In this document: piece after piece, positions 1 through 64,000 of the stretch | How the letters are laid out: every line of letters begins with the position of its first letter | How positions within the stretch are numbered: the first letter of the stretch is position 1 | Assembly (NCBI RefSeq): GCF_000242435.1 | Contig: NZ_JH591187.1 | Span: 805,512-869,511 of the forward strand | Source: Dialister succinatiphilus YIT 11850 | Lineage (GTDB): Bacteria > Bacillota > Negativicutes > Veillonellales > Dialisteraceae | DNA: 64,000 nucleotides | Direction of reading: 5' to 3' | Translations under genes and position numbers: made by a program | The notes under the pieces: model-generated | Databases searched by the model: none | What the model saw: the letters and a program-made list of their open reading frames with translations, nothing else | What the model was told of the DNA's origin: nothing

Positions 1-403
1 GCTGCGCCGGACTTCTCCACGGGAAAGCGTGTCACACGATTCTCAGGTCGCTTCGCTTCCTTACGAATCGTGTTCCCTTGCCACCCCTATTCAGGGGGCA
101 GAATAAAGCTCTGAAAAGCAGTTCTTTCATAAGCAGCTCACAGCATAGCGGAGCTTTATAGTGCCCCCTGAACAGGGGGAAAGGTGGTGGCGCCAGCCAC
201 CAAAGGGGGAATGCATTTCCTCGCCCGCAGGGCGGTTGTTAAGGTTTTATACAAACTGGCGCCTTCTATAATTTAGAGGCGCCCTACAACAACCCTCGCG
301 CCAAAGGCGCGTCAAACTTAAGCCCCTTAAGAACCTTCGGCCCGAAGGGCCGTCAACCCTCAAGCCCCATAGGGGCTTGCCCATAAAGCGCCGCAGGCGT
401 GTC
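1..403. repeat. Modular palindromic repeat array A
   Basis: Non-coding stretch downstream of the thioredoxin gene, made of modules found elsewhere in the window. Positions 20-84 are an inverted-orientation copy of a roughly 65-bp hairpin module that recurs at 19862, 20173 and 20373. Positions 181-209 hold the stem GGTGGTGGCGCCAGCCACC followed by AAAGGGGG, shared with 26650. Positions 243-263 share a GGTTTTATACAAACTGGCGCC-type string with 26740. Positions 310-360 are an inverted copy of the TTCTTAAG/GAGGGTT hairpin unit. Both orientations occur in one array. No open frame here resembles a protein. Confidence 0.75.
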
Positions 404-727
404 CTATTTCATCATTTTAGCTATATCTTCAAAAAATTTATTCTTCTGACGATAGCCGATGATTCTTCCCAGTTCTTTTCCGTCTTTATAGAAAATGAAG
501 GTGGGAATCCCCTCCGGGGCAAAGCGGGCTGCCAGGTCTTCTGCTTCATCTACATCGATGTGGCAGAGGCGGACTTCTCCCTTGAATTCTTCTTCCACTC
601 CCTTGAATGCAGGGGCCATGACCTGACAGGGGCGGCACCAGGAAGCGCCCAGTTCCAGAAGAACAAAGCCTTTTTTGTCTATGAATTCTTTATCCAGGTC
701 AGCGTCATTTCTAATTTCTGTGATCAT
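404..727 (-). CDS. Thioredoxin-family protein
   Basis: Small cytoplasmic thiol-disulfide oxidoreductase of 107 residues, the usual thioredoxin length. The redox motif is WCRPC (Cys31, Cys34) rather than the common WCGPC, so the residue before the conserved proline is arginine. The cis-proline loop GIPT (Pro75) and the following FYKDGKE strand-turn are present. It starts 10 bp downstream of the RNase E/G stop codon and is the last gene of the long cluster that begins at mreB. In related genomes ribosomal protein genes rplU and rpmA often follow the RNase gene; here thioredoxin and then a repeat array follow instead. The arginine in the active site may shift redox potential, but substrates are unknown. 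Confidence 0.9.
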   Translation of the reverse strand: MITEIRNDADLDKEFIDKKGFVLLELGASWCRPCQVMAPAFKGVEEEFKGEVRLCHIDVDEAEDLAARFAPEGIPTFIFYKDGKELGRIIGYRQKNKFFEDIAKMMK

Positions 728-737
728 ATTGTCTCCT

Positions 738-2150
738 TTACAGGGATAGAATGGTATAAGTTTCGCGGCTGAAATGGGGTTCCCCGGTAATACGAATGTC
801 CCGAAGCACCGTTTTCTGGAGTACGTCCCAGAAGGGGGCCGATTCCAGCACTTTTTTCACGTCCGTAGAGCAGCGGATTTCCAGGTCTCTCTGGAAAGGG
901 CCTTTCCGTCTTCTGTTTTCCAGATCTTCCAATATCCTGTCTGCCGCCGCCCGGGCAGAGAGAATGCGGCCGGTGCCTTTGCAGAGGGGGCAGGTGTTGT
1001 AGTAGTACTGCCACAGCCTTTTGGTGGTCCTTTTTCTTGTCATTTCTACAAGGCCCAGGGACGTCATGCCGCACACCACGGTTTTCACATGGTCATCTCT
1101 GACTTCCTGCCGCAGGATGCGGAGAAGCTTTTCTTTTTCTTCCTTTTTCTCCATATCGATGAAATCAATCATAATGATGCCGCCGATGCCGCGAAGGCGG
1201 ATCTGCCTTGCGATTTCCCGGGCCGCATCCTTATTGATGAGGAAGGCCAGCTGGTCATGAGGAATTCCTTTACCCCGGAAAGACCCGGAGTTTACGTCAA
1301 TCACCGTAAGGGCTTCCGTATAGTCAATGACAAGAGAGCCGCCGGTGGGAAGGGGCACAGTCCTGTCGAAGAGGGCTTCTATCTGTCCATCCACTTTAAA
1401 TGATTTGAAAAGGCTTTCTCTCTCATCGTAAAAGAGAATCCGGTCTTTGGAAATATCCTTTTCCTCTTCGGCCATGGTAATGAGCCGCTGCCACACGTTT
1501 CTGTCATCCACCAGGATTCGTTCCACACCGCCGGTGAGGTAGTCACGCAGGCTTTTCACCGCCAGGTCTCCGTCCCGGTAAAGAAGGGCCGGTCCCTTTT
1601 CAATGGCTCCCCGTTTCATGACCACTTCCATTATACGGGTAAGGGACGTCAGGTCTTTTTTGAAATCTTCCTCCTCCGCCGTTTCAGCGGCGGTGCGAAC
1701 AATGAGACCCATGGCGCCTCCGCAGATGGCTTTCGCCTGGCTTCTGAGGAAGTTCCTCTTTTTTTCATCAGTAATTTTTTTTGAAATCCCGATATAGGAG
1801 GAGCCGTAGAGAGCAACGGCATATCTTCCGGCAAAGCTGATTTTCTCCGTCACCAGAGGACCCTTTGTTTCGGTGCTGTCTTTTTCCACCTGCACCAGGA
1901 GAGTGCTGCCTTCGGTGTGGGCAGCGCCAGGCAAAGTGTCCCGGGTTCTGAGGAAGGCGTTTCGTCCGATGCCTATATCCAGAAACATGCCGTTTAATGA
2001 AGGGACCACATTTTTTATGACCCCCTTGTACACCCGGCCTACAATATCTTCTTCCCCCGCTCTTTCCACGAAGAGATCGGAAAGAATATCATCATCAAGG
2101 CACGCAAGCACCGTCTGGTCCGGTCTTACGTGGAGAAGAAGCTGTTTCAT
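738..2150 (-). CDS. rng: Ribonuclease E/G family protein
   Basis: Endoribonuclease of the RNase E/G family, 470 residues, close to RNase G length and lacking the long RNase E scaffold tail. An S1-like RNA-binding region lies near residues 35-110 (GRVYKGVIKNVVPSLNG, then FLDIG). The catalytic DNase-I-like region carries the two metal-binding aspartates in TVIDVNSGS and MIDFIDM. The zinc-link motif CPLCKGTG lies near residue 390. The family processes 5S and 16S rRNA precursors and starts mRNA decay. It lies one base downstream of the DUF2344 gene, so the two are probably translationally coupled. RNase G is preferred to RNase E because of length only. Confidence 0.92.
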   Translation of the reverse strand: MKQLLLHVRPDQTVLACLDDDILSDLFVERAGEEDIVGRVYKGVIKNVVPSLNGMFLDIGIGRNAFLRTRDTLPGAAHTEGSTLLVQVEKDSTETKGPLVTEKISFAGRYAVALYGSSYIGISKKITDEKKRNFLRSQAKAICGGAMGLIVRTAAETAEEEDFKKDLTSLTRIMEVVMKRGAIEKGPALLYRDGDLAVKSLRDYLTGGVERILVDDRNVWQRLITMAEEEKDISKDRILFYDERESLFKSFKVDGQIEALFDRTVPLPTGGSLVIDYTEALTVIDVNSGSFRGKGIPHDQLAFLINKDAAREIARQIRLRGIGGIIMIDFIDMEKKEEKEKLLRILRQEVRDDHVKTVVCGMTSLGLVEMTRKRTTKRLWQYYYNTCPLCKGTGRILSARAAADRILEDLENRRRKGPFQRDLEIRCSTDVKKVLESAPFWDVLQKTVLRDIRITGEPHFSRETYTILSL

Positions 2151-2151
2151 T

Positions 2152-2889
2152 TCATTGTCCTTTCAATAACCCCTGGAAAACGCCTTGATCCGAAAGGGTA
2201 AGCCGTTTCCCATCCAGCCGCCGGTAGGTGCCGGTGCGGGAGCAGATAAATTCCCCTTCCGTCCAGGGCATGTGGAAGGATTCAGCCAGCATTTTCCATA
2301 TATCCTTGGGCTGAACGGTACCTGTATTGCTCCGGATGAGAGAGAAGGTCAGATAGGCCCTGTCTTTGGTAAAGGTTACTTTCATGGGTTCTAAAATCAT
2401 GGGCTTCACGTCCATTTCCCGCACCTTTTTCGGAGTCACCCTTTTGTAAAGGAAGGAGGAAAGATGATTGAATTCTTCGAGGGCCGCCCTGGCCTCTGCA
2501 AAATCCTTCTCCCCTGCCCCCTCCTTCACGGGGCCTTCCATTTCATAGGCATCTTCGTTGAAAACTGCCACAAACTTGGGCCAGTTCTTTTCTGCTTCCA
2601 CAATAGAATGGATGGTAATCCCCCGGGGAAGCTGGCGGGAAAGCCGTTTCCTCACTTCTTCCGTGGACATGTCCTCTTCCAGTTTGATTTCCAGATACAA
2701 AGGATCTGCGGTGACACCTACACCTAAGGCGGAGTCCAGGGAAAGCTTCATATGAGGATTGAACCCTTCGGAAAAAGCAACCGGGATTTCAGAACGCATG
2801 ACTGCTCTTTCCATGGTGCGCAGGAAATCCAGATGGCCCAGGAAACGGAGTTCCTCACCTTTCGTGATAGATAAAAACAGTCTTTTCAT
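2152..2889 (-). CDS. TIGR03936 / DUF2344 radical-SAM-associated protein
   Basis: A 245-residue protein matching the DUF2344 family, which is almost always encoded beside, or fused to, the TIGR03960 radical SAM protein, as here. The N-terminus reads MKRLFLSITKGEELRFLGHLD, and FSEGFNPHMKL is the other well-kept segment. I chose the ATG at 2889 because GAGGAG lies 7 nt upstream; the ATG two codons earlier sits too close to that site. The gene overlaps the 3' end of its upstream partner by 35 bp. Its biochemical role is not established. Pairing with a radical SAM enzyme suggests a partner in an RNA or cofactor modification. Confidence 0.85.
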   Translation of the reverse strand: MKRLFLSITKGEELRFLGHLDFLRTMERAVMRSEIPVAFSEGFNPHMKLSLDSALGVGVTADPLYLEIKLEEDMSTEEVRKRLSRQLPRGITIHSIVEAEKNWPKFVAVFNEDAYEMEGPVKEGAGEKDFAEARAALEEFNHLSSFLYKRVTPKKVREMDVKPMILEPMKVTFTKDRAYLTFSLIRSNTGTVQPKDIWKMLAESFHMPWTEGEFICSRTGTYRRLDGKRLTLSDQGVFQGLLKGQ

Positions 2890-4756
2890 GTGCATTCTCC
2901 TCTTTATGATCGATTGGTTTCACATCCAGTACCGGGCATACGGCACAGCCGTTGCAGGACAGGTGGCGGCAGTCATGGGTCAGTACGCCCCGCTGGGCCA
3001 GACGCCATTCTTTTCTCAGGTAGTCCTTGTTTACGCCGCAGTCGATATGGTCCCAGGGTTCCGCTTCATACTCGTCCCGTTTTCGGGAAGCGTAAAGGTC
3101 AGGGTCCACGCCGCATTCCTCAAACGCATCCATCCAGCGGTCATAATCGAAAAATTCAGTCCAGCTGTCATACTTGCAGCCCTTTTCCCAGGCCTTCAGA
3201 ATAACTTTGGAAAGCTGACGGTCTCCCCGGGCCAGCACGGCTTCCAGACGGCCGGTCTTGGCGTCATGGTAGGCAAATTTAATATGCCGGTCTGTGAAAA
3301 GGCTCTTCAGGTACTGCTGTTTCCTTTCGATTTCTTCCACACTGCACTGGGCCATCCACTGGAAAGGAGTGAAAGGCTTAGGAACGAAGCTGGCCACACT
3401 GACAGTGATGCGGCAGTCGTTCCTGCCGCGGATGGTATGGTAGAGCTCTTTGATACGCATAGCCAGGTCTGCAATGCCCTTCAGGTCTTCATCAGTTTCT
3501 GTGGGAAGACCCATCATGAAATAAAGCTTCACCTTGCTCCAGCCGTTTTTGAAAGCGTTAGCGCAGGCGCCCATAATATCTTCTTCCGTGACACCTTTAT
3601 TAATCACATCTCGGAGACGCTGGGTGCCTGCTTCGGGAGCCAGGGTAAGGCCGCTCTTTCTGACCTGCTGGATTTTCTTGGCAATATCGATGGAGAAGGA
3701 GTCCACCCGTAGGGAGGGAAGACTTACGGACACCCGGCGGTTCTTAAAGGTCTCCAAAAGATGGTCCACCAGTTCCGGCAGGCAGGAATAGTCAGCGGAA
3801 GAAAGGGACATAAGGGAAATTTCATTGTACCCCGTATTCCGGATCAGGGTATCGGCGATTTCCTGCAGTTTCTTTTCGCTCTTTTCCCGCACCGGACGGT
3901 AAATCATGCCGGCCTGGCAGAAACGGCAGCCTCTGCTGCAGCCCCGGAACATTTCCAGCACCGCCCTGTCATGAACGATTTCAATGTGGGGCAGAATGGG
4001 CTTGTCGTCCACCTTCACTTTGTCAAAATCGGGAATCAGTCTTTTTTCCACAGGGAACTGGACCGCCTCGTCAGTGGGAGCAATGGAGCGGAAAATGCCG
4101 TTTTCATAGTAGGACACCTTGTAGAGGGAAGGCGCATAGCAGCCTCTGATGGAAGCCATGCGGCGGATGATTTCCTTCCTGCCTCCCGGTTTCCCTTCCT
4201 TCTTCCAGGCTTTGACAATATCTGCCATTTCGCCGATAGCTTCTTCCGATTCGCCGATAAAGAACACATCGAAGAAATCGGCCACCGGTTCTGCATTGTA
4301 CACGCAGGGACCGCCGGAAACAACGATAGGATCCTCATCGCTCCGGTCTTTGGAGAGGAGCGGAATACCGGAAAGGTCCAGCATATTCAGGATATTGGTA
4401 TAGCACATTTCAAAGGGCATGGTGAACCCCAGCACGTCGAAGTCTTTCACAGGGCATTTGGATTCCAGAGTATAGAGGGGAATATGTTTTTCCCGCATGA
4501 GGGCTTCCATATCCACCCAGGGCGCATAGACCCTTTCCGCCAGCGTGTCGTCTCTTGCGTTCAGCACGCTGTAAATAATTTTCAGCCCCAGATGGCTCAT
4601 GGCCACTTCATAGACATCGGGGAAAGCCAGGGCCACTTTCACATCTACGCTGTCATGGTCCTTTACCACGCTGTTCCATTCGCCGCCGATATAGCGGGCA
4701 GGCTTCTGGATATGCATCAGCCATACGGGATCAATTTTTACAGGATTCATATTCAC
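2855..4756 (-). CDS. TIGR03960 family B12-binding / radical SAM protein
   Basis: A 633-residue radical SAM protein with an N-terminal B12-binding-like region (roughly residues 1-200) and a radical SAM core whose iron-sulfur motif is CSRGCRFCQAG. APEAGTQRLRDVINKG matches the SAM-binding part of the barrel. The C-terminal segment is cysteine-rich (HDCRHLSCNGCAVCPV). The family is conserved in Firmicutes next to DUF2344 and RNase G genes, but the reaction catalysed is unknown. It starts 2 bp downstream of rodA and is part of the same operon. A methyltransferase or methylthiotransferase role is a guess from architecture only. Confidence 0.88.
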   Translation of the reverse strand: MNMNPVKIDPVWLMHIQKPARYIGGEWNSVVKDHDSVDVKVALAFPDVYEVAMSHLGLKIIYSVLNARDDTLAERVYAPWVDMEALMREKHIPLYTLESKCPVKDFDVLGFTMPFEMCYTNILNMLDLSGIPLLSKDRSDEDPIVVSGGPCVYNAEPVADFFDVFFIGESEEAIGEMADIVKAWKKEGKPGGRKEIIRRMASIRGCYAPSLYKVSYYENGIFRSIAPTDEAVQFPVEKRLIPDFDKVKVDDKPILPHIEIVHDRAVLEMFRGCSRGCRFCQAGMIYRPVREKSEKKLQEIADTLIRNTGYNEISLMSLSSADYSCLPELVDHLLETFKNRRVSVSLPSLRVDSFSIDIAKKIQQVRKSGLTLAPEAGTQRLRDVINKGVTEEDIMGACANAFKNGWSKVKLYFMMGLPTETDEDLKGIADLAMRIKELYHTIRGRNDCRITVSVASFVPKPFTPFQWMAQCSVEEIERKQQYLKSLFTDRHIKFAYHDAKTGRLEAVLARGDRQLSKVILKAWEKGCKYDSWTEFFDYDRWMDAFEECGVDPDLYASRKRDEYEAEPWDHIDCGVNKDYLRKEWRLAQRGVLTHDCRHLSCNGCAVCPVLDVKPIDHKEENAHEKTVFIYHER

Positions 4757-4758
4757 TC

Positions 4759-5874
4759 CTAATCAAACATCAGTTTTTTACGCCGCACATAAATATTCAT
4801 CAAAAGTCCTACACAGAGGAGATTCATCAAAAGGGCACTGCCGCCGTAACTCATGAAAGGCAGCGGAATACCGGTGACCGGCATAATGCCCAGGGTCATT
4901 CCCACATTGATAAAAATCTGGAAAAGCCACATGGAAAAAATGCCACAGGCCAGAAGACTTCCGAAGGCATCGCCGGAAGAACGGGAAATCATAAGAGCCC
5001 GATAGAGCAGGATAAAGTAGAGGAAAAGCACGAAAATAGCCCCTACAAACCCCAGTTCCTCGCCGATAACGGAAAAGATGAAATCCGTATGGTTTTCAGG
5101 GAGGAAATTCAGCTGGCTCTGGGTGCCTGCGAAAAGTCCCTGGCCGATGAAACCGCCGCTTCCGATAGAAATCTTGGACTGGATCACGTGATAGCCGGAG
5201 CCATAGGGATCCACCGAAGGATTGAAAAGTACAAGAATGCGCATTTTCTGGTAGCTGTGCAGTACAAAGAACCAGATCAGCGGGAATATGGCCACAAAGG
5301 CGATGAAAGCCTTCTTCACCAGGGACATATTAAGGCCGCAGATATAAAGCATGCCGAAGGTAATAGCGCCGAAAACCAGACTGGTACCCAGATCAGGCTG
5401 GATAAAAATCAGAAGGGTAGGAAGCGCCATGAGCCCCGCCACAGGAAGAAGGCTCTTCCAGGTGCGGTAACCCTTTTTATTATTGGACAAAAGCCGGGCC
5501 AGGCAGATAATCATAATAATTTTTGCAAATTCCGAAGGCTGCAGGGTGAAAGGCCCTATCTGGATCCACCTCTGAGCCCCCAGGGCGCTGGTACCTGCAA
5601 ATTTTACCACCAGCAGCATCACCGCATTCACCACATAAAGGGCCGGCACGAAGCGGTACAGTTTCCTGTAGTCAAAATAGAGGGATCCTCCTGCCACGGC
5701 AAGGCCCAGAAGGAGGAACACCCCCTGCTTGATGACGAAATCAAACTGTCCCGGATGGCCCGGCACATTGGCATGGGTGGCGCTGGCAATGATGAGAAGG
5801 GATACCACCGCCAGCCCCAGCACAGTCATGAGGAGGCTGCTGTCAATCCTCCTCCAGTAACGAATCAGATTCAT
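4759..5874 (-). CDS. rodA: Peptidoglycan glycosyltransferase RodA
   Basis: Integral membrane SEDS-family polymerase, 371 residues with about ten hydrophobic helices, that extends glycan strands from lipid II together with a class B PBP. The family signatures GAQRWIQIGPFTLQPSEFAKI, SGYHVIQSKISIGSGG and the terminal GIPLPFMSYGGSALL block are all visible. RodA rather than FtsW is chosen because it lies in the mre-mrd cluster with its partner PBP2 two genes upstream. It starts 6 bp after minD and is followed within 2 bp by the radical SAM gene, so all are probably one transcript. Confidence 0.95.
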   Translation of the reverse strand: MNLIRYWRRIDSSLLMTVLGLAVVSLLIIASATHANVPGHPGQFDFVIKQGVFLLLGLAVAGGSLYFDYRKLYRFVPALYVVNAVMLLVVKFAGTSALGAQRWIQIGPFTLQPSEFAKIIMIICLARLLSNNKKGYRTWKSLLPVAGLMALPTLLIFIQPDLGTSLVFGAITFGMLYICGLNMSLVKKAFIAFVAIFPLIWFFVLHSYQKMRILVLFNPSVDPYGSGYHVIQSKISIGSGGFIGQGLFAGTQSQLNFLPENHTDFIFSVIGEELGFVGAIFVLFLYFILLYRALMISRSSGDAFGSLLACGIFSMWLFQIFINVGMTLGIMPVTGIPLPFMSYGGSALLMNLLCVGLLMNIYVRRKKLMFD

Positions 5875-5880
5875 AGTCTC

Positions 5881-6744
5881 TCATCTCCTCCGCCGCCACT
5901 TATAAGCGCTGCTGGAAGAGTGCCAGGAAAGACCGGCCCTTTCAGTTCTCTTATTTCTATCATTTTCTCTTTCTGTTTCTTCCTCATTCTCCCTGTCCGA
6001 AAGACGCAGGGAACTCAACCACCGGGCAGCGGGAATATCCTTATCCTTCAGAAGGCAGCGGAGCACATCATAGAGGGCGCGGCCATAGGCACTCTTTTCC
6101 CTGAATTCCGCAATCTCTCCCCTGTTTCCCAGGCGGTCTGCCATGATGGAATAGGGAATCACTCCGCCGAAGGATTCTTCGTCCAGCGTATCATAGACTT
6201 CCTGGAAAGAAAGTCCGCTTCCTTCCTTTGCGGTGAAACGGTTCAGTACGTATTTCCAGATCTTTCCCTTTCCGATAAGAGGCAGCAGGCGGTCCGCATT
6301 CCTTCTGGAAGACCAGGACGGCGCCACCAGAAGAATCACCCTGTCTGACAGGCGGAACGCCGTTTCCACACCCTTTCCCATACCCGCAGGGCAGTCGATG
6401 AATATGAAGTCATAAAGGCGGTGGATATCGTCCATCACCGTGTCCATGGCTGCAGGAAATACGGTTTCCCAGGATTCCTTCTGGGACGCCGGCAGGAAAT
6501 CGAGATGGTCCGTCACCGGAAGCACCGCATCCTCCAGGAAGCATTTTCCCTCTGCCAGGTCGCAGATATTATAAAAGCAGTCATTTTCCAATCCCAGTAT
6601 AAGATCCATGTTTCGAAGACCCATATCACCGTCTATGAGAAGTACCTTCTTCCCCAGCCTGGAAAGAGTGATGCCAAGAGAAGCAGTAATCAGGGTCTTT
6701 CCTACCCCGCCTTTGCCGGAAGCTGTAGACACAATGACTGCCAT
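5881..6744 (-). CDS. minD: Septum-site ATPase MinD (orphan)
   Basis: ParA/MinD-type ATPase, 287 residues. The deviant Walker A is GKGGVGKT near the N-terminus, and the MinD-specific stretch GDMGLRNMDLILGLEN follows. LPASQ and DCPAGMGKG are the further switch motifs. MinD normally recruits MinC to block division away from mid-cell and binds membrane through a C-terminal amphipathic helix. Here the segment IPAARWLSSLRLSD could be that helix, and about 30 mostly charged residues ending in WRRRR follow it, an odd tail. The start overlaps the PBP2 stop by one base, and rodA begins 6 bp after the end. No minC or minE gene is present at this locus. Confidence 0.88.
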   Translation of the reverse strand: MAVIVSTASGKGGVGKTLITASLGITLSRLGKKVLLIDGDMGLRNMDLILGLENDCFYNICDLAEGKCFLEDAVLPVTDHLDFLPASQKESWETVFPAAMDTVMDDIHRLYDFIFIDCPAGMGKGVETAFRLSDRVILLVAPSWSSRRNADRLLPLIGKGKIWKYVLNRFTAKEGSGLSFQEVYDTLDEESFGGVIPYSIMADRLGNRGEIAEFREKSAYGRALYDVLRCLLKDKDIPAARWLSSLRLSDRENEEETERENDRNKRTERAGLSWHSSSSAYKWRRRR

Positions 6745-8612
6745 CAGTGGTTACCTCCATTTTTGTCTTTCTTTTCGTCCTTGTTTTTTCCCGGTGCATA
6801 ATCGCCTAAATGGAAATAGGCATTCATGATCTGTTTCACCACCGGGGCCGCTGACTCGGAACCGAAGCCTGAATGCTCGAACATGCAGAGCACCACGATT
6901 TCCGGTTTGTCGAAAGGCCCATAAGCTACGAACCAGCCATTATCAAGGCCGTTCGTCTCGGCGGTACCCGACTTGCCAGCCATGGCTATGGGATAATTGG
7001 CAAAAAGGGCGCCACCGGTGCCGTTTTTCGTCATAACCAGGCGCAGAGCCTGGTGAAGATCATCCAGGGTAGCTTTGGATACCGGCAGGGTGCCCAGCTT
7101 TTCCGGCGAATATATCTTAAGAGGGCTGCCGTCCAGCTTGTCGATGCGGTTCACCAGATAGGGTTTGTACCGGAAGCCGCCGTTGGCAATGGAAGAATAA
7201 ACCATGGCCATCTGGATAGGCGTGGTCAGAGTAAAACTCTGGCCGATAGCGGCATCCATGGTTTCCCCGAGATACCAGTCCTGCTTGAATACTTTGCGCT
7301 TGTACTCCTCACTGGCCACATTGCCTTCCGCTTCCCCTGCCAGGTCGATGCCTGTAGGTTTCCCCAGGCCATACTCGCCGGCCATGGCAGAAATACGGTC
7401 GATGCCAAGGCGCCGTCCCATTTCATAGAAATAGACATTATCCGATTTTTCCACAGCTTCATAGAAATTGATCCAGCCGAAAGCCTCGCCTTCGGAGTTT
7501 CTCTTATCTACCAGCCAGTGCTTGCCGGAGTCAAAAATTCTCTCCTCCGGCGTGGTGACCTTGGCTTCCAGAGCAGCGGAACCTGTAATCACTTTGAACA
7601 GGGAGCCCGGAGGATACATGGCTGCAATGGTCCTGTTCTGCATGGGATGGTTCTTGTTGTTGATAATCTTGTTCCACTCATCCGCCGTAATACCCTTGCT
7701 GAAATGGTTGGGATCATAACTTGGCCAGCTTGCCATAGCCAGCACCGCCCCCGTATTGGGGTCGATGGCTACAGCGGAAGCGCCGGTGGGGAAAACGCCG
7801 GAATGAGCCAGCGTCCTCACCTGGGTTTCCATGGCATCTTCCGCCGCCTTCTGCAGGTTCGCATCCAGGGTGAGACGCACATTGTTGCCGGAAACGGCAG
7901 GCGTCCCTTCCACATAGCGCACCGGCTGGCCGGACGCATTGACTTCCACCGTCTTGGAACCGTTCTTTCCTTCCAGGAACTTGTTGTACTGCCTTTCCAG
8001 ACCTGAACGGCCCACCAGGGTAGCCGTCTTGTAAGGATTCCCCTCGGCATCCCGGTCGTCCGGTCCCGCCTCTCCTACATAGCCCAGCACCTGGGCCCCT
8101 GCGGCGCCCAGCGGATACACGCGGAGCGGATTCACTTCGATTTCAATGCCCGGGAAATCATCCTTCTTTTCTTCGATCTGGGTTGCCACATCAATACCCA
8201 CATCGTTAGCCAGATAAATGGCACCAAAAGCCAGCTTATTATCATCGATTTTCTTTTTAATATCCTCCGGCTTCACCTTCAGAAGAGCGGCCAGACGGTC
8301 CAGCTCCTCATCGGAAAGGGTATTCTTCTTCCTTTCCACCGGCATGATGACGCTGTAGGCAGGTCTTGAGCCTGCCATAATGACACCATTCCTGTCATAC
8401 ATGACACCCCGGGCCGCCTGCTGGGGCAGATGGCGGATACGGTTGCCGTCGGCCTCTTCCTTATAATAATTGCCTTCCACCACCTGCATCCAGAACAGGC
8501 GGGCGCTCAGGATGAGAAGAAGGATCATGGCCGCATAAATCATACGGCCATACCGCGACTCTTCCCGATTCTTCACCAGCGAATCCAGGATGGAAGGAAT
8601 ACGTTTCTTCAC
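6744..8612 (-). CDS. mrdA: Penicillin-binding protein 2 (transpeptidase)
   Basis: Class B penicillin-binding protein that cross-links side-wall peptidoglycan with RodA. From the chosen start it is 622 residues, with one N-terminal membrane helix (about residues 25-45), a pedestal domain and a transpeptidase domain. The three active-site motifs are present: SLFK with nucleophile Ser337, SDN near 390 and KSG near 547. The start is GTG at 8612, whose GTGA overlaps the mreD stop and which follows GGAGGAGG by about 10 nt. A longer reading from 8747 would run inside mreD and adds nothing like a PBP. Translational coupling to mreD is likely. Confidence 0.93.
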   Translation of the reverse strand: MKKRIPSILDSLVKNREESRYGRMIYAAMILLLILSARLFWMQVVEGNYYKEEADGNRIRHLPQQAARGVMYDRNGVIMAGSRPAYSVIMPVERKKNTLSDEELDRLAALLKVKPEDIKKKIDDNKLAFGAIYLANDVGIDVATQIEEKKDDFPGIEIEVNPLRVYPLGAAGAQVLGYVGEAGPDDRDAEGNPYKTATLVGRSGLERQYNKFLEGKNGSKTVEVNASGQPVRYVEGTPAVSGNNVRLTLDANLQKAAEDAMETQVRTLAHSGVFPTGASAVAIDPNTGAVLAMASWPSYDPNHFSKGITADEWNKIINNKNHPMQNRTIAAMYPPGSLFKVITGSAALEAKVTTPEERIFDSGKHWLVDKRNSEGEAFGWINFYEAVEKSDNVYFYEMGRRLGIDRISAMAGEYGLGKPTGIDLAGEAEGNVASEEYKRKVFKQDWYLGETMDAAIGQSFTLTTPIQMAMVYSSIANGGFRYKPYLVNRIDKLDGSPLKIYSPEKLGTLPVSKATLDDLHQALRLVMTKNGTGGALFANYPIAMAGKSGTAETNGLDNGWFVAYGPFDKPEIVVLCMFEHSGFGSESAAPVVKQIMNAYFHLGDYAPGKNKDEKKDKNGGNH

Positions 8613-9103
8613 CAACGGGGTTCCTCCTCCCGTTTCAGCATCCAGATGAGAGGATGCAAAGCAAGAGCACATCCCCCATTCATCAGAACCAGGGGAATGC
8701 CCAGATAGACGAAATAAAAGAGGGAGGGATACCGACTGCCGGCCCATCCCATGATGACACTGGAAAAACAGACATAAATGACAGAAGCCAGAAGCACCGA
8801 CAGCAGAGACACATACCAGTGCCGGTTATACCGATCTCTGCCGAATTTCAGAAAAAGCAGAGTAATCACCAGGTAGGGAAGAAGATGGAGACCAAAGAAA
8901 TTACTGGTCACAATATCCTGCAGAAATCCCCCGGCTCCCGCCAGGATAAGCGCCGATTTCCTGTCCAGAATCACCGCGGACAGAGCAATCACCGTGAGCC
9001 ATAAATCAGGCTGCATGATACCGTTGAAAAGGAAAGGCAGAAAAGAGGACTGCAGAAGAAATATAACAGCGCTTAAAACCACAAGGCTGTAGGTACTCAT
9101 CAT
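8609..9103 (-). CDS. mreD: Rod shape-determining protein MreD
   Basis: Small polytopic membrane protein, 164 residues with about five hydrophobic segments, typical of MreD. It has few invariant residues, so the call rests on size, topology and its place between mreC and mrdA. The conserved run PDLWLTVIALSAVILDRK followed by GFLQDIVTSNFFG is what MreD proteins usually show in the second and third helices. The start overlaps the mreC stop by 4 bp and the end overlaps the PBP2 GTG by 4 bp. MreD is thought to hold MreC and PBP2/RodA together in the elongasome. Confidence 0.9.
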   Translation of the reverse strand: MMSTYSLVVLSAVIFLLQSSFLPFLFNGIMQPDLWLTVIALSAVILDRKSALILAGAGGFLQDIVTSNFFGLHLLPYLVITLLFLKFGRDRYNRHWYVSLLSVLLASVIYVCFSSVIMGWAGSRYPSLFYFVYLGIPLVLMNGGCALALHPLIWMLKREEEPRW

Positions 9104-10017
9104 TTATCACCTGCCTGCTGCTTGTTCGGATTCATAGGCGGTTCGATCTTCGGCGGCTTTACCGTAATGCTTTCAGGGCTTGTCTTCTGGATATGATCGG
9201 TAATAACGAAAACTTCTTCCAAATGGGAGAAATCGGCTGCCGGCCGGATCTGGGCGGACTGGGTGCCGCCCTCGGCATCCACATCCACCTGCTCCACCGT
9301 GCCGATGACCATACCCTTGGGGTACACGCCGCCGTAGCCCGATGAAACGATAATATCCCCCTTAATCACATCCGCTTCCTTGGGGAGAGATACCAGGGAA
9401 AGGTAACCCGGATTGCCGCTGTTGCCGCTCACCATGGAAACCACCCGGGAAGCAGGCCGCTGCACAATGCCTCCGATTGTAGTCCGTGGATCCAGAAGAA
9501 GCTGCACCCTGGCTGAATTCAGGTATACCTCACTTACAAAGCCTACAATGCCCGAGGGCACAATGACAGGCATGTATTTCTTCAGACCGCTGTCCTCGCC
9601 CCGGTCAATGACCATAGTATGGGTCCAGCCGCCGTAATCCCTTTCAATCACAGAAGCGCCCAGCATATGGTAGCTGGTATAGCCCTGCTTGAACTGCAAA
9701 AGACTCCTTAAGCGGATATTTTCCGCCAGGATTTCACTGTAATGATCCTGCTCAGACTTAAGACTTTCATTTTCCTTACGGAGCTCATCCAGTTCCTTCC
9801 AGTTCGAAAACACCTGACGGAACAAACCGATGCCGTTCTCCCCCAGCCAGGCAGCCCGGGATACACCGTACTCAAAAGGAGCAGCTCCTACCGACAAAGG
9901 CTGGGACACGAATGGAATATACTCCCTGTGCCGCCAGAACCATCCGCAGCCGCCAAGGAAAGCCAAAAGCAGAACAATACTTAACATCTTTTTCTTACTG
10001 AAGAATATCAAAATCAA
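9100..10017 (-). CDS. mreC: Rod shape-determining protein MreC
   Basis: Bitopic periplasmic scaffold of the elongasome, 305 residues. A membrane anchor spans about residues 11-27, a coiled coil lies near 65-105 (ELRKENESLKSEQ, ENIRLRSLL) and a beta-rich MreC core follows with VIDRGEDSGLKKYMPV and QLLLDPRTTIG. The C-terminal 30 residues are proline- and lysine-rich. It overlaps both mreB and mreD by 4 bp, so expression is coupled. The core looks intact, in contrast to the divergent MreB encoded just upstream. Confidence 0.93.
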   Translation of the reverse strand: MILIFFSKKKMLSIVLLLAFLGGCGWFWRHREYIPFVSQPLSVGAAPFEYGVSRAAWLGENGIGLFRQVFSNWKELDELRKENESLKSEQDHYSEILAENIRLRSLLQFKQGYTSYHMLGASVIERDYGGWTHTMVIDRGEDSGLKKYMPVIVPSGIVGFVSEVYLNSARVQLLLDPRTTIGGIVQRPASRVVSMVSGNSGNPGYLSLVSLPKEADVIKGDIIVSSGYGGVYPKGMVIGTVEQVDVDAEGGTQSAQIRPAADFSHLEEVFVITDHIQKTSPESITVKPPKIEPPMNPNKQQAGDK

Positions 10018-11048
10018 GCTCCCCCAAAGTATTTATCACCATTTTCAATGAGCAGGGAATGGTCCTTGTCCATCATGCACGCCGCAAAACAGCCCTTTGC
10101 AATCACCGATGCCGGATCTGCCGGAATGGTGACAGGCATATGAAGACTCTCGGACAGCCAGTCCCTAAGACCGTCAAGAAGGGCACCGCCACCGGAAAGG
10201 AGCATGCCGTTCTTCAGGAAATCATCAGCCATCTCCGGCGTAGCCCGGCTCATGACCCGCCGGATCAGAAGAAGCACCGGCTCCATAATGCGCTGCATGA
10301 CAGAACTCATTTCAGCCACTGAAAGCTCCACCACCACTTCTACGCCGTCGGCATGGCGCCTTCCGCGCACCGTGAAAGCACGGTCGCTTCCCGTGCCCGT
10401 CATGGAAAGAATCTCGCTCTTCAGCTTCTCCGCCTGCTCCAGGCCGATCATCATGCTGTATCGGTCCTGGATATGACGGCAGATAGCCCGGTCAATATCA
10501 TGACCGCCAAAAGAAATCCCTTCCTGGGCCAGAATACCGCCGCAGCCGTAAATGCCCACGTCTGATACATCCCTCCCTATGACCAGGGACAGCGTAGAAG
10601 AAGGCACCTGAAGATCCCGTCCCGCACCAATAGCAGCAGCTGCCGGCGAAGGAATGAGATACACCCCCTGGGCCCCTGCATGAATAAGCGCATCCACCAG
10701 GGCATGCCGGGTAACTGAGGAAATTTCGGCAGGAATAGCCACCATCAGACTGGGCCTGGAAACAGACCGCCTGAGAGACTTGTTCAAAAAGAAACGAAGC
10801 ATGGACTTGGTCATATCATAATCAGCAATGACCCCGTTCCTCACCGGCCACTCCAGCGTGTAATTCTCCGGTTCCTTATGATAAATAATCAGCGCCTCCG
10901 TGCCAAAACCAAGCACCTGGCCGCTGATATTATCCACCACCGCCGTAGAAGCCTCTTCCAGGAGCACCTTGTCTCTCTGATATATACGAACCTGGGAAGA
11001 TCCCATATCGAGCCCCAGGCAATTTAACATTGCAGAAAACATACTCAT
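10014..11048 (-). CDS. mreB: Divergent MreB-like actin homologue
   Basis: Actin-fold protein of 344 residues in the normal mreB position. ATG at 11048 is preferred because GGCGG lies 5 nt upstream. Overall similarity to MreB is clear (NGVIADYDMT, AAAAIGAG, LSGGGALLDGL). However, several nucleotide-site motifs differ from the family: the first phosphate loop reads DMGSSQ instead of DLGTANT, PxGxTxVE is replaced by PAEISSVTR (106-114), the second phosphate loop DIGGGTTE is VIGRDVSD (156-163), and GGD is GGH (181-183). This suggests weak or absent ATP hydrolysis. It may be a scaffold that no longer treadmills, or a diverged paralogue. First gene of the cluster. Confidence 0.85.
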   Translation of the reverse strand: MSMFSAMLNCLGLDMGSSQVRIYQRDKVLLEEASTAVVDNISGQVLGFGTEALIIYHKEPENYTLEWPVRNGVIADYDMTKSMLRFFLNKSLRRSVSRPSLMVAIPAEISSVTRHALVDALIHAGAQGVYLIPSPAAAAIGAGRDLQVPSSTLSLVIGRDVSDVGIYGCGGILAQEGISFGGHDIDRAICRHIQDRYSMMIGLEQAEKLKSEILSMTGTGSDRAFTVRGRRHADGVEVVVELSVAEMSSVMQRIMEPVLLLIRRVMSRATPEMADDFLKNGMLLSGGGALLDGLRDWLSESLHMPVTIPADPASVIAKGCFAACMMDKDHSLLIENGDKYFGGA

Positions 11049-11078
11049 GCATACCGCCTTTTCCAATGGATTCGTATT

Positions 11079-11107
11079 ATTATACCATGGATGGGGCGTG
11101 TAAAACA
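11079..11107 (-). promoter_or_regulatory. Predicted mreB promoter
   Basis: On the minus strand a perfect -10 box TATAAT (11079-11084) lies about 30 bases before the mreB start, with a weak -35 TGTTTT (11102-11107) at 17-bp spacing. No other convincing promoter was seen before rodA, so this could drive the whole shape cluster. Confidence 0.6.
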
Positions 11108-11329
11108 GGGAAAAATGACAGGTCACCGGGGCCTGGAAGTTCTGAAAAGAAAAAGAGTTTCAAGTTCTACGACTCCATGGCATTGGCTTTTCCTCTGACC
11201 GTCTTCTCGCTCAAGTAGTCGGCAGTGTCTTTGAAGCATGAGTTTACAGCCCCCGCCGCCAGGAGCATCAACCGTTCCCCTTTCCCCGAATTTCATGTAC
11301 AACGCCCCATACCAGGCCGCCTGTTTGGC
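11108..11329. other. Spacer without recognised genes
   Basis: About 220 bases between the mreB promoter and the uppP terminator. I see no frame with protein-like content, no repeat module and no obvious RNA fold here. Confidence 0.5.
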
Positions 11330-11379
11330 AAAAAAGGGGCTGCGAAAAAATGATCGAACATTTTTTCACAGCCCCTTTT
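11330..11379 (-). terminator. Rho-independent terminator of uppP
   Basis: A 17-bp stem with one mismatch: GGGGCTGCGAAAAAATG (11336-11352) pairs with 11359-11375. On the minus strand it is followed by six T residues (+ strand A tract 11330-11335). A short T run on the other side makes it potentially bidirectional. Confidence 0.85.
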
Positions 11380-11391
11380 GATTTCACAACT

Positions 11392-12189
11392 TTACCAGAA
11401 ATAAACCAGAGCAAAAGCTGCCACAAAGAAACGGTAAATGGCAAAGCCCGTCAGGGTGGAAGTATTCAGGAACTTCAGAAACCAGAGGATGGAAGCATAG
11501 GCCACCACGAAGGCAGTGACAAAGCCCACCGCCAGCACGCCCAGGTCACTGACCGAGAGACTTCCGATAACTTTAAGGAGGTCATAGAAGCAGGCCAGGA
11601 ACATGAGAGGTACTGCCATAATGAAAGTAAAGTCGGCGCCTGCTTTTCGGGAAATGCCCAGAAGAAGACTGCCTGCAATAGTACTGCCGCTCCGGGAAAA
11701 GCCGGGCCACAGGGAGAGGCATTGGAAGAGACCGATAATAAAAGACTGTTTCGTGGAAATCTTATCCACATCGGTCACAGCAAATTCCTTTCCCTTTCTT
11801 GCCTTTTCCGCCACAATCATGAAAATGCCTCCCAGTACCAGGCCGATGATAACGGTGGTTGGGCTGAAGAGACGGTGCTTGATGAAGCCGTGGAAAAGAA
11901 GACCCATGAGGCAGGCCGGGAACATGGCAATGCAGATATTAAATACAGAAGGCCCTTTCCGGCGGAACCAGTGATGGGTATTCAGAATATAGGTAAATTT
12001 TTCATGATACACCACCAGCACCGAAAGGATGGCGCCCAGCTGGATAAATACATCAAAAAGGTCTGCCAGGGTTCCTTCAAAGCCCAGCATATGGCCCACA
12101 ATAATCATATGACCTGTAGAAGAAACAGGAATATATTCCGTAAGCCCTTCTACAATGCCCACAACTAAAGCACAGAAATATTCGTACAC
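11392..12189 (-). CDS. uppP: Undecaprenyl-diphosphatase UppP (BacA)
   Basis: Membrane phosphatase, 265 residues with about seven or eight hydrophobic helices. It dephosphorylates undecaprenyl diphosphate so that the carrier lipid can be reused for peptidoglycan, and it confers bacitracin tolerance. The catalytic motifs are present: EGLTEYIPVSSTGH near residue 14 and WPGFSRSGSTI near 160. It follows the secreted protein gene 12211-13296 by 21 bp and probably shares its promoter. A strong terminator lies just after the stop. UppS, which makes the carrier, is encoded at 25292. Confidence 0.96.
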   Translation of the reverse strand: MYEYFCALVVGIVEGLTEYIPVSSTGHMIIVGHMLGFEGTLADLFDVFIQLGAILSVLVVYHEKFTYILNTHHWFRRKGPSVFNICIAMFPACLMGLLFHGFIKHRLFSPTTVIIGLVLGGIFMIVAEKARKGKEFAVTDVDKISTKQSFIIGLFQCLSLWPGFSRSGSTIAGSLLLGISRKAGADFTFIMAVPLMFLACFYDLLKVIGSLSVSDLGVLAVGFVTAFVVAYASILWFLKFLNTSTLTGFAIYRFFVAAFALVYFW

Positions 12190-12210
12190 TCTAACACCTC
12201 AAACGGTTCA

Positions 12211-13296
12211 TTACTTCGTGGGATTCATGGCATTCACAATGCCTTCCACCTTATTCTTTGAAAAATTAATAATCAGTACATCACTTTTCCCTTTGGAAAA
12301 ATAAATGTAAGACGTCTTCGGCTCGCTGCCGGACACATTCATTTCTACCCGGTGCGGCTTCCCGTAAAGCAGATCCACCGTAGACACATCATCCCCCAGA
12401 GACAAACCCCGGGAAGTGACCATTCGGTTATCCGTGAGAAAGAGGGCGGAAATCAGAGAACTCTTCACCGTAAGGCGCACTGCATAACCCGGGAAATAAA
12501 GGATTTCCTCCTTGGGATTAGCCATCTTCTTCTCCCATTCCTCAAAAGGATGAGCCTGGAAAGTACTTCCCAGCTCATAGCCAGCCACCTTGAAATCACG
12601 GTCTCCCAGGTACAGGGGACCTTCGCCGCTGTCATAGGAAACATCTCCCCTTTTCACTGGAGAAGTGAGCGACGCAAGACGAATGGAAGACACCTTGTCA
12701 CCGGTGAGAGTCACATCCATTTCCTGCAGGCCTGAACCATAGCGGAAATGAAAAGATTTTCCCCTGCCGTCCCAAAGAACCATAAGGGGCCTGCCATAAG
12801 CACGAAGCACATCCTCCCGGCTGCTGCCCACGCCAATCCCCCGGGGCGTCTTTGCGCCTGCACCGGACACATCAATTTCCGATATTCCTTTTCCGGGAAA
12901 CTTGAAATCCTCCGGCAGATCTACGCGGTGGGAATAGGAAAGAAGAAAAGGCGCTGTCCTCTTTACCGTCATATCTTTAAAGATATAAGAATCCCTGGTA
13001 TTCTCATGGATGACCTTTTCCGCCGTCCCTCGAGAAGAAAGAGAAGAAATAGAATCTCCCAGAGACACACCGCCCACAGAAAAATCGAAGGCAGAAAGCG
13101 TCTTTCCGGAAATCGGGAAAAGGCTATGGGCCTCTCCCCCCTGCTTCTTCTCTGCAGAGTGATTCACGCCGGCCCCTGCCGTCTGATCAGAAACGGCAGC
13201 TGCCGCATGGGACCCCTCGGCATAAACAGAAAAACCAAAGGCACTGCAGGCAGAAACACAAATGGCCAGCAGCGCCGCCTTCATTCTATATTTCAT
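12211..13296 (-). CDS. Secreted or lipid-anchored protein with three SLGDS/YGKP-type repeats
   Basis: Unrecognised exported protein of 361 residues. The start at 13296 is set by AAGGAG 7 nt upstream. The N-terminus has a signal sequence; VSAC at Cys17 could be a lipobox, and VYA-E a few residues later a signal peptidase I site, so anchoring is undecided. Three internal segments share a pattern of G-(V/L)-SLGD or GIGVGSS, about ten residues, then a tyrosine-glycine-(K/R)-P turn: near residues 80, 155 and 310. That pattern recalls outer-membrane-assembly SmpA/BamE-like or copper-amine-oxidase-like repeats, but I cannot assign a family. It precedes uppP in one likely operon. Confidence 0.7.
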   Translation of the reverse strand: MKYRMKAALLAICVSACSAFGFSVYAEGSHAAAAVSDQTAGAGVNHSAEKKQGGEAHSLFPISGKTLSAFDFSVGGVSLGDSISSLSSRGTAEKVIHENTRDSYIFKDMTVKRTAPFLLSYSHRVDLPEDFKFPGKGISEIDVSGAGAKTPRGIGVGSSREDVLRAYGRPLMVLWDGRGKSFHFRYGSGLQEMDVTLTGDKVSSIRLASLTSPVKRGDVSYDSGEGPLYLGDRDFKVAGYELGSTFQAHPFEEWEKKMANPKEEILYFPGYAVRLTVKSSLISALFLTDNRMVTSRGLSLGDDVSTVDLLYGKPHRVEMNVSGSEPKTSYIYFSKGKSDVLIINFSKNKVEGIVNAMNPTK

Positions 13297-13349
13297 GGGC
13301 AGTCTCCTTAACAAAATGCAAAAGTACCTGGACGTAAGGGTACTAGTTT

Positions 13350-13378
13350 ATTATGAAGGTGTAAACCTCTTCTGTCAA
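13350..13378 (-). promoter_or_regulatory. Predicted promoter of the 12211-13296 / uppP operon
   Basis: Minus-strand TTGACA (13373-13378), 17-bp spacer, CATAAT (13350-13355), ending 54 bases before the start codon. Both hexamers are near consensus. Confidence 0.75.
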
Positions 13379-13493
13379 GGGGGCGGAAAGCCCCGAAGGG
13401 CCTACCCATAACCACAGGCCGCATCCCCTGCAATGACATAGAGGCAGGCAGCAGGCGGTCATTTGGTCAATTCCCGTGAAAATGAATGTATAC

Positions 13494-13533
13494 AAAAAAG
13501 GCTGTGAAAAAATGTAAACCATTTTTCACAGCC
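13494..13533 (-). terminator. Rho-independent terminator of the aminotransferase gene
   Basis: Stem GGCTGTGAAAAAATG (13500-13514) with 13520-13533, followed on the minus strand by six T residues (13494-13499). It lies 8 bp past the aminotransferase stop and resembles the uppP terminator in sequence. Confidence 0.85.
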
Positions 13534-13541
13534 CCTCTTCT

Positions 13542-14714
13542 TTAATTCTTTCTATACTTATCTACAAAATGACCGATTCGTTTCAGCGCTTCCGCCAGAT
13601 TTTCCCGGCTGGCAGCGTAGGAAATACGAATGTGGTTCTTTCCCTGAGGACCAAAGCAGGACCCCGGCACTACCCCTACCTTTTCTTCCTTCAGCAGGCG
13701 GTCGGCGAATTCTTCGTCATCCATGCCGGTGATGCTGATATCGGGGAAAATGTAGAAGGCCCCTTTGGGCTTGAACACGGAAAGGCCGATTTTCTTCAGT
13801 CCTTCGTAGACCATTTCCCTGCGGGCGGCGTATTCATCATACATGGCCTTTACATCGTCATCGCAGTACTTGAGAGCTGCGATAGCACCATACTGGCTGG
13901 TGACGCTGGCGCAGAGGATTTCATACTGGTGGACTTTGTAAATCTGCTCCATGATTTCACGGGGTCCGCAGATATAGCCGATGCGAAGGCCCGTCATGGC
14001 ATAGGATTTGGAGAATCCATTCATGGTGAGGGTTCTTTCCTTCATGCCCGGCAGCGATGCAAAGCAGGTATGGGTGCCTTCATAGGTAAGATCGCAGTAG
14101 ATTTCATCGGAAATCACCACCAGGTCATGCTTTTGGGCAAAGTCGGCGATTTTTTCCAGAGACCCTCTGTCCATGACAGTGCCGGTGGGGTTATTGGGGT
14201 AGCCAATAAGGATAGCCTTGGTCTGGGGAGTCACTTTCTTTTCCAGTTCTTCCACAGTGAGTTTGAATTCATCTTCAGCCCTGGTAGGCACCAGCACCGG
14301 TTTGCCCCGGGCGATGGATACGCAGGCAGGGTAAGCCAGGTAAGCGGGATCCGGAATGAGTACTTCGTCTCCCGGATTGAGGAGGGTGGTCATGACGACG
14401 CCGATGGCTTCGGAAACGCCTACAGTCACCATGATTTCATCCACCGGATCATAATCCACATGGTATCGGTTATGGAAAAGTTTTGCAATTTCCTGGCGCA
14501 GCGGGAGAAGCCCCCAGTTGGACGTATAGGAGGTTTCTTTCCGTTTCAGGCTTTCCATGCAGGCATCAATCACCTTATCCGGAGCCGAATAGTCCGGTTC
14601 CCCTACACCCAGGGAAATCACGTCCTTCATGGAGCTGGCCAGATCGAAAAATTTACGAATACCGGAAAAAGGCACCGCTTTAATATTGGATGCCACTTTT
14701 TCATCCCAATTCAT
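13542..14714 (-). CDS. Class I/II pyridoxal-phosphate aminotransferase
   Basis: Cytoplasmic PLP enzyme of 390 residues, fold type I, resembling the aspartate/aromatic aminotransferases (AspC/PatA group) common in Firmicutes. Visible motifs are SLGVGEPDYSAP near the N-terminus, YPNNPTG (about residue 168), SDEIYCDL and the Schiff-base lysine in GFSKSYAMTG. The C-terminal NHIRISYA holds the arginine that binds the substrate carboxylate. The exact amino-acid substrate cannot be read from sequence. It follows the smaller flavodoxin gene by 40 bp and is probably co-transcribed with it. Confidence 0.93.
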   Translation of the reverse strand: MNWDEKVASNIKAVPFSGIRKFFDLASSMKDVISLGVGEPDYSAPDKVIDACMESLKRKETSYTSNWGLLPLRQEIAKLFHNRYHVDYDPVDEIMVTVGVSEAIGVVMTTLLNPGDEVLIPDPAYLAYPACVSIARGKPVLVPTRAEDEFKLTVEELEKKVTPQTKAILIGYPNNPTGTVMDRGSLEKIADFAQKHDLVVISDEIYCDLTYEGTHTCFASLPGMKERTLTMNGFSKSYAMTGLRIGYICGPREIMEQIYKVHQYEILCASVTSQYGAIAALKYCDDDVKAMYDEYAARREMVYEGLKKIGLSVFKPKGAFYIFPDISITGMDDEEFADRLLKEEKVGVVPGSCFGPQGKNHIRISYAASRENLAEALKRIGHFVDKYRKN

Positions 14715-14754
14715 TCTATATAATCTCCTTCAATATGAAATATGGAAAGGCGCC

Positions 14755-15192
14755 TTACTTCGTTTCCGCCACTTTCTTTCCCAGTTCCTCGCACTTCTTA
14801 AGCGACGGCTCATCGGGATAGCCGTAAGCCAGAAGAGGCTGGGCCGGGAAAGAAGCGCCGGCAAAATGGAGTTCATTGTACCAGGAATTGAGCCAGGCTC
14901 CCCGGCTCCATCCGCAGGAACCGAAAATACCCATGATTTTCCCCTTCAAATAGGGCTTCAGTTTATTACAGAAAGGTTTCATCTGGGCCTCTTCAATGAC
15001 CTCGACTCCCCAGGCGCTGCAGCCCAGGATAATATGATGGTAGGTGTTTCCGATTTCCACAGGATCCACATCGGAAACCGGTGCCAGAAGCACTTCGGCG
15101 CCGGTGCTTTTGGCGCCCACTGCCACAGCCTCTGCCATGGCTTCCGTATTTCCTGTGGCAGAGTAGTAAATCACAGCCACTTTTTCTGACAT
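14755..15192 (-). CDS. Flavodoxin (divergent copy)
   Basis: FMN-binding electron carrier, 145 residues. The phosphate-binding loop is SATGNTEAMAEA (T/S-x-T-G-N-T pattern). The isoalloxazine loops read GCSAWG and GSCGWSRG, each placing a tryptophan near the flavin. Compared with its neighbour at 15293, it has an extra cysteine in both flavin loops and a more basic C-terminal third, so the redox partner or potential may differ. It lies 100 bp downstream of that neighbour, with a terminator between, and leads into the aminotransferase gene. Confidence 0.9.
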   Translation of the reverse strand: MSEKVAVIYYSATGNTEAMAEAVAVGAKSTGAEVLLAPVSDVDPVEIGNTYHHIILGCSAWGVEVIEEAQMKPFCNKLKPYLKGKIMGIFGSCGWSRGAWLNSWYNELHFAGASFPAQPLLAYGYPDEPSLKKCEELGKKVAETK

Positions 15193-15245
15193 AATGGCCT
15201 CCTTTATACTAACAGGGTTTTAAGGCTTCACAGCCTTCTTCCCCT

Positions 15246-15283
15246 AAAAAAAGAAGCGTCCTTAAAAAAGAACGCTCTTCTTA
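15246..15283 (-). terminator. Terminator between the two flavodoxin genes
   Basis: On the minus strand GAAGAGCGTTCTT pairs with AAGGACGCTTC across a short T loop and is followed by seven T residues. It lies 10 bp past the stop of the upstream flavodoxin, so the second copy is expressed by read-through or from its own start. Confidence 0.8.
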
Positions 15284-15292
15284 TCTCTGAAA

Positions 15293-15721
15293 TTATGCCT
15301 TAGCTACAGTTTCGCCCAGTTTCTTGCATGCTTCCAGTGCATCGTCATCAGGATAGCTGTATGCTTTGACGGGGTCAGCAGCCAGTTTGATGCCTGCTTC
15401 GTCAAAACGTTTCTTCCAGTTTTCGATCCAGTCGCCCTGGTTCCATGCATAGGAACCGAAGATGGCTACCACTTTGCCCTTGAGCTGAGGAAGCAGTTCT
15501 TCGAAGAACGGTTCGAATTCATATTCTTCCAGTTCTTCATTTCCCATAGCCGGGCAGCCGAGAATAATGTGGTCATAGGCAGCTACATCGGAAGCGGTGG
15601 TGTCGCTGACGAAGGAAAGAGTAGTTTCTGCGCCTGCAGCCTTTGCACCTTCTTCTACAGCCTGAGCCATAGCTTCTGTGTTACCGGAACCGGACCAATA
15701 TACAATTGCAACTTTTGCCAT
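15293..15721 (-). CDS. Flavodoxin (Megasphaera-type)
   Basis: FMN-binding one-electron carrier of 142 residues that can replace ferredoxin in anaerobes. The phosphate loop is SGSGNTEAMAQA. The flavin loops GCPAMGNEELEE and FGSYAWNQGDW closely follow the well-studied Megasphaera elsdenii flavodoxin (GCPAMGSEELED, FGSYGWGSGEW), which supports a Negativicutes origin. The protein is very acidic, as expected. It has a strong promoter upstream (15771-15799) and a terminator downstream, so it can be expressed alone at high level. IspG (20890-21945) is a plausible client, since this enzyme family takes electrons from flavodoxin. Confidence 0.95.
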   Translation of the reverse strand: MAKVAIVYWSGSGNTEAMAQAVEEGAKAAGAETTLSFVSDTTASDVAAYDHIILGCPAMGNEELEEYEFEPFFEELLPQLKGKVVAIFGSYAWNQGDWIENWKKRFDEAGIKLAADPVKAYSYPDDDALEACKKLGETVAKA

Positions 15722-15770
15722 TTAAAATTCCTCCTATCAATATCTAATTGATAAAATGCCTTACTCTTCT

Positions 15771-15799
15771 ATCTTACTGATTCCAGAGCTCCTTGTCAA
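15771..15799 (-). promoter_or_regulatory. Predicted flavodoxin promoter
   Basis: Minus-strand TTGACA (15794-15799), 17-bp spacer, TAAGAT (15771-15776). It lies 50 bases before the flavodoxin start and is one of the strongest promoters in the window. Confidence 0.8.
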
Positions 15800-15812
15800 T
15801 TTCTAAAAACAA

Positions 15813-16502
15813 TTAATCCCATTCAGTCAGGGATGTGCCTTTTTTAGAAAGATCCAGGAGCGTCACCTTTTTCGGAAATTTCCGTTTCGAAACCATTTTC
15901 CTTACGTCTTCCGTAATGTCTGCCCTGTCGCCGTCGGTGTTGAAGATGCCCAGAGTTGTGAAATAACCATCGCACTGGAGAATGATGGTATAAGCTTCAT
16001 TGTATGTAATACCCTGCTCCGTGGTCTTCACCTTCACGAAGCCCTCCCATCTGGGGTGCCTGCTGTCATTGATTTTCTGCAGGGGCGACGGGCCTTCGAA
16101 GACGGCACCCTGTTGAGTCAGCTGCCGGTTCAGCCATGCTGCCATGATGTCCATCTGGGCTTCCGGCTTATCGTCCTTGTGTTTGAATTCCCCGATGTCC
16201 TGCAGAAAAGGGATTCCTGCTTCATGGGACATGGCCCATCCGTAGGAAAAGTCAGGGCCCTTCTTCCAGGTCATGGTGTAATACTGGCTGTTAGACATGC
16301 CTTTCCGGATGAAGAAGCGCTTCGTGCCGCCGTCCTTCATGAAAGGCAGGGCATTCTGGGCGCCTTCGGTGAAAGTTATGTTTTTCGGAACGTCCATGGT
16401 GCCGATGCCCGAAAGACTGAGCTTATCCGCTGCAGAAACCTCCAAGGCGCCGGCAAAGATCAGGAATGCTGCCATGAAGGCCGCCAAAGATGCTCTCTTC
16501 AT
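15813..16502 (-). CDS. Secreted protein of unknown function
   Basis: A 229-residue exported protein that I do not recognise. The N-terminus is a clear signal peptide (KR, then a hydrophobic run ending VSA-AD), with predicted cleavage near residue 24. The mature part has no cysteine pattern or repeat; it contains GYFTTLGIFNTDGDRADIT and a basic C-terminal stretch SKRKFPKKV. It starts 3 bp after the glnS stop, so it is co-transcribed with a tRNA synthetase gene, an unlikely functional partner. It may simply be a hitchhiker. An envelope or periplasmic location is inferred. Confidence 0.75.
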   Translation of the reverse strand: MKRASLAAFMAAFLIFAGALEVSAADKLSLSGIGTMDVPKNITFTEGAQNALPFMKDGGTKRFFIRKGMSNSQYYTMTWKKGPDFSYGWAMSHEAGIPFLQDIGEFKHKDDKPEAQMDIMAAWLNRQLTQQGAVFEGPSPLQKINDSRHPRWEGFVKVKTTEQGITYNEAYTIILQCDGYFTTLGIFNTDGDRADITEDVRKMVSKRKFPKKVTLLDLSKKGTSLTEWD

Positions 16503-16505
16503 GGA

Positions 16506-18188
16506 TTACGCCTTTGCCTGTTTCTTCTGCAGTTTGGCCCAGGTATCGCGGAGACCTACGATGCGGTTGCACACCAGATGATCTTTGGTGGTGTCCTGGT
16601 CAATGATGAAATAGCCTTTCCGGAGGAACTGGAAGCGGCTGCCTACAGGGTATTCCTTAATGGCCGGTTCCGCTTTGCTCTTCATGACAGTAAGGGAGTT
16701 GGTATTCACCTTTTCCATGAAGTCCCTGCCGTCTTCCTTGTCATCCGGGGAAATGAGATAGTCGTAGAGCCTTGTTTCCACATCCACCGCCGTGTCGGCG
16801 CATACCCAGTGAAGAGTGCCCTTCACCTTGCGGTCGGCGCCGGGTGTGCCGCTTCTGGTATCAAAGTCCACGGTGCAGTGGATTTCTGTAATATTTCCTT
16901 CCCCGTCCTTCACTACATCTTCGCATTTCACAATGTAGGCGCCTTTGAGACGGACTTCCTTTCCCGGGGTCATGCGGAAGAATTTATGGACCGGATGCTC
17001 CATGAAATCTTCTCTTTCGATGTACAGATTCCGTCCGAAAGGAACCTGGCGGGTACCCATGGATTCATCTTCCGGATTATTTTCCAGGGTCATGTATTCG
17101 ATCTTATCTTCCGGATAGTTGGTAAGCACTACCTTCACCGGATCGATGACTGCCATAATGCGGGGTGCCTTGGCCTTCAGATCTTCCCGGATGCAGTATT
17201 CCAGAAGGGAAACATCCACCAGGTTGTCTGCCTTGGCCACGCCGATGAGATCGCAGAAATGACGGAGAGATTCCGGAGTGTATCCTCTTCTTCTGATACC
17301 GCAGATGGTGGGCATACGGGGATCATCCCAGCCGGACACCAGACCGGCCTCCACCATTTTACGGAGCTTTCTCTTACTGGTTATCATGGTGGTCACATTC
17401 AGGCGGGCAAACTCGATCTGCCGCGGCTTTTCCTTGCCGTCAAAGGCCTGGAGGCACCAGTTGTAAAGAGGTCTTCTTTCTTCAAATTCCAGGGTGCAGA
17501 TGGAATGGGTAATGCCTTCCAGGGCATCAGAGAGAGGGTGAGCAAAATCATAAAGTGGATAAATGCACCATTTGTCTCCCGTCCTGTGGTGGGTGGCGTG
17601 AAGGATGCGGTAAATAACAGGGTCCCTCATGACAAGGTTCGGAGAAGCCATGTCAATCTTGGCACGGAGGCATTTTTCTCCATCCTTGTACTTGCCTTCC
17701 TTCATTTCCTGGAAAAGCTTCAGGTTTTCTTCTACGGAACGGTTTCTCCAGGGGCTTTCCTTCCCCGGATGTTCCAGATCGCCGCGGGTATTATGGATTT
17801 CCTCACTGCTCTGATCATCTACATAAGCCAGCCCCATGCGGATGAGCTTGCAGGCAAACTCATAGAGTTCCGGGAAATAGTCGGAAGCAAAATGCACCGG
17901 TTCCTTCCATTTGAATCCCAGCCACTTTACATCTTCCAGAATGGAATCCACAAACTCCTGATTTTCCTTCGTGGGGTTCGTATCATCGAAACGAACATTG
18001 GTGGCGCCATGATACTTTTCACCAAGCCCAAAATTCAGGCAGATACTCTTGACATGACCGATATGAAGATAGCCGTTCGGTTCCGGCGGGAAACGGGTGA
18101 GCACCCTTCCATTGGCATAGACATGATTGGCTATGTCTTTATTGATTTCCGCTTCAATAAAGTTAGCGGCTTCTCTTTTTTCTTCCAT
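16506..18188 (-). CDS. glnS: Glutaminyl-tRNA synthetase
   Basis: Class I synthetase that charges tRNA(Gln) directly, 560 residues, the length of the bacterial GlnRS group. The signature HIGH occurs in YLHIGHVKS and the KMSKS-equivalent is ITSKRKL. FPPEPNGYLHIGH and FDDTNPTKE are typical of GlnRS rather than GluRS, and the C-terminal half is the two-beta-barrel anticodon domain. The ATG at 18188 is chosen because GGAGGAG lies 6 nt upstream; an in-frame ATG five codons earlier is part of that ribosome site. Most Gram-positive relatives use GluRS plus GatCAB instead, so this gene is a likely ancient transfer. Confidence 0.95.
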   Translation of the reverse strand: MEEKREAANFIEAEINKDIANHVYANGRVLTRFPPEPNGYLHIGHVKSICLNFGLGEKYHGATNVRFDDTNPTKENQEFVDSILEDVKWLGFKWKEPVHFASDYFPELYEFACKLIRMGLAYVDDQSSEEIHNTRGDLEHPGKESPWRNRSVEENLKLFQEMKEGKYKDGEKCLRAKIDMASPNLVMRDPVIYRILHATHHRTGDKWCIYPLYDFAHPLSDALEGITHSICTLEFEERRPLYNWCLQAFDGKEKPRQIEFARLNVTTMITSKRKLRKMVEAGLVSGWDDPRMPTICGIRRRGYTPESLRHFCDLIGVAKADNLVDVSLLEYCIREDLKAKAPRIMAVIDPVKVVLTNYPEDKIEYMTLENNPEDESMGTRQVPFGRNLYIEREDFMEHPVHKFFRMTPGKEVRLKGAYIVKCEDVVKDGEGNITEIHCTVDFDTRSGTPGADRKVKGTLHWVCADTAVDVETRLYDYLISPDDKEDGRDFMEKVNTNSLTVMKSKAEPAIKEYPVGSRFQFLRKGYFIIDQDTTKDHLVCNRIVGLRDTWAKLQKKQAKA

Positions 18189-18229
18189 AGTAATCTCCTC
18201 CATTCATTTGAATCACGGATATTTGTTTT

Positions 18230-18235
18230 ATTATA
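18230..18235 (-). promoter_or_regulatory. Predicted -10 box for glnS
   Basis: A perfect TATAAT on the minus strand 42 bases before the glnS start. No good -35 hexamer is seen at 16-18 bp, so this is a weaker prediction. Confidence 0.45.
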
Positions 18236-18280
18236 CAATATCTGCCGCTTCTTTTCTATTTCCGCCGATAAAAGCGCATC

Positions 18281-18307
18281 AAAAAAGACCGGGCAGCCGG
18301 TCTTTTT
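18281..18307 (-). terminator. Terminator of the FAH-family gene
   Basis: AAAAAGACCGG and CCGGTCTTTTTT form a compact stem with a 4-5 nt loop 8 bp past the stop of the gene at 18315. It separates that gene from glnS. Confidence 0.85.
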
Positions 18308-18314
18308 ACATTCC

Positions 18315-19205
18315 TTATTTCACTGTATTCTTCAGAGTGCCGATGGGATCGATGGTGATTTCTACCACATCCCCCTTTTTCAGGAACTGCGGCGGATTCT
18401 GTCCCATACCTACTCCCTGGGGCGTACCGGTGGCAATCACATCGCCGGGAAGCAGCGTCATGCCGTCGGAAAGAACCTCGATAAGCCGGGGAATGGAGAA
18501 AATCAAATCATTGGTAGACCCCTCCTGGCGGAGATGACCGTTTACCTTCGTGTAAATAGTAAAGGGCACAGGCCAGTCCCCCACCATCACCGTAGGCCCC
18601 ATGGGGCAGAAAGTATCCAGACTCTTCCCCTTGAACCACTGCACGTGCTTTCTCTGCAGATCCCGAGCTGTCACATCGTTGATAATGGTGTAGCCATACA
18701 CATACTTCATGGCATCCTCTGCAGCCACATTAGTGCACCGCTTGCCGATAATGACGCCCAGCTCCCCTTCATAATCCACTTCCTTCGTCGCAGCCGGATG
18801 ACTGTCGATTTCCTCCTCAGGACCGATGACAGATGTGGTGGCCTTCGTAAAGAAAATAGGAACAGCAGGATTCTTCGCATTGGCATTCTGATCAAATTCC
18901 TTCACATGGGCCTGGTAATTCTTGCCCACGCACAGAATATTGCGCCGAGGATAAAAAGGCACCTCCAGCCGCACATCCTTCAGAGAAAGAGGCTCGATGG
19001 ATTTATCCTTCTCATTCATTTCCAAAGCCCTGGCCAGATTCAAAAGCCCCTCCTCGCCGGACTCGATAAACTCCTCCATAGTCTCCCCCAAAGGAATGAA
19101 ATAAGTCTCCTCCAGATCCTCAGCGGAATAAATGGAAACTCCATCAGAAGCCAGCACGCCCCACTGGCGCTGGCCGTTGTAATTATAAGAAACAAGTCTC
19201 TGCAT
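18315..19205 (-). CDS. Fumarylacetoacetate hydrolase family protein
   Basis: A 296-residue protein of the FAH superfamily, which hydrolyses or decarboxylates beta-keto acids with a bound divalent metal. The N-terminal lid domain (about 1-95) is followed by the FAH core starting ILCVGKNYQAHVKEF. Metal ligands are expected in DYEGELGVIIGK and NDVTARDLQRKH; IATGTPQGVG is the usual late signature. Many such proteins in Firmicutes act on acylpyruvates or oxaloacetate, but the substrate here cannot be told. It is a single-gene unit with its own promoter and terminator. Confidence 0.92.
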   Translation of the reverse strand: MQRLVSYNYNGQRQWGVLASDGVSIYSAEDLEETYFIPLGETMEEFIESGEEGLLNLARALEMNEKDKSIEPLSLKDVRLEVPFYPRRNILCVGKNYQAHVKEFDQNANAKNPAVPIFFTKATTSVIGPEEEIDSHPAATKEVDYEGELGVIIGKRCTNVAAEDAMKYVYGYTIINDVTARDLQRKHVQWFKGKSLDTFCPMGPTVMVGDWPVPFTIYTKVNGHLRQEGSTNDLIFSIPRLIEVLSDGMTLLPGDVIATGTPQGVGMGQNPPQFLKKGDVVEITIDPIGTLKNTVK

Positions 19206-19237
19206 GGTATACCTTCTTTCTATTGGTGATTATGGAC

Positions 19238-19265
19238 ATTATATCATGAACAGGAGATGGTTCAA
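19238..19265 (-). promoter_or_regulatory. Predicted promoter of the FAH-family gene
   Basis: Minus-strand TTGAAC (19260-19265), 16-bp spacer, TATAAT (19238-19243), 33 bases before the start codon. Confidence 0.7.
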
Positions 19266-19796
19266 AGAGTTCATTGGCCCCCTTTGCGCTGAGGGCTGCG
19301 CCTTTGCATCAAAAGGATGCGGCTTCGCCGCAGATTATGGTAAGCTGCCAGCTGCTATAACCTGCGGCCGCTCCGCGTCCCCCACCACAAAGAACCCCGG
19401 TACCTTCCCATCCCCTATGCCCAATGAGTTCGGTGTCTGCATGGTCTACGGCCGCTGCTGTACCGAAGTACGACGGCGCGCGCCATACACGAGTCTCCCG
19501 TCATTTCTGCATATGTGGAGCTGATTTAGAGTCCTGGGTTCATTGTGTAGTTCATATCTTTTATCCTTTTTTGCCAAATTGGATGGAAGGAAACAAGGGG
19601 ATCCCCGCGTGTCTGAAATACCCTTCCCTGCCGGACCTAGGATTGGCAGGAAAGCCTGTGCCTTCAGAATTGCTTTATAAACTTGTTCCTTCTACTAATA
19701 TAATAGAAAAAATCGCTTTTATGTGAACGTGGAAAATAAAAAAATTAATTTTTTCTTCATTTTACGGAATATGCAAAAGAAATGCAATCATCAATT
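19266..19796. other. Intergenic stretch with decayed repeat pieces
   Basis: About 530 bases without a recognisable gene. The part near 19310-19370 has GCGGCTTCGCCGCAGAT and a following GGTAAGCTG-type spacing that also occurs at 22074-22120, so at least this part is a diverged piece of the modular repeat family. 19680-19796 is AT-rich. A few short frames exist but none reads like a protein. Confidence 0.5.
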
Positions 19797-20500
19797 GGAC
19801 ACACCTGCGGTGTGAGGGTACAGAGGGTTCGCCCCTCACTCTTATTGTCCCACCGCTTGCGGTGGCAAGGGAACTGGATTCGCAAGGAGCCGTAGGCAAC
19901 TGAGAATCCAGTGACACGCTTCCCAGCGGGGCGGGAAGGTGGTACGCAGTACCAAAGGGGGCCGAGACCGCCGGTCTCAGAAGGTTCAGAGGGAAAGGTT
20001 CTTAAGATGGATGGGCCTTCGGCCCAAGGGTTCTTAAGTTTGACGGGGCCTTTGGCCCCGAGGGTTGTGGATTGCCCTGCGGGCAATGCTTATAAAGTCA
20101 GCGTTACGGGATTGGCTGTCTGTGTCATATGTAACACAATATCCAGTGCCACCTATTTTCTCGTTTCCCCTTGAGGTGGCAAAGGAACTGGATTTGTAAG
20201 AGAGCGAAGCGACCTGAAAATCCAGTGACATGCTTCCCACCGGGGCGAAGTCCCGCGAAGCGGGAAAGGGTGTACGGGGCAGAGCACCGATAGGATGCTC
20301 CATCGCGGTCCTGACCGCCAATCGGCGGCCCCCTGAGCAAAGCGATGCATAGCAAACACATTTTGCACTAGCGAACTGGATTTGTAAAGGAGCATCAGCG
20401 ACCTGAAAATCCGGTGAGTCAGTGACAGCAGCGGTTGATGGAGCGCTAGCGACGCGCAAAATGTGTTCGCTGTGCACGCCGTCAGGCGACGGAGGAACAG
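19797..20500. repeat. Modular palindromic repeat array B
   Basis: Longest continuous array of the repeat family. It opens with the cap GGACACACC-loop-GGTGTGAGGGT (19797-19820). Three copies of a hairpin module with GAACTGGATT...AATCC(A/G)GTGA occur at 19862-19925, 20173-20239 and 20373-20418. The GGTGG...CCACC-like unit at 19936-19965 reads GGTGGTACGCAGTACC, with both stem sides changed relative to array A. The TTCTTAAG/GAGGGTT hairpin pair is at 19996-20068 and the ATTGCCC...GGGCAAT plus GCTTATAAAGTCAGCG unit at 20070-20115. A large inverted repeat spans 20344-20479. Confidence 0.75.
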
Positions 20501-20636
20501 CATCAGTTCTACTACTCAAAATACGGACCTATCCTCAGGGCTTCGCCCATATAAAATATAGTACTTCCTTCAGCTTCCCCCATACTGCCTTCCGGTGTGT
20601 TTTTTGCACACTCCCTCTTGAGCTTGTTGGGCAAAG

Positions 20637-20693
20637 ATCCGGCACATACCTCCCAGTCCCCAGAATTCCTGCACGCCTTACCTTGTCCATCAT
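20637..20693 (-). pseudogene. fabH: 5' stump of beta-ketoacyl-ACP synthase III (fabH)
   Basis: Nineteen codons beginning ATG-ATG at 20693 read MMDKVRRAGILGTGRYVPD, which is the conserved N-terminus of FabH. After the aspartate the frame runs into unrelated sequence and then into repeat array B. A ribosome site (GGCGGAGGG, 4 nt upstream) and a promoter (20752-20781) are still in place. FabH starts fatty-acid synthesis from acetyl-CoA, so a working copy must lie elsewhere if the organism makes its own fatty acids. I read this as the remains of a gene whose body was deleted or replaced when the array formed. Confidence 0.55.
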
Positions 20694-20751
20694 GTTCCCT
20701 CCGCCTTTTTGTAAGCTAGAGTCTTTTGCTTTTGTTGACATATTATTTTTT

Positions 20752-20781
20752 AATATATCCAGGTTAACCGGAGAGAGTCAA
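20752..20781 (-). promoter_or_regulatory. Predicted promoter of the fabH stump
   Basis: Minus-strand TTGACT (20776-20781), 18-bp spacer, TATATT (20752-20757), about 60 bases before the truncated fabH start. If active, it would transcribe toward repeat array B. Confidence 0.55.
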
Positions 20782-20799
20782 TATAAACATGTATTCAAC

Positions 20800-20842
20800 A
20801 GAAAAAGGACTTTGCACTCGTAAGTGCCAAAGTCCTTTTTCT
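20800..20842 (-). terminator. Bidirectional terminator after ispG
   Basis: A near-perfect inverted repeat, AGAAAAAGGACTTTG with CAAAGTCCTTTTTCT, plus an inner CACT/AGTG pairing. It lies 48 bp past the ispG stop and has T runs on both strands. Confidence 0.9.
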
Positions 20843-20889
20843 GGGTTTCATAGGGCGCTACAGTGATGAATGAATTCACAGCCCTTAAA

Positions 20890-21945
20890 TTACTGATTTT
20901 CAAATTTCTCTATTTCTTCCATCAAGGCAGGAATCAGTTCTTCTTCCGGCACGCTCCTCAGGATTTTTCCTTTTCTGAAGAGGAGGCCGCTGCCTTTTCC
21001 ACCGGCTATGCCGAAGTCTGCTTCTCTGGCTTCGCCGGGACCATTGACAGCGCAGCCCATGACAGCTACGCGGATGGGTTTCTTGAATTTCTGGATTTTC
21101 TCTTCCACTTCCTGAGCCATATGGATGAGATCCACCTGGGTGCGGCCGCAGGTGGGGCAGGAGACGAGGACGGGGCCGTACTGCTGCATGCCCACGGAGC
21201 TCAGGATCTCTCTGGCAGCTTTTACTTCTTTCAACGGGTCATCGGTGAGGGAGACACGGATGGTATCGCCAATGCCGTCCAGAAGGAGGCTGCCGATGCC
21301 GATGGCCGATTTAATGGTGCCGCGATAGAGGGTCCCTGCTTCGGTGACGCCCAGATGAAGGGGATAGTTCACCTGTTCATGAAGGAGGCGGTTGGCCTTC
21401 ACCATCATGGGAACGTCAGTGGATTTGACGGAAATGACGATATCGTGGAAGTTTTCTTCTTCCAGGATTTTCACATGTTCCATGGCGCCGGCCACCATGC
21501 CTTCCGCCGTGGGATGGCCGCCGTATGCGTCGAGAATGTGCTGAGGCAGGGAGCCGGCGTTAATACCGATGCGGATGGGAATCTGTTTTTCCCTGGCCAT
21601 GTCCACCACTTTCACTACATTGTCCCGGCTGCCGATGTTTCCCGGGTTAATACGGAGGGCATCAATGCCCTGTTCCATGGCGGTCAGGGCAAGGCGGTAG
21701 TCGAAATGGATATCCGCCACCAGCGGCACGTCCACTTTTTCCCGAAGGGCCCCCAGGGATTCGGCGGCCTTTCTATCGGGCACCGCCACCCGGACAATGT
21801 CGGCGCCCGCTTTGTGGAGGGCATTGATCTGGGCTGCCGCATATTCTGTATCCACAGGGCTGAAGGTACTCATGGACTGAATGGCAATGGGCGCGCCGCC
21901 GCCTATGGCAACGGTGCCTACATGGATCTGTCTGGTTTTTTCCAT
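20890..21945 (-). CDS. ispG: 4-hydroxy-3-methylbut-2-en-1-yl diphosphate synthase
   Basis: Iron-sulfur enzyme of the MEP isoprenoid pathway that converts methylerythritol cyclodiphosphate to HMBPP using electrons from flavodoxin or ferredoxin. Length 351 residues is normal for the bacterial form. The TIM-barrel half begins with RQIHVGTVAIGGG and ends around residue 255; the cluster-binding cysteines lie in CPTCGRTQ and CAVNGPGE. It is the last gene of the uppS-cdsA-ispC-rseP-ispG series, separated from rseP by repeat array C. IspC, an earlier enzyme of the same pathway, is encoded two genes upstream. Confidence 0.97.
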   Translation of the reverse strand: MEKTRQIHVGTVAIGGGAPIAIQSMSTFSPVDTEYAAAQINALHKAGADIVRVAVPDRKAAESLGALREKVDVPLVADIHFDYRLALTAMEQGIDALRINPGNIGSRDNVVKVVDMAREKQIPIRIGINAGSLPQHILDAYGGHPTAEGMVAGAMEHVKILEEENFHDIVISVKSTDVPMMVKANRLLHEQVNYPLHLGVTEAGTLYRGTIKSAIGIGSLLLDGIGDTIRVSLTDDPLKEVKAAREILSSVGMQQYGPVLVSCPTCGRTQVDLIHMAQEVEEKIQKFKKPIRVAVMGCAVNGPGEAREADFGIAGGKGSGLLFRKGKILRSVPEEELIPALMEEIEKFENQ

Positions 21946-21982
21946 TTTATCACCTGATTGTTTGGATAAATAACGTATTCAT

Positions 21983-22279
21983 GGACACCTCTTTGATGTG
22001 AGGGTTCTTAAGATTGACCGGCCGTTGGCCGAAGGGTTCGTAAGTTTGACGGCCTTTCAGGCCGAGGGTTGCGGTAGCGGCTTCGCCGCAGATAAAAAAG
22101 GTTAAGGCTGGTGCCGCAGGTTGTGTAGAAGGGTTGTGTGATCGCCATGGGGCCACTCTGTGGCCCGGGTCCAGAAGGTTCCAAGGGTAGGTGCCTGCTC
22201 CGCCCTTGCACACGCCTGCGGCGTGAAGTTCTTAAGATTGACCGGCCTCACGGCTGGAGGGTTCGTAAGTTTGACGGCC
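21983..22279. repeat. Modular palindromic repeat array C
   Basis: Fills the gap between rseP and ispG. A diverged cap (GGACACCTCTTTGATGTGAGGGT) is at 21983-22005. TTCTTAAG/GAGGGTT hairpin pairs lie at 22001-22070 and again at 22226-22279. The second pair is cut in the middle of its last hairpin, and the next base begins the rseP stop codon (TAA, 22280-22282). GCGGCTTCGCCGC (22077-22090) is a further perfect palindrome. The array lies inside what is otherwise one operon. Confidence 0.75.
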
Positions 22280-23305
22280 TTATTTCATCAGTCCCTGAAT
22301 ATCATTGCTCATGGCGAAGAGGAAGAGTCCCAGAAGAATGGTGACTCCTACGGCCTGTATGTAGTAGAGCGCTTTTTCCGGAAGTTCTCTTCCGCTCACG
22401 CCCTCGATAAGAGTCAGGATGAGGACGCCTCCGTCCAGAAGGGGTATGGGGAGAAGGTTCAGGAAGCCCAGGTTCAGGCTGAGGAGGGCGATGAAGAGAA
22501 GGAGGGAGAGAAAGCCGGTGTCAGCTACCTGGGCGCTCATGCGGGCGACGCCGATGGGGCCGGCTACGTCTGCTTCGTGGCCGGAAATCATATCGACGAG
22601 ACCGGTGACCATCATTTTAAGTAGGAAGAGGCAGCGCTCTCCGCCCATAAGGAAGGCCTCTCCCAAGCCTACGTCATGGTGTTCCAGGTAGGGAGAAATG
22701 CCGATGATGGGCCGACCATTGTCACCGTCTGTCATCATGATGGTGAGGGTTTTCTCTTCTCCTTCATGGCTCACGGTGACGGGGACGATACGGGTGTCCA
22801 GGGTTTTTGTGATTTTTCCGATGTCCGTCCAGGTATCCACTTTCCGGCCGGCCACGGTGAGGATGGTATCCCCCTTCTCTATGCCCTGCTTTTCTGCAGA
22901 GGTGCCGGAGAGGACGCCGCCTACGACGGGAAGGTCCGGGAATGTCTGATATCCTGCGTAGAGAAAGGCGCCAGCAAAGATGAAAAAGGCAAGAAGCACA
23001 TTAAAAACGGAGCCTGCCGCAATGACAAGCAGTCTGGCCCAGACGGGACGGTTCACGAAGGCCCGGGGGTCATCGTTTTTATCACTGCTGTCCATGCCGG
23101 CGATGCGGTTGAATCCTCCCAGGGGGATGGACCGAAGGGAATAAAGGGTTTCTCCCCTTTTTATACCGCCCAGTTTGGGTCCAAAGCCTACGGCAAATTC
23201 TTCTACTTTCATGCCGGTGAACTTGGCCATCAGGAAATGGCCGCCTTCATGGATAAGGACGATCACTGCAAAAACGAAAATGGGAGCCAGAATATTGACT
23301 AACAT
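22280..23305 (-). CDS. rseP: Site-2 zinc metalloprotease RseP
   Basis: Intramembrane protease of 341 residues. The zinc motif HEGGH lies in the first helix (VLIHEGGHFLMAK) and the third ligand in NLLPIPLLDGG near residue 280. One PDZ domain (about 110-185, GVLSGTSAEKQGIEKGDTI) sits between the membrane segments. It cleaves membrane-anchored anti-sigma factors and remnant signal peptides. The start overlaps the ispC stop by 7 bp. Its stop codon directly abuts repeat array C. Confidence 0.96.
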   Translation of the reverse strand: MLVNILAPIFVFAVIVLIHEGGHFLMAKFTGMKVEEFAVGFGPKLGGIKRGETLYSLRSIPLGGFNRIAGMDSSDKNDDPRAFVNRPVWARLLVIAAGSVFNVLLAFFIFAGAFLYAGYQTFPDLPVVGGVLSGTSAEKQGIEKGDTILTVAGRKVDTWTDIGKITKTLDTRIVPVTVSHEGEEKTLTIMMTDGDNGRPIIGISPYLEHHDVGLGEAFLMGGERCLFLLKMMVTGLVDMISGHEADVAGPIGVARMSAQVADTGFLSLLLFIALLSLNLGFLNLLPIPLLDGGVLILTLIEGVSGRELPEKALYYIQAVGVTILLGLFLFAMSNDIQGLMK

Positions 23306-24462
23306 GGAGCGATCCTCCGGATTTCACTTTCTGCCAGAGCTCTTGCCAGCCGGTCTGCTTCCATAATGTCCTCATAGGAGTGAATTTCACGGGAGATAAA
23401 CCTAGAAAGGGTTTCTTCCACCACGTCATAAATGGAAAGGAATGAAATACGGCCGGCGATGAAGGCGCGGATAGCTTCTTCATTGGCTGCGTTGAAGGCG
23501 GTGCCTGCGGTGCCTCCTTGTTTCCCGGCTTCATAGGCCATTTTCAGGGAGCGGAAAACTTCCAGGTCCGGCTTTTCAATAATAATGGAGGCTATGTCCC
23601 GCCAGTTGACGTACTGCCTCGAAGGGGAAGGCAGTCTTTCCGGATAGGTCAGGGCGAACTGGATAGGCAGACGCATGTCGGGATTTCCTATCTGGGCCAT
23701 AATGGAGCCGTCATCATATTCTACCATGGAGTGGATCAGGCTCTGGGGCTGGACGATCACTTCAATATCATCGTAGTCCACGTTGAAGAGCCAGTGGGCT
23801 TCGATGACTTCCAGGCCCTTGTTGAACATGGTGGCCGAATCCAGGGTCACTTTCATGCCCATGTTCCAGGTAGGATGCTTCATAGCATCGGCCAGAGTCA
23901 CCTTTTTCAGTTCTTCCCTTGTTTTCCCCCGAAAGGGACCGCCGGAGGCGGTGAGGAGAAGTTTATGGATATGCTTTCTGTCCTGTCCCAGCATGCACTG
24001 GAAAATGGCGCTGTGCTCGCTGTCCACGGGACGGATGAGGACATGGTGCTTTCTTGCTTCCGCCAGCACCAGACTGCCGCCGGCCACCAGGGTTTCCTTA
24101 TTGGCCAGAGCCAGTTCCTTTTCTGCTCCAATAGCAGCCAGAGTGGGGGCCAGTCCTGCAATGCCCACCACTGCCACCAGCACCAGATCTACGTCATCCC
24201 GAAGGGCGGCTTCAGTAAGGCCCTCCTGCCCGATGATCACTTCAGCCGGTCCTGTATAGAGAGATTTGAATTCCCTGCCCGCTTCTTCATCACAGACTAC
24301 GACAGCGGCAGGATGAAATTCTTCTGCCTGCCGGAGAAGCTTTTCCACGCTTTTGTTAGCGCAGAGCACCCGGGCATGGAAAAGGTCCGGATGAGAGCGG
24401 ATCACGTCCAGCGTCTGGGTACCGATGGAACCGGTAGAACCTAATACTGCAATTTCCTTCAT
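23299..24462 (-). CDS. ispC: 1-deoxy-D-xylulose 5-phosphate reductoisomerase
   Basis: NADPH-dependent enzyme that converts DXP to MEP, the committed step of the non-mevalonate isoprenoid pathway; target of fosmidomycin. Length from the chosen start is 387 residues. The nucleotide-binding loop is LGSTGSIGTQTL at the N-terminus; LTASGGPF, VDSEHSAIFQ and HPTWNMG are the catalytic and metal-site segments. ATG at 24462 has AAGGAG 5 nt upstream and is preferred to an upstream GTG that overlaps the cdsA stop. It lies between cdsA and rseP, the standard order. Confidence 0.96.
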   Translation of the reverse strand: MKEIAVLGSTGSIGTQTLDVIRSHPDLFHARVLCANKSVEKLLRQAEEFHPAAVVVCDEEAGREFKSLYTGPAEVIIGQEGLTEAALRDDVDLVLVAVVGIAGLAPTLAAIGAEKELALANKETLVAGGSLVLAEARKHHVLIRPVDSEHSAIFQCMLGQDRKHIHKLLLTASGGPFRGKTREELKKVTLADAMKHPTWNMGMKVTLDSATMFNKGLEVIEAHWLFNVDYDDIEVIVQPQSLIHSMVEYDDGSIMAQIGNPDMRLPIQFALTYPERLPSPSRQYVNWRDIASIIIEKPDLEVFRSLKMAYEAGKQGGTAGTAFNAANEEAIRAFIAGRISFLSIYDVVEETLSRFISREIHSYEDIMEADRLARALAESEIRRIAPC

Positions 24463-24473
24463 AAAAACTCCTT

Positions 24474-25283
24474 TCACCTAAGCAGGGCCAGCACCGCCGC
24501 CAGGGACGGCGCTACAAAAAGCAGACTGTCGAAACGGTCCATCATGCCGCCGTGACCTGGAAGAATGTTTCCGGAATCCTTAATATCACAGGCCCGCTTG
24601 ATGTAGGACTCAAAGAGGTCCCCAACAGGCGCCATAACGGCCGCCATGAGGGAGAGGAAGAAAGCATGGGTCATGTCGTAGGAAAAACCATAGGCAATGG
24701 CCATGCCCAGCACTACGCAGCCCAGAACGCCGCCGATCAGTCCTTCCACTGTCTTATTGGGGCTGATATGGGGCGCCATTTTGTGTTTCCCAAAACTCTT
24801 CCCCGCCAGGTAGGCGAAGGAATCGCTGGCCCAGGTGCACACCAGGGCAAAGAGGATAAGGAAAATCCCCGGATCCCCGTTCACTGCCCCTGCGGGAAGC
24901 AGCTCCCGGCTGCCCCGGAGAAGGGCCAGGGTGCCAAAGCCCAGGCCGAAATAAAGACTCCCGAAGGAGGTGTACACCAGATTTGTCATTTCTTCCTTCT
25001 TAATGGAAAGAATGAGGAAAAGAAGGAGACAGAAGGAAAGGAAAATCACCGCTGTAAAGACCTTCACGGAATAGAAGCCGGCAGACAGCACCACCGCCCC
25101 TATGGCAATGGCCGCAGGAATACGGTAGATGCGGATGGAAAGCTGCTTCAGCATGCGATCGTACTCCGCCAGGGCTATGAGGGAAACAAGGAATACCGCT
25201 CCCGTAAGGAACCAGCCGCCCAGCCACACCAGGCAGAGCACGGCGATAATTCCCACAATGGCAGTCAAAACACGAACTTTCAT
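24474..25283 (-). CDS. cdsA: Phosphatidate cytidylyltransferase
   Basis: Polytopic membrane enzyme that makes CDP-diacylglycerol from phosphatidic acid and CTP. It has 269 residues with about eight hydrophobic helices. The family signature near the C-terminus is complete: SYIKRACDIKDSGNILPGHGG followed by DRFDS, holding the metal-binding aspartates. It begins 8 bp after uppS, and its end leads into ispC within 12 bp. Confidence 0.96.
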   Translation of the reverse strand: MKVRVLTAIVGIIAVLCLVWLGGWFLTGAVFLVSLIALAEYDRMLKQLSIRIYRIPAAIAIGAVVLSAGFYSVKVFTAVIFLSFCLLLFLILSIKKEEMTNLVYTSFGSLYFGLGFGTLALLRGSRELLPAGAVNGDPGIFLILFALVCTWASDSFAYLAGKSFGKHKMAPHISPNKTVEGLIGGVLGCVVLGMAIAYGFSYDMTHAFFLSLMAAVMAPVGDLFESYIKRACDIKDSGNILPGHGGMMDRFDSLLFVAPSLAAVLALLR

Positions 25284-25291
25284 AATACCTC

Positions 25292-26017
25292 CTAGTGATC
25301 CTTTTCCGTGAGACCGCCGAACCGGCGGTCCCTTCCGGTGTACCAGTCCACAGCCTTTTCAAGCTCTTCTTTTGTGAAATCGGGCCACAGCACGGGAGTA
25401 AAATAGAGCTCGCTGTAGGAAGCCTGCCAGAGAAGAAAATTGGAAATACGGGACTCCCCGCCTGTGCGGATGAGAAGATCCACATCCATGGCATCGGAGG
25501 GATAGAGATGGGCTTTCACCGTATCTTCAGAAATAGTAGAAGGATCAATCTCTCCCCTCTCTACTTTTTCGGCTATTTCACGCATAGCATGGACAATTTC
25601 CATACGGCCGCCGTAATTGATGGCCACATTGAGCACCATGCCGTCATTTTTGGCCGTGTCCCGCTCGCACTCTGCAATGCCCTTCCGAAGGCCTTCGGAA
25701 AGGACGGACGTATCGCCCACAATGTGGACCTGCACATTGTCCTCCACCAGCTCTTTCAACTGGGAAATCAGATAATTTTTAAAAAGCTTCATCAGGAAGC
25801 GTACTTCCAGAGACGGTCTTTTCCAGTTCTCCGTAGAGAAGGCGTAGAGAGTGAGCACCTTGATCCCCATATGTCCGGCAGCCCGTACAATGGTCTTCAC
25901 ATTGGCGGCACCTACCTGGTGCCCGTAAGTTCTCTCCCGGCCTCTCTCTCTGGCCCACCGGCCATTGCCATCCAGAATGATGGCCACATGTTCAGGAAAT
26001 GCCTTTTTATCAGACAT
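25292..26017 (-). CDS. uppS: Isoprenyl transferase (undecaprenyl diphosphate synthase)
   Basis: Cis-prenyltransferase, 241 residues, that adds isopentenyl units to farnesyl diphosphate to build the C55 lipid carrier. Visible motifs are ILDGNGRWA with the catalytic aspartate, the YAFSTENWKRP segment and the C-terminal DLLIRTGGESRISNFLLWQ. It heads the uppS-cdsA-ispC-rseP run. Array D lies directly upstream and separates it from frr, with which it is contiguous in many Firmicutes. Confidence 0.96.
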   Translation of the reverse strand: MSDKKAFPEHVAIILDGNGRWARERGRERTYGHQVGAANVKTIVRAAGHMGIKVLTLYAFSTENWKRPSLEVRFLMKLFKNYLISQLKELVEDNVQVHIVGDTSVLSEGLRKGIAECERDTAKNDGMVLNVAINYGGRMEIVHAMREIAEKVERGEIDPSTISEDTVKAHLYPSDAMDVDLLIRTGGESRISNFLLWQASYSELYFTPVLWPDFTKEELEKAVDWYTGRDRRFGGLTEKDH

Positions 26018-26057
26018 ATATCATTCCTCGTTTCAGGATACAAAGATTTAATTGCTT

Positions 26058-26905
26058 GGACACACCTTCGGTGTGAGGGTTGACGGGCCTACGGCCCGAG
26101 GGTTGTGGCCGCCTGACGGCGGCGGGTTGTGTTCGCTTTCGCTCAGGGGGCAACGGCCTTTCAGGCCGAGGGTTGTGGATAGCCGCTTTTGGCGGCTATG
26201 CTTATGAAGTCAGCGTTATGAGGGAAGGTTCTTAAGATGGACCGGACCTATGGGCCGGAGGGTTCTTAAGTTTGACGGCCTTTCGGCCGAGGGTTGCGGA
26301 TTGCCCTTCGGTGCACAGCGAACACATTTTGAAGGAGCGCTAGCGACGCGCAAAATGTAGTGAGTCGTTTCCCCTTTAGGGGGCAATGCTTATAAAATCA
26401 GCGTTACGGGATTGTCGTTATGGGTCATATAGCTTGATACGCATTCTGCTGACTGGCTCGCTGCGCTCGCCTCCCCCTATCCGGCTTCGCCAGACTTCCC
26501 CCGCAGTTCGGTCGGTCAATCGAAAGGAAGGCCCTTTTATGGGCAGGCTAAGGGCCTACTTTGACCGACTTGCACATCCTATGCAGGATGTGCACAGAGG
26601 CAGAATAAAGCTAACGCATAGCGAAGAATAAAGTCCCCCCGCCGGGGGGAAGGTGGTGGCGCCAGCCACCAAAAGGGGTGCATTTCCGACGCCCGCAGGG
26701 CGGTTGTATGGTTTTCACAGCCCACCGGGTCACTACCGCGGTTTTATACAAACTGGCGCCATCTATTTAAGGGCCTGCCACAACCCTCATAGCCACAGGC
26801 CCCTCTAGGAATACGGGAAAGCATGCCCCGATCCCGGCCGCCACCAGCTCACAGGCTAAAACAGTTACATCATAAGAGGGCGCCTTTTATGATGTAAAGG
26901 CGCCC
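26058..26905. repeat. Modular palindromic repeat array D
   Basis: Roughly 850 bases between frr and uppS composed almost entirely of hairpin modules. Cap at 26058-26080; GAGGGTT hairpins at 26080-26175; an AT(A)GCC/GGC(T)AT unit with GCTTATGAAGTCAGCG at 26176-26215; the TTCTTAAG pair at 26225-26298; a second ATTGCCC...GGGCAAT unit (26298-26395) whose loop holds another palindrome; ACTTTGACCGACTTG plus stem at 26558-26595; the GGTGGTGGCGCC unit at 26650-26677 and the ATACAAACTGGCGCC string at 26740-26761, both shared with array A. A possible pseudoknot lies at 26865-26905. Confidence 0.8.
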
Positions 26906-26956
26906 AATTATAACCCTTTCAGGGAAAATCCTCTCAGCCCTGCCCGTGAAGAGGTC

Positions 26957-27514
26957 TCAAACGGACATGATTTCTTTGATTTTTCTTTCGGTCACTGCTT
27001 CTACTTCTTTAATCTTCTTGTCAGTGAGCTTCTGAATTTTGTCTTCCGTATCTTTGATGATGTCTTTGGACACGTCGCTGTTCTTTTCTTCTTTTTTGAG
27101 GAATACGTTGCCGTCGCGGCGGATGTTGCGGACTGCGACTTTGGCTTCTTCCGATTTCTTATTGACCACTTTTACCAGTTCTTTACGTCTTTCTTCTGTG
27201 AGCTGGGGAATGGCCATGCGGATGAGGTTTCCATCGTTCATGGGAACCAGGCCCAGGTCGGACTGGAGGATGGCTTTTTCAATTTCTTTCAACAGAGATT
27301 TATCCCAGGGCTGCACTACCAGCATCCTGGCTTCCGGTACGGTAACGGAGGCTACCTGGGTCACCGGGGTGCGGCTGCCATAATATTCTACGAAAATTCG
27401 GTCCAGCAGGCTGGCATTGGCCTGGCCTGTACGGATGGAGGTAAATTCGCTCTTCAGGGCGTTGATGGACTTGTCCATTTTTTCGGATAAGGTTTTCAGT
27501 TCGTCTTCGTACAT
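26957..27514 (-). CDS. frr: Ribosome recycling factor
   Basis: Cytoplasmic factor that, with EF-G, splits post-termination ribosomes. It is 185 residues, exactly the usual length. The sequence has the three-helix-bundle pattern with SIRTGQANASLLDRI, the conserved VTVPEARMLVVQPWD and IRMAIPQLTEERRKELVK. It starts 2 bp after pyrH, the common gene pair. No classical terminator follows; the stop lies next to array D, whose hairpins might serve instead. Confidence 0.97.
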   Translation of the reverse strand: MYEDELKTLSEKMDKSINALKSEFTSIRTGQANASLLDRIFVEYYGSRTPVTQVASVTVPEARMLVVQPWDKSLLKEIEKAILQSDLGLVPMNDGNLIRMAIPQLTEERRKELVKVVNKKSEEAKVAVRNIRRDGNVFLKKEEKNSDVSKDIIKDTEDKIQKLTDKKIKEVEAVTERKIKEIMSV

Positions 27515-27516
27515 AA

Positions 27517-28311
<795 letters not shown>

Positions 28312-28342
28312 AATAAGAGAACACTAAAAAGTGTCCTCTTAT
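28312..28342 (-). terminator. Terminator after tsf
   Basis: ATAAGAGGACACT pairs with AGTGTTCTCTTAT (one G-T pair) around a short loop, followed by TTTTG on the minus strand. It lies 12 bp past the tsf stop. Confidence 0.75.
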
Positions 28343-28353
28343 AATTGTTAGGA

Positions 28354-29232
28354 TTACTGATTCAGCTGTTTTGCAACTTCTGCTGCCAGGTCGTCCTGCT
28401 TCTTTTCGATGCCTTCACCAAGCTGGTAACGGGCGAAACGAAGAACTTCCGCATTCTTGGATTTCAGAAGTTTGGCAATGGTCAGATCGCCGTCTTTGAT
28501 GAATTCCTGGTCTACGAGGCATACTTCCTTGTAGTACTTGTTGATTCTGCCAAGAACCATCTTTTCGATGATCTTTTCCGGTTTTCCTTCGTTTCTTGCT
28601 TCCACAGCAAGAACTTCTTTTTCGTGTTCGATTTCAGCCTGGGGAACTTCGCTGCGGTCCAGGTAGGAAGGATTAGCAGCAGCAACCTGCATGGCAATGT
28701 CCTTGCCCAGTTCGTCGTCTCCGCCTTTCAGTTCTACCAGGACACCGATCTTGCCGCCGCCATGGATATAGCTGTACACTTTGCCCTCAGCGCTTTCATA
28801 GCGGACGAAGCGGCGAACGGAAATGTTTTCGCCGATCTTGGCAACCGCTTCCGTTACGGTGTCTTTCACGGACTTGCCGTTCATGTCGGATGCCAGGAGA
28901 GCATCCACATCAGCCGGATTTACGGCGATAATCTGCTGTGCAATGGAGTGAGCCAGTGCCTTGAAATCATCATTGCTTCCTACGAAATCGGTTTCGCAGT
29001 TGACTTCAACGATGGTACCGGTTTTGCCATCTTCGGAGATAGCGGAAACTACAGCACCTTCAGCAGCTACGCGGCTTGCTTTCTTCGCAGCCTGGGACAG
29101 TCCCTTTTCACGGAGAATGTCTACAGCCTTTTCTACATCGCCATCAGCTTCAACCAGTGCTTTCTTGCAGTCCATCATGCCTGCACCGGTTTTAGTACGC
29201 AGATCCTTTACCATACTAGCTGTGATTTTCAT
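28354..29232 (-). CDS. tsf: Translation elongation factor Ts
   Basis: Nucleotide exchange factor for EF-Tu, 292 residues. The N-terminal UBA-like domain starts MKITASMVKDLRTKTGAGMMDCKKAL, the standard EF-Ts opening, and TIVEVNCETDFVGSND is the core segment that contacts EF-Tu. The dimerisation and C-terminal modules are complete. It follows rpsB by 93 bp, where a GC-rich hairpin (29290-29309) may tune the ratio of the two products, and ends at a terminator. Confidence 0.97.
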   Translation of the reverse strand: MKITASMVKDLRTKTGAGMMDCKKALVEADGDVEKAVDILREKGLSQAAKKASRVAAEGAVVSAISEDGKTGTIVEVNCETDFVGSNDDFKALAHSIAQQIIAVNPADVDALLASDMNGKSVKDTVTEAVAKIGENISVRRFVRYESAEGKVYSYIHGGGKIGVLVELKGGDDELGKDIAMQVAAANPSYLDRSEVPQAEIEHEKEVLAVEARNEGKPEKIIEKMVLGRINKYYKEVCLVDQEFIKDGDLTIAKLLKSKNAEVLRFARYQLGEGIEKKQDDLAAEVAKQLNQ

Positions 29233-29289
29233 CTTATGACCTCCATCATAAAATTCAAGGTGTTTGTCTGATTCTTGGGCCGAAGCCCC

Positions 29290-29309
29290 GGGGCTTTAAG
29301 GAAGCCCCT
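29290..29309 (-). other. Hairpin between rpsB and tsf
   Basis: GGGGCTTCCTTAAAGCCCC forms an 8-bp stem on the minus strand 15 bp past the rpsB stop. It has no T tract, so it may be an attenuator or processing site rather than a terminator. Confidence 0.45.
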
Positions 29310-29325
29310 GCCTTACAGGTTAAGA

Positions 29326-30099
29326 TTATTCCTTATCTTCAGCCGGAGCTTCAGCAGTTTCTTCTGCGTTTTCAGCAGCTTCGCCTGCTTCTTCAGCAGC
29401 AGCGGCTTCTTCCTGCTGGCCCTGACGGCCTTCGAGAACAGCGTCAGCCATCTTGCTGGTGAGCAGTCTTACAGCGCGGATAGCGTCATCGTTGGCAGGA
29501 ATCGGATAATCAATGACATCGGGATCGCAGTTGGTATCAACGGTAGCAACAACGGGGATATGGAGCTTGTGAGCTTCGGAAACAGCGATTTCTTCTTTCT
29601 TGGAATCGATGATGAAAATAGCTCCCGGCAGTCTCTTCATGTCTTTGATGCCGCCCAGGTTCTTTTCCAGCTTTTCCAGTTCTCTTTTCATAAGGATAAC
29701 TTCCTTCTTCGGATACTGGTCAGTGGTGCCTTCTTCAAACATCTTTTCCAGTTCTTTCAGACGGTTGATACGGGTCTGGATGGTGCGGAAATTGGTGAGC
29801 ATGCCGCCGAGCCAGCGTTCGTTGACATAGAACTGATTGCAGCGGGTAGCTTCTTCCTTCACGGAATTCTGAGACTGCTTCTTGGTACCTACGAAGAGAA
29901 TGGGTTCGCCTTTAGCTGCTACATCACGGATGAAAGCATATGCTTCTTCTACTTTCTTCACGGTCTTCTGCAGATCGATGATGTAGATACCGTTGCGTTC
30001 GGTGAAAATGAACCGAGCCATCTTCGGGTTCCAGCGACGGGTCTGATGACCAAAATGAACGCCTGCTTCTAACAACTGTTTCATGGATACAACTGACAT
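29326..30099 (-). CDS. rpsB: 30S ribosomal protein S2
   Basis: Small-subunit protein of 257 residues. The opening [26 protein letters not shown] and the segment [14 protein letters not shown] are typical of S2, as is [22 protein letters not shown]. The last 35 residues are an alanine- and glutamate-rich tail of low complexity, longer than in E. coli but common in Firmicutes. It has a strong promoter and a leader of about 100 nt, so leader-based autoregulation is possible. Confidence 0.97.
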
Positions 30100-30210
30100 A
30101 ATAAAAACCTCCTGTTAATAACCTCTGCCCGCTTCTTCTCCCGTAACCACCCTGTCAGAGGGCACAGATACGAAATCCACGGACATGTGTACTTGTACTC
30201 AAGCTTTTCT

Positions 30211-30239
30211 ATTTTATCAAAAAGAAAGGACACTTGCAA
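30211..30239 (-). promoter_or_regulatory. Predicted rpsB promoter
   Basis: Minus-strand TTGCAA (30234-30239), 17-bp spacer, TAAAAT (30211-30216). It leaves a leader of about 105 nt before rpsB. No S2-leader family could be checked here. Confidence 0.75.
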
Positions 30240-30250
30240 GGGGAAAATTT

Positions 30251-30270
30251 AACCCGCCTTTCGGCGGGTC
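30251..30270 (-). terminator. Terminator upstream of rpsB
   Basis: GACCCGCCGAAAGGCGGGTT is a perfect 8-bp stem with a four-base loop, followed by AAATTTT on the minus strand. It would stop transcripts coming from the acyltransferase gene before the rpsB promoter. Confidence 0.7.
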
Positions 30271-30340
30271 AGAGATGTCTGTCAATGTTTGTATATTGAG
30301 AGAATCTGGAGGTACCGCCCTTTGGACGAGTTCTCCCTAT

Positions 30341-30499
30341 GGAAGCGCTGATTAAATCATTGTTTGCTTTTATTCTTGAATTTTTATGCAATGTGAGGAA
30401 TGGGCTGACGCGAATAGCGAGCTATTTAAGGAAGCCCATGACGAAACAGTGCATAAAAATTCTTATAAAAGAAAACTCTATGAATTAATCAGTGCTTCC
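30341..30499. mobile_element. 159-bp palindromic MITE-like element
   Basis: Inverted arms run from GGAAGCGCTGATTAA (30341) to TTAATCAGTGCTTCC (ending 30499); the 50-nt arms agree at roughly 80% and finish in a perfect 13-bp inner match, 30378-30390 with 30450-30462. The centre holds smaller nested palindromes (TGGGCT/AGCCCA, AATAGC/GCTATT). A 4-bp direct repeat, CTAT, flanks it (30337-30340 and 30500-30503). No transposase is encoded. The right-hand CTAT supplies the stop codon region of the acyltransferase gene. I saw no second copy in this window. Confidence 0.65.
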
Positions 30500-31627
30500 C
30501 TATATAAGGCGGGCAAAGTAAGGTATCTTCTTCAGTCCCCAGGTAATCACAACGCCCAGAGCATAAGCCATGGAAATCCAGATGACCGCATCAATGAAAG
30601 GAATACGATACATATATTTCAAAAGAATATGGGTGTAAATTACGTGGGTCAGATTTCTTGTAATTTCTTCAAACAGCATGACGCCGAAAGACATGCTGCC
30701 AAAGAATACCAGCGCCTTCCCCGCCTTTTCCGACACATGATGAGTGCTGAACCACCAGCGGCAGGTGCAGAAGACAAAAGCGGTATTCAAAAAGAGGAAG
30801 GAATCGTAGAACCGTTCGGAAATGGCCTCGGTCATTCCCCCCGCTGCGATGCCGTGGTACCAGGTCATGGCGCCGGCGGCTGCGGTACCGAGGAGAGCAG
30901 CGATTCCCAGTTTCACCAGATTCCTTTTCGTCAGCCAGCTCTGGGGCAGCACGTTTTCAATCCAGTAGCCCATGAGGAAGTAAAAAGTAGGCTCGCTCAC
31001 CGCCAGGAGAGGATTCAGGAAATAATTCATTTCCGCGCTCCCCTTGAAAATGAGGAAAGACACCATGGGCATCACACCCACAAAGAACAGGTTCAGACCG
31101 ATGAGGTACAGATAAAGCTTCTCATCCAGTACTTTCACCAGCTTCCTCCAGATGGGAAGCATGAGGAGGAAAGAAATATAGATATATAGGAAATAGTAGG
31201 CCGTAGCCAGGTCCGACGTGTAGAGAAGCGTAAAGAACTTGGCTATGTGTCCGGGAATGGACAGGGGCAGGTTATGGTAGAACCACACATAGTTAATCAG
31301 GGAAAATACAAAAATCACCTGCAGGAACCGCCATATCCTCTTCTTCCAGATGGTAGAGATAGGCTCCTCTTTTCCCAGAAGAAGGGCGCCGGAAATCATA
31401 AAGAAAATGGGCACCGCCGTCTTCACCCAGAAAGGCACAGCCAGATAGAGAGGATAGAAAAATGAAGCGGGCCTCTCAATATATAAAGAAAAGCCGGCAG
31501 TCGATGTATGGGTAAACATAACCAGCCAGATGCAGAGGGCTCGAAGAAATTCAATATGAAGTTTCTTTTTCTTTCTGCCGGCAGAAACTGTTTTTTCTGT
31601 ATTCAATAGGATACCTTCTTTCTGCAT
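30500..31627 (-). CDS. Acyltransferase family 3 membrane protein
   Basis: Polytopic membrane protein of about 375 residues with roughly ten hydrophobic helices, of the OafA/WecH type that O-acetylates sugars or cell-wall polymers. The key histidine lies in WLVMFTHTS after LHIEFLRALC; VPIFFMISGALLLGKEEP is the second conserved block. Start choice is uncertain: ATG at 31627 has only a close AAGG, while TTG at 31606 has AAGAAGG 7 nt upstream. The reading frame stays open further into repeat array E, but that extension is repeat sequence and is rejected. The TAG stop touches the MITE-like element. Substrate unknown. Confidence 0.82.
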   Translation of the reverse strand: MQKEGILLNTEKTVSAGRKKKKLHIEFLRALCIWLVMFTHTSTAGFSLYIERPASFFYPLYLAVPFWVKTAVPIFFMISGALLLGKEEPISTIWKKRIWRFLQVIFVFSLINYVWFYHNLPLSIPGHIAKFFTLLYTSDLATAYYFLYIYISFLLMLPIWRKLVKVLDEKLYLYLIGLNLFFVGVMPMVSFLIFKGSAEMNYFLNPLLAVSEPTFYFLMGYWIENVLPQSWLTKRNLVKLGIAALLGTAAAGAMTWYHGIAAGGMTEAISERFYDSFLFLNTAFVFCTCRWWFSTHHVSEKAGKALVFFGSMSFGVMLFEEITRNLTHVIYTHILLKYMYRIPFIDAVIWISMAYALGVVITWGLKKIPYFARLI

Positions 31628-31631
31628 CGCC

Positions 31632-31905
31632 TTTGCGGGCGATGAGGGTTCTTTGGATGGATAGGCTTTTGGGACCCGGGGTTCAAGGGTTAGACAACCC
31701 CCTGGGCCGAGGGTTGTGGTGGCGGCTTCGCCTTTGGACACACCTTCGGTGTGAGGGTTCAAAAGGTTCAGAGGGTGGTGGTATCGCCCTCTCGGGCGAT
31801 GAGTATTATAATGCCGCCTTTCGGCGGTCACGTCCACATCGAGTATCATAATCATTCTGTGAGGGCCAACTTTGCCCGACTTGGAATTCTACGCAGAATT
31901 GCCAC
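31632..31905. repeat. Modular palindromic repeat array E
   Basis: Lies just upstream of the acyltransferase gene. It contains GATGAGGGTTCTTTGGATGG near 31650, a perfect cap GGACACACCTTCGGTGTGAGGGT at 31736-31759, small perfect hairpins (ATCGCCCTCTCGGGCGAT, GCCGCCTTTCGGCGGT) at 31783-31830, and an ACTTTGCCCGACTTG plus stem unit at 31868-31902 whose stem differs on both sides from the copy at 26558. The remaining bases to 32129 show no gene. Confidence 0.7.
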
Positions 31906-32129
31906 CCAAAGAAGGAGCCTGACGTTACGTGCTTCCCCTTGTGCCGCCAGTGGTGTATGACGAAGTGCCAAAGCCGCCTTCCCCTGGAAGGCGACAGTCC
32001 TGCAGCATTGTCGAATCAGGCTATTTTTCAAGTATAACCTGCACATAAAACGAGCGCCTTAATGTCCGGCAGTGACGCCGAAGGCCCCCTCTTGGGTCCG
32101 GGAAAATAGTCTTCTGACGTTTGATACCT

Positions 32130-35126
32130 CTACTGCCCTACCTGCTCGATCTGTCCGGCAGACAGATGGATGAACTCTCCTGTTCCCTTCTCATATCCTA
32201 CTTCTTCTGCAATGTGCATGGTTCTTTCATGGCAGGTGAAGAGGAAGATCTGCTGTTTTTTGCCCAGATCCATGAGGAAGCGGAGGGTTTCGCGCTGCCG
32301 TTTTTCATCGAAGCGGACAAAGATATCGTCCAGAACGATGGGCAGCGGTTCAATGTGCTCTCCAAAGGAGAGAGCCATGGCCAGGCGGATGGCAAGATAA
32401 ACCTGGTCTCCGGTGCCGGAGGACCAGATTTTTTCTGTCTTTACGCCGTGCATGCTGTCTTCGATATAAATGTCCTTTCCGTTGTCGGAAATATGAAGGG
32501 CATATTTCCCCATGGTCATGTCTTTCAGGAATTCGTTGGCCATTTTCATGATTTCCGGCTGCCGGCCCGATTCGTAAATGGACTGGGCCCGGGTCAGAAG
32601 TTCTTCAGTATACATGAGGGTGAGCCATTCTTCCAGAGCCGACTGCAGTTCTGCTTCGATTTTTTCTTTTTTCTGCAGCGCTGCGGTCATGGAATCGTCT
32701 CCTGCCAGACGGAAAATTTCGTTGTCAATGGCACCCTGGCTTCTCTGGAGTTCGCCCAGTTCTTTTGTTTCTTCTTCTACTTTTCTGGAAAGTTCGTTAT
32801 GTTTTTCCATCCACTGGTCGTACTGGCCTGTTTCCAGGGCATGCCAAAGGGTTTCGAATTCTTCTTCCCCGCCAGCATACATACGGAGGTCCTGTTTCAC
32901 TCTTTCCCATTCCTTGGCAATCTGGTCATGGTGTTCGTGGGCGTTCACTTTTTCTGCAAATTCTTCCGCGTTTCTGGCGTGGACCAGGTTCAGCAGTGTA
33001 TCCATTTCACGCTGGCAGGAGGCCCAGCCTTCGTCCAGTTTGGTCATTTCCTTTTCGTAGGCGGCGTGCTGGTTGTTCTTTTCCTGCAGCGCTTCCCACT
33101 CCAGGCTTCGGCGGTGGTTTTCTTCGTAAATGTCGGCTATGCTGTCGGGATTGACGGCATAGGGAAGTTTCGTGGCAGCGATGATGGACTGGGCCCTTTC
33201 AGCAAAGGCGTCAAGTTTGGCATCGATCTGTTCCAGCCGAAGGTCCATGATTTTCCCTTTCCCTTCGGCAGAGTAAATTTTCTGCCACTGTTCCTGGAGA
33301 GCAGACAGGTTTTCCGCTCCCGTCCGGGGAAGGCTGTTTTCAGAAAGCCAGTTATTCCAGGCTTTTTCGGCCTTATCCCTTTTTTCTGTAAGGATGCTGC
33401 CCTCTTCTTCCCAGTTTTTATGCTGCTGTTCCTGTTTCCGAATGGTTTCCTTTTTCCAGGAAATGGCCTGTCTTTTGGCCTGATCCTTGTAGAAGCCGGA
33501 TCGTTTTTCCTGCATGAGATTGTGGAAGGCCTTGAGTTCATCCACTGTTTTCGGCGCCTGACCGGGGAATTTTTCGCTAATCTGTTTGCGGGATGCTTCC
33601 AGTTCGTCTTTCCGGGCAGCCAGTTTTTCCAGGGTATTTCCTTTTTTATGGACCACATGGCTGTGGAGAACGTAGAAAAGGATGGCCAGGATGGCGGCAC
33701 CGGCAGAACCGTACATAGCAGCCACTCCGGCTCTGGCGGTGTAGAAGGCGGCAATGCCTGCGGCCGCTGCCAGAAGGAGCACAAGGCTCATCCACAGCCA
33801 GGGCGTATATTTCTTATCTTCTCTGCCGCTGATATCATCTATTTCGGACTGTATGTCCGCTTCCTCGTGGAGCACCTGTTCCAGTTCAGCAGCCATGGAT
33901 TCGATGTTCTGCCAGTCCGACTCCGATTCTTCCTGTTTTGGAAGGACCAGGTCGTCCGAGAGTTTTTCCACTTCCGGTTCCCGCTGCTCCCAGAAATGGA
34001 GTTCATTGTTCCGGACGCCCAGGCTGCCGGCAAGGCGGCGTCCTTCTTCCCAGTCCACGCTGGCGCAGGGTTTGTCCAAACTTAAAGGGCGGTCCCAGAG
34101 GGGAAGGGAATAGCCTAGATTGACGAAATCCATGCGCCAGTCTGCTTTTTCCTTTTCCATGTTTTCCGCATCTGAAAGGGTCTGCCGCCACTGGCCCAGG
34201 TCCACATACAGCTTTTCCAGTTCGTTTTCCACGCCCATCCAGGGGATGATTTCCTCTTTCTTTACGGGCTTGTAGGCGTCCAGTTTTTCCTGGAGCGATT
34301 CCTTCTGGTCATGGATGACCTTCATGCGGTTCATGAGCTGGTTCCACTGTTCCTTACCGTTGGAAGGGAACATGGTGACCTGGGAAGACAGGTCCAGCTG
34401 GTGTTTCACACTCACTGCCTGCTGGTAGTATTTCCAGGCGCCCAGCCTTTTTTCCAGGCGGTCGTTTTCTTCGTTGTCCCTGTCCAGCTGCTGCTTGAGG
34501 GCAGAAGCCTGCTTTTTCATTTCCTCCTGCCTGCGCTGGAGGTCGGAAAATTCCTTTTCCTGATTGGACAGGCCGTCCAGTTCTTTTTCCGCTTCTTCCA
34601 AATCGGCGGCCAGCTGGTTGATTTTCCGCTTTCCCTGGGGGCTTCCTGAAAAGAGTTTGGCCTTTTCTTCTTCCAGTTCCGCCTTGGCCGCTGCCAGCTT
34701 GTCGCCGCCCTGAAGCATAAAGAAACGGCTTCTCACACGATCATTGGCCAGAAAATTGGCTCCCTGCAGGTCTTCCAGGCCTACGGCGAAAATTTTTTCA
34801 TAAATGGACCGGTTAAGACCATGCCACCAGGCAGCAGGCAGGTCTTCCGTAAATTTCACATGGTTTGCGTTTTCAAACCACTGCTCTTTTTCATTACGGT
34901 ATACCCGATAAGTCTGGCCATCGGAGCGGATGAATCCCATATTTCCTTTCCGTCCCTGCCATTTGCCCCGGCCATAGCCGAAGAGCATGTCCCGGATGAA
35001 ACGGAGCATGGTGGTCTTACCGCTTTCGTTCTCCCCCATCACAATGTTAAGAGAGGTTTGGGAAGGCTGCCAGGAGGCATCGTGGTAAATGCCGTACTGC
35101 TGGAGCTGGAGATCGGTAATCTTCAT
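32130..35126 (-). CDS. yhaN: YhaN-type AAA ATPase (SbcC/Rad50-like)
   Basis: Large SMC-like ATPase of 998 residues. Walker A GENESGKTT (31-39) and the C-terminal LPIVLDDIFVRFD Walker B with a preceding signature SSGTGDQVYLAIR form the split head; two long coiled coils fill the middle. Where Rad50 has a zinc hook, this protein has two hydrophobic helices (about 442-462 and 467-489) and no CxxC, so the coil tip is probably in the membrane. YhaN is known from B. subtilis beside the nuclease YhaO. The start overlaps yhaO by 4 bp. A role in DNA end processing at the membrane is inferred; experimental function is poorly known. Confidence 0.88.
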   Translation of the reverse strand: MKITDLQLQQYGIYHDASWQPSQTSLNIVMGENESGKTTMLRFIRDMLFGYGRGKWQGRKGNMGFIRSDGQTYRVYRNEKEQWFENANHVKFTEDLPAAWWHGLNRSIYEKIFAVGLEDLQGANFLANDRVRSRFFMLQGGDKLAAAKAELEEEKAKLFSGSPQGKRKINQLAADLEEAEKELDGLSNQEKEFSDLQRRQEEMKKQASALKQQLDRDNEENDRLEKRLGAWKYYQQAVSVKHQLDLSSQVTMFPSNGKEQWNQLMNRMKVIHDQKESLQEKLDAYKPVKKEEIIPWMGVENELEKLYVDLGQWRQTLSDAENMEKEKADWRMDFVNLGYSLPLWDRPLSLDKPCASVDWEEGRRLAGSLGVRNNELHFWEQREPEVEKLSDDLVLPKQEESESDWQNIESMAAELEQVLHEEADIQSEIDDISGREDKKYTPWLWMSLVLLLAAAAGIAAFYTARAGVAAMYGSAGAAILAILFYVLHSHVVHKKGNTLEKLAARKDELEASRKQISEKFPGQAPKTVDELKAFHNLMQEKRSGFYKDQAKRQAISWKKETIRKQEQQHKNWEEEGSILTEKRDKAEKAWNNWLSENSLPRTGAENLSALQEQWQKIYSAEGKGKIMDLRLEQIDAKLDAFAERAQSIIAATKLPYAVNPDSIADIYEENHRRSLEWEALQEKNNQHAAYEKEMTKLDEGWASCQREMDTLLNLVHARNAEEFAEKVNAHEHHDQIAKEWERVKQDLRMYAGGEEEFETLWHALETGQYDQWMEKHNELSRKVEEETKELGELQRSQGAIDNEIFRLAGDDSMTAALQKKEKIEAELQSALEEWLTLMYTEELLTRAQSIYESGRQPEIMKMANEFLKDMTMGKYALHISDNGKDIYIEDSMHGVKTEKIWSSGTGDQVYLAIRLAMALSFGEHIEPLPIVLDDIFVRFDEKRQRETLRFLMDLGKKQQIFLFTCHERTMHIAEEVGYEKGTGEFIHLSAGQIEQVGQ

Positions 35127-36391
35127 TTTTCCTCCTCTTTCGTCAGCATTTCCGCTCCCAAAAGTTCTGCTTTCCGGAAGGACCGGAGCAGACTCTCGTC
35201 GGGAAGGGAATGGAGCAGTTTTTTATATTTCACAAATTCCGGCTGGCTTTCCGCCATGGTCCGGAGTTCTTCCTTTTTCTTGTCCACCGGAAGGTCATTC
35301 AAAGCATCGTAGGCTTTGAGGAAATTGCCGGTCACATCAGGCAGTTCCCTTCGCTCCTTCAGATCGATAGACGTGCGGGTCCGATCTTCCAGGCGCACGA
35401 ACCAGGCGAAGAGATACCGGAACTGTTCTTTGTCGTTCAGGGACTGAAGAATGAAATCCCTGCCGTCCTCGCTGGAGAGTACGGCATGAAGAGGGCCGCT
35501 GCCGGTGCACACCAGACGGATGATATTAGGCCTACCTGTCAGTTCCTTCAAACCGCTCCGCCTTTTCGTCACCGCGGAAATCAGCTCTTCTGTCTGGGAA
35601 TAGGCAGAAATATCCATAGTCATATCCATCCAGCGGATGGTGTCGGTTTCAATAAACTTCAAAGTCACCGTACCATAGGCCCCTACATCCACCAGATAGC
35701 AGCCCCTGGGTCCGATTTCCCGAAGGGACAGGCCCTGGGTATTTCCGGGATACACAATGTAGGGAGAAGTGGAAACAGTCTTTCTTGTATGCACATGACC
35801 CAGAGCCCAGTAATCCATGCCTACTGCCTTCAGGTCATCCGCCGTACAGGGCGCATAGGGTGAATCAGCGCCGCCCATGTCGGTATGCAGCATGCCGATG
35901 GCAAAGCCGTCATCCTTTTCCCGATGAAACTCTTTGGCCAGATTTTCCTTCACATGCCGGGTTTTATAGGAAATCCCATAAATAGTGGCTGCCTTCTCCC
36001 CATCCTTCATCAGGGGAATGGAAGTCACCTGATCAGCCGGAAAAATATGGACTGTTTCCGGCAGCGGAATGTCCGCGCGCCAGGCTTCGCCGGGATCATG
36101 GTTCCCGTGGACCATAAAAATTTCAATGCCTCCCTGGGCTGCCCGGTACAGTTCCCGGGCAAAGGCCATCTGGGCGGACAAGCTGTGGTGATCCCCGTTG
36201 TACACGTCGCCGGATATGAGAATGGCATCCACACGGTTCTCCAGCGCTGCATCCACCACTTTTTCAAAGGCTTTAAACGTAGCCTTTCCTATCTGTTCAT
36301 TCCAGGGACCGCTGCTTCCCATGCGGATATCGCGGAACGGTTCTCCCAGATGAAGATCAGCACAATGGATAAAAGAAAAATGTTTACCCAT
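35123..36391 (-). CDS. yhaO: YhaO-type metallophosphoesterase (SbcD/Mre11-like)
   Basis: Calcineurin-like phosphoesterase of 422 residues, partner of YhaN. Metal-binding motifs are in order: DLHLG near residue 13, SGDVYNGD, the catalytic VHGNHDPGE and GHVHTRK. The C-terminal 200 residues form the capping and partner-binding part and are poorly conserved. By analogy with SbcCD the pair would cut DNA ends or hairpins in an ATP-controlled way. That matters here because the genome is full of perfect palindromes, the classical substrates of SbcCD. No yhaM follows. Confidence 0.9.
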   Translation of the reverse strand: MGKHFSFIHCADLHLGEPFRDIRMGSSGPWNEQIGKATFKAFEKVVDAALENRVDAILISGDVYNGDHHSLSAQMAFARELYRAAQGGIEIFMVHGNHDPGEAWRADIPLPETVHIFPADQVTSIPLMKDGEKAATIYGISYKTRHVKENLAKEFHREKDDGFAIGMLHTDMGGADSPYAPCTADDLKAVGMDYWALGHVHTRKTVSTSPYIVYPGNTQGLSLREIGPRGCYLVDVGAYGTVTLKFIETDTIRWMDMTMDISAYSQTEELISAVTKRRSGLKELTGRPNIIRLVCTGSGPLHAVLSSEDGRDFILQSLNDKEQFRYLFAWFVRLEDRTRTSIDLKERRELPDVTGNFLKAYDALNDLPVDKKKEELRTMAESQPEFVKYKKLLHSLPDESLLRSFRKAELLGAEMLTKEEEK

Positions 36392-36439
36392 AAGTCCTCC
36401 TTGTATATGTCTCTGGAGTTTCCAGACTCTAGTTTAAAA

Positions 36440-36760
36440 GGTAAGGTTCTTAAGATGGACCGGCCCTTTGGTCCCGAAAGTTCAAAGGATTCAGAGGGTG
36501 GTGGCGGCTCCGCCGCCAGTTTTGTCGGGGCGCTCTCTTCCTCCGTTTTGCCTGCCCCCTTTCGGGGTAAACGCAGCAAGACGGAAGGGGCGGCCACATG
36601 CATCAATTCATGGTGAGGCTTAGCTGCAGGCTCATATTGCGCCCGCTCTGCGGCCCCCCTTACTAGTATTAGCACAGGAACGAGCACGGGAACGATAAAA
36701 CCCGGGCGCCCCAAAGCGCCCCCTTTCGCATGCGAAAATACTGACACCCGCCGCAATGAA
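36440..36760. repeat. Diverged modular repeat array G
   Basis: Between yhaO and the alaS operon end. AAGGTTCTTAAGATGGACC plus a GGCCC/GGTCC-type hairpin at 36443-36478 match the units of arrays B and D. GGTGGCGGCTCCGCCGCC (36499-36516) is a further hairpin. Beyond 36550 the likeness fades, with smaller palindromes such as CGGGCGCCCC and TTTCGCATGCGAAA. No gene is seen in this 440-base gap. Confidence 0.6.
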
Positions 36761-36838
36761 GCAGCCCGCCCTTCACGCCTGACAGGGCATGTCATCAAGA
36801 GCGCTTTCCTCCTATTCTATCACATATATAAGCACAAA

Positions 36839-36867
36839 AGAACTGCGGCAGGGTAAGCCGCAGTTCT
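36839..36867 (-). terminator. Terminator of the alaS-ireB-ruvX operon
   Basis: AGAACTGCGGC pairs perfectly with GCCGCAGTTCT around a 7-nt loop, followed by TTTTGTGCTT. It lies 15 bp past the DUF1292 stop. Confidence 0.85.
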
Positions 36868-36881
36868 CTTTGCCTGATCTC

Positions 36882-37145
36882 TTACATGGCGTCGTAAATG
36901 TCCGCCACCGCATCATATTCCTCGTCCGTAGGCGGCAGGTATACTGCTTCGCCATTTTCGTCCCTGTCGATTCTGGCCAGGATGATGTCCGGCTCTTCTT
37001 CGGAGTCTTCCTTTTCAGGAATGGACACAAGCACGGCGAATTCTTTCCCGGCAAAGGGAATCACCGTGTCCTGCACGTAGTCCCTTTCATCGCCGTCGGG
37101 ACCGGTGATGGTAATAATGATGGGGTCTTCTTTTTTGTCGGTCAT
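36882..37145 (-). CDS. DUF1292 domain protein (YrzB-like)
   Basis: Small, very acidic cytoplasmic protein of 87 residues matching DUF1292. The family opening (IIITITGPDGDERDY) and the closing block of aspartate, glutamate and tyrosine residues are evident. DUF1292 genes sit with alaS, ireB and ruvX across Firmicutes, as here, but no function is known. It follows ruvX by 4 bp and is the last gene before the terminator. Confidence 0.88.
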   Translation of the reverse strand: MTDKKEDPIIITITGPDGDERDYVQDTVIPFAGKEFAVLVSIPEKEDSEEEPDIILARIDRDENGEAVYLPPTDEEYDAVADIYDAM

Positions 37146-37149
37146 AGGT

Positions 37150-37578
37150 TTATCCTCTGTTTTTCAATGAAAGATGCTGCAGATATCCTTCCAGAATGGC
37201 CACAGCTGCCATTTTATCTATGACTTTCTTTCGTTTCTTCCGGCTCACGTCGGCAGCGATGAGCTGTTTCTGGGCCATCACGGTGGTAAGCCTTTCGTCC
37301 CAGAAGTGATAGGGAATGTCCGGAAAGGCCTTAGCCAGTTCTTCGGCGAAAGCTTCGGTCCTTTCCACCCGGATTCCCCGGGTGCCATCCATATTCAGGG
37401 GCAGACCGATGACGAATTCTTCCACCTGGTACTGGTCAGTAAGCTGCCGGAGCCTTTTGAAATCCGCTTCCCTGGTGGTATGGCGGATAGTTTCCAGGCC
37501 CTGGGCTGTCCAGCCGAAGAGGTCACTCACTGCCACACCGATGGTAACGGAGCCTACGTCAAGACTCATGATCCTCAT
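37150..37578 (-). CDS. ruvX: Putative pre-16S rRNA nuclease / Holliday junction resolvase YqgF (RuvX)
   Basis: RNase H-fold nuclease of 142 residues. Acidic catalytic residues are in MSLDVGSVTIGVAVSD at the N-terminus, in FVIGLPLNMDG and in the DERLTT motif. The family was first called a Holliday junction resolvase and is now linked to 16S rRNA 5' end maturation; sequence alone cannot decide. It follows ireB with one base between and is co-transcribed with alaS. Confidence 0.92.
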   Translation of the reverse strand: MRIMSLDVGSVTIGVAVSDLFGWTAQGLETIRHTTREADFKRLRQLTDQYQVEEFVIGLPLNMDGTRGIRVERTEAFAEELAKAFPDIPYHFWDERLTTVMAQKQLIAADVSRKKRKKVIDKMAAVAILEGYLQHLSLKNRG

Positions 37579-37579
37579 A

Positions 37580-37846
37580 TCAGAGGCCCTTGTGCTTTAC
37601 GTAGAAACGGACCAGCTCTTCCACCAGTTCATCTCTTTCGATGCCGGAAATAAGCCTTCTGGCGTCATGGCGGCTGGTAATATATGTCGGCTCCCCTGAA
37701 ACAAGATATCCTACAAGCTGCACCGTAGGATTATGCCCTGCTTCTTTCAAAGCCGCATAAACTTCCTGCAGAACCATGGCTGCCTGCCGATTTTCTCCTT
37801 CATCAGCATTGGTATTAAATAAAATCGTTTCATCAGAGACTGACAT
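37580..37846 (-). CDS. ireB: IreB family regulatory phosphoprotein
   Basis: Small cytoplasmic protein of 88 residues matching IreB (formerly DUF965). The N-terminal MSVSDETILFN holds serine and threonine residues that in Enterococcus are phosphorylated by the PASTA kinase IreK; the core EVYAALKEAGHNPTVQLVGYLVSGEPTYI is cited here by its first part, VYAALKEAGHNP, and the end by SRHDARRLI. It links cell-wall stress signalling to the operon of alaS and ruvX. The cognate kinase is not in this window. Confidence 0.92.
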   Translation of the reverse strand: MSVSDETILFNTNADEGENRQAAMVLQEVYAALKEAGHNPTVQLVGYLVSGEPTYITSRHDARRLISGIERDELVEELVRFYVKHKGL

Positions 37847-37858
37847 ATATATCCCTCC

Positions 37859-40468
37859 TTAACCAAGCATGTCAGCAATAGCCGCAACGCCTGCGCCGAC
37901 TGCCTCTTCCAGCTTCGATGTATCACGGCCGCCGGCCTGCGCTACTGCCGGTTTGCCACCACCGCCGCCGCCGCATACTTTGGCTGCTTTGGAAACTACT
38001 TTACCCATATGGACGCCGGCTTTCACCGCTTCCGGAGAAGCCATGCCCACCAGATTCACCTTGTCGCCGGATACGGTGCCAAGAATGAAGGCGCCGCCGG
38101 TCAGTTTGGCTTTTACCACATCTGCGGCTTTTCTGAGGTCGTCCATATTATCTGCATGCACCACAGCGCCGAAGAAGGGAACACCCTTCTTTTCCTGGAT
38201 GTTCTGCATGATGGAACCAAGTTCATCCTTTGTCTGCTGCTTCTTCATGGCTTCCAGCTGTTTTTCCAAGTCCTTCACTTCGGAAAGGAGTTTTTCAATC
38301 TTTTCCGGAATGTTTTCCACCTTTCCCTTCAGAAGGGCTGCAGAGTTTTCAAGAAGCGCCCGATCAGCCTTCATCATTTCATAGGCTTTTTTGCCTGTGA
38401 CTGCTTCGATGCGACGCAGACCGGAACCGATGCCGCCTTCGCTTATAATGCGGAAAGAACCCAGTTCGCCGGAATTTCCTACATGGCTGCCGCCGCAGAG
38501 TTCCTTACTGAAATCTCCTACGGAAACAACGCGGACTACGGAGCCATATTTTTCACCAAACAGTGCCATGGCTCCCGATTTCTTTGCTTCTTCCAGGGGC
38601 ATTTCTGTAATGTTCACCGGAAGGGCATGAAGGATTTCACGGTTTACCGCTTCTTCTACAGCGGAAAGCTGTTTGGAAGAAAGAGGTTCAGGCCAGGTGA
38701 AATCGAAACGGAGCTTGTCAGGGAGCACCAGGGATCCAGCCTGGTTGACCTGTCCGCCCAGTACTTCACGGAGCGCTGCCTGCAGCATATGGGTGCCAGT
38801 GTGGTTTCTGGCCAGATCTTCTCTTCTGTCCCGATCCACCACTGCTTTCACCGTATCTCCCTCGGAAATGGTGCCTTCACGGACAGTGCCGATAACGTAC
38901 ACAATGCCATCGGGAAGTTTCTTTGTATCTTCTACATCCATCACGCCTTCAGCGCCGGTAATGGTGCCGGTGTCGCCGACCTGGCCGCCGCCTTCCGCAT
39001 GGAAAGGATTGTTCTGAAGGATTACAGTCACTTCGGTGCCGTCTGCAGCTTCTTTGATTTCTTTGCCTTCTTTACCGAGAAGGAGAAGCTTTGTTTCTCC
39101 ATCCCTGTCTTCGGTAGTCAGGCTTGCTGCATCCAGTTTGGTGGTGTCCGGAGTAGCCACCTTGGCGGAAACCTTGGCTCTGGCAGCTCTGGCTCTTTCC
39201 TTCTGTTCTGCCATGGATGCTTCAAAGCCTTCCTTATCAATGGTGAGGCCCTGTTCCTTGGCGATTTCATCGGTCAGTTCCCAGGGGAAGCCATAGGTAT
39301 CATACAGCTTGAACACCTTATCCCCGGAAAGGACAGTGCCCTGCTTCTTCTTTGTGTCTTCCAGCATTTCGGAAAGGAGATCCGTGCCTGCATTGAGGGT
39401 GGAATGGAAACGGTCTTCCTCTACGCCGGCCACTTTCTTAATAAAGGCCTGTTTGTCCACCAGTTCCGGATACGCCGGTTTCATCATGTTGATGACCACA
39501 TCGATCATCTGGCCGATGAAAGCGTCCTGAATGCCCAGAAGCTTTCCGAAACGAACAGCCCGGCGCAGGATTCTGCGGAGCACATAGCCCCTGCCTTCAT
39601 TGGAAGGAAGGATGCCGTCAGCAATCATATTGGTAATGGCTCTGGCATGGTCGGAAATTACCTTCAGAGCCACATCTCCCTGGGCGCTCTGGCCATAGGG
39701 CACGCCGGACAAAGCAGAGGCTTCTTCGATAATTGGGAAGAAAAGATCTGTTTCAAAATTATTCTTTTTCTTCTGAAGCACGGCAGCCAGACGTTCAAGG
39801 CCGGCGCCGGTATCAATATTCTTCTTAGCCAGAGGCAGGTAGGAGCCGTCTTTCTGGCGGTCATACTGGGAGAAAACCAGGTTCCAGATTTCCAGGAAGC
39901 GGTCGCCGTCGCCGCCCATCTGGTTTTCCGGGTCCGTGCCGAATTCTTCGCCCTGGTCATAGAAAATTTCAGAGTCCGGGCCGCAGGGACCTTCCCCGAT
40001 TTCCCAGAAGTTATCGGACAGCGGATAAATATGGTTTTCCGGCAGGCCGATCATCTTGTGCCAGTAATCATGGGCCTCATGGTCATCGGGATAAATGGTG
40101 ACATACAGGCGGGACTGGTCCAATTTCAAAACTTCCGTCAGGAATTCCCAGGCCCAGCTGATGGCTTCTTTCTTGAAATAGTCGCCAAAGGAGAAGTTCC
40201 CCAGCATTTCAAAGAAAGTATGGTGGCGGGCTGTATGGCCTACGTTTTCAATATCGCCGGTGCGGATGCACTTCTGGCTGGTGGTGACACGATGACGCGG
40301 CGGTTCCACCTTGCCTGTAAAGTAAGGCTTCAGCGGCGCCATGCCTGCACCGATTAAAAGAAGACTGGGGTCATCTTTCGGGATCAGAGAGAAGCTCTTC
40401 AATCTCAGATGGCCTTTTTGATTTTCAAAAAATGAAAGATATGATTCACGAATATCATTGCCCTTCAT
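37859..40468 (-). CDS. alaS: Alanyl-tRNA synthetase
   Basis: Class II synthetase of 869 residues with all usual modules: catalytic core (HTARHHTFFEMLGNFSFGDYF, class II motifs), the editing domain with the zinc-binding HTGTHMLQAAL, and the C-terminal oligomerisation and C-Ala domain. ATG at 40468 is preferred, with AAGGGGG 6 nt upstream; the frame stays open 20 codons further into the promoter. It heads the alaS-ireB-ruvX-DUF1292 operon. A strong promoter with a dyad in its spacer lies at 40500-40528. I saw no T-box leader. Confidence 0.97.
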   Translation of the reverse strand: MKGNDIRESYLSFFENQKGHLRLKSFSLIPKDDPSLLLIGAGMAPLKPYFTGKVEPPRHRVTTSQKCIRTGDIENVGHTARHHTFFEMLGNFSFGDYFKKEAISWAWEFLTEVLKLDQSRLYVTIYPDDHEAHDYWHKMIGLPENHIYPLSDNFWEIGEGPCGPDSEIFYDQGEEFGTDPENQMGGDGDRFLEIWNLVFSQYDRQKDGSYLPLAKKNIDTGAGLERLAAVLQKKKNNFETDLFFPIIEEASALSGVPYGQSAQGDVALKVISDHARAITNMIADGILPSNEGRGYVLRRILRRAVRFGKLLGIQDAFIGQMIDVVINMMKPAYPELVDKQAFIKKVAGVEEDRFHSTLNAGTDLLSEMLEDTKKKQGTVLSGDKVFKLYDTYGFPWELTDEIAKEQGLTIDKEGFEASMAEQKERARAARAKVSAKVATPDTTKLDAASLTTEDRDGETKLLLLGKEGKEIKEAADGTEVTVILQNNPFHAEGGGQVGDTGTITGAEGVMDVEDTKKLPDGIVYVIGTVREGTISEGDTVKAVVDRDRREDLARNHTGTHMLQAALREVLGGQVNQAGSLVLPDKLRFDFTWPEPLSSKQLSAVEEAVNREILHALPVNITEMPLEEAKKSGAMALFGEKYGSVVRVVSVGDFSKELCGGSHVGNSGELGSFRIISEGGIGSGLRRIEAVTGKKAYEMMKADRALLENSAALLKGKVENIPEKIEKLLSEVKDLEKQLEAMKKQQTKDELGSIMQNIQEKKGVPFFGAVVHADNMDDLRKAADVVKAKLTGGAFILGTVSGDKVNLVGMASPEAVKAGVHMGKVVSKAAKVCGGGGGGKPAVAQAGGRDTSKLEEAVGAGVAAIADMLG

Positions 40469-40499
40469 GATAAACCCCCTTAATGTAGTTGTGTTCTTC

Positions 40500-40528
40500 A
40501 TTATATATGACTGGCACAGTCCATGCAA
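40500..40528 (-). promoter_or_regulatory. Predicted alaS promoter with internal dyad
   Basis: Minus-strand TTGCAT (40523-40528), 17-bp spacer, TATAAT (40500-40505). The spacer carries GACTG-TGC-CAGTC, a perfect 5-bp dyad that could be an operator. Confidence 0.75.
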
Positions 40529-40641
40529 ATAGATATTTGTTTATGATTTAGATTTATGTGAGGCTTTTATCGGTATTTCCGAAGGTTGACGCGCCCTTCT
40601 GCAGCCTCTGAATCTTTCAGGTTCAGGGGCGCTCCGTCCCC

Positions 40642-41415
40642 TCACTGCCCGATTTCCTTTTCCAACCGGATTACAGCCAGCTGCTTTCCCAGGTTTTTAT
40701 ATTTCACCTCATCATAGTTTGCATAATAAATATGCTCTTCCAGATCCCCTTCCACTTCCAGGTTTCCCACAGGATCAATGAATCGGGAATGGCCGCCCAG
40801 CTGCACGCCGTGATAGGTGCCTACCATGTTGACGGCGCAGATGCACATACCATTCTCGATGGCCCTGGCCCTGGTAAGCACGTCCCACTGGGATAGATGA
40901 ACCTTGGGCCAGGAGGCGGGAGCCAGCACCAGGGTAGTGCCGGCCTTGGCCATTTTTCTCCACATTTTGGGAAAATAAAATTCATAACATACGGCCATGC
41001 CCGTCCGGACGCCGCCAATGGCCGTATCCATCAGATGAGTGCCCGGCGCCATGAGCTGGGCTTCCAGGTAGCCATAAAAAAGATGCCTTTTGCTGTAATG
41101 AGCCTGGATCCTTCCATCAGGGCCAAAAAGGAGTCCCGTATTTTTCACAATCCCCTCTTTTTCAATGGGCAGGGTGCCCGCTTCCAGCGTCACATGGTGA
41201 TAGGCGGCAAAAGAGGAAAGGCGGTCCAGCAGACCATCATTGACCCTGGTTACCCGATTCTTAAAATCATGGAAATTGTACCCGATGGTCCAGAGCTCCG
41301 GCATCACCAGTACATCCGCTGACGATGCCGCCTCCTCCAAAAGGTCAAAGCCGTGGCGGATATTTCTCTCCTTATCTCCCTCTGCCACATCCATCTGCAG
41401 CATTGCAATTCTCAT
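40642..41415 (-). CDS. Nitrilase-superfamily carbon-nitrogen hydrolase
   Basis: Amidase of the nitrilase fold, 257 residues. The Glu-Lys-Cys triad is visible: Glu in MPELWTIGYNF near residue 40, Lys in YSKRHLF near 110 and Cys in AVCYEFYFPK near 144. The local sequences resemble the omega-amidase and YafV-like branch (deaminating 2-oxoglutaramate), but substrate is not certain. It is a lone gene between the NlpC terminator and a 170-base gap upstream of alaS. Confidence 0.9.
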   Translation of the reverse strand: MRIAMLQMDVAEGDKERNIRHGFDLLEEAASSADVLVMPELWTIGYNFHDFKNRVTRVNDGLLDRLSSFAAYHHVTLEAGTLPIEKEGIVKNTGLLFGPDGRIQAHYSKRHLFYGYLEAQLMAPGTHLMDTAIGGVRTGMAVCYEFYFPKMWRKMAKAGTTLVLAPASWPKVHLSQWDVLTRARAIENGMCICAVNMVGTYHGVQLGGHSRFIDPVGNLEVEGDLEEHIYYANYDEVKYKNLGKQLAVIRLEKEIGQ

Positions 41416-41432
41416 TCCATCACCTCAGTATG

Positions 41433-41477
41433 TACAAAGGGCTGTAGGAAATATGAATCATATTTCTTTACAGCCCT
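41433..41477 (-). terminator. Terminator after the NlpC/P60 gene
   Basis: AGGGCTGTA...TACAGCCCT with an inner AAATATGA/TCATATTT stem; only a short TTTGT tail follows on the minus strand. Its GGGCTGT arm resembles the terminators at 11330 and 13494. Confidence 0.65.
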
Positions 41478-41496
41478 CATTGGTTTCATTTTTCTA

Positions 41497-42240
41497 TCAA
41501 AGCACCCTGTTGGCGCCTACATACCGGTCATGCCAGTAACCGTTCTTCATGGTGGCTACAGCCACGCCCCGGCTGCTGGTGGCACTGATGAAATAGCCAT
41601 CCCCCAGGTAAAGCCCCGAATGGGAAACGCCTTCTTCGTAGGTATTGAAGAAAACCAGATCCCCCGGTTCCAGTGCATTCACTGAAATCTTTCTGCCCGA
41701 CAGGTACTGCTCGTCAGCGCCTCGGGGAAGGATAATGCCCTTCCTGTTGAAGACATACTGGATAAAGCCGGAGCAGTCAAAGCCGCGGGGCGTGGTTCCC
41801 CCAAACTGGTAAGGTACCCCCACATACTTCTGTGCTTCAGCAGTGATGGCACGGACCGTATCGCTCACCGGTCCTGCCTTATGCCATTCCACCCGAGAAT
41901 CGTCGATGCCTACATAAGGGATAGACGCATTTCCCCTGCCGGATGGCTTGTCTGCCTTTGCCCTGTACATGGTCTTACCCATGAGTGCTTTATAAGTCAC
42001 GGGACCTACAATGCCATCAGCGGAAAGATGCTTCCTCCGCTGGAACTTCTTCACTGCATTGCAGGTAGCCACATTGAAATTCCCATCAGCCTTGACCTTA
42101 AAGCCATATACATTCAGCCTTTTCTGCAGGTTCCGTACCTCCGGCCCCTGGGAGCCGATCATATAATCTGCATGTGAAATTCCTGCTGTCCCCAAAGCAA
42201 GCACGCCTGTCAACAGCAGAACGCACAGTCTTCTCTTCAT
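41497..42240 (-). CDS. Secreted NlpC/P60 endopeptidase with peptidoglycan-binding domain
   Basis: Exported peptidoglycan hydrolase of 247 residues. A signal peptide ends near SHA-DY (residue 24-25). Residues 28-88 form a PG_binding_1 domain (SQGPEVRNLQKRL, ADGNFNVATCNAVKKFQ), and residues 132-247 an NlpC/P60 domain with catalytic Cys156 in GFDCSGF and His207 in SHSGLYLG. Such enzymes cut the gamma-D-glutamyl-diaminopimelate bond of stem peptides. It is a single-gene unit with a terminator; the 230 bases upstream hold no gene and no promoter I would defend. Confidence 0.94.
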   Translation of the reverse strand: MKRRLCVLLLTGVLALGTAGISHADYMIGSQGPEVRNLQKRLNVYGFKVKADGNFNVATCNAVKKFQRRKHLSADGIVGPVTYKALMGKTMYRAKADKPSGRGNASIPYVGIDDSRVEWHKAGPVSDTVRAITAEAQKYVGVPYQFGGTTPRGFDCSGFIQYVFNRKGIILPRGADEQYLSGRKISVNALEPGDLVFFNTYEEGVSHSGLYLGDGYFISATSSRGVAVATMKNGYWHDRYVGANRVL

Positions 42241-42470
42241 GCCTGCACTTCCCTCGTTTCCACCAAATTCAATCCTTGAAGTCCGGTAGCGCCGGTCTTC
42301 TTTTCTGTCAATTTCTTCCCAATTTCATAACTGTCCAATGCAGCATACTAATTTCCTTTATATTTTATCACATTATGGAAGGGATTTCCTCTATGAAATG
42401 AAAGAGGGTAGGCAGAAAGGGCCATGACGGGCAGAACCCGAGCATACTTCATATCCCCTCAAAAAGCGTG

Positions 42471-43868
42471 TCACCGTATATACTCCAAGGCTTCCGACAG
42501 ATGCCTGATGAAGACCATGGAGTCCAGCATACCGGTGAGGCCATGACTTTTGCAGAAATCTGTCACTTCTTCCCTGTTTCCTTCTGGCAGGAGGAACCGA
42601 TCGAATTTCATTTTTACCGCTTCCTTCAGCCGGGGCCCGATTTTAGAAACCGGCATCACTTCACCGGTGAGGCCGATTTCCCCTAAAGCCATGAGTCCTC
42701 CCGGCAGGGGAATGTCCTTTTTCACCGATACCAGGGCCAGGGCAATGCCCAGGTCTGCCGCTGTCTCCCTGACCCGAAAGCCGCCTGCCACGTTAAGATA
42801 CACGTCATCAGTGGAAAAGGGAATACGGACCCTTTTTTCCAGTACCGCCAAAAGAATGATCATGCGGTTATAGTCGTATCCGGCAGCAATTCTTCTGGGA
42901 ATGGCAAGCACCGAGTGCACCGTGAGCGCCTGCATTTCCACCAGCACCGGCCGAAGGCCTTCCATGCATGCCACCACCATGGAGCCCGGCGCTGATTCGC
43001 TGCGGTTTCTAAGCATGTATTTTGATGGGTCCTCAATGCCTTTGAGTCCGTTTCCTTCCATCACAAAGAGGCCTGACTCCGCTGTAGATCCGAACCGGTT
43101 CTTCACCGTGCGGAGCACCCGGAACTGATAGCTCCTGTCCCCTTCCAGATAAAACACCACGTCCACCATGTGCTCCAGAATGCGGGGGCCCGCCAGATTT
43201 CCTTCCTTCGTCACATGGCCCACAATCATGACGGAAATATTGGTTCTTTTCGCAAAACGGACCAGCGCCGAGGTGCAGTCCCGAATCTGGGCAGGACTTC
43301 CCATGGGGGAATCCACGCCTGAAATATACATGGTCTGAATGGAATCGATAACCAGCATGGAAGGCTTCAGGTTCTCCGCTTCCTGCAAAATACCGTCAAT
43401 GCTGCTGCCGGCATAGATATAGCAGTTTTCGTCATTCACATGAAGCCTTTCCGCCCGAAGCTTCACCTGGATTTCCGACTCCTCGCCGCTGCAGTAAAGC
43501 ACGCTCTCCCCCTGGGAAGCCATGGCATGGCAGATCTGGAGAATGAGGGTGGATTTACCGATGCCCGGCTCGCCGCCCCAAAGAATGACGGATCCTTTCA
43601 CAATGCCGCCACCCAGAGGACGGTCCACTTCATTCATATGTAGAAGAATGCGTTTGTCTCCGTTGAAATGAATGGCTGAAAGCTTCTGTGGTTTGGCATT
43701 GCTCTGCAGATTGGCAGAAAGAGAAGGCCCCAAGCTCTTAGGCGCCATCGTTTCTACCCGCTCCTCCAGCGTATTCCACTCCCCGCACTGGGGACAGCGC
43801 CCCATCCACTTCAAAGTTTCCGCTCCGCAGTTGGAGCATATGTATTTCGTATGTACCTTGCTGCTCAT
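42471..43868 (-). CDS. radA: DNA repair protein RadA (Sms)
   Basis: RecA-like ATPase and branch-migration helicase of recombination, 465 residues. The N-terminal zinc finger is CSNCGAETLKWMGRCPQCGEW in short form CxxC...CxxC. Walker A is GEPGIGKST, the RadA-specific motif is KNRFGSTAE, and the C-terminal part is the Lon-protease-like domain. It lies downstream of clpC, a common neighbour in Firmicutes, but a terminator separates the two. Confidence 0.96.
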   Translation of the reverse strand: MSSKVHTKYICSNCGAETLKWMGRCPQCGEWNTLEERVETMAPKSLGPSLSANLQSNAKPQKLSAIHFNGDKRILLHMNEVDRPLGGGIVKGSVILWGGEPGIGKSTLILQICHAMASQGESVLYCSGEESEIQVKLRAERLHVNDENCYIYAGSSIDGILQEAENLKPSMLVIDSIQTMYISGVDSPMGSPAQIRDCTSALVRFAKRTNISVMIVGHVTKEGNLAGPRILEHMVDVVFYLEGDRSYQFRVLRTVKNRFGSTAESGLFVMEGNGLKGIEDPSKYMLRNRSESAPGSMVVACMEGLRPVLVEMQALTVHSVLAIPRRIAAGYDYNRMIILLAVLEKRVRIPFSTDDVYLNVAGGFRVRETAADLGIALALVSVKKDIPLPGGLMALGEIGLTGEVMPVSKIGPRLKEAVKMKFDRFLLPEGNREEVTDFCKSHGLTGMLDSMVFIRHLSEALEYIR

Positions 43869-43904
43869 AAAGTTCTCCTTCGTGATGGGAAGAAACAGAT
43901 TCTT

Positions 43905-44035
43905 CCATGGAATGTGGGCCCCAGGAAACCCTCGCAGCCCCCGGTTTCAGAATCCATAGGGTCCAAAGAGCTCAAAGGGGCGGTATTTCCTCTTGGACGC
44001 CGTTTGAAACCGCCCAAATCAGCATATATTGGCGA
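43905..44035. repeat. Degenerate modular repeat remnant
   Basis: Short stretch upstream of radA with GGGCCCCAGG and GGGTCCAAAG-type pieces and a CGGTTTC/GAAACCG pairing that recall the array linkers. The match is weak and it may be coincidental. Confidence 0.3.
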
Positions 44036-44072
44036 GACGCCCAATCTCTGTGGCTCCTATTCAAAAACAAAA

Positions 44073-44107
44073 CAAAAAATGGAGCCGTGCGTGATGCACA
44101 GCTCCAT
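44073..44107 (-). terminator. Terminator of the ctsR-clpC operon
   Basis: ATGGAGCTGTGC pairs with GCACGGCTCCAT (one G-T) around a short loop, followed by six T residues on the minus strand. It lies 24 bp past the clpC stop. Confidence 0.88.
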
Positions 44108-44130
44108 TATACTACATTCCCCTCATGGGA

Positions 44131-46551
44131 TTATTCCGCTTTAAAGGTGAGTTTGCCTTTTTCATCTTTACCTACATGGAGGACCTTCTTATCTTTCAGT
44201 CCGTCCTGCAGGATAAGTTCGGAAATAGGATCTTCCATTTCTTTCTGGATGGTCCTCTTCAGCGGACGAGCACCGTATTCCACATCGGTACCGTCGGCAA
44301 TGATGACCTTCTTGGCTTCGTCGGAAACGTCCAGGGATACATGGAAGCGTTCCAGTTTGCCTGCTACTTTCTTCAGCATGAGATCTACGATTTCAGAGAG
44401 GTTTTCCGGAGTGAGCGGATGGAATACGATGATTTCATCGATTCTGTTAATGAATTCCGGACGGAAAGTCCGTTTCACTTCGTCCATAATCATCTTTCTG
44501 ATATCTTCGAAGGATTCTTCTTTTTCTTCCTTTTCGCCGGAGGAGAAGCCCAGTTTCTTGCCCATATGGCCTTTCAGGAAATTGGACCCCAGGTTACTGG
44601 TCATGATGATGACACAGTTGGTGAAATCCACGGTCCTGCCCTGACCATCAGTCAGACGGCCATCGTCAAGAACCTGCAGGAGGATATTGAAGAAGTCCAT
44701 GTGGGCTTTTTCAACTTCATCGAAGAGGATGACGCTGTAAGGATTACGGCGTACCGCATCGGTGAGCTGACCCCCTTCTTCATAGCCTACATATCCTGGA
44801 GGTGCACCCACAAGACGGGAGACTTCGTGTTTCTCCATGTATTCAGACATATCGAAGCGAATCATGTTCTTTTCACTACCGAACATACACTCTGCCAGTG
44901 CCCGTGCCAGTTCAGTCTTGCCTACACCGGTGGTGCCCAGGAAGAGGAAGGAGCCGATAGGACGCTTCGGGTCCTTCATGCCGGCCCTTGCCCGACGAAT
45001 GGCAGTGGCTACGGCATGGACAGCTTCGTCCTGGCCGATGACTCTCTTATGGAGTTCGTCTTCCAGATGGAGCAGCCGTTCGGAGTCGCTCTTCTTCAGG
45101 TTCTGCACCGGAACGCCGGTCCATTTGGATACCACTTCTGCCACATCTTCTTCTGTGACAGTCAGATGATCGTGGTCTCCGCCTTTCCAGTCTTTCTTCA
45201 GGGTATCGATTTCAGTCTGCAGTTTCTTTGCCTGATCCCGGTAAATGGCTGCTTTTTCAAAGTCCTGGGCAGAAACGGCAGCTTCCTTTTCTTTGTTTAC
45301 CGATTCCAGGGCTTCTTCTTTCTTTTTCAGTCCTTCCGGCGTAGAGGATGCTTCCATGCGGACTTTGGCAGCGGCTTCATCGATAACGTCGATTGCTTTA
45401 TCAGGCTGAAAACGATCGGTAATATAACGGCCCGAAAGTTCTACTGCCGCTTTCAGTGCTTCATCAGTAATTTTGGCTTTATGGAAGGCTTCATAGCGGT
45501 CGCGGAGGCCTTTCAGGATTTCCAGAGTGTCCTTCGGAGTCGGTTCGCCCACTTTGACAGGTTGGAAACGACGCTCCAAAGCGGCATCTTTTTCAATGTA
45601 TTTCTTGTATTCTTTCAAAGTGGTGGCACCGATGCAGCGCAGCTCGCCTCTTGCCAGTGCCGGTTTCATAATGTTGGCAGCATCCATGGAGCCTTCGCTG
45701 GAACCTGCGCCTACCAGTGTGTGCAGTTCATCTACAAAGAGAATCCAGTCTTTGTGTTTCTTCACTTCATCAATGACTTTTTTCAGTCTTTCCTCAAATT
45801 CGCCTCTGTACTTGGTACCTGCCACCACGGAGGACATGTTAAGGGAAATGATATGACAGTTCTTAAGGATTTCCGGTACATCGTTATTGACAATGCGCTG
45901 AGCCAGACCTTCAGCAATGGCCGTTTTACCAACGCCCGGTTCACCGATGAGAACAGGGTTATTCTTGTTACGGCGGGACAGAATCTGGATTACCCGATTG
46001 ATTTCATCGTTTCTGCCGATAACCGGATCGATTTTGCCTTGTTTTGCTTTTTCGTTGAGGTCCACTGCAAAGCCGTCCAGATCGCCCAGGCTCACAGATT
46101 TATCAGATTTGCCGCTGTCTTCGGACAGCACTTTTTCAAAGGCTTTCTGCAGTTTATCCTGGGTAACGCCGAAACTTTCCAAAATGCGGACAGCCAGGCC
46201 GCCGCCTTCATGAAGAATAGCCAGGAGCAGGTGTTCCGTACCTACGTAGGAATTTCCCAGTTCGTTGGCTTCTTCTACTGCCATTTCCAGCACTCTCTTG
46301 GTCCGGGGTGCTGCATAGACTTCACCGGTGCTGAAAAGAGACCGGCCCTGGCTGTACTGGGAGAGCAGCTGCTCCACTGCATCCACAGTGACGCCCAAGG
46401 AATTCAGAATCCTGCCACCGGCGCTGTCTTTTTCATGGGCAATGCCCAGAAGAAGATGTTCCGTGCCGATATAGTCGCTGCCCAGTTTGGCAGCTTCGGA
46501 AGCGGCAAATTTCCAAGCGTTTTTCACGCCGTCAGTAAATCTATCTTCCAT
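44131..46551 (-). CDS. clpC: ATP-dependent Clp protease ATP-binding subunit ClpC
   Basis: Hsp100 unfoldase of 806 residues that feeds ClpP. Two N-terminal Clp repeats ([24 protein letters not shown]), a first AAA module with GEPGVGKT, a middle domain containing a UVR motif ([15 protein letters not shown]) and a second AAA module with GTTGVGKT are all intact. The ClpP-docking loop lies in the C-terminal module. In B. subtilis ClpC is loaded by McsB-phosphorylated substrates; here the McsB partner appears degenerate. Last gene of the CtsR operon. Confidence 0.96.
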
Positions 46552-46663
46552 AATAACTCCTCCTTTGCTTCAGAGTTTTCTACTTTTACTACTATCTGAT
46601 ATATGAATATATACGATAAAGCTGATTCACAGCAGAGTATTTACCATTTCAAATGGTTTTTTC

Positions 46664-47719
46664 TTACAGGTTTTTGAGCACATCCCGCAGGAGAGCGGAT
46701 CTCCACTTTTCCATAGCAGTCCGGTCATCCGGCGCGGTGTGGCTGATGAGCGCCACCTGACTGTCGGGAATCAGGGAATATAGACGGTAAAATGTGAGGC
46801 CGTCTTCATCGGGAATCATGTCCGCATTAATACCCATGCGGATGAGACCTGAGAGATAAAGGGCTTCTTCCCTGGTCATGCGTCTTGCATATTTCAGGGT
46901 GCCCAGGGCTCGCCAGATGCGGTCCCGAAGTTCTTCCTCCGAGCTTTGGAAGGTGTCCTTCCAGAGTTTTTTCTCTTCTTCCGTAATTTCCTGAAGGATT
47001 TTATCCAGCTCCGACACGTAGTCCACTTCCCGGATGCCCAGAGACCTGGTGTTTTCCAGAAGGTAGAAGGGCAGGCGCCCGTCGGCTTTTCCCGCCGCCG
47101 GTGACAGGTGGAAACCACGGAGTTCCAGAAATTCGGAAAGGCTTCCGATTTTATCGTGCAGGGCAAATCCCGGCAGGAACAGAAGGGAGACCATCTTCAT
47201 CCCGGAGCCTGTGAACTGGGGCGACGCAGTGAGATATCCGAATTCCTTATCAAAGGCGTAGTCCAGAATATCCGATGCTTCGTCGGCTAGGCGCGCCGTC
47301 CTTTTCCAGAGACTGAACACTGTATTGCCTCCGGAAAACCCCAGAAAGGCCAAGTGGTCATGGACATTGGTCCTGATGGCCAGACTTCCGTCTTCATTGA
47401 GATAGAGCCGGCTGTTTCCATCCAGGAGCCTACCCTCTTCCGGCAGGAACCCTTTTTCTGAAAGTACATTCCTTTCCTCTTCATTCAGGGATTCCATGCC
47501 ATAGGGGATAAAGGGCCCGAAGCCGTGATCATTAATATATCTCACCGCTTCATCCAGCTTTCCCGCCGCTTTTGCCTTTTCGGAACCTTGAAGCATGGAG
47601 GGGAAACGGGTACTCTTTATATTTCTGAAAAGGGCAAGCCTAGTAAAGATGACCGGATCATCCTTAGAAATCTGGGCCCACCGTGGAAGCTCATTTCCCA
47701 ATATTTCCTGAAGGGTCAT
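46664..47719 (-). CDS. mcsB: McsB-like protein, probable inactive arginine kinase
   Basis: A 351-residue homologue of the protein arginine kinase McsB, identified by position and by GYLT, (N)TRSLG.RE.DYVSEL and the C-terminal RRMTREEALYLSGL block. The kinase signatures of the family are changed: SSRIRLARN reads FTRLALFRN (25-33), NEEDH reads NVHDH (118-122), the SCPTNxGTGxR loop reads ASPQFTGSGMK (165-175) with no cysteine, and the RGxYGEG loop is missing. Loss of so many ATP- and arginine-contacting residues suggests a pseudokinase that may still bind ClpC or CtsR. The start overlaps mcsA by 4 bp. Confidence 0.85.
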   Translation of the reverse strand: MTLQEILGNELPRWAQISKDDPVIFTRLALFRNIKSTRFPSMLQGSEKAKAAGKLDEAVRYINDHGFGPFIPYGMESLNEEERNVLSEKGFLPEEGRLLDGNSRLYLNEDGSLAIRTNVHDHLAFLGFSGGNTVFSLWKRTARLADEASDILDYAFDKEFGYLTASPQFTGSGMKMVSLLFLPGFALHDKIGSLSEFLELRGFHLSPAAGKADGRLPFYLLENTRSLGIREVDYVSELDKILQEITEEEKKLWKDTFQSSEEELRDRIWRALGTLKYARRMTREEALYLSGLIRMGINADMIPDEDGLTFYRLYSLIPDSQVALISHTAPDDRTAMEKWRSALLRDVLKNL

Positions 47720-48258
47720 TTGGATGTACCTCCTTTCCCTTTCCCTTCCTCTTCCAGTTTATGGATTTCATCCCGCACTTTGGCAGCCTCTTCATAATTC
47801 TCATCAGCCACCAGTTTGGAAAGCTTGTTTCTCAGGCCTGTGAGCTCCGGCGATTCTTCCTTCACTTCCGCTTTCTTCGGTTCATCGCCTTCGTAGCGGT
47901 GAGCTCCCTGCATATGCTGAAATGCGGGGCGGAGTTTTTCGCGGAATGCTTCATAGCATCCCGGGCAGCCCAGCAGGCCGTCTTTTTTGAAATCATGATA
48001 GGTCTTTCCGCATTCCGGGCAGGACAGGTTTTCGATAGCCGTTCTGGCAGGGCGGAAAAGGGAATCCATAAAACCGTCGTTGAAAAAGGTATCAAAACTG
48101 TTTCTGAATAAATCATGACCAAAGAAACCCATGGAGTTATTCACCAGGTTTTCCCTGGCTGCGCATTCCCTGCACAGGTGTCTTTCTGTTCTATGTCCAT
48201 TGACGATCTGTGTCACATGGACAACTGCTTCTCTTCCATGACAGCGATCACAAAGCAT
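47716..48258 (-). CDS. mcsA: McsA zinc-finger adaptor with UVR motif
   Basis: A 180-residue adaptor that in B. subtilis activates McsB and modulates CtsR. Two zinc-finger pairs are kept: CDRCHGREA with HLCRECAA, and CPECGKTYHDF with CPGCYEAF. A C-terminal UVR motif (KLVADENYEEAAKVRDEIHKL) matches the coiled coil that contacts ClpC. It lies 3 bp after ctsR and overlaps mcsB by 4 bp. Unlike McsB it looks intact. Confidence 0.93.
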   Translation of the reverse strand: MLCDRCHGREAVVHVTQIVNGHRTERHLCRECAARENLVNNSMGFFGHDLFRNSFDTFFNDGFMDSLFRPARTAIENLSCPECGKTYHDFKKDGLLGCPGCYEAFREKLRPAFQHMQGAHRYEGDEPKKAEVKEESPELTGLRNKLSKLVADENYEEAAKVRDEIHKLEEEGKGKGGTSK

Positions 48259-48261
48259 AGT

Positions 48262-48771
48262 TCATTCTCCTTTCAAAGCCCATTCGACGCGGTGAATCAT
48301 AGTCTTGGCAGCCTCCCTGCGGTGGCTTTCAGGACAATATTCCAGCATGGTATGGGTCATTGCACAAATCAATCGGTATTCCTGATTGGAAATAATGTCA
48401 TAATCAACAAGCATGCGGTAATAGCCGTCCAATCCGTTCTCAATGGCTTCTATGCTGTTGGGATTGTCTTTTGGACTGCTCTTTTGGCTGCTTTTTCCCA
48501 CGCGGTTTGGTGAAGGCGCTTCCCGCCGTGGCGGCGGGTTCTGACTTTTCAGTGAAATCTTGATGTATCCCCCGCTTCCCCTTCTGGACTCCACAACAAA
48601 CCGGTCATCAGGAGAAAACCTGGTATTGATGACGTAGGTGACCTGAGAGGGGGCACATTCTAACAGATCTGCCACATCTTTCCTCTTCAGGAGCACCTGG
48701 TCATTCGTTTCTTTATCAAGCATTTCCAGGATAAACTTTTCAATCCTGTCTGATAACATTGTATTATTCAT
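48262..48771 (-). CDS. ctsR: Heat-shock repressor CtsR
   Basis: Dimeric repressor of clp genes, 169 residues. The winged helix covers about residues 1-75 with the conserved RGSGGYIKI wing that reads the operator and senses heat. The C-terminal half has a low-complexity, basic and proline-rich insert (residues 78-100) before the helical dimerisation domain. It heads the ctsR-mcsA-mcsB-clpC operon, and the promoter region has two half-sites of the CtsR type, so autoregulation is likely. Confidence 0.94.
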   Translation of the reverse strand: MNNTMLSDRIEKFILEMLDKETNDQVLLKRKDVADLLECAPSQVTYVINTRFSPDDRFVVESRRGSGGYIKISLKSQNPPPRREAPSPNRVGKSSQKSSPKDNPNSIEAIENGLDGYYRMLVDYDIISNQEYRLICAMTHTMLEYCPESHRREAAKTMIHRVEWALKGE

Positions 48772-48813
48772 TTAGCACTCACCACTTTCCTTCATCTCTC
48801 AACTTTCGAATCT

Positions 48814-48842
48814 ATTGTACTCCTTTAATGTCAAATAGTCAA
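48814..48842 (-). promoter_or_regulatory. ctsR promoter with CtsR-like half-sites
   Basis: Minus-strand TTGACT (48837-48842), 17-bp spacer, TACAAT (48814-48819). The plus strand carries TGTCAAA and AGTCAAT across the -35 region. These are CtsR-type half-sites, but only one base separates them instead of the usual three. Confidence 0.65.
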
Positions 48843-48943
48843 TAGGTTAAATTAAAAAATTTTACTTTTCTTTTTTATAGGTCGGAAATTATTTTTCTTC
48901 GGTTTTATCTATATTATTTGAGAATCATATTCTTATTAAGGCA

Positions 48944-48990
48944 TAAGAAAAGCCCTCTTCCTATGATAGAAAAAGGGCTTCTTATTTTTT
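48944..48990 (-). terminator. Terminator after recX
   Basis: AAGAAGCCCTTTTTCTAT pairs with ATAGGAAGAGGGCTTTTCTT over most of its length. It lies about 25 bp past the recX stop in an AT-rich gap that otherwise holds only the ctsR promoter. Confidence 0.75.
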
Positions 48991-49014
48991 ATTTTTGACT
49001 TTTCTTTTTGACTT

Positions 49015-49494
49015 TTACCAATTAGGAAACTCATCCTCCACTCCTGCTTCAGCCAGGGCGGAATGAATCACCGATGAAGAAAATCCTCTTCTGAGCAGAA
49101 AGGCAGCCGCTTTTCTGTAATTTTTCAAAATGGAAGGCATCACTTTAGCCCTGCCGGCCAGGACGCGAAAGGCGTTGTCCCTTTCCTCTTCCTCCGGAAT
49201 GCGGTAAGGACAGGGAAGGCCCCGAGCCTTCATTTTCTGAAGGATGTAGTTATTGCCGTAGCAGCGGCGGCTGCGGAAGGACCGGAACACATCTTCCGCC
49301 AGACTTTCATCATCCACATACCCGTAATGCATAAGCTTTTTCAGGGTATCTTCGATATCTTTCTCTCCGTAGTTCCGTTCCTTCAGTTTCCGGCGCATTT
49401 CCATTTCACTCTGGCCCCGATATTTCAGGAGATGAAGGGCTGCTTCATAGCAGCTTCTCTCAGTTTTCTTCGTCCTGTTCTGATAATACGCCAT
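49015..49494 (-). CDS. recX: Regulatory protein RecX
   Basis: Modulator of RecA filaments, 159 residues built of three-helix repeats. [23 protein letters not shown] is the family opening, cited here by [12 protein letters not shown], and [17 protein letters not shown] the second conserved block. The start lies inside the last 35 bp of recA in another frame, so the two are translationally coupled, as in many bacteria. Confidence 0.93.
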
Positions 49495-50518
49495 CTTCGA
49501 AATGATCCGGTTCTACTACCAGGGTGTCTCGGATAATCTTGTCGATTTCCTGCGCCACATCAGGATGTTCCTTCAGATAAGTCTTGGCCGCTTCCCTGCC
49601 CTGGCTGATGCGGTTTCCTTTATAGGAATACCAGGCGCCGCTCTTTTGGATAATATCCATATTCACCGCAATATCCAAAAGGGTGCCTTCCTTGGAAATC
49701 CCTTCGCCGTACATAATATCAAATTCAGCCACTTTGAAAGGCGGCGCCACCTTGTTCTTCACTACTTTAGCCCGGGTCCGGTTGCCGATCACTTCGGTTC
49801 CGCTCTTGATAGCTTCAGCCCTTCTGATTTCAATACGCATGGAAGCGTAGAATTTCAGAGCCCTGCCGCCAGTGGTGGTTTCCGGATTACCGAACATAAC
49901 TCCCACCTTTTCGCGGATCTGGTTGATGAAAATAACGATGGTTCTGGATTTGCTGATAATGCCAGTCAGTTTGCGAAGAGCCTTGCTCATGAGACGAGCC
50001 TGAAGGCCTACGGACTGGTCACTGATGTCCCCTTCGATTTCCTGCTTCGGAACGAGAGCTGCCACGGAGTCGATGACTACGATATCCACAGCGCCGCTCC
50101 GTACCAGGGATTCACAGATGGAAAGGGCCTGTTCGCCGCTGTCCGGCTGGGAAATCAAAAGGTCCTTCGTATCTACGCCCAGATGATGAGCATACATGGG
50201 GTCCAGGGCGTGTTCCGCATCGATAAAGGCTGCCACGCCGCCCAGTTTCTGGGCTTCTGCAATGGCATGAAGAGCCAGGGTCGTTTTACCGGATGATTCA
50301 GGGCCATAGATTTCAATGACCCTGCCTCTGGGGTATCCCCCTACGCCGACCGCGATATCAAGGGCCAGGGAGCCGGTGGGAATGACATCAATGTCCAGCT
50401 TGTCCCCCATATCCCCCAGACGCATGATGGAGCCTGCACCGAACTCCTTTGTAATCTGGTGCATGGCGCTTTCAAGGGCCTTTTTCTTTTCCGGGCTTAA
50501 TTCAGTTTGATTTGCCAT
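49460..50518 (-). CDS. recA: Recombinase RecA
   Basis: Strand-exchange ATPase, 352 residues. Walker A is GPESSGKTT, Walker [11 protein letters not shown], the L2 DNA loop begins GNPETTTGG, and the C-terminal tail is short and acidic (SEQDEEN). It has AAGGAGG 8 nt before the ATG. I found no clear GAAC-N4-GTTC LexA box in the 95-base gap from cinA, so SOS control cannot be shown here. cinA lies directly upstream, the pairing used in competent Gram-positive bacteria. Confidence 0.98.
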
Positions 50519-50613
50519 GGAAATCCTCCTTATGAAATGGGAAAGCAGCTATCTTTCACTTTCCTTATGTATCTTTTATTCTTATTTTACTATATACAGG
50601 AAGCTTCTGGAAA

Positions 50614-51858
50614 TCAGGATTTCATCCTTTTCCCATACTGCAGAAGATAGCACAGCGCCTTTTCCGCCGCGCCATAGCGCACGCTTCTCCGAGAGCCGAA
50701 GAACTGCTCTTTGTGCACCTCCGTGCCCAGGGGACCGGAAACGCCGATATACACCAGACCCGGATCCTCCCCTCTTTCCCCTTTGCCGGGGCCGGCATAG
50801 CCGGTGGTAGAAACAGCTATATCGCTGCCATAAAGAGCACGGGAGCCTTCCGCCATTTCTTCTGCCACAGGGCCGCTCACAGCCGTGAGATGACGCAAGG
50901 TATCTTTATTCACAGAAAGAACCTTTTCCTTTGCTTCGTTCCAGTAAGTGACGGCGCTTCCTTTGAAATAGGAAGAACTTCCGGGATTGTCAGTCAGGAA
51001 TTTTCCGATGAGACCGCCGGTGCAGGATTCTGCCGCACTGACGGAAAGGTGGTTCTCCAGAAGGAAATGATGCAAATCGTTGAGCACATCTCCTTCCAGA
51101 TGATATCTTGAAAGGGGCATTCTTTTTTCGATTTCCCCCGCCGTTTTTTCTATGAGGTCCATGGTTTCCTTCTCATCTGCTCCTTTGGCAGTGACCCGCA
51201 CGGCCACATATCCGGGCCTTGCCAGAAGAGCAATGGTGGGATTGGACTGACTGCGGAGAAGGTCCTCTATTTTCTCTTCAATTTCCGCTTCTGTCATATG
51301 AACGGCGGAAAGGACAAGGGAGCGGATGATACCCTGGGAACCCAGTTTTTCGGTGAGCCAGGGCATGACATGGTTCCTCATCATGGTCTTCATTTCGAAG
51401 GGTGGTCCCGGAAGATGGATAAGGATTTTGCCGCCTTTTTCTACGGCACAGCCGCTGGCCGATCCCGCTTCATTAAAGAACAGGCGAGCACCTTTGGCAA
51501 ACCAGGCCTGTCGGTCCAGTGATGGAAGATAGGGCCGGTGCTTTTCCGCATAATATATTTTCAGCCGCCGCGATTCTTCTTCTATCCGAACAAAGGGAAG
51601 ATTCATCGCCCGGGCGCCTGCCTTTTTCGTAATATCTCCCAGGGTCGAGCCAAGACCGCCGGAGGTAATGACAAGGTCCGCCCTGGTGAGGGCATGACGG
51701 AAGGCTTCTTCCATGCGACGGGGATTATCCCCTACCACCGTCATATAAGCCACCGTATAGCCATGCTCATTCAGGAAAGCAGCCAGCCACTGGGCATTTT
51801 CATTAGCAATTTCTCCCAGAAGAAGCTCCGACCCTGTGGTAATAATTTCAGTAATCAT
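50614..51858 (-). CDS. cinA: CinA family nicotinamide-nucleotide amidohydrolase
   Basis: Two-domain protein of 414 residues: an N-terminal MoCF/COG1058 domain (about 1-170, TTGSELLLGE, ITSGGLGSTLGD, HLPGPPFE) and a C-terminal CinA deamidase domain (SAAESCTGGLIGK, VSTTGYAGPGKGE) that recycles NMN. ATG at 51858 is chosen over an in-frame ATG at 51900 because it begins the conserved ITEIITTGSELL strand and has AGGA upstream. It is 16 bp after rimO. Confidence 0.94.
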   Translation of the reverse strand: MITEIITTGSELLLGEIANENAQWLAAFLNEHGYTVAYMTVVGDNPRRMEEAFRHALTRADLVITSGGLGSTLGDITKKAGARAMNLPFVRIEEESRRLKIYYAEKHRPYLPSLDRQAWFAKGARLFFNEAGSASGCAVEKGGKILIHLPGPPFEMKTMMRNHVMPWLTEKLGSQGIIRSLVLSAVHMTEAEIEEKIEDLLRSQSNPTIALLARPGYVAVRVTAKGADEKETMDLIEKTAGEIEKRMPLSRYHLEGDVLNDLHHFLLENHLSVSAAESCTGGLIGKFLTDNPGSSSYFKGSAVTYWNEAKEKVLSVNKDTLRHLTAVSGPVAEEMAEGSRALYGSDIAVSTTGYAGPGKGERGEDPGLVYIGVSGPLGTEVHKEQFFGSRRSVRYGAAEKALCYLLQYGKRMKS

Positions 51859-51874
51859 AGATTTTCCTGGAAAG

Positions 51875-53215
51875 TCAGATTCTTTCCGCAATGAGGTCAT
51901 AAGCGTAGCCGTCTACGATTTTGACCTTTACAAAATCACCGGGTTTCAAATCTCCCGGATTGTCAATATACACGCTGCCGTCTACTTCCGGCGCCTGGAA
52001 GGCGGTGCGGCCTTTTGCCTGCGTGTGGCCTTCTCCATCGTCCACCAGTTCTTCCACCAGGGCTTCTGTTTCCACGCCGATGAGGTCTTCGTTGTTTTCT
52101 TCAGAAATTCCCGCCTGAATAGCCATGAGTTCATGGTACCGATTTTCCTTTACATCTTCTTCAATCTGGTCGGTCATTCTGGCTGCCGGTGTGCCATCCT
52201 GGGGAGAGAATTTGAAGGCTCCCATGTCATCAAAGCGGACTTCCCTGATGAAATCACAGAGCTCTTTGAAATCTTCCTCCGTTTCTCCCGGGAAACCCAC
52301 CATGAGGGTGGTACGGATAGTCATTCTGGGGGAAGCGGCCCGAAGCTTGTGAAGCAGGGTTCTGATGCTTGCAGAAGAATCCCTTCTGTGCATGCGCTGC
52401 AGCACGGAATCGCTGATATGCTGGAGAGGAATGTCCACGTACTTGCAGATTTTATCTTCCTTCAAAATCACGTCCAGCAGCTCATCGTCAAAATAAGTGG
52501 GATACAGATAGAACAGACGGATCCATTTCACCCCTTCAATCTTTACCAGCTCCCGAAGAAGGGCGGCCAGGTTTGTTCCGTTCTTCAAATCCCTGCCATA
52601 GCAGGAAAGGTCCTGTGCAATGAGGTTGAATTCCCGTGTACCCTCAGCAGCCAGTCTTCTCACCTCATGAACAATGGAAGGAATGGAACGACTGTGCATG
52701 GGTCCTCTCACATAGGGAATGTAGCAAAATGTGCAGCCATTGCTGCAGCCTTCTGCAATTTTCACATAGGCGGAATACTTTGGTGTCAGGGTCTGCCTTG
52801 GAATGAGTTCCTCATTGGCGCAGGGATTGGTATCAAAGCTATACACCTTTTCATCCTTTTCATAGGATTCATTCACCGCGTCCAGAATGTGCTGCCAGGA
52901 ATCGGTACCAATAAATACATCAACTTCAGGGATTTCCTTTCCCAGCGCTTCTTTATACTGCTGGGTCAGACATCCTGCAGCCACCAGCTTTTCACATTTT
53001 CCTGTTTTCTTGTATTCCGCCGCCTTCAGAATGGTCTCCACCGATTCCTCTTTGGCGGGGTCGATAAAGGTACAGGTATTAATAATAATTACCTGTGCTT
53101 CGGATAAATCCTCAGTGAGCTCGTAGCCTGCCTTTTCCATAATACCTACCATCATTTCCGTGTCCACCAGGTTTTTGGAACATCCCAGGCTTATAAATCC
53201 AAGTTTCTTTTTCAA
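51875..53215 (-). CDS. rimO: Ribosomal protein S12 methylthiotransferase RimO
   Basis: Radical SAM enzyme of 446 residues that adds a methylthio group to Asp of ribosomal protein S12. The N-terminal UPF0004 domain (FISLGCSKNLVDTE) and the radical SAM motif CSNGCTFCYIP each bind a [4Fe-4S] cluster; a TRAM domain ends the protein. Start is TTG at 53215, 8 nt after GGAGGT; its TTGA overlaps the stop of the solute-binding protein gene by 4 bp. RimO rather than MiaB is chosen because of the SLGCSKN opening. Confidence 0.94.
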   Translation of the reverse strand: MKKKLGFISLGCSKNLVDTEMMVGIMEKAGYELTEDLSEAQVIIINTCTFIDPAKEESVETILKAAEYKKTGKCEKLVAAGCLTQQYKEALGKEIPEVDVFIGTDSWQHILDAVNESYEKDEKVYSFDTNPCANEELIPRQTLTPKYSAYVKIAEGCSNGCTFCYIPYVRGPMHSRSIPSIVHEVRRLAAEGTREFNLIAQDLSCYGRDLKNGTNLAALLRELVKIEGVKWIRLFYLYPTYFDDELLDVILKEDKICKYVDIPLQHISDSVLQRMHRRDSSASIRTLLHKLRAASPRMTIRTTLMVGFPGETEEDFKELCDFIREVRFDDMGAFKFSPQDGTPAARMTDQIEEDVKENRYHELMAIQAGISEENNEDLIGVETEALVEELVDDGEGHTQAKGRTAFQAPEVDGSVYIDNPGDLKPGDFVKVKIVDGYAYDLIAERI

Positions 53216-54255
53216 CTGTTCGTACCTCCAAAACGTATCTTCTCGCCCCACTGTGTGAGGAGATCCTTTCTTCCTTCATCGAAATATACTTTTTCCAGAT
53301 TCCAGAATTCCAGGGAATGGCCGCCGCTGTCCGGTGCCATATTGAAATCATTGACATATACATAATAATACTGGTTTTCTTCCATTCTTGCCTTGTATTC
53401 GGAAGAAGTGAGAAGCCAGTTCAAAAGTTTCTGGGCTCTGCCCGGATAGGCGGCATCAGCAGAAATACCGGCACCGAAAAGGTACCAGGGGGAGCCATCC
53501 TCCGGATACATAATGACCACAGGAAGTTTTTCCTGACGGCTGCGGACAGCCTCATTCAGACCGGAAATACCGATATCGCACTTTCCCATGCCTGCCATGC
53601 GGGAAGGCGTGGACAGGTATTTCCCGTACTGTACGATATGGTTCTGGGCCTTACCCAGAAGGGAAAAGGTCTCCCCGATGCCGAAGTGCTCAGCCAGACA
53701 CATGAGTAAATCCTCAGCCATATCGGCGGCAATGAAATCGGTCATAGAAAGGCGCAGAGAATTCCTGGTAAGCACCTCATTCCAGCTATAGGAAAAGGCC
53801 GGATGCTTCCTGACATAGTCCTCGTTCACCGCAAACACCACGGGATCTACCCAAAGGCCTGTCCAGTAGCATTCTTCATCTTTGAAAAGATTCAGCGCCG
53901 TGTCGGTCTGGGCGGAAGCATAGGGAACAAGCATATTTTCTTTTTTCATCTTCATGAGAGAATCCTGAGATGTAATGTACAGATCCGCCGCTGGCATATC
54001 GCTGGCATCCTGCCTGCTCTGAAGCTGGGATTTGGACAAATACACCACGTTCATCTTCAGTCCGCTTTCCTGGAAGAAATCATTGCCAAGAGCTTCCAGC
54101 ATGCCTTTCGGCATATCCGTATACACTGTCACATACTCGGAAGGATTCATTTTTTCCGCCTTCACTTCCGCCTGCTGCCGCGCAAAACGGAGAATCCCGA
54201 AGAACGCAAGGGCTGCCATCAGTAAAAATAGAAAAACAGAAGCCAGTCGTTTCAT
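53212..54255 (-). CDS. Orphan extracellular solute-binding protein (family 1)
   Basis: Periplasmic-type binding protein of 347 residues with an N-terminal hydrophobic anchor (residues 4-24) and no lipobox cysteine. After the anchor, VTVYTDMPKGMLEALGNDFF resembles the opening of ferric- or phosphonate-type binding proteins; ADLYITSQD, WVDPVVFAVNEDYV and DIGISGLNEAV continue the pattern. No permease or ATPase gene is nearby. It overlaps rimO by 4 bp in the rimO-cinA-recA operon, an odd place for a transport gene. Ligand unknown. Confidence 0.82.
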   Translation of the reverse strand: MKRLASVFLFLLMAALAFFGILRFARQQAEVKAEKMNPSEYVTVYTDMPKGMLEALGNDFFQESGLKMNVVYLSKSQLQSRQDASDMPAADLYITSQDSLMKMKKENMLVPYASAQTDTALNLFKDEECYWTGLWVDPVVFAVNEDYVRKHPAFSYSWNEVLTRNSLRLSMTDFIAADMAEDLLMCLAEHFGIGETFSLLGKAQNHIVQYGKYLSTPSRMAGMGKCDIGISGLNEAVRSRQEKLPVVIMYPEDGSPWYLFGAGISADAAYPGRAQKLLNWLLTSSEYKARMEENQYYYVYVNDFNMAPDSGGHSLEFWNLEKVYFDEGRKDLLTQWGEKIRFGGTNS

Positions 54256-54273
54256 GGAACCACCTCTTGCAGA

Positions 54274-54279
54274 ATTATA
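54274..54279 (-). promoter_or_regulatory. Extended -10 promoter of the solute-binding protein operon
   Basis: Minus-strand TGATATAAT gives an extended -10 box 19 bases before the start codon. No good -35 is seen. It may drive the solute-binding protein, rimO and cinA genes. Confidence 0.55.
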
Positions 54280-54338
54280 TCATAGAAGTACCAGCTCATT
54301 CACAGAATTCCCTTTTACAGGGATGAAAAAATTGTCCT

Positions 54339-56849
54339 TCAGCCGGCACTTTCACCGCCTGCCCGGACCCCGCCTTCTTCGGTCTCTGCCTTTTGAGGTT
54401 CTGCGGGTCCGCCGTTTTTCATCTGTTCGAAGAGATCTTGGGCCTTTAGTTTATCCATGAGGATATCCCGGGGCTTAGCTCCTTCGGCAGGTCCAACGAT
54501 GCCAAGGCGCTCCATGGAATCCATAAGCCTTCCTGCCCTGGTATAGCCGATGCGGAAGCGGCGCTGAAGAGCAGATACGGAAGCTCTCTTCGTATCAAGC
54601 ACCCATTCTGCCGCTTCTTCCAAAAGGCTGTCCTGCTCTTCTTCCTCTTCAGCCCCCGTATTTTCATTCTTTTCAGGTACTGACAGGTCTATAGGTTCAT
54701 ATGTGACCGGCGCCTTTTCCTGTTCCATACATTCTTTTCTTACATAATCCACCACTGTCTCCACTTCCTCATCGGAAATGAAAGCACCCTGAATACGGAC
54801 TGTGGTCAGAGCCCCGGCCTGTTTAAAGAGCATGTCCCCCTTTCCAAGAAGGGTTTCTGCACCTCCTTCATCAAGGATGATGCGGGAGTTCAGCGCTGAT
54901 TCCACCATGAAGGCAATACGGCTGGGAATATTGGATTTGATAACTCCTGTAATCACATCGGCCGAAGGACGCTGGGTAGCCAGGATAAGATGAATGCCGG
55001 CAGCCCGGGCCTTCTGGGTGAGGCGCTGAATCAGCACTTCCACTTCCTTGGCCGCCACGTTCATAAGGTCTGCAAATTCATCTACTATGATAAGAATATA
55101 GGGCATTTTCTTATCGGGATTCTGCTTATTATATCCCTCAATATTTCTGACCCTGGCCCCGGCAAAGAGCTGGTAGCGCGCTTCCATTTCCCGGACGGCC
55201 CAGTTCAGAGCGCCTTCAGCCTTCTTCATATTGGTAATGACCTCCGTGCGCAGATGAGGAATACCATTGTACACGGAAAGCTCCACCACCTTCGGATCAA
55301 TGAGCATAAGTTTCACATCTTCCGGCCGGCTGTGGTAAATAATACTGGTAATAATGGAATTAATGCACACCGATTTACCGGAACCCGTAGATCCGGCTAT
55401 GAGAAGATGAGGCATTTTAGAAAGGTCTGTGACTACCGGCTTCCCCGTAATATCCTTACCCAGGGCCACCAGAATGTGACCTTTCCCATTTTTAAATTCG
55501 CTGCTGTCAAGTACATCCCTTAAAGGAACAGAAGCGGACCGGGAATTCGGGATTTCAATACCCACCGCCGACTTGCCGGGAATCGGCGCTTCAATGCGAA
55601 TATGGGTGGCTGCCAGGGCCATGGCCAGCTCATTGGACAAACCTTCGATTCTGCTTACCCGGACTCCCACCTCCGGCCGAAGTTCAAACCTGGTCACCGT
55701 AGGGCCTACGCTGGCATGGATGACCCGGGCCATGACACCGAAACTCTTCAGAGTAGATTCGATAATGGATGCATTTTTAGCCACATCGCTCTGACTCTCC
55801 CCTTTGGCATGGTCCGTGTGCAGCAGGGACAGGGGCGGAAATTTGTACTCCTTCTTCACAATGCCTGTCACCGGTGGGCGGGAAGGCGTTCCTTCTTCTG
55901 CCGTTGGAGATGAAGGAGTTTCCTCACTTGGAGTTTCGTTTTCCTTTTCCATTTCCTCCTCTTCCGGTTCTTCACTTTCAGCAAGGGGCACCGGAGGCGG
56001 CATCATTTCCTCATCTGCCGGTTCCCTCTCCTCTTCTTTCATCGTGTCCGGAGGAGTTTCCTTTACCGCCCCTTCTTCTACGGCTTCTTCCTGAGGTTTT
56101 TCCGAAGCCGCTTCTTCCAGAAGCGTTGGATCCTGAGGCAGTGCCTCTTCCGTTACTTCTTCTACTTCCGGTTCCTCTTTCTTTTTCTTCTTGAAGATAA
56201 ATTCAGTCGGCTTATCCTTCAGTTCCTCCAGCCGGGCAGCAGAACGGGCAGCATCCAAAGCTGCCTTTTTATCCCGGATTTTCTGGGCCATGCCGCCCAG
56301 TCTCTCCCCGGTTTTCTCGCCGATTTTCTGGGCTTTGGTGCCCACCTTTTCCGCTCCCCTGGACAGGGACCAGTGGGTAAGGAGGAGAACATCCACCACC
56401 ATGAATCCAAGAAGGAGAATAGTGGTTCCGATTTCTCCCAGAGCCAGATGGAAGAAAGAGGTAAGGCTCCCTCCGATAATGCCGCCATAGGAAAGAATTT
56501 CAGAAATTTCCATTTCCCTGCCTTTAGGCACATAGTAATGATGTACCAGACAGAGGAAAAGAACGCACAGAACAGCCAGAAGCACATTTCTCCGGCTCAT
56601 AGAGATTCCCCGGGATGCCAGGGCATACCGAGCGCCGAACAGGACCAGAAACAGTGCCGCTGCCGGTGCTGCCAGGCCAAAAAGGAAATGAATGCCGTCG
56701 CTCACCCATTTCCCCATAATACCGGTGCCTCCACCAAAAAGGCTGATAAAGGCAAAAATGCCAAAACAGAAGATAACGATGCCTGATATTTCATAATTTT
56801 TAGATCCATCATGGGTCCGCCGTCTGGCGGAAGTGGTCTTCTTCTTCAT
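54339..56849 (-). CDS. ftsK: DNA translocase FtsK/SpoIIIE
   Basis: Septal DNA pump of 836 residues. Four N-terminal membrane helices (about 20-170) are followed by a proline- and glutamate-rich linker (about 215-330), the motor with Walker A GSTGSGKS and the hexameric signature VDEFADLMNVAAKEVE, and a C-terminal gamma winged helix (KRASVSALQRRFRIGYTRAGRL) that reads KOPS/SRS sites. A further tail of about 35 residues follows. It starts 12 bp after rarA. It clears chromosome ends from the closing septum. Confidence 0.95.
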   Translation of the reverse strand: MKKKTTSARRRTHDGSKNYEISGIVIFCFGIFAFISLFGGGTGIMGKWVSDGIHFLFGLAAPAAALFLVLFGARYALASRGISMSRRNVLLAVLCVLFLCLVHHYYVPKGREMEISEILSYGGIIGGSLTSFFHLALGEIGTTILLLGFMVVDVLLLTHWSLSRGAEKVGTKAQKIGEKTGERLGGMAQKIRDKKAALDAARSAARLEELKDKPTEFIFKKKKKEEPEVEEVTEEALPQDPTLLEEAASEKPQEEAVEEGAVKETPPDTMKEEEREPADEEMMPPPVPLAESEEPEEEEMEKENETPSEETPSSPTAEEGTPSRPPVTGIVKKEYKFPPLSLLHTDHAKGESQSDVAKNASIIESTLKSFGVMARVIHASVGPTVTRFELRPEVGVRVSRIEGLSNELAMALAATHIRIEAPIPGKSAVGIEIPNSRSASVPLRDVLDSSEFKNGKGHILVALGKDITGKPVVTDLSKMPHLLIAGSTGSGKSVCINSIITSIIYHSRPEDVKLMLIDPKVVELSVYNGIPHLRTEVITNMKKAEGALNWAVREMEARYQLFAGARVRNIEGYNKQNPDKKMPYILIIVDEFADLMNVAAKEVEVLIQRLTQKARAAGIHLILATQRPSADVITGVIKSNIPSRIAFMVESALNSRIILDEGGAETLLGKGDMLFKQAGALTTVRIQGAFISDEEVETVVDYVRKECMEQEKAPVTYEPIDLSVPEKNENTGAEEEEEQDSLLEEAAEWVLDTKRASVSALQRRFRIGYTRAGRLMDSMERLGIVGPAEGAKPRDILMDKLKAQDLFEQMKNGGPAEPQKAETEEGGVRAGGESAG

Positions 56850-56861
56850 ACTGTCAATAAC

Positions 56862-58175
56862 TCACTCCTGTTTTTTATTTGTCCGCTCTTCCCACCGGTG
56901 GGAAAGGGAAGCCTCTTCCCCGTTTCTCACAGGCTTGTAATAGACATGGCCTTTAAGCTCATCGGGAATATACTGCTGGTCCACCCAGCCGCCGAAATCA
57001 TGGGGATATAGATAGCCGTTTCCATGTCCCATTTCATGGGCGCCGCTGTAATGAGCATCCTTCAGATAGTCGGGAATAGACCAGTCAGACCGGGTCTTTA
57101 CTTCGGCCAGGGCATTGTCGATGCCCATAACAGCGCTGTTGCTCTTCGGCGCCAAACAGATGTAAAGCACCGCCTCCGCCAGAGGAATCCTTGCTTCCGG
57201 GAGCCCCACCATTTCCGATGCCTGCGCTGCTGCCACCGCCACCTGAAGGGCCCGGGGATCCGCCAGCCCCACATCTTCGGCGGCACAAATCATAATGCGC
57301 CGGGAAATAAAGGAGGTCTTCTCTCCCCCATTAATCATGCGTGCCAGATAATGAAGAGCCCCGTCGGGGTCGCTTCCCCGCATGCTCTTAATAAAAGCGG
57401 ATACAATGTCATAATGATAATCACTGTTCTTATCATATACGGAAGCATGGTCTCCTGCAACCTCTTTGATTTCTCTATCCGTCAGAGTCCCCTTCATGGG
57501 AAGAAGGGAAGAGGCCTGTTCCAGGAGGTTCAGGGCCATGCGGATATCACCGGATGCATAGGAAGAAATGGTTCTCAATACATCATCCGATGCCTGATAT
57601 CCATAGTTTCCAAGCCCTTTAACTTTATCCGTCAACGCCCGGCGCAGGATTTCAATTTCCGCACTTTCCGGAAGAGCCTGGAGACGGATAAGCCGCACCC
57701 GGGAAAGAAGAGGACGATTGATTTCAAAATAGGGATTTTCCGTAGTGGCACCGATAAGGATAATGGTGCCGTCTTCCACATAGGGAAGAAGAAGGTCCTG
57801 CTGCCCCTTGTTAAAGCGATGGATTTCATCAATAAAAACAATGGTCCGGCGCTGGTAATAGGAAAGCTCCTCCTTCGCATGAGACACCACGTCCCGGATA
57901 TCCTTCGTGCCGCTGGCCGTGGCATTGAGTTTCACGAAATGACTGTGCGTCATCTTCGCGATTACTGAAGCAATGGTGGTCTTCCCGCAGCCGGGAGGTC
58001 CGAAAAGAAGGATAGATGGAATGGTATCCCGCTCAATCATACGGTAAAGGAAAGAATTCTTTCCTACTGCTCCTTCCTGGCCCAGTATATCCTCCAGCCG
58101 CTCCGGCCTCATGCGGTCTGCCAGGGGTGCATAAGAAACAGGTTTTCCATTGTCATAATCAAATAAAGAGTCCAT
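56862..58175 (-). CDS. rarA: Replication-associated recombination protein RarA
   Basis: AAA+ clamp-loader-like ATPase of 437 residues (MgsA/YrvN) acting at stalled forks. Walker A is GPPGCGKT, Walker B FIDEIHRFNK, sensor 1 ATTENP; the C-terminal tetramerisation domain carries HYLARMINGGE and ICAAEDVGLADP. ATG at 58175 is chosen since it begins the conserved MDSLFDY and clears the promoter; a reading from 58241 would cross it. The order aspS-6S RNA-rarA matches that seen in B. subtilis (with yrvM between). Confidence 0.95.
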   Translation of the reverse strand: MDSLFDYDNGKPVSYAPLADRMRPERLEDILGQEGAVGKNSFLYRMIERDTIPSILLFGPPGCGKTTIASVIAKMTHSHFVKLNATASGTKDIRDVVSHAKEELSYYQRRTIVFIDEIHRFNKGQQDLLLPYVEDGTIILIGATTENPYFEINRPLLSRVRLIRLQALPESAEIEILRRALTDKVKGLGNYGYQASDDVLRTISSYASGDIRMALNLLEQASSLLPMKGTLTDREIKEVAGDHASVYDKNSDYHYDIVSAFIKSMRGSDPDGALHYLARMINGGEKTSFISRRIMICAAEDVGLADPRALQVAVAAAQASEMVGLPEARIPLAEAVLYICLAPKSNSAVMGIDNALAEVKTRSDWSIPDYLKDAHYSGAHEMGHGNGYLYPHDFGGWVDQQYIPDELKGHVYYKPVRNGEEASLSHRWEERTNKKQE

Positions 58176-58212
58176 AATCGGTGCCTCGCTCAAATACAAA
58201 TGTTTCCCCTCT

Positions 58213-58241
58213 ATTATCCCATGGATAGAAAGAAAAATCAA
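58213..58241 (-). promoter_or_regulatory. Predicted rarA promoter
   Basis: Minus-strand TTGATT (58236-58241), 17-bp spacer, GATAAT (58213-58218), 38 bases before the rarA start. The 120 bases between this and the 6S terminator hold no gene. Confidence 0.65.
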
Positions 58242-58360
58242 ACAGATTTTCCATATAAAAGGATGAGATACCCCGACGCCTGGCAGTCATTTTTGTTCTA
58301 TCAGGAAGCAGACCGACTAATTTGAAGCTCTAAGCCGCTAAGAGCCTATTCCTCTGCATC

Positions 58361-58586
58361 AAAAAAGCCGCCAAGAATATCTTGACGGCTTCATTGTTAT
58401 TAGCCCCACCATGTCGTTTATTGCCGTATTTTGAGTCTGCATAATTGCAGGTGGGTGTTCTTGAGACAAGGTTTCTTGAACAGTCCCCGTACGGGGCATT
58501 GACTCACCTCATCAGCGCTGAACTCCCGTTATAAAGGTGTTGGTTCAAAATAAGAAGGCACGACGTGCACAGCAGGGTTTCCTTTA
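58361..58586 (-). ncRNA. ssrS: 6S RNA
   Basis: Regulatory RNA that mimics an open promoter and binds sigma-70-type RNA polymerase. On the minus strand a closing stem CCCTGCTGTG (58568-58577) pairs over ten positions with CATGGTGGGG (58404-58413), counting G-U pairs. The middle is a large, weakly paired bubble flanked by further helices such as GTGCC/GGCAA. A terminator hairpin, AAGCCGTCAAG/CTTGGCGGCTT with a T run (58361-58391), ends the transcript. A strong promoter precedes it. Position between aspS and rarA matches the B. subtilis 6S-1 locus. Exact ends are predicted only. Confidence 0.85.
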
Positions 58587-58591
58587 CAGAT

Positions 58592-58620
58592 AGTGTAGCA
58601 AAAATCCTATCATTTTACAA
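58592..58620 (-). promoter_or_regulatory. Predicted 6S RNA promoter
   Basis: Minus-strand TTGTAA (58615-58620), 17-bp spacer, TACACT (58592-58597). The start site would fall near 58585, just before the closing stem of the 6S fold. Confidence 0.75.
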
Positions 58621-58635
58621 GACTATGACAGAAAA

Positions 58636-60444
58636 TTATGCCTTTTCAAAGAGATCTTTTTCCTTCTTGATGTCTACTTTGATATGAAGTTCTTTGAGCT
58701 GCTTGTCTGCTACCGTAGACGGAGCCTGGGTCAGAGGATCAATGGCGCTCTGGGTCTTCGGGAAGGCGATAACATCGCGGATGGAATCCAGATGGAGCAT
58801 AAGCATGACGAGGCGGTCGAGGCCCAGGGCAATGCCTGCATGAGGCGGAGCACCGTACTTGAATGCATCCAGGAGGAATCCGAACTTCTGCTCTGCTTCT
58901 TCCTGGGAAATGCCGATGGCTTTGAATACCTTTTCCTGCAGGTCTTCCTGGTAAATACGGAGAGAGCCGCCGCCGGCTTCTACGCCATTCAGTACCATAT
59001 CATAGGCCTTGGCATAAACCTTGGAAGGATCGGTGAGGAGGTGCTGCACATCTTCATCCCGCGGTGCGGTGAAAGGATGATGTTCTGCCACATAACGGTG
59101 TTCTTCTTCGCTGTATTCGAACATGGGGAAATCGGTCACCCAGCGGAAGCAGAATTCGTTGGGATCGATGAGGTTCATGCGGCGGGCCATTTCAAGGCGC
59201 AATTCACCCAGAGCCTGGGCCACCACCTTCGGCTTGTCGGCAATGATGAGGACCAGGTCGCCTTTTTCTGCTTCGCAGGCTTTTCCGATTTCACGGATTT
59301 TATCTTCGCCCAGGAATTTGGTAATCTGGCATTTCAGGCTGCCGTCTTCGTTGAAGCCAATCCATGCCAGACCTTTAGCGCCATAGTGGCCTACATAGTC
59401 TACCAGGCCGTCCAATTCACGACGCGGAATGGCTGCGTCACCTTTTACATTGATGGCTTTAACCACGCCGCCGTTATCGAGGACAGAGCGGAATACTTTG
59501 AATCCGGTATCCCGAAGCAGGTCGGAAATATTATAGAAGTGCATGTCAAAGCGAAGATCCGGTTTATCAGAGCCATAAAGATTCATGGCATCATCCCATT
59601 TAATTCTCTTGAAGGGGATTTCAATATCCCTGTTCAGGACCTTCTTAAAGACTCTCTGCATCATGTGTTCCATGAGGTCAAGGATGAAATCCTGATCTTC
59701 AAAGGACAGTTCCATATCCAGCTGGGTAAATTCAGGCTGACGGTCGGCGCGCAGGTCTTCATCACGGAAGCAGCGAGCCACCTGGAAGTATCTTTCCAGT
59801 CCGGAAACCATAAGGAGCTGTTTGAAAAGCTGCGGGGACTGAGGAAGGGCATAGAATTTGCCCGGATTTACACGGCTTGGTACCAGGTAGTCTCTGGCGC
59901 CTTCCGGGGTGCTCTTAGTGAGCATAGGAGTTTCAATTTCCAGAAAATCATTTTCATCCAGGAATGTTCTCATTTCATGGACAATCTTATGTCTCATGAT
60001 GAGATGGTTCTGCATTTCCGGACGTCTCAGATCGATATAACGATATTTCAGGCGGACATTTTCATCCACATCAATGCCGTCTTCTACATAGAATGGCGGA
60101 GTCTTTGCCTTGTTCAGGACGCGGAGTTCGGAAACTACTACTTCCACCTTGCCGGTCTTCATTTTCGGGTTCACGGTGTCAGCGCTTCTTTCCCGAACTT
60201 TGCCTTTCACAGCCAGAACGTATTCGCTTCTTACACCTTCCGCCTTGTGGAAAGCTTCTTCACCGTACTGGGGACTTAATACCAGCTGTACGATACCACT
60301 TCTGTCACGAAGGTCAATGAAAATCAAACCACCATGGTCTCGGCGGGTATTCACCCACCCTGCCAGTGTCAGTTCCTTACCACAGTCGTTTTCTGTTACC
60401 TTACCGCATCCGCAGGATCTTCTCATCCCTGCCATTGTTTCCAT
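58636..60444 (-). CDS. aspS: Aspartyl-tRNA synthetase
   Basis: Class II synthetase of 602 residues, the bacterial long form. An N-terminal OB-fold anticodon domain (GWVNTRRDHGGLIFIDLRD, cited in part) is followed by the catalytic core with class II motifs (VARCFRDEDLRADRQPEFTQ, GIALGLDRLVMLM), with the GAD insertion at about 290-420. Whether it also charges tRNA(Asn) cannot be told. It follows hisS by 45 bp in the standard hisS-aspS pair. Confidence 0.97.
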   Translation of the reverse strand: METMAGMRRSCGCGKVTENDCGKELTLAGWVNTRRDHGGLIFIDLRDRSGIVQLVLSPQYGEEAFHKAEGVRSEYVLAVKGKVRERSADTVNPKMKTGKVEVVVSELRVLNKAKTPPFYVEDGIDVDENVRLKYRYIDLRRPEMQNHLIMRHKIVHEMRTFLDENDFLEIETPMLTKSTPEGARDYLVPSRVNPGKFYALPQSPQLFKQLLMVSGLERYFQVARCFRDEDLRADRQPEFTQLDMELSFEDQDFILDLMEHMMQRVFKKVLNRDIEIPFKRIKWDDAMNLYGSDKPDLRFDMHFYNISDLLRDTGFKVFRSVLDNGGVVKAINVKGDAAIPRRELDGLVDYVGHYGAKGLAWIGFNEDGSLKCQITKFLGEDKIREIGKACEAEKGDLVLIIADKPKVVAQALGELRLEMARRMNLIDPNEFCFRWVTDFPMFEYSEEEHRYVAEHHPFTAPRDEDVQHLLTDPSKVYAKAYDMVLNGVEAGGGSLRIYQEDLQEKVFKAIGISQEEAEQKFGFLLDAFKYGAPPHAGIALGLDRLVMLMLHLDSIRDVIAFPKTQSAIDPLTQAPSTVADKQLKELHIKVDIKKEKDLFEKA

Positions 60445-60489
60445 ATTAGAGCACCTCTTTAAAATAATTTATATAAAGAATGACAACCC

Positions 60490-61752
60490 TTACGAGTTAT
60501 GTTCTTCTTTAGCTATATAACCGGCTATATCAGCAAAAGGAATATCCTGCTGTGTGCCCGTATCCATATTCTTTACGGCAGCAGCGCCTTTTTCCAGTTC
60601 ATTGCTTCCGATAATGACTGTAAACTGGGAAGCCAGCTTACCGGCCTGTTTCATCTGTCCCTTAAGGCTTCTTCCCTGCAGGTCCATATCCGTTACAATG
60701 CCAAGACCCCGCAGCTCTTCCTGGATTTTAAATCCTTCTGCGACAGCATCTTCACCAAGAGCGGCAATATAAACTCTCTTTTGTGCTTTGGGGGCAGGAA
60801 TGAGATTCTGCATTTCCAGAGCCAGAAGCAGTCTTTCCAGACCAATGGCAAAACCAATGCCCGGTGTGGAGGGCCCGCCGATTTCTTCGACCAGTCCGTC
60901 ATACCGGCCGCCACCGCAGACTGCGCTCTGGGCGCCAAGGGGCGGGTACTGAATTTCAAAGGCCGTATTGGTGTAGTAGTCAAGGCCCCGTACCAATCTG
61001 GGATCTACAGTATAGGAAATACCAAGGCTGTCGAGGTAGTGCTTCACTGCCTCAAATTTCCTGTGGCATTCATCACAGAGATAATCTGTAATCTCCGGAG
61101 CACCTACAGAAGCTCTCCGGCACCCTTCTTCCTTGCAGTCCAGAATGCGCAGAGGATTCTTATAAAGTCTTTCCCTGCAGTCATCGCAGAGCTGGTCTTT
61201 CTTCCCTTCGAAGAATTCGATAAGTTTCTTCCGATAAGCGGGACGGCAGTTCTTATCGCCGATAGAATTCAGGTGGAGATCCAGATCCTTCAGTCCAAGC
61301 TTATGGAAAATTTCACAGGCCATGGCAATGACTTCTGCGTCAGCCAAAGGAGAGGATGCGCCCAGCACTTCCAGACCAAACTGATGGAATTCCCTGTACC
61401 TTCCGGCTTGGGGACGGTCATACCGGAACATGGAACCAATATAGAACATCTTATGTACCTGCTGGTCACCATACATTTTGTGTTCCAGATAGGCACGAAC
61501 AGCGGAGGCCGTATTTTCCGGACGAAGGGTCACAGAACGGTTTCCTCTGTCCGTAAATGTATACATTTCCTTCGTTACCACATCAGTGGTATCACCGATA
61601 CCGCGCTGAAAAAGCTCGGTAGCTTCAATAATAGGAGTCCTGATTTCCTTGTATCCATACCGGGCACATACATCCCGGATGACTCCCTCCATATAATCCC
61701 ACTTGTACACTTCTTCAGGCAGAATATCATGGGTTCCTTTTAATGCCTGCAT
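60490..61752 (-). CDS. hisS: Histidyl-tRNA synthetase
   Basis: Class II synthetase of 420 residues. Motif 2 lies in MFRYDRPQAGRYREFHQFG, the histidine-specific block LVRGLDYYTNTAFE and motif 3 in GIGFAIGLERLLLAL; the C-terminal 95 residues are the anticodon-binding fold. Upstream lies a promoter and a leader of about 80 nt with a small CGGAAAGA/TCTTTCCG hairpin, but I see no T-box core. Confidence 0.97.
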   Translation of the reverse strand: MQALKGTHDILPEEVYKWDYMEGVIRDVCARYGYKEIRTPIIEATELFQRGIGDTTDVVTKEMYTFTDRGNRSVTLRPENTASAVRAYLEHKMYGDQQVHKMFYIGSMFRYDRPQAGRYREFHQFGLEVLGASSPLADAEVIAMACEIFHKLGLKDLDLHLNSIGDKNCRPAYRKKLIEFFEGKKDQLCDDCRERLYKNPLRILDCKEEGCRRASVGAPEITDYLCDECHRKFEAVKHYLDSLGISYTVDPRLVRGLDYYTNTAFEIQYPPLGAQSAVCGGGRYDGLVEEIGGPSTPGIGFAIGLERLLLALEMQNLIPAPKAQKRVYIAALGEDAVAEGFKIQEELRGLGIVTDMDLQGRSLKGQMKQAGKLASQFTVIIGSNELEKGAAAVKNMDTGTQQDIPFADIAGYIAKEEHNS

Positions 61753-61841
61753 AATGACACCTCTTTATTTTTACAGACTTTTCTGCAAAGGCATTCTTTC
61801 GGAAAGAAAATCTCCTCTTTCCGCTTACATTAACAAATTAA

Positions 61842-61871
61842 ATTGTACCATCTTACAGGGCATATTGGCAA
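61842..61871 (-). promoter_or_regulatory. Predicted hisS promoter
   Basis: Minus-strand TTGCCA (61866-61871), 18-bp spacer, TACAAT (61842-61847), about 90 bases before the hisS start. Confidence 0.6.
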
Positions 61872-61884
61872 ATTGAAATTGGAC

Positions 61885-62010
61885 AGGTCTTCAGCATGAG
61901 GGTACCGCAGGGAAGTATTTTAAGCTGGCTTCTCCTGCAGGCAAAGGGTTCACAGGTTGGGCCGCGTCTGTCAGCGCTGAAAGCTGCCCTTTTAACACGC
62001 CTCTGGCCTG
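61885..62010. repeat. Diverged modular repeat remnant J
   Basis: ATTGGACAGGTCTTCAGCATGAGGGTACCG (61883-61912, cited only by its ends) follows the cap pattern of arrays B, D and E with decayed stems, and CAAAGGGTTCACAGG resembles the linkers. It lies between fur and hisS, where no classical terminator for fur is seen. Confidence 0.45.
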
Positions 62011-62023
62011 CGGATCATGCTCC

Positions 62024-62491
62024 TCACAGATTCTGATTCTTTTTAGCGCAGTCCCTGCAGTAGCCATAGAATTTCAGCTGGTAATCTACAATGTCAAAGC
62101 CGTTTTCCTTTTTGATTTTTTCCTTTACCTCATTAAGGAAGTCGTAGGAGAATTCTGTCACCTTCCCACAGCCAAGGCAGATGAGATGATGATGAGAGTG
62201 GGACAGGTTATGGTCATTTAATTCATAACGGCTCCTGCCGTCGCCGAAGTCCAGTTTTTTTAGAAGCTCCAGATGGGTGAAGAGCTCCAGGGAACGATAC
62301 ACAGTGGCCAGACCGATGTCGGGATTTTCGTCCCGTACCATTTCATATACATCTTCAGCGCTCATATGGTTTTCTTTGCTGTCCAGGAAAGCCTGCAGAA
62401 TGATCTGGCGCTGAGTGGTGAATTTATACTTATGCTCCCTGATTTTCTTTTTCAGGGTATTCATAATGGTCGATTTTTTCATATTTCGCAT
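62024..62491 (-). CDS. Fur family transcriptional regulator
   Basis: Metal-dependent repressor of 155 residues. The winged helix spans about 12-95 (FTTQRQIILQAF, PDIGLATVYRSLELF); the metal region has SHSHHHLICLGCGKV and CRDCAKK, giving two CxxC pairs for structural zinc and a histidine cluster for the regulatory ion. Whether it senses iron (Fur), zinc (Zur) or peroxide (PerR) is not settled; the RYELNDHNLSHSHHH stretch fits Fur or Zur. It follows the permease gene by 10 bp. Confidence 0.92.
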   Translation of the reverse strand: MRNMKKSTIMNTLKKKIREHKYKFTTQRQIILQAFLDSKENHMSAEDVYEMVRDENPDIGLATVYRSLELFTHLELLKKLDFGDGRSRYELNDHNLSHSHHHLICLGCGKVTEFSYDFLNEVKEKIKKENGFDIVDYQLKFYGYCRDCAKKNQNL

Positions 62492-62501
62492 AATCCCTCC
62501 G

Positions 62502-63554
62502 CTATCTTACTTTTTTATATCTGTCGTAGAACCACATGTGTTTTAAAAGGATCTGCAGCACCGCCACCAGGGGCACTGCAATCATCATGCCCAGGACACC
62601 GAAGATTTTGCCTCCGATAAGGACACCAGCAATAATGGCTACCGGGTGCACGTTAATAATGCTGCCCATAAGTTTGGGCATAACGAAATGTCCATCCACC
62701 TGCTGCACGATAATATAGAAAAAGATGACCTGAAGCATGACAGTGGTTCCCTGGAGGAGACCAAGAAGCACCGGCGGAATGGCGCCGATGATAGGGCCGA
62801 TGAGAGGAACCATTTCCACAATGCCCGCCAGTAGGCCGATGACCAGAGGATAGGGAATATTCAGGGTCCACATGCCTATAAAAACCACCACTGCCATCAA
62901 GGTGGAAAGAAGGAGCTGACCACGAATATAGGCATTCAGCACAAAATGGATTTCCTTAAAAAGCTCTTCCAGATGATGATGGAAACGATCTGGAAAAATG
63001 TGGATGAACGCATTGACGAAGTACCCTCCTCTTTTCATCATATAGAAAGTAATGAAGGGCACCACAATGAGTTCCACTACTGTACTGGCAAAGGAAAAAA
63101 TAGCAGACAGGCTGAAGGAAGCAATTTTCAGCGTATATTCACCAATATCCTGGAGGATGCGGGCAAACAGAGATTTGGCTTCCGGCGGCATCAGAGAAAG
63201 CTGATACTGCTTTTCCAGTTCCGGAACAGCCTGCTGCACCGCTGCCAGCATCCCTGGTACGCTTTTAATGAACTCCTGGAATTCGGAAATAAAAGGTACG
63301 AAGATATGGACGCCGATGAGGTAAATCACTGCAATGAAAAGAGCAAAGGAAAAGAGGATGGCAAAATCATAGGGAAATCGTGTCCATCCCATTTTCTGGG
63401 TCTGCCCGTATACCGCATGGGCCACAGGATTCAGGAGGGTGGTGATGATAAGAGACACTACGAAGGGAAAGAGCACCGATGGCGCTGCTATGATGATGGC
63501 TGCAAAGCCGGCAGCAATGGCCACCCTCAGCCAGAATTCAACACCCCATTTCAT
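62502..63554 (-). CDS. AI-2E family transporter (PerM-like)
   Basis: Membrane protein of 350 residues with about seven or eight hydrophobic helices, of the AI-2E/PerM family. GIVEMVPLIGPIIGAIPPVLLG and VDGHFVMPKLMGSIINVHP are the family hallmarks, cited here by EMVPLIGPIIGAIP and VMPKLMG. Members export quorum molecules or act as Na+/H+ antiporters; the name is not proof of substrate. It overlaps the hydrolase gene by 4 bp and precedes fur. Confidence 0.9.
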   Translation of the reverse strand: MKWGVEFWLRVAIAAGFAAIIIAAPSVLFPFVVSLIITTLLNPVAHAVYGQTQKMGWTRFPYDFAILFSFALFIAVIYLIGVHIFVPFISEFQEFIKSVPGMLAAVQQAVPELEKQYQLSLMPPEAKSLFARILQDIGEYTLKIASFSLSAIFSFASTVVELIVVPFITFYMMKRGGYFVNAFIHIFPDRFHHHLEELFKEIHFVLNAYIRGQLLLSTLMAVVVFIGMWTLNIPYPLVIGLLAGIVEMVPLIGPIIGAIPPVLLGLLQGTTVMLQVIFFYIIVQQVDGHFVMPKLMGSIINVHPVAIIAGVLIGGKIFGVLGMMIAVPLVAVLQILLKHMWFYDRYKKVR

Positions 63555-64000
63555 AGAATGCCTCCGGTAAGGAAAGGATTTGTCTTCTTTTCCTGTCCAA
63601 TGGTGGTCTGCTCTCCGTGTCCGGAAAGAACCACCGTACTGTCAGGCAGAGAAAAGAGGTTCTTCTTAATGGTGCCGGTCAGCTCTTTAAGGCTTCCGCC
63701 GGGAAAATCGGTACGGCCGATGGAACCCTGAAAAAGGGAGTCTCCTGTAAATACAAGGCCTTCCCTCTTCATGTAGAAGGAAATACCGCCGGGCGTATGG
63801 CCGGCCGTGTCGATGACCTGAAATGTATAGCCGCAGGTTTCAATTTCATCGCCGTTCTTCACCCATACATCTGCATCGTCCACTAAAGTGGGCACAGGAA
63901 ACATATAGGACAGGTTCTTCTCCGGGTCCCGCAAAAAAGGCTGATCCCTTTTATCCATGTACATTTTGGCCGCCGGAAACGCTTTTCGCAGCTCATTCAT
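63551..64000 (-). CDS. Metallo-beta-lactamase-fold hydrolase, 5' end outside window (partial)
   Basis: C-terminal 149 residues of a glyoxalase II-like hydrolase. The zinc ligands still visible are the histidine in DTAGHTPGG, the aspartate in FTGDSLFQGSIGRTDFPGG and the histidine in VLSGHGEQT. The N-terminal HxHxDH motif must lie beyond 64000, so the methionine at the window edge is internal. Small stand-alone members of this kind hydrolyse thioesters or related metabolites; the substrate is open. Confidence 0.88.
   Translation of the reverse strand: MNELRKAFPAAKMYMDKRDQPFLRDPEKNLSYMFPVPTLVDDADVWVKNGDEIETCGYTFQVIDTAGHTPGGISFYMKREGLVFTGDSLFQGSIGRTDFPGGSLKELTGTIKKNLFSLPDSTVVLSGHGEQTTIGQEKKTNPFLTGGIL

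Follow-up and report, generated by a model that had tools for sequence, protein, structure and literature searches.

The gap between uppS and frr, in the 64 kb stretch of DNA analysed here (the window), is filled by a string of hairpin modules with fixed linkers between them, and the question that it raises is what kind of DNA this is and what keeps the two arms of each stem matched. As described below, arrays of this kind are carried by the genome of the window, that of a gut bacterium in which such intergenic clusters number in the hundreds, and by that of a sister species (G005). The evidence points to mobile DNA of a family not described before, which would spread at the replication fork and for which no transposase of the type usual for hairpin DNA was found.

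Organization of the arrays in the window

The uppS-frr array (Table 1) runs in the order TTGGACACACC-TTC-GGTGTGAGGGTT, GAC-GGGCC..GGCCC-GAGGGTT, GTGGCCGCC..GGCGGC-GGGTTGTG, AAGGTTCTTAAGATGGA-stem-AGGGTT, CTTAAGTTTGAC-stem-GAGGGTT, GYGG-stem-GCTTATAAARTCAGCG and core TTACGGGATT, followed by more hairpins and, last and near frr, a GGCGCC palindrome. An earlier note on this DNA had placed the array at 26058-26905, which is roughly correct; the true extent is 26056 to about 26911, and the modules, linkers and paired stems were found at the coordinates that it gave. The ATTGCCC/GGGCAAT stem that it described is a real hairpin, but is split at 26312-26382 by a nested element. With DNA folding parameters, the first 355 bases of the array are more stable than 100 of 100 dinucleotide shuffles (z = -4.6).

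Four linkers had been regarded as fixed. Three of them recur in the window, namely TTCTTAAG (ten copies) and GAGGGTT (20), both counted on both strands, and GCTTATAAAGTCAGCG (one exact copy and two with one changed base), but AAAGGGG is unspecific, with 19 window matches, many of which are within genes. The statement that the arrays all lie between genes holds generally; the exception is an array at 31703-31858 that shares 152 nt with a long ORF call (30500-31855). The start of this ORF is possibly mis-set.

We note that a gene pair encoding SMC/SbcC-like (998 aa) and Mre11/SbcD-like (422 aa) proteins adjoins arrays (window 32130-36391), with scores below the NCBIfam cut-offs. DNA hairpins are substrates cut by SbcCD-type nucleases, and this pair may be of relevance to a palindrome-rich genome.

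Table 1. Arrays, modules of the uppS-frr array and reference features. Coordinates are those of the window unless a contig or sampled locus is named.
Feature	Position	Strand	Remarks
Array with class II modules	1-404		
Array	19794-20480	+	
Array	21981-22281	+	
uppS	25292-26017	-	Left neighbour of the array
uppS-frr array, whole	26056-26911 (about)	+ (class I)	Against the inferred fork and against both flanking genes
Left-end hairpin GGACACACC-TTC-GGTGTGAGGGTT	26056-26081	+	Slot S1, 156 copies
GAC-GGGCC-TAC-GGCCC-GAGGGTT	26082-26104	+	Slot S2, 107 copies, 33 variants
GTGGCCGCC..GGCGGC-GGGTTGTG	26105-26131	+	
A-CGGCC-TTTCA-GGCCG-AGGGTT	26153-26174	+	Hairpin identical to that at 22049-22070
GTGG-ATAGCCGC..GGCGGCTAT-GCTTATGAAGTCAGCG	26175-26215	+	Slot S6
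AAGGTTCTTAAGATGGA-CCGGACC..GGGCCGG-AGGGTT	26225-26264	+	Slot S4; one mismatch in stem
CTTAAGTTTGA-CGGCC..GGCCG-AGGGTT	26265-26295	+	Slot S5, 173 copies, 53 variants
GCGG-ATTGCCCTTCGG..GCAAT-GCTTATAAAATCAGCG plus core TTACGGGATT	26296-26413	+	Interrupted by nested element
Nested 71-bp palindromic element	26312-26382	+	Seamless, within 3' arm of hairpin
TGGCTCGCTGCGCTCGCC..TATCCGGCTTCGCC	26454-26491	+	
Second, unpolarised repeat unit (CGGTCGGTCAATCGAAAGGAAGGCCC..)	26509-26594	+	5 with / 9 against fork
CCCCCCGCCGGGGGG-AAGGTGGTGGCGCCAGCCACCAAAAGGGGTGCATTTCC	26635-26687	+	Core 0 with / 46 against fork
GACGCCCGCAGGGCGGTTGTATGGTTTT	26688-26715	+	1 with / 50 against fork
Palindromes GGCGCC / AAAGGCGCC	26865-26911	+	Adjoin frr; also in G005
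frr	26957-27514	-	Right neighbour of the array
Array	31640-31858	+	Overlaps 5' part of an ORF call
Short partial array	36434-36520	+	
Gap of 39-59 bp in the sister	L152:3261-3307		
Gap of 39-59 bp in the sister	L152:6801-6860		
Gap of 39-59 bp in the sister	L161:7244-7283		
dnaA-dnaN-recF	C1:1,212,641-1,216,954		

Genome-wide scale and composite architecture

The repeated modular palindrome family is real and far larger than was reported from the window, with hundreds of module copies genome-wide. An exact match to the 17-base linker GGGTTCNTAAGNTTGAC occurs at 198 places in the 2.5 Mb genome, compared with 0 for the reversed pattern, and GTCAGCGTTACGG, with at most one mismatch, has 161 matches compared with 2 in the control; these counts exclude a chance origin of the modules. 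Regions of high-copy 13-mers cover 54.6 kb of 464 kb sampled, in stretches that were mostly picked at matches and are thus enriched, and 8.6% of a second sample of 220 kb at a slightly looser threshold. At roughly 9-12% of the sampled, array-enriched DNA, the arrays shape the intergenic sequence, the breaks of the draft assembly and possibly gene exchange. When genes are called by a simple ORF scorer, gene overlap is near zero for almost all of the merged repeat regions.

The arrays are typically 400-1300 bp in length and have a module order in common: class I modules, the GTCAGCGTTACGG core, a GGTGGTGGCGCCAGCCACC module and then inverted class II modules. In 25 arrays both ends can be recognized, and each of them is in turn a hairpin; the first letters are GACA.. 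(in three arrays GATA or GACG) and the last are ..TGTC. These TIR-like ends (GGACAMGCC..GGCKTGAGGGTT) give the 25 arrays the terminal inverted repeat (GGACAMGCC..TGTCC) expected of a MITE. Their flanks show no constant target and no visible duplication of constant length, the empty sites in the sister being too diverged for base-exact comparison. Chimeric joins were observed in hairpin loops (GGCC to TTGGACAC, TATCGCCC to TTGGACAC and GGCGCC to TTTGGACAC), and have TTGG in common with ordinary loops. We also note that a 16S-23S-5S rRNA operon (L048:6637-11578) has arrays on either side, and that short tandem octamer repeats of the CACTAGNN type adjoin an array at L039 (about 2690-2740) and are found at the matching place in the sister.

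Distribution and turnover among relatives

Among 60 relatives, the 17-mer GGGTTCNTAAGNTTGAC is found in G005 alone, apart from the genome of the window. The G005 contigs match the metagenome-assembled genome 'Dialister sp. UBA1703' (DCJJ01); in the contig scan with short patterns, chance matches are abundant outside DCJJ01. The UppS of G005 is 90% identical to that of the window, with a background identity of about 85% for the sister as a whole. The core GTCAGCGTTACGG has 116 matches in G005 and is at background level in four other genomes of the genus, so that the carriers are two of its six genomes. In a 220 kb sample of one of the others (G004) we found IS copies and no arrays, and the short gap between uppS and frr in G004 contains no modules.

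The earlier note had proposed that syntenic gaps be compared for gain of arrays as units, and the comparison with the sister species shows either presence and absence or altered contents. Three gaps that hold 0.4-1.4 kb of DNA with arrays in the genome of the window measure 39-59 bp in the sister (Table 1); these empty sites can be seen at the scale of the gap and not to the base, since the edges have diverged (about 85% identity). Other matching gaps hold an array in both species with unlike contents; in the orthologous uppS-frr gap the outer boundaries are the same and the inner modules are different. These comparisons indicate that gain and loss of arrays occur in large units, and that arrays are also rewritten in place. 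Separately, three blocks that are 97-98% identical between the two carriers, over the background of about 85%, end at arrays (L054:11405-15496, L036:7669-12218 and L040:24-1345); these could reflect recent gene exchange between arrays or merely conserved genes.

Complementarity of the stem arms

That the two sides of a stem change together from copy to copy, as had been claimed, is borne out in slots S2, S4 and S5 and in the GGAGCnnnGCGAC element. The pairing in slot S5 is 0.934, compared with 0.727 when the right arms are reshuffled inside each length class; the corresponding values are 0.935 and 0.728 for S2 and 0.907 and 0.810 for S4, and in all three slots the observed pairing exceeds 200 of 200 shuffles. 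Slots S1, S6 and TATCCGG show little or no excess over the largest shuffles because few arms vary there. In an ungapped alignment of 27 distinct S5 variants, 95.1% of cells are paired compared with 82.0% after shuffling, changes affect both sides in 18 cells and one side in one cell, the covariation score is 0.315 compared with 0.106, and slid structures drop to 21-42% paired. For the aligned arms 94-95% of cells are paired, compared with 82-84% when the 3' letters are reshuffled, and none of 500 shuffles is as high. The arms of the GGAGCnnnGCGAC element, in one context, include ACTGGATTC/GAATCCAGT, ACTTGATTC/GAATCAAGT, ACACGATTC/GAATCGTGT and ATGATTTG/CAAATCAT; five pairs have both arms changed, and no pair has a change in a single arm. 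These shuffle nulls ignore the kinship of copies and show that arms stay matched, not the number of independent events; the stem variants are mostly discrete alleles.

The stem mismatches comprise 13 G.T and 19 A.C, with no wobble preference for either strand. Together with the 18 to 1 excess of changes on both sides, this favours DNA hairpins or hairpin-templated copying over selection on an RNA strand. The earlier suggestion that folding, as RNA or as extruded DNA, is preserved by selection or by the copying process can thus be kept for DNA and copying but not visibly for a single RNA strand, and we infer that folding is held at the DNA level or that one arm templates the other. Regulatory structures selected as transcripts (terminators, attenuators or mRNA stabilizers) would also have paired stems and a stable fold, and the uppS-frr array would fall in the mRNA of these genes; the missing wobble asymmetry and an orientation that is independent of gene direction (see below) speak against such a role, as does Rfam, in which positions 26000-27000 have no match at E <= 1, and we regard it as the least probable of the explanations considered here. 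A known RNA family is rejected by the same search, in which the sole match elsewhere in the window is a 6S RNA gene (58399-58581, minus strand).

Orientation relative to replication

Of 74 sampled cores, 71 are oriented against the inferred fork and three with it, the fork direction having been taken from the dnaA position and coding GC skew in a draft assembly in which the implied arms are unequal and each flip lies within one contig. On the dnaA-bearing contig (C1), the minus strand carries the exact core motif at 25 of 27 sites below 0.68 Mb, the plus strand at 24 of 24 sites from 0.68 to 1.2126 Mb and the minus strand again at all three sites beyond, with a flip at dnaA; the coding GC skew switches sign near 0.64-0.69 Mb. 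The skew change (about 0.68 Mb) and oriC (1.2126 Mb) are only about 0.53 Mb apart in a 2.5 Mb genome, a spacing that would be explained by replication arms of unequal length or by a misjoin in the scaffold. In G005, 17 of 20 cores are against the fork when local skew is used as a crude proxy.

Classified by neighbouring genes, the numbers of cores against and with the fork are 37 and 3 where both genes are co-directional, 14 and 0 between convergent genes, 11 and 0 between divergent genes, and 9 and 0 where both genes are head-on. Core orientation therefore follows replication and not transcription, the head-on pairs ruling out the latter as the source of the polarity. The backbone modules are 84-100% polarised, with the exception of one weak linker at 13/17. 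Polarity is not a trait of just any repeat in this genome, since a nested element (9 with and 7 against the fork), its 73-bp relative (7 and 13) and a 159-bp MITE (3 and 4) are unpolarised.

A near-total polarity whatever the direction of the genes would also be expected if the arrays had a function, either in marking the polarity of the chromosome or as sites that a DNA-binding protein or a repair protein recognizes (in the manner of KOPS, Chi or BIME), and selection kept their orientation. Exact-match sites are indeed denser near dnaA, with 16 at 1.1-1.2 Mb of C1 compared with one per 100 kb at 0.6-0.9 Mb. However, chromosome-polarity signals are usually conserved and of short length, whereas the array composites are long and variable, occur in just two of six genomes of the genus and have been rewritten between these two, and we consider this explanation improbable.

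Nested and guest elements

The nested element has the form TGCACAGCGAAC-arm-GGAGCnnnAGCGAC-arm'-..TTTCCCCTTTAGGGG and is about 70 bp in length, some of its 22 copies being lengthened by internal additions. In most cases the copy lies within an array hairpin, in its 3' arm. For most copies, excision leaves no duplicated target and restores an intact module that is also present at other places in the sampled DNA; excising the 26312-26382 copy joins CCCTTCGG to GCAATGCT, a join which occurs eight times in the sampled DNA. The contexts are varied, comprising array modules of two kinds, several variants of the loop and one palindrome that is not part of an array; this points to insertion on repeated occasions and not to the copying of a single module that already carried the element. 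The orientation by replication, the seamless nested insertions and the limitation to two genomes were all missed by the first reading of this DNA.

Other repeats were also observed. A 73-bp palindromic unit (TGCATCCACTGCTGTCACTGACTCACTGGATTTTCAGG..) is present as about five head-to-tail copies within a nested element at L042 (about 6000-6500). A 159-bp MITE-like repeat with ends GGAAGCRCTGATTAA (window 30341-30499) has several more copies in the sampled stretches and is up to 98% identical in G005. The arrays are landing sites for a group II intron with a reverse transcriptase, three copies of which (L178, L179 and L180) each lie in an array directly after a palindrome (CCGGCGCAGCCGG, GCCACGAAGTGGC and CCCGCGAAGCGGG). 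These three copies are only guests in the arrays and G005 lacks the reverse transcriptase, which removes the intron from consideration as the driver.

Candidate enzymes and mode of spread

The Y1_Tnp domain (PF01797) has no match in the genome of the window (99.95% complete) or in G005 (94%), in a search that was positive in five control genomes and in G003. By profile search neither carrier has TnpB (PF07282), and IS110 (PF02371) and reverse transcriptase (PF00078) occur in the genome of the window but not in G005. None of RAYT/IS200, TnpB, IS110 or reverse transcriptase, the enzymes that the search covered, can therefore be the common driver. A phage or plasmid origin was also rejected, as no phage or plasmid record matches the modules and three motif matches in viral contigs are due to chance and lack array context. 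No named family with this modular build was known to the earlier note, and none was found in Rfam, in the phage and plasmid records or in the open-access literature; the latter, with most subscription journals outside its scope, contained no report of such repeats in Dialister.

In our view, the most consistent interpretation is that the arrays are a new family of mobile, non-autonomous palindromes resembling BIME and BOX elements, with fork-coupled insertion by a putative enzyme acting in trans and subsequent shuffling, to which we assign a probability of about 0.55. They would be lineage-specific mobile DNA consisting of chains of short DNA hairpins with TIR-like hairpin ends. A composite would enter an intergenic gap at the replication fork or just behind it, with its orientation fixed relative to the fork, for example as single-stranded hairpin DNA entering one template strand. 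Within existing arrays, modules would be shuffled, truncated and extended, and the second palindrome of about 70 bp would insert seamlessly in hairpin arms. The arms may stay complementary because the hairpin is the form that is recognized or copied; alternatively, one arm may serve as the template when the other is repaired. Hairpin ends, replication-dependent orientation and seamless nested insertion together recall single-strand transposition. Against fork-coupled insertion stand the facts that the carriers have no Y1, TnpB, IS110 or reverse transcriptase in common, that the target flanks are not constant, and that the fork direction is deduced from dnaA and skew in a draft with unequal arms.

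The chimeric loop joins, with TTGG in common with ordinary loops, are also compatible with a purely copying process, in which arrays grow and move by template switching during replication, or by microhomology-mediated copying from one array to another, at stalled hairpins; copying between like template strands would keep the orientation, and no integrating enzyme would be needed. Such a process would agree with the rewriting of arrays in place and with the lack of a candidate enzyme (Y1, TnpB, IS110 or reverse transcriptase) common to both carriers, yet the constant ends of 25 arrays and the seamless single-copy nested inserts resemble defined mobile units, and whole composites fill gaps whose counterparts in the sister measure 39-59 bp; we consider it unlikely on its own. 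A fuller scheme, in which mobile DNA without its own transposase spreads as hairpin composites by template switching at the fork or by a putative single-strand integrase, locked to the fork and with arms matched by hairpin-templated copying, is likewise considered unlikely.

The spread of mosaic palindromic repeats, a class of DNA known for decades, has mostly been inferred from RAYT cases. The present lineage lacks a RAYT and yet has large and recent composites by the hundreds; their orientation is tied almost perfectly to replication, and the unpolarised nested elements provide an internal control. Replication-coupled spread of hairpins, and DNA-level as opposed to RNA-level upkeep of stems, become directly testable here, as the genus has cultured members.

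Comparison with known systems

The arrays share with REP/BIME elements more than 100 palindromic units with linkers, intergenic mosaic clusters, complementary stem changes within families and a role as insertion hot spots (PMC2817692, PMC3733652). This likeness would be explained if they were REP/BIME elements moved by a RAYT (Y1 transposase), but no RAYT or Y1 gene is present in either carrier. REPs tagged with GTAG or CGTC have been reported from other phyla (PMC3733652, PMC2817692); no such tag was seen by eye beside the array stems, where the conserved slot flanks are TGAC/GGAC and GAGGGTT. Furthermore, the arrays are ordered composites of 0.4-1.3 kb with many module types, and whereas REP/BIME units alternate in orientation, the arrays keep one order that is locked to replication, with class I and class II ends mutually inverted. 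By the tests run the arrays are not REP/BIME, and movement by a RAYT is very improbable. REPINs and other small MITE-like repeats (PMC3116915) are similarly non-autonomous, palindromic, high in copy number and probably mobilized in trans; the array composites are much longer, with ordered modules, a second element nested in them and no RAYT.

Insertion of IS200/IS605 elements produces no target duplication, as seen here for the nested element. These elements also have hairpin ends and, like Tn7 insertion by TnsE, an orientation that follows replication (PMC5371812), as 71 of 74 array cores do, but the carriers of the arrays have neither TnpA (Y1) nor TnpB genes.

Hairpin repeats of organelles (sponge RHE, PMC2800124; Volvox palindromes, PMC2670323) resemble the arrays in that palindromes fill intergenic DNA, several element types occur and units are joined in tandem. 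They differ in that the host is an organelle. To our knowledge, neither replication polarity nor an ordered composite is known for them.

The BOX element of Streptococcus pneumoniae, boxA-boxB(n)-boxC, is likewise a modular, MITE-like intergenic composite with defined end modules and a length that varies between strains, and 60.8% of its copies have leading-strand placement (PMC3049150). In contrast, 96% of array cores point one way and, on comparison with the description of BOX only, the array modules are different and of far more types; the ends of BOX resemble the TIR of an IS, and no such IS was identified for the arrays. The arrays work like BIME or BOX, yet are assigned to neither.
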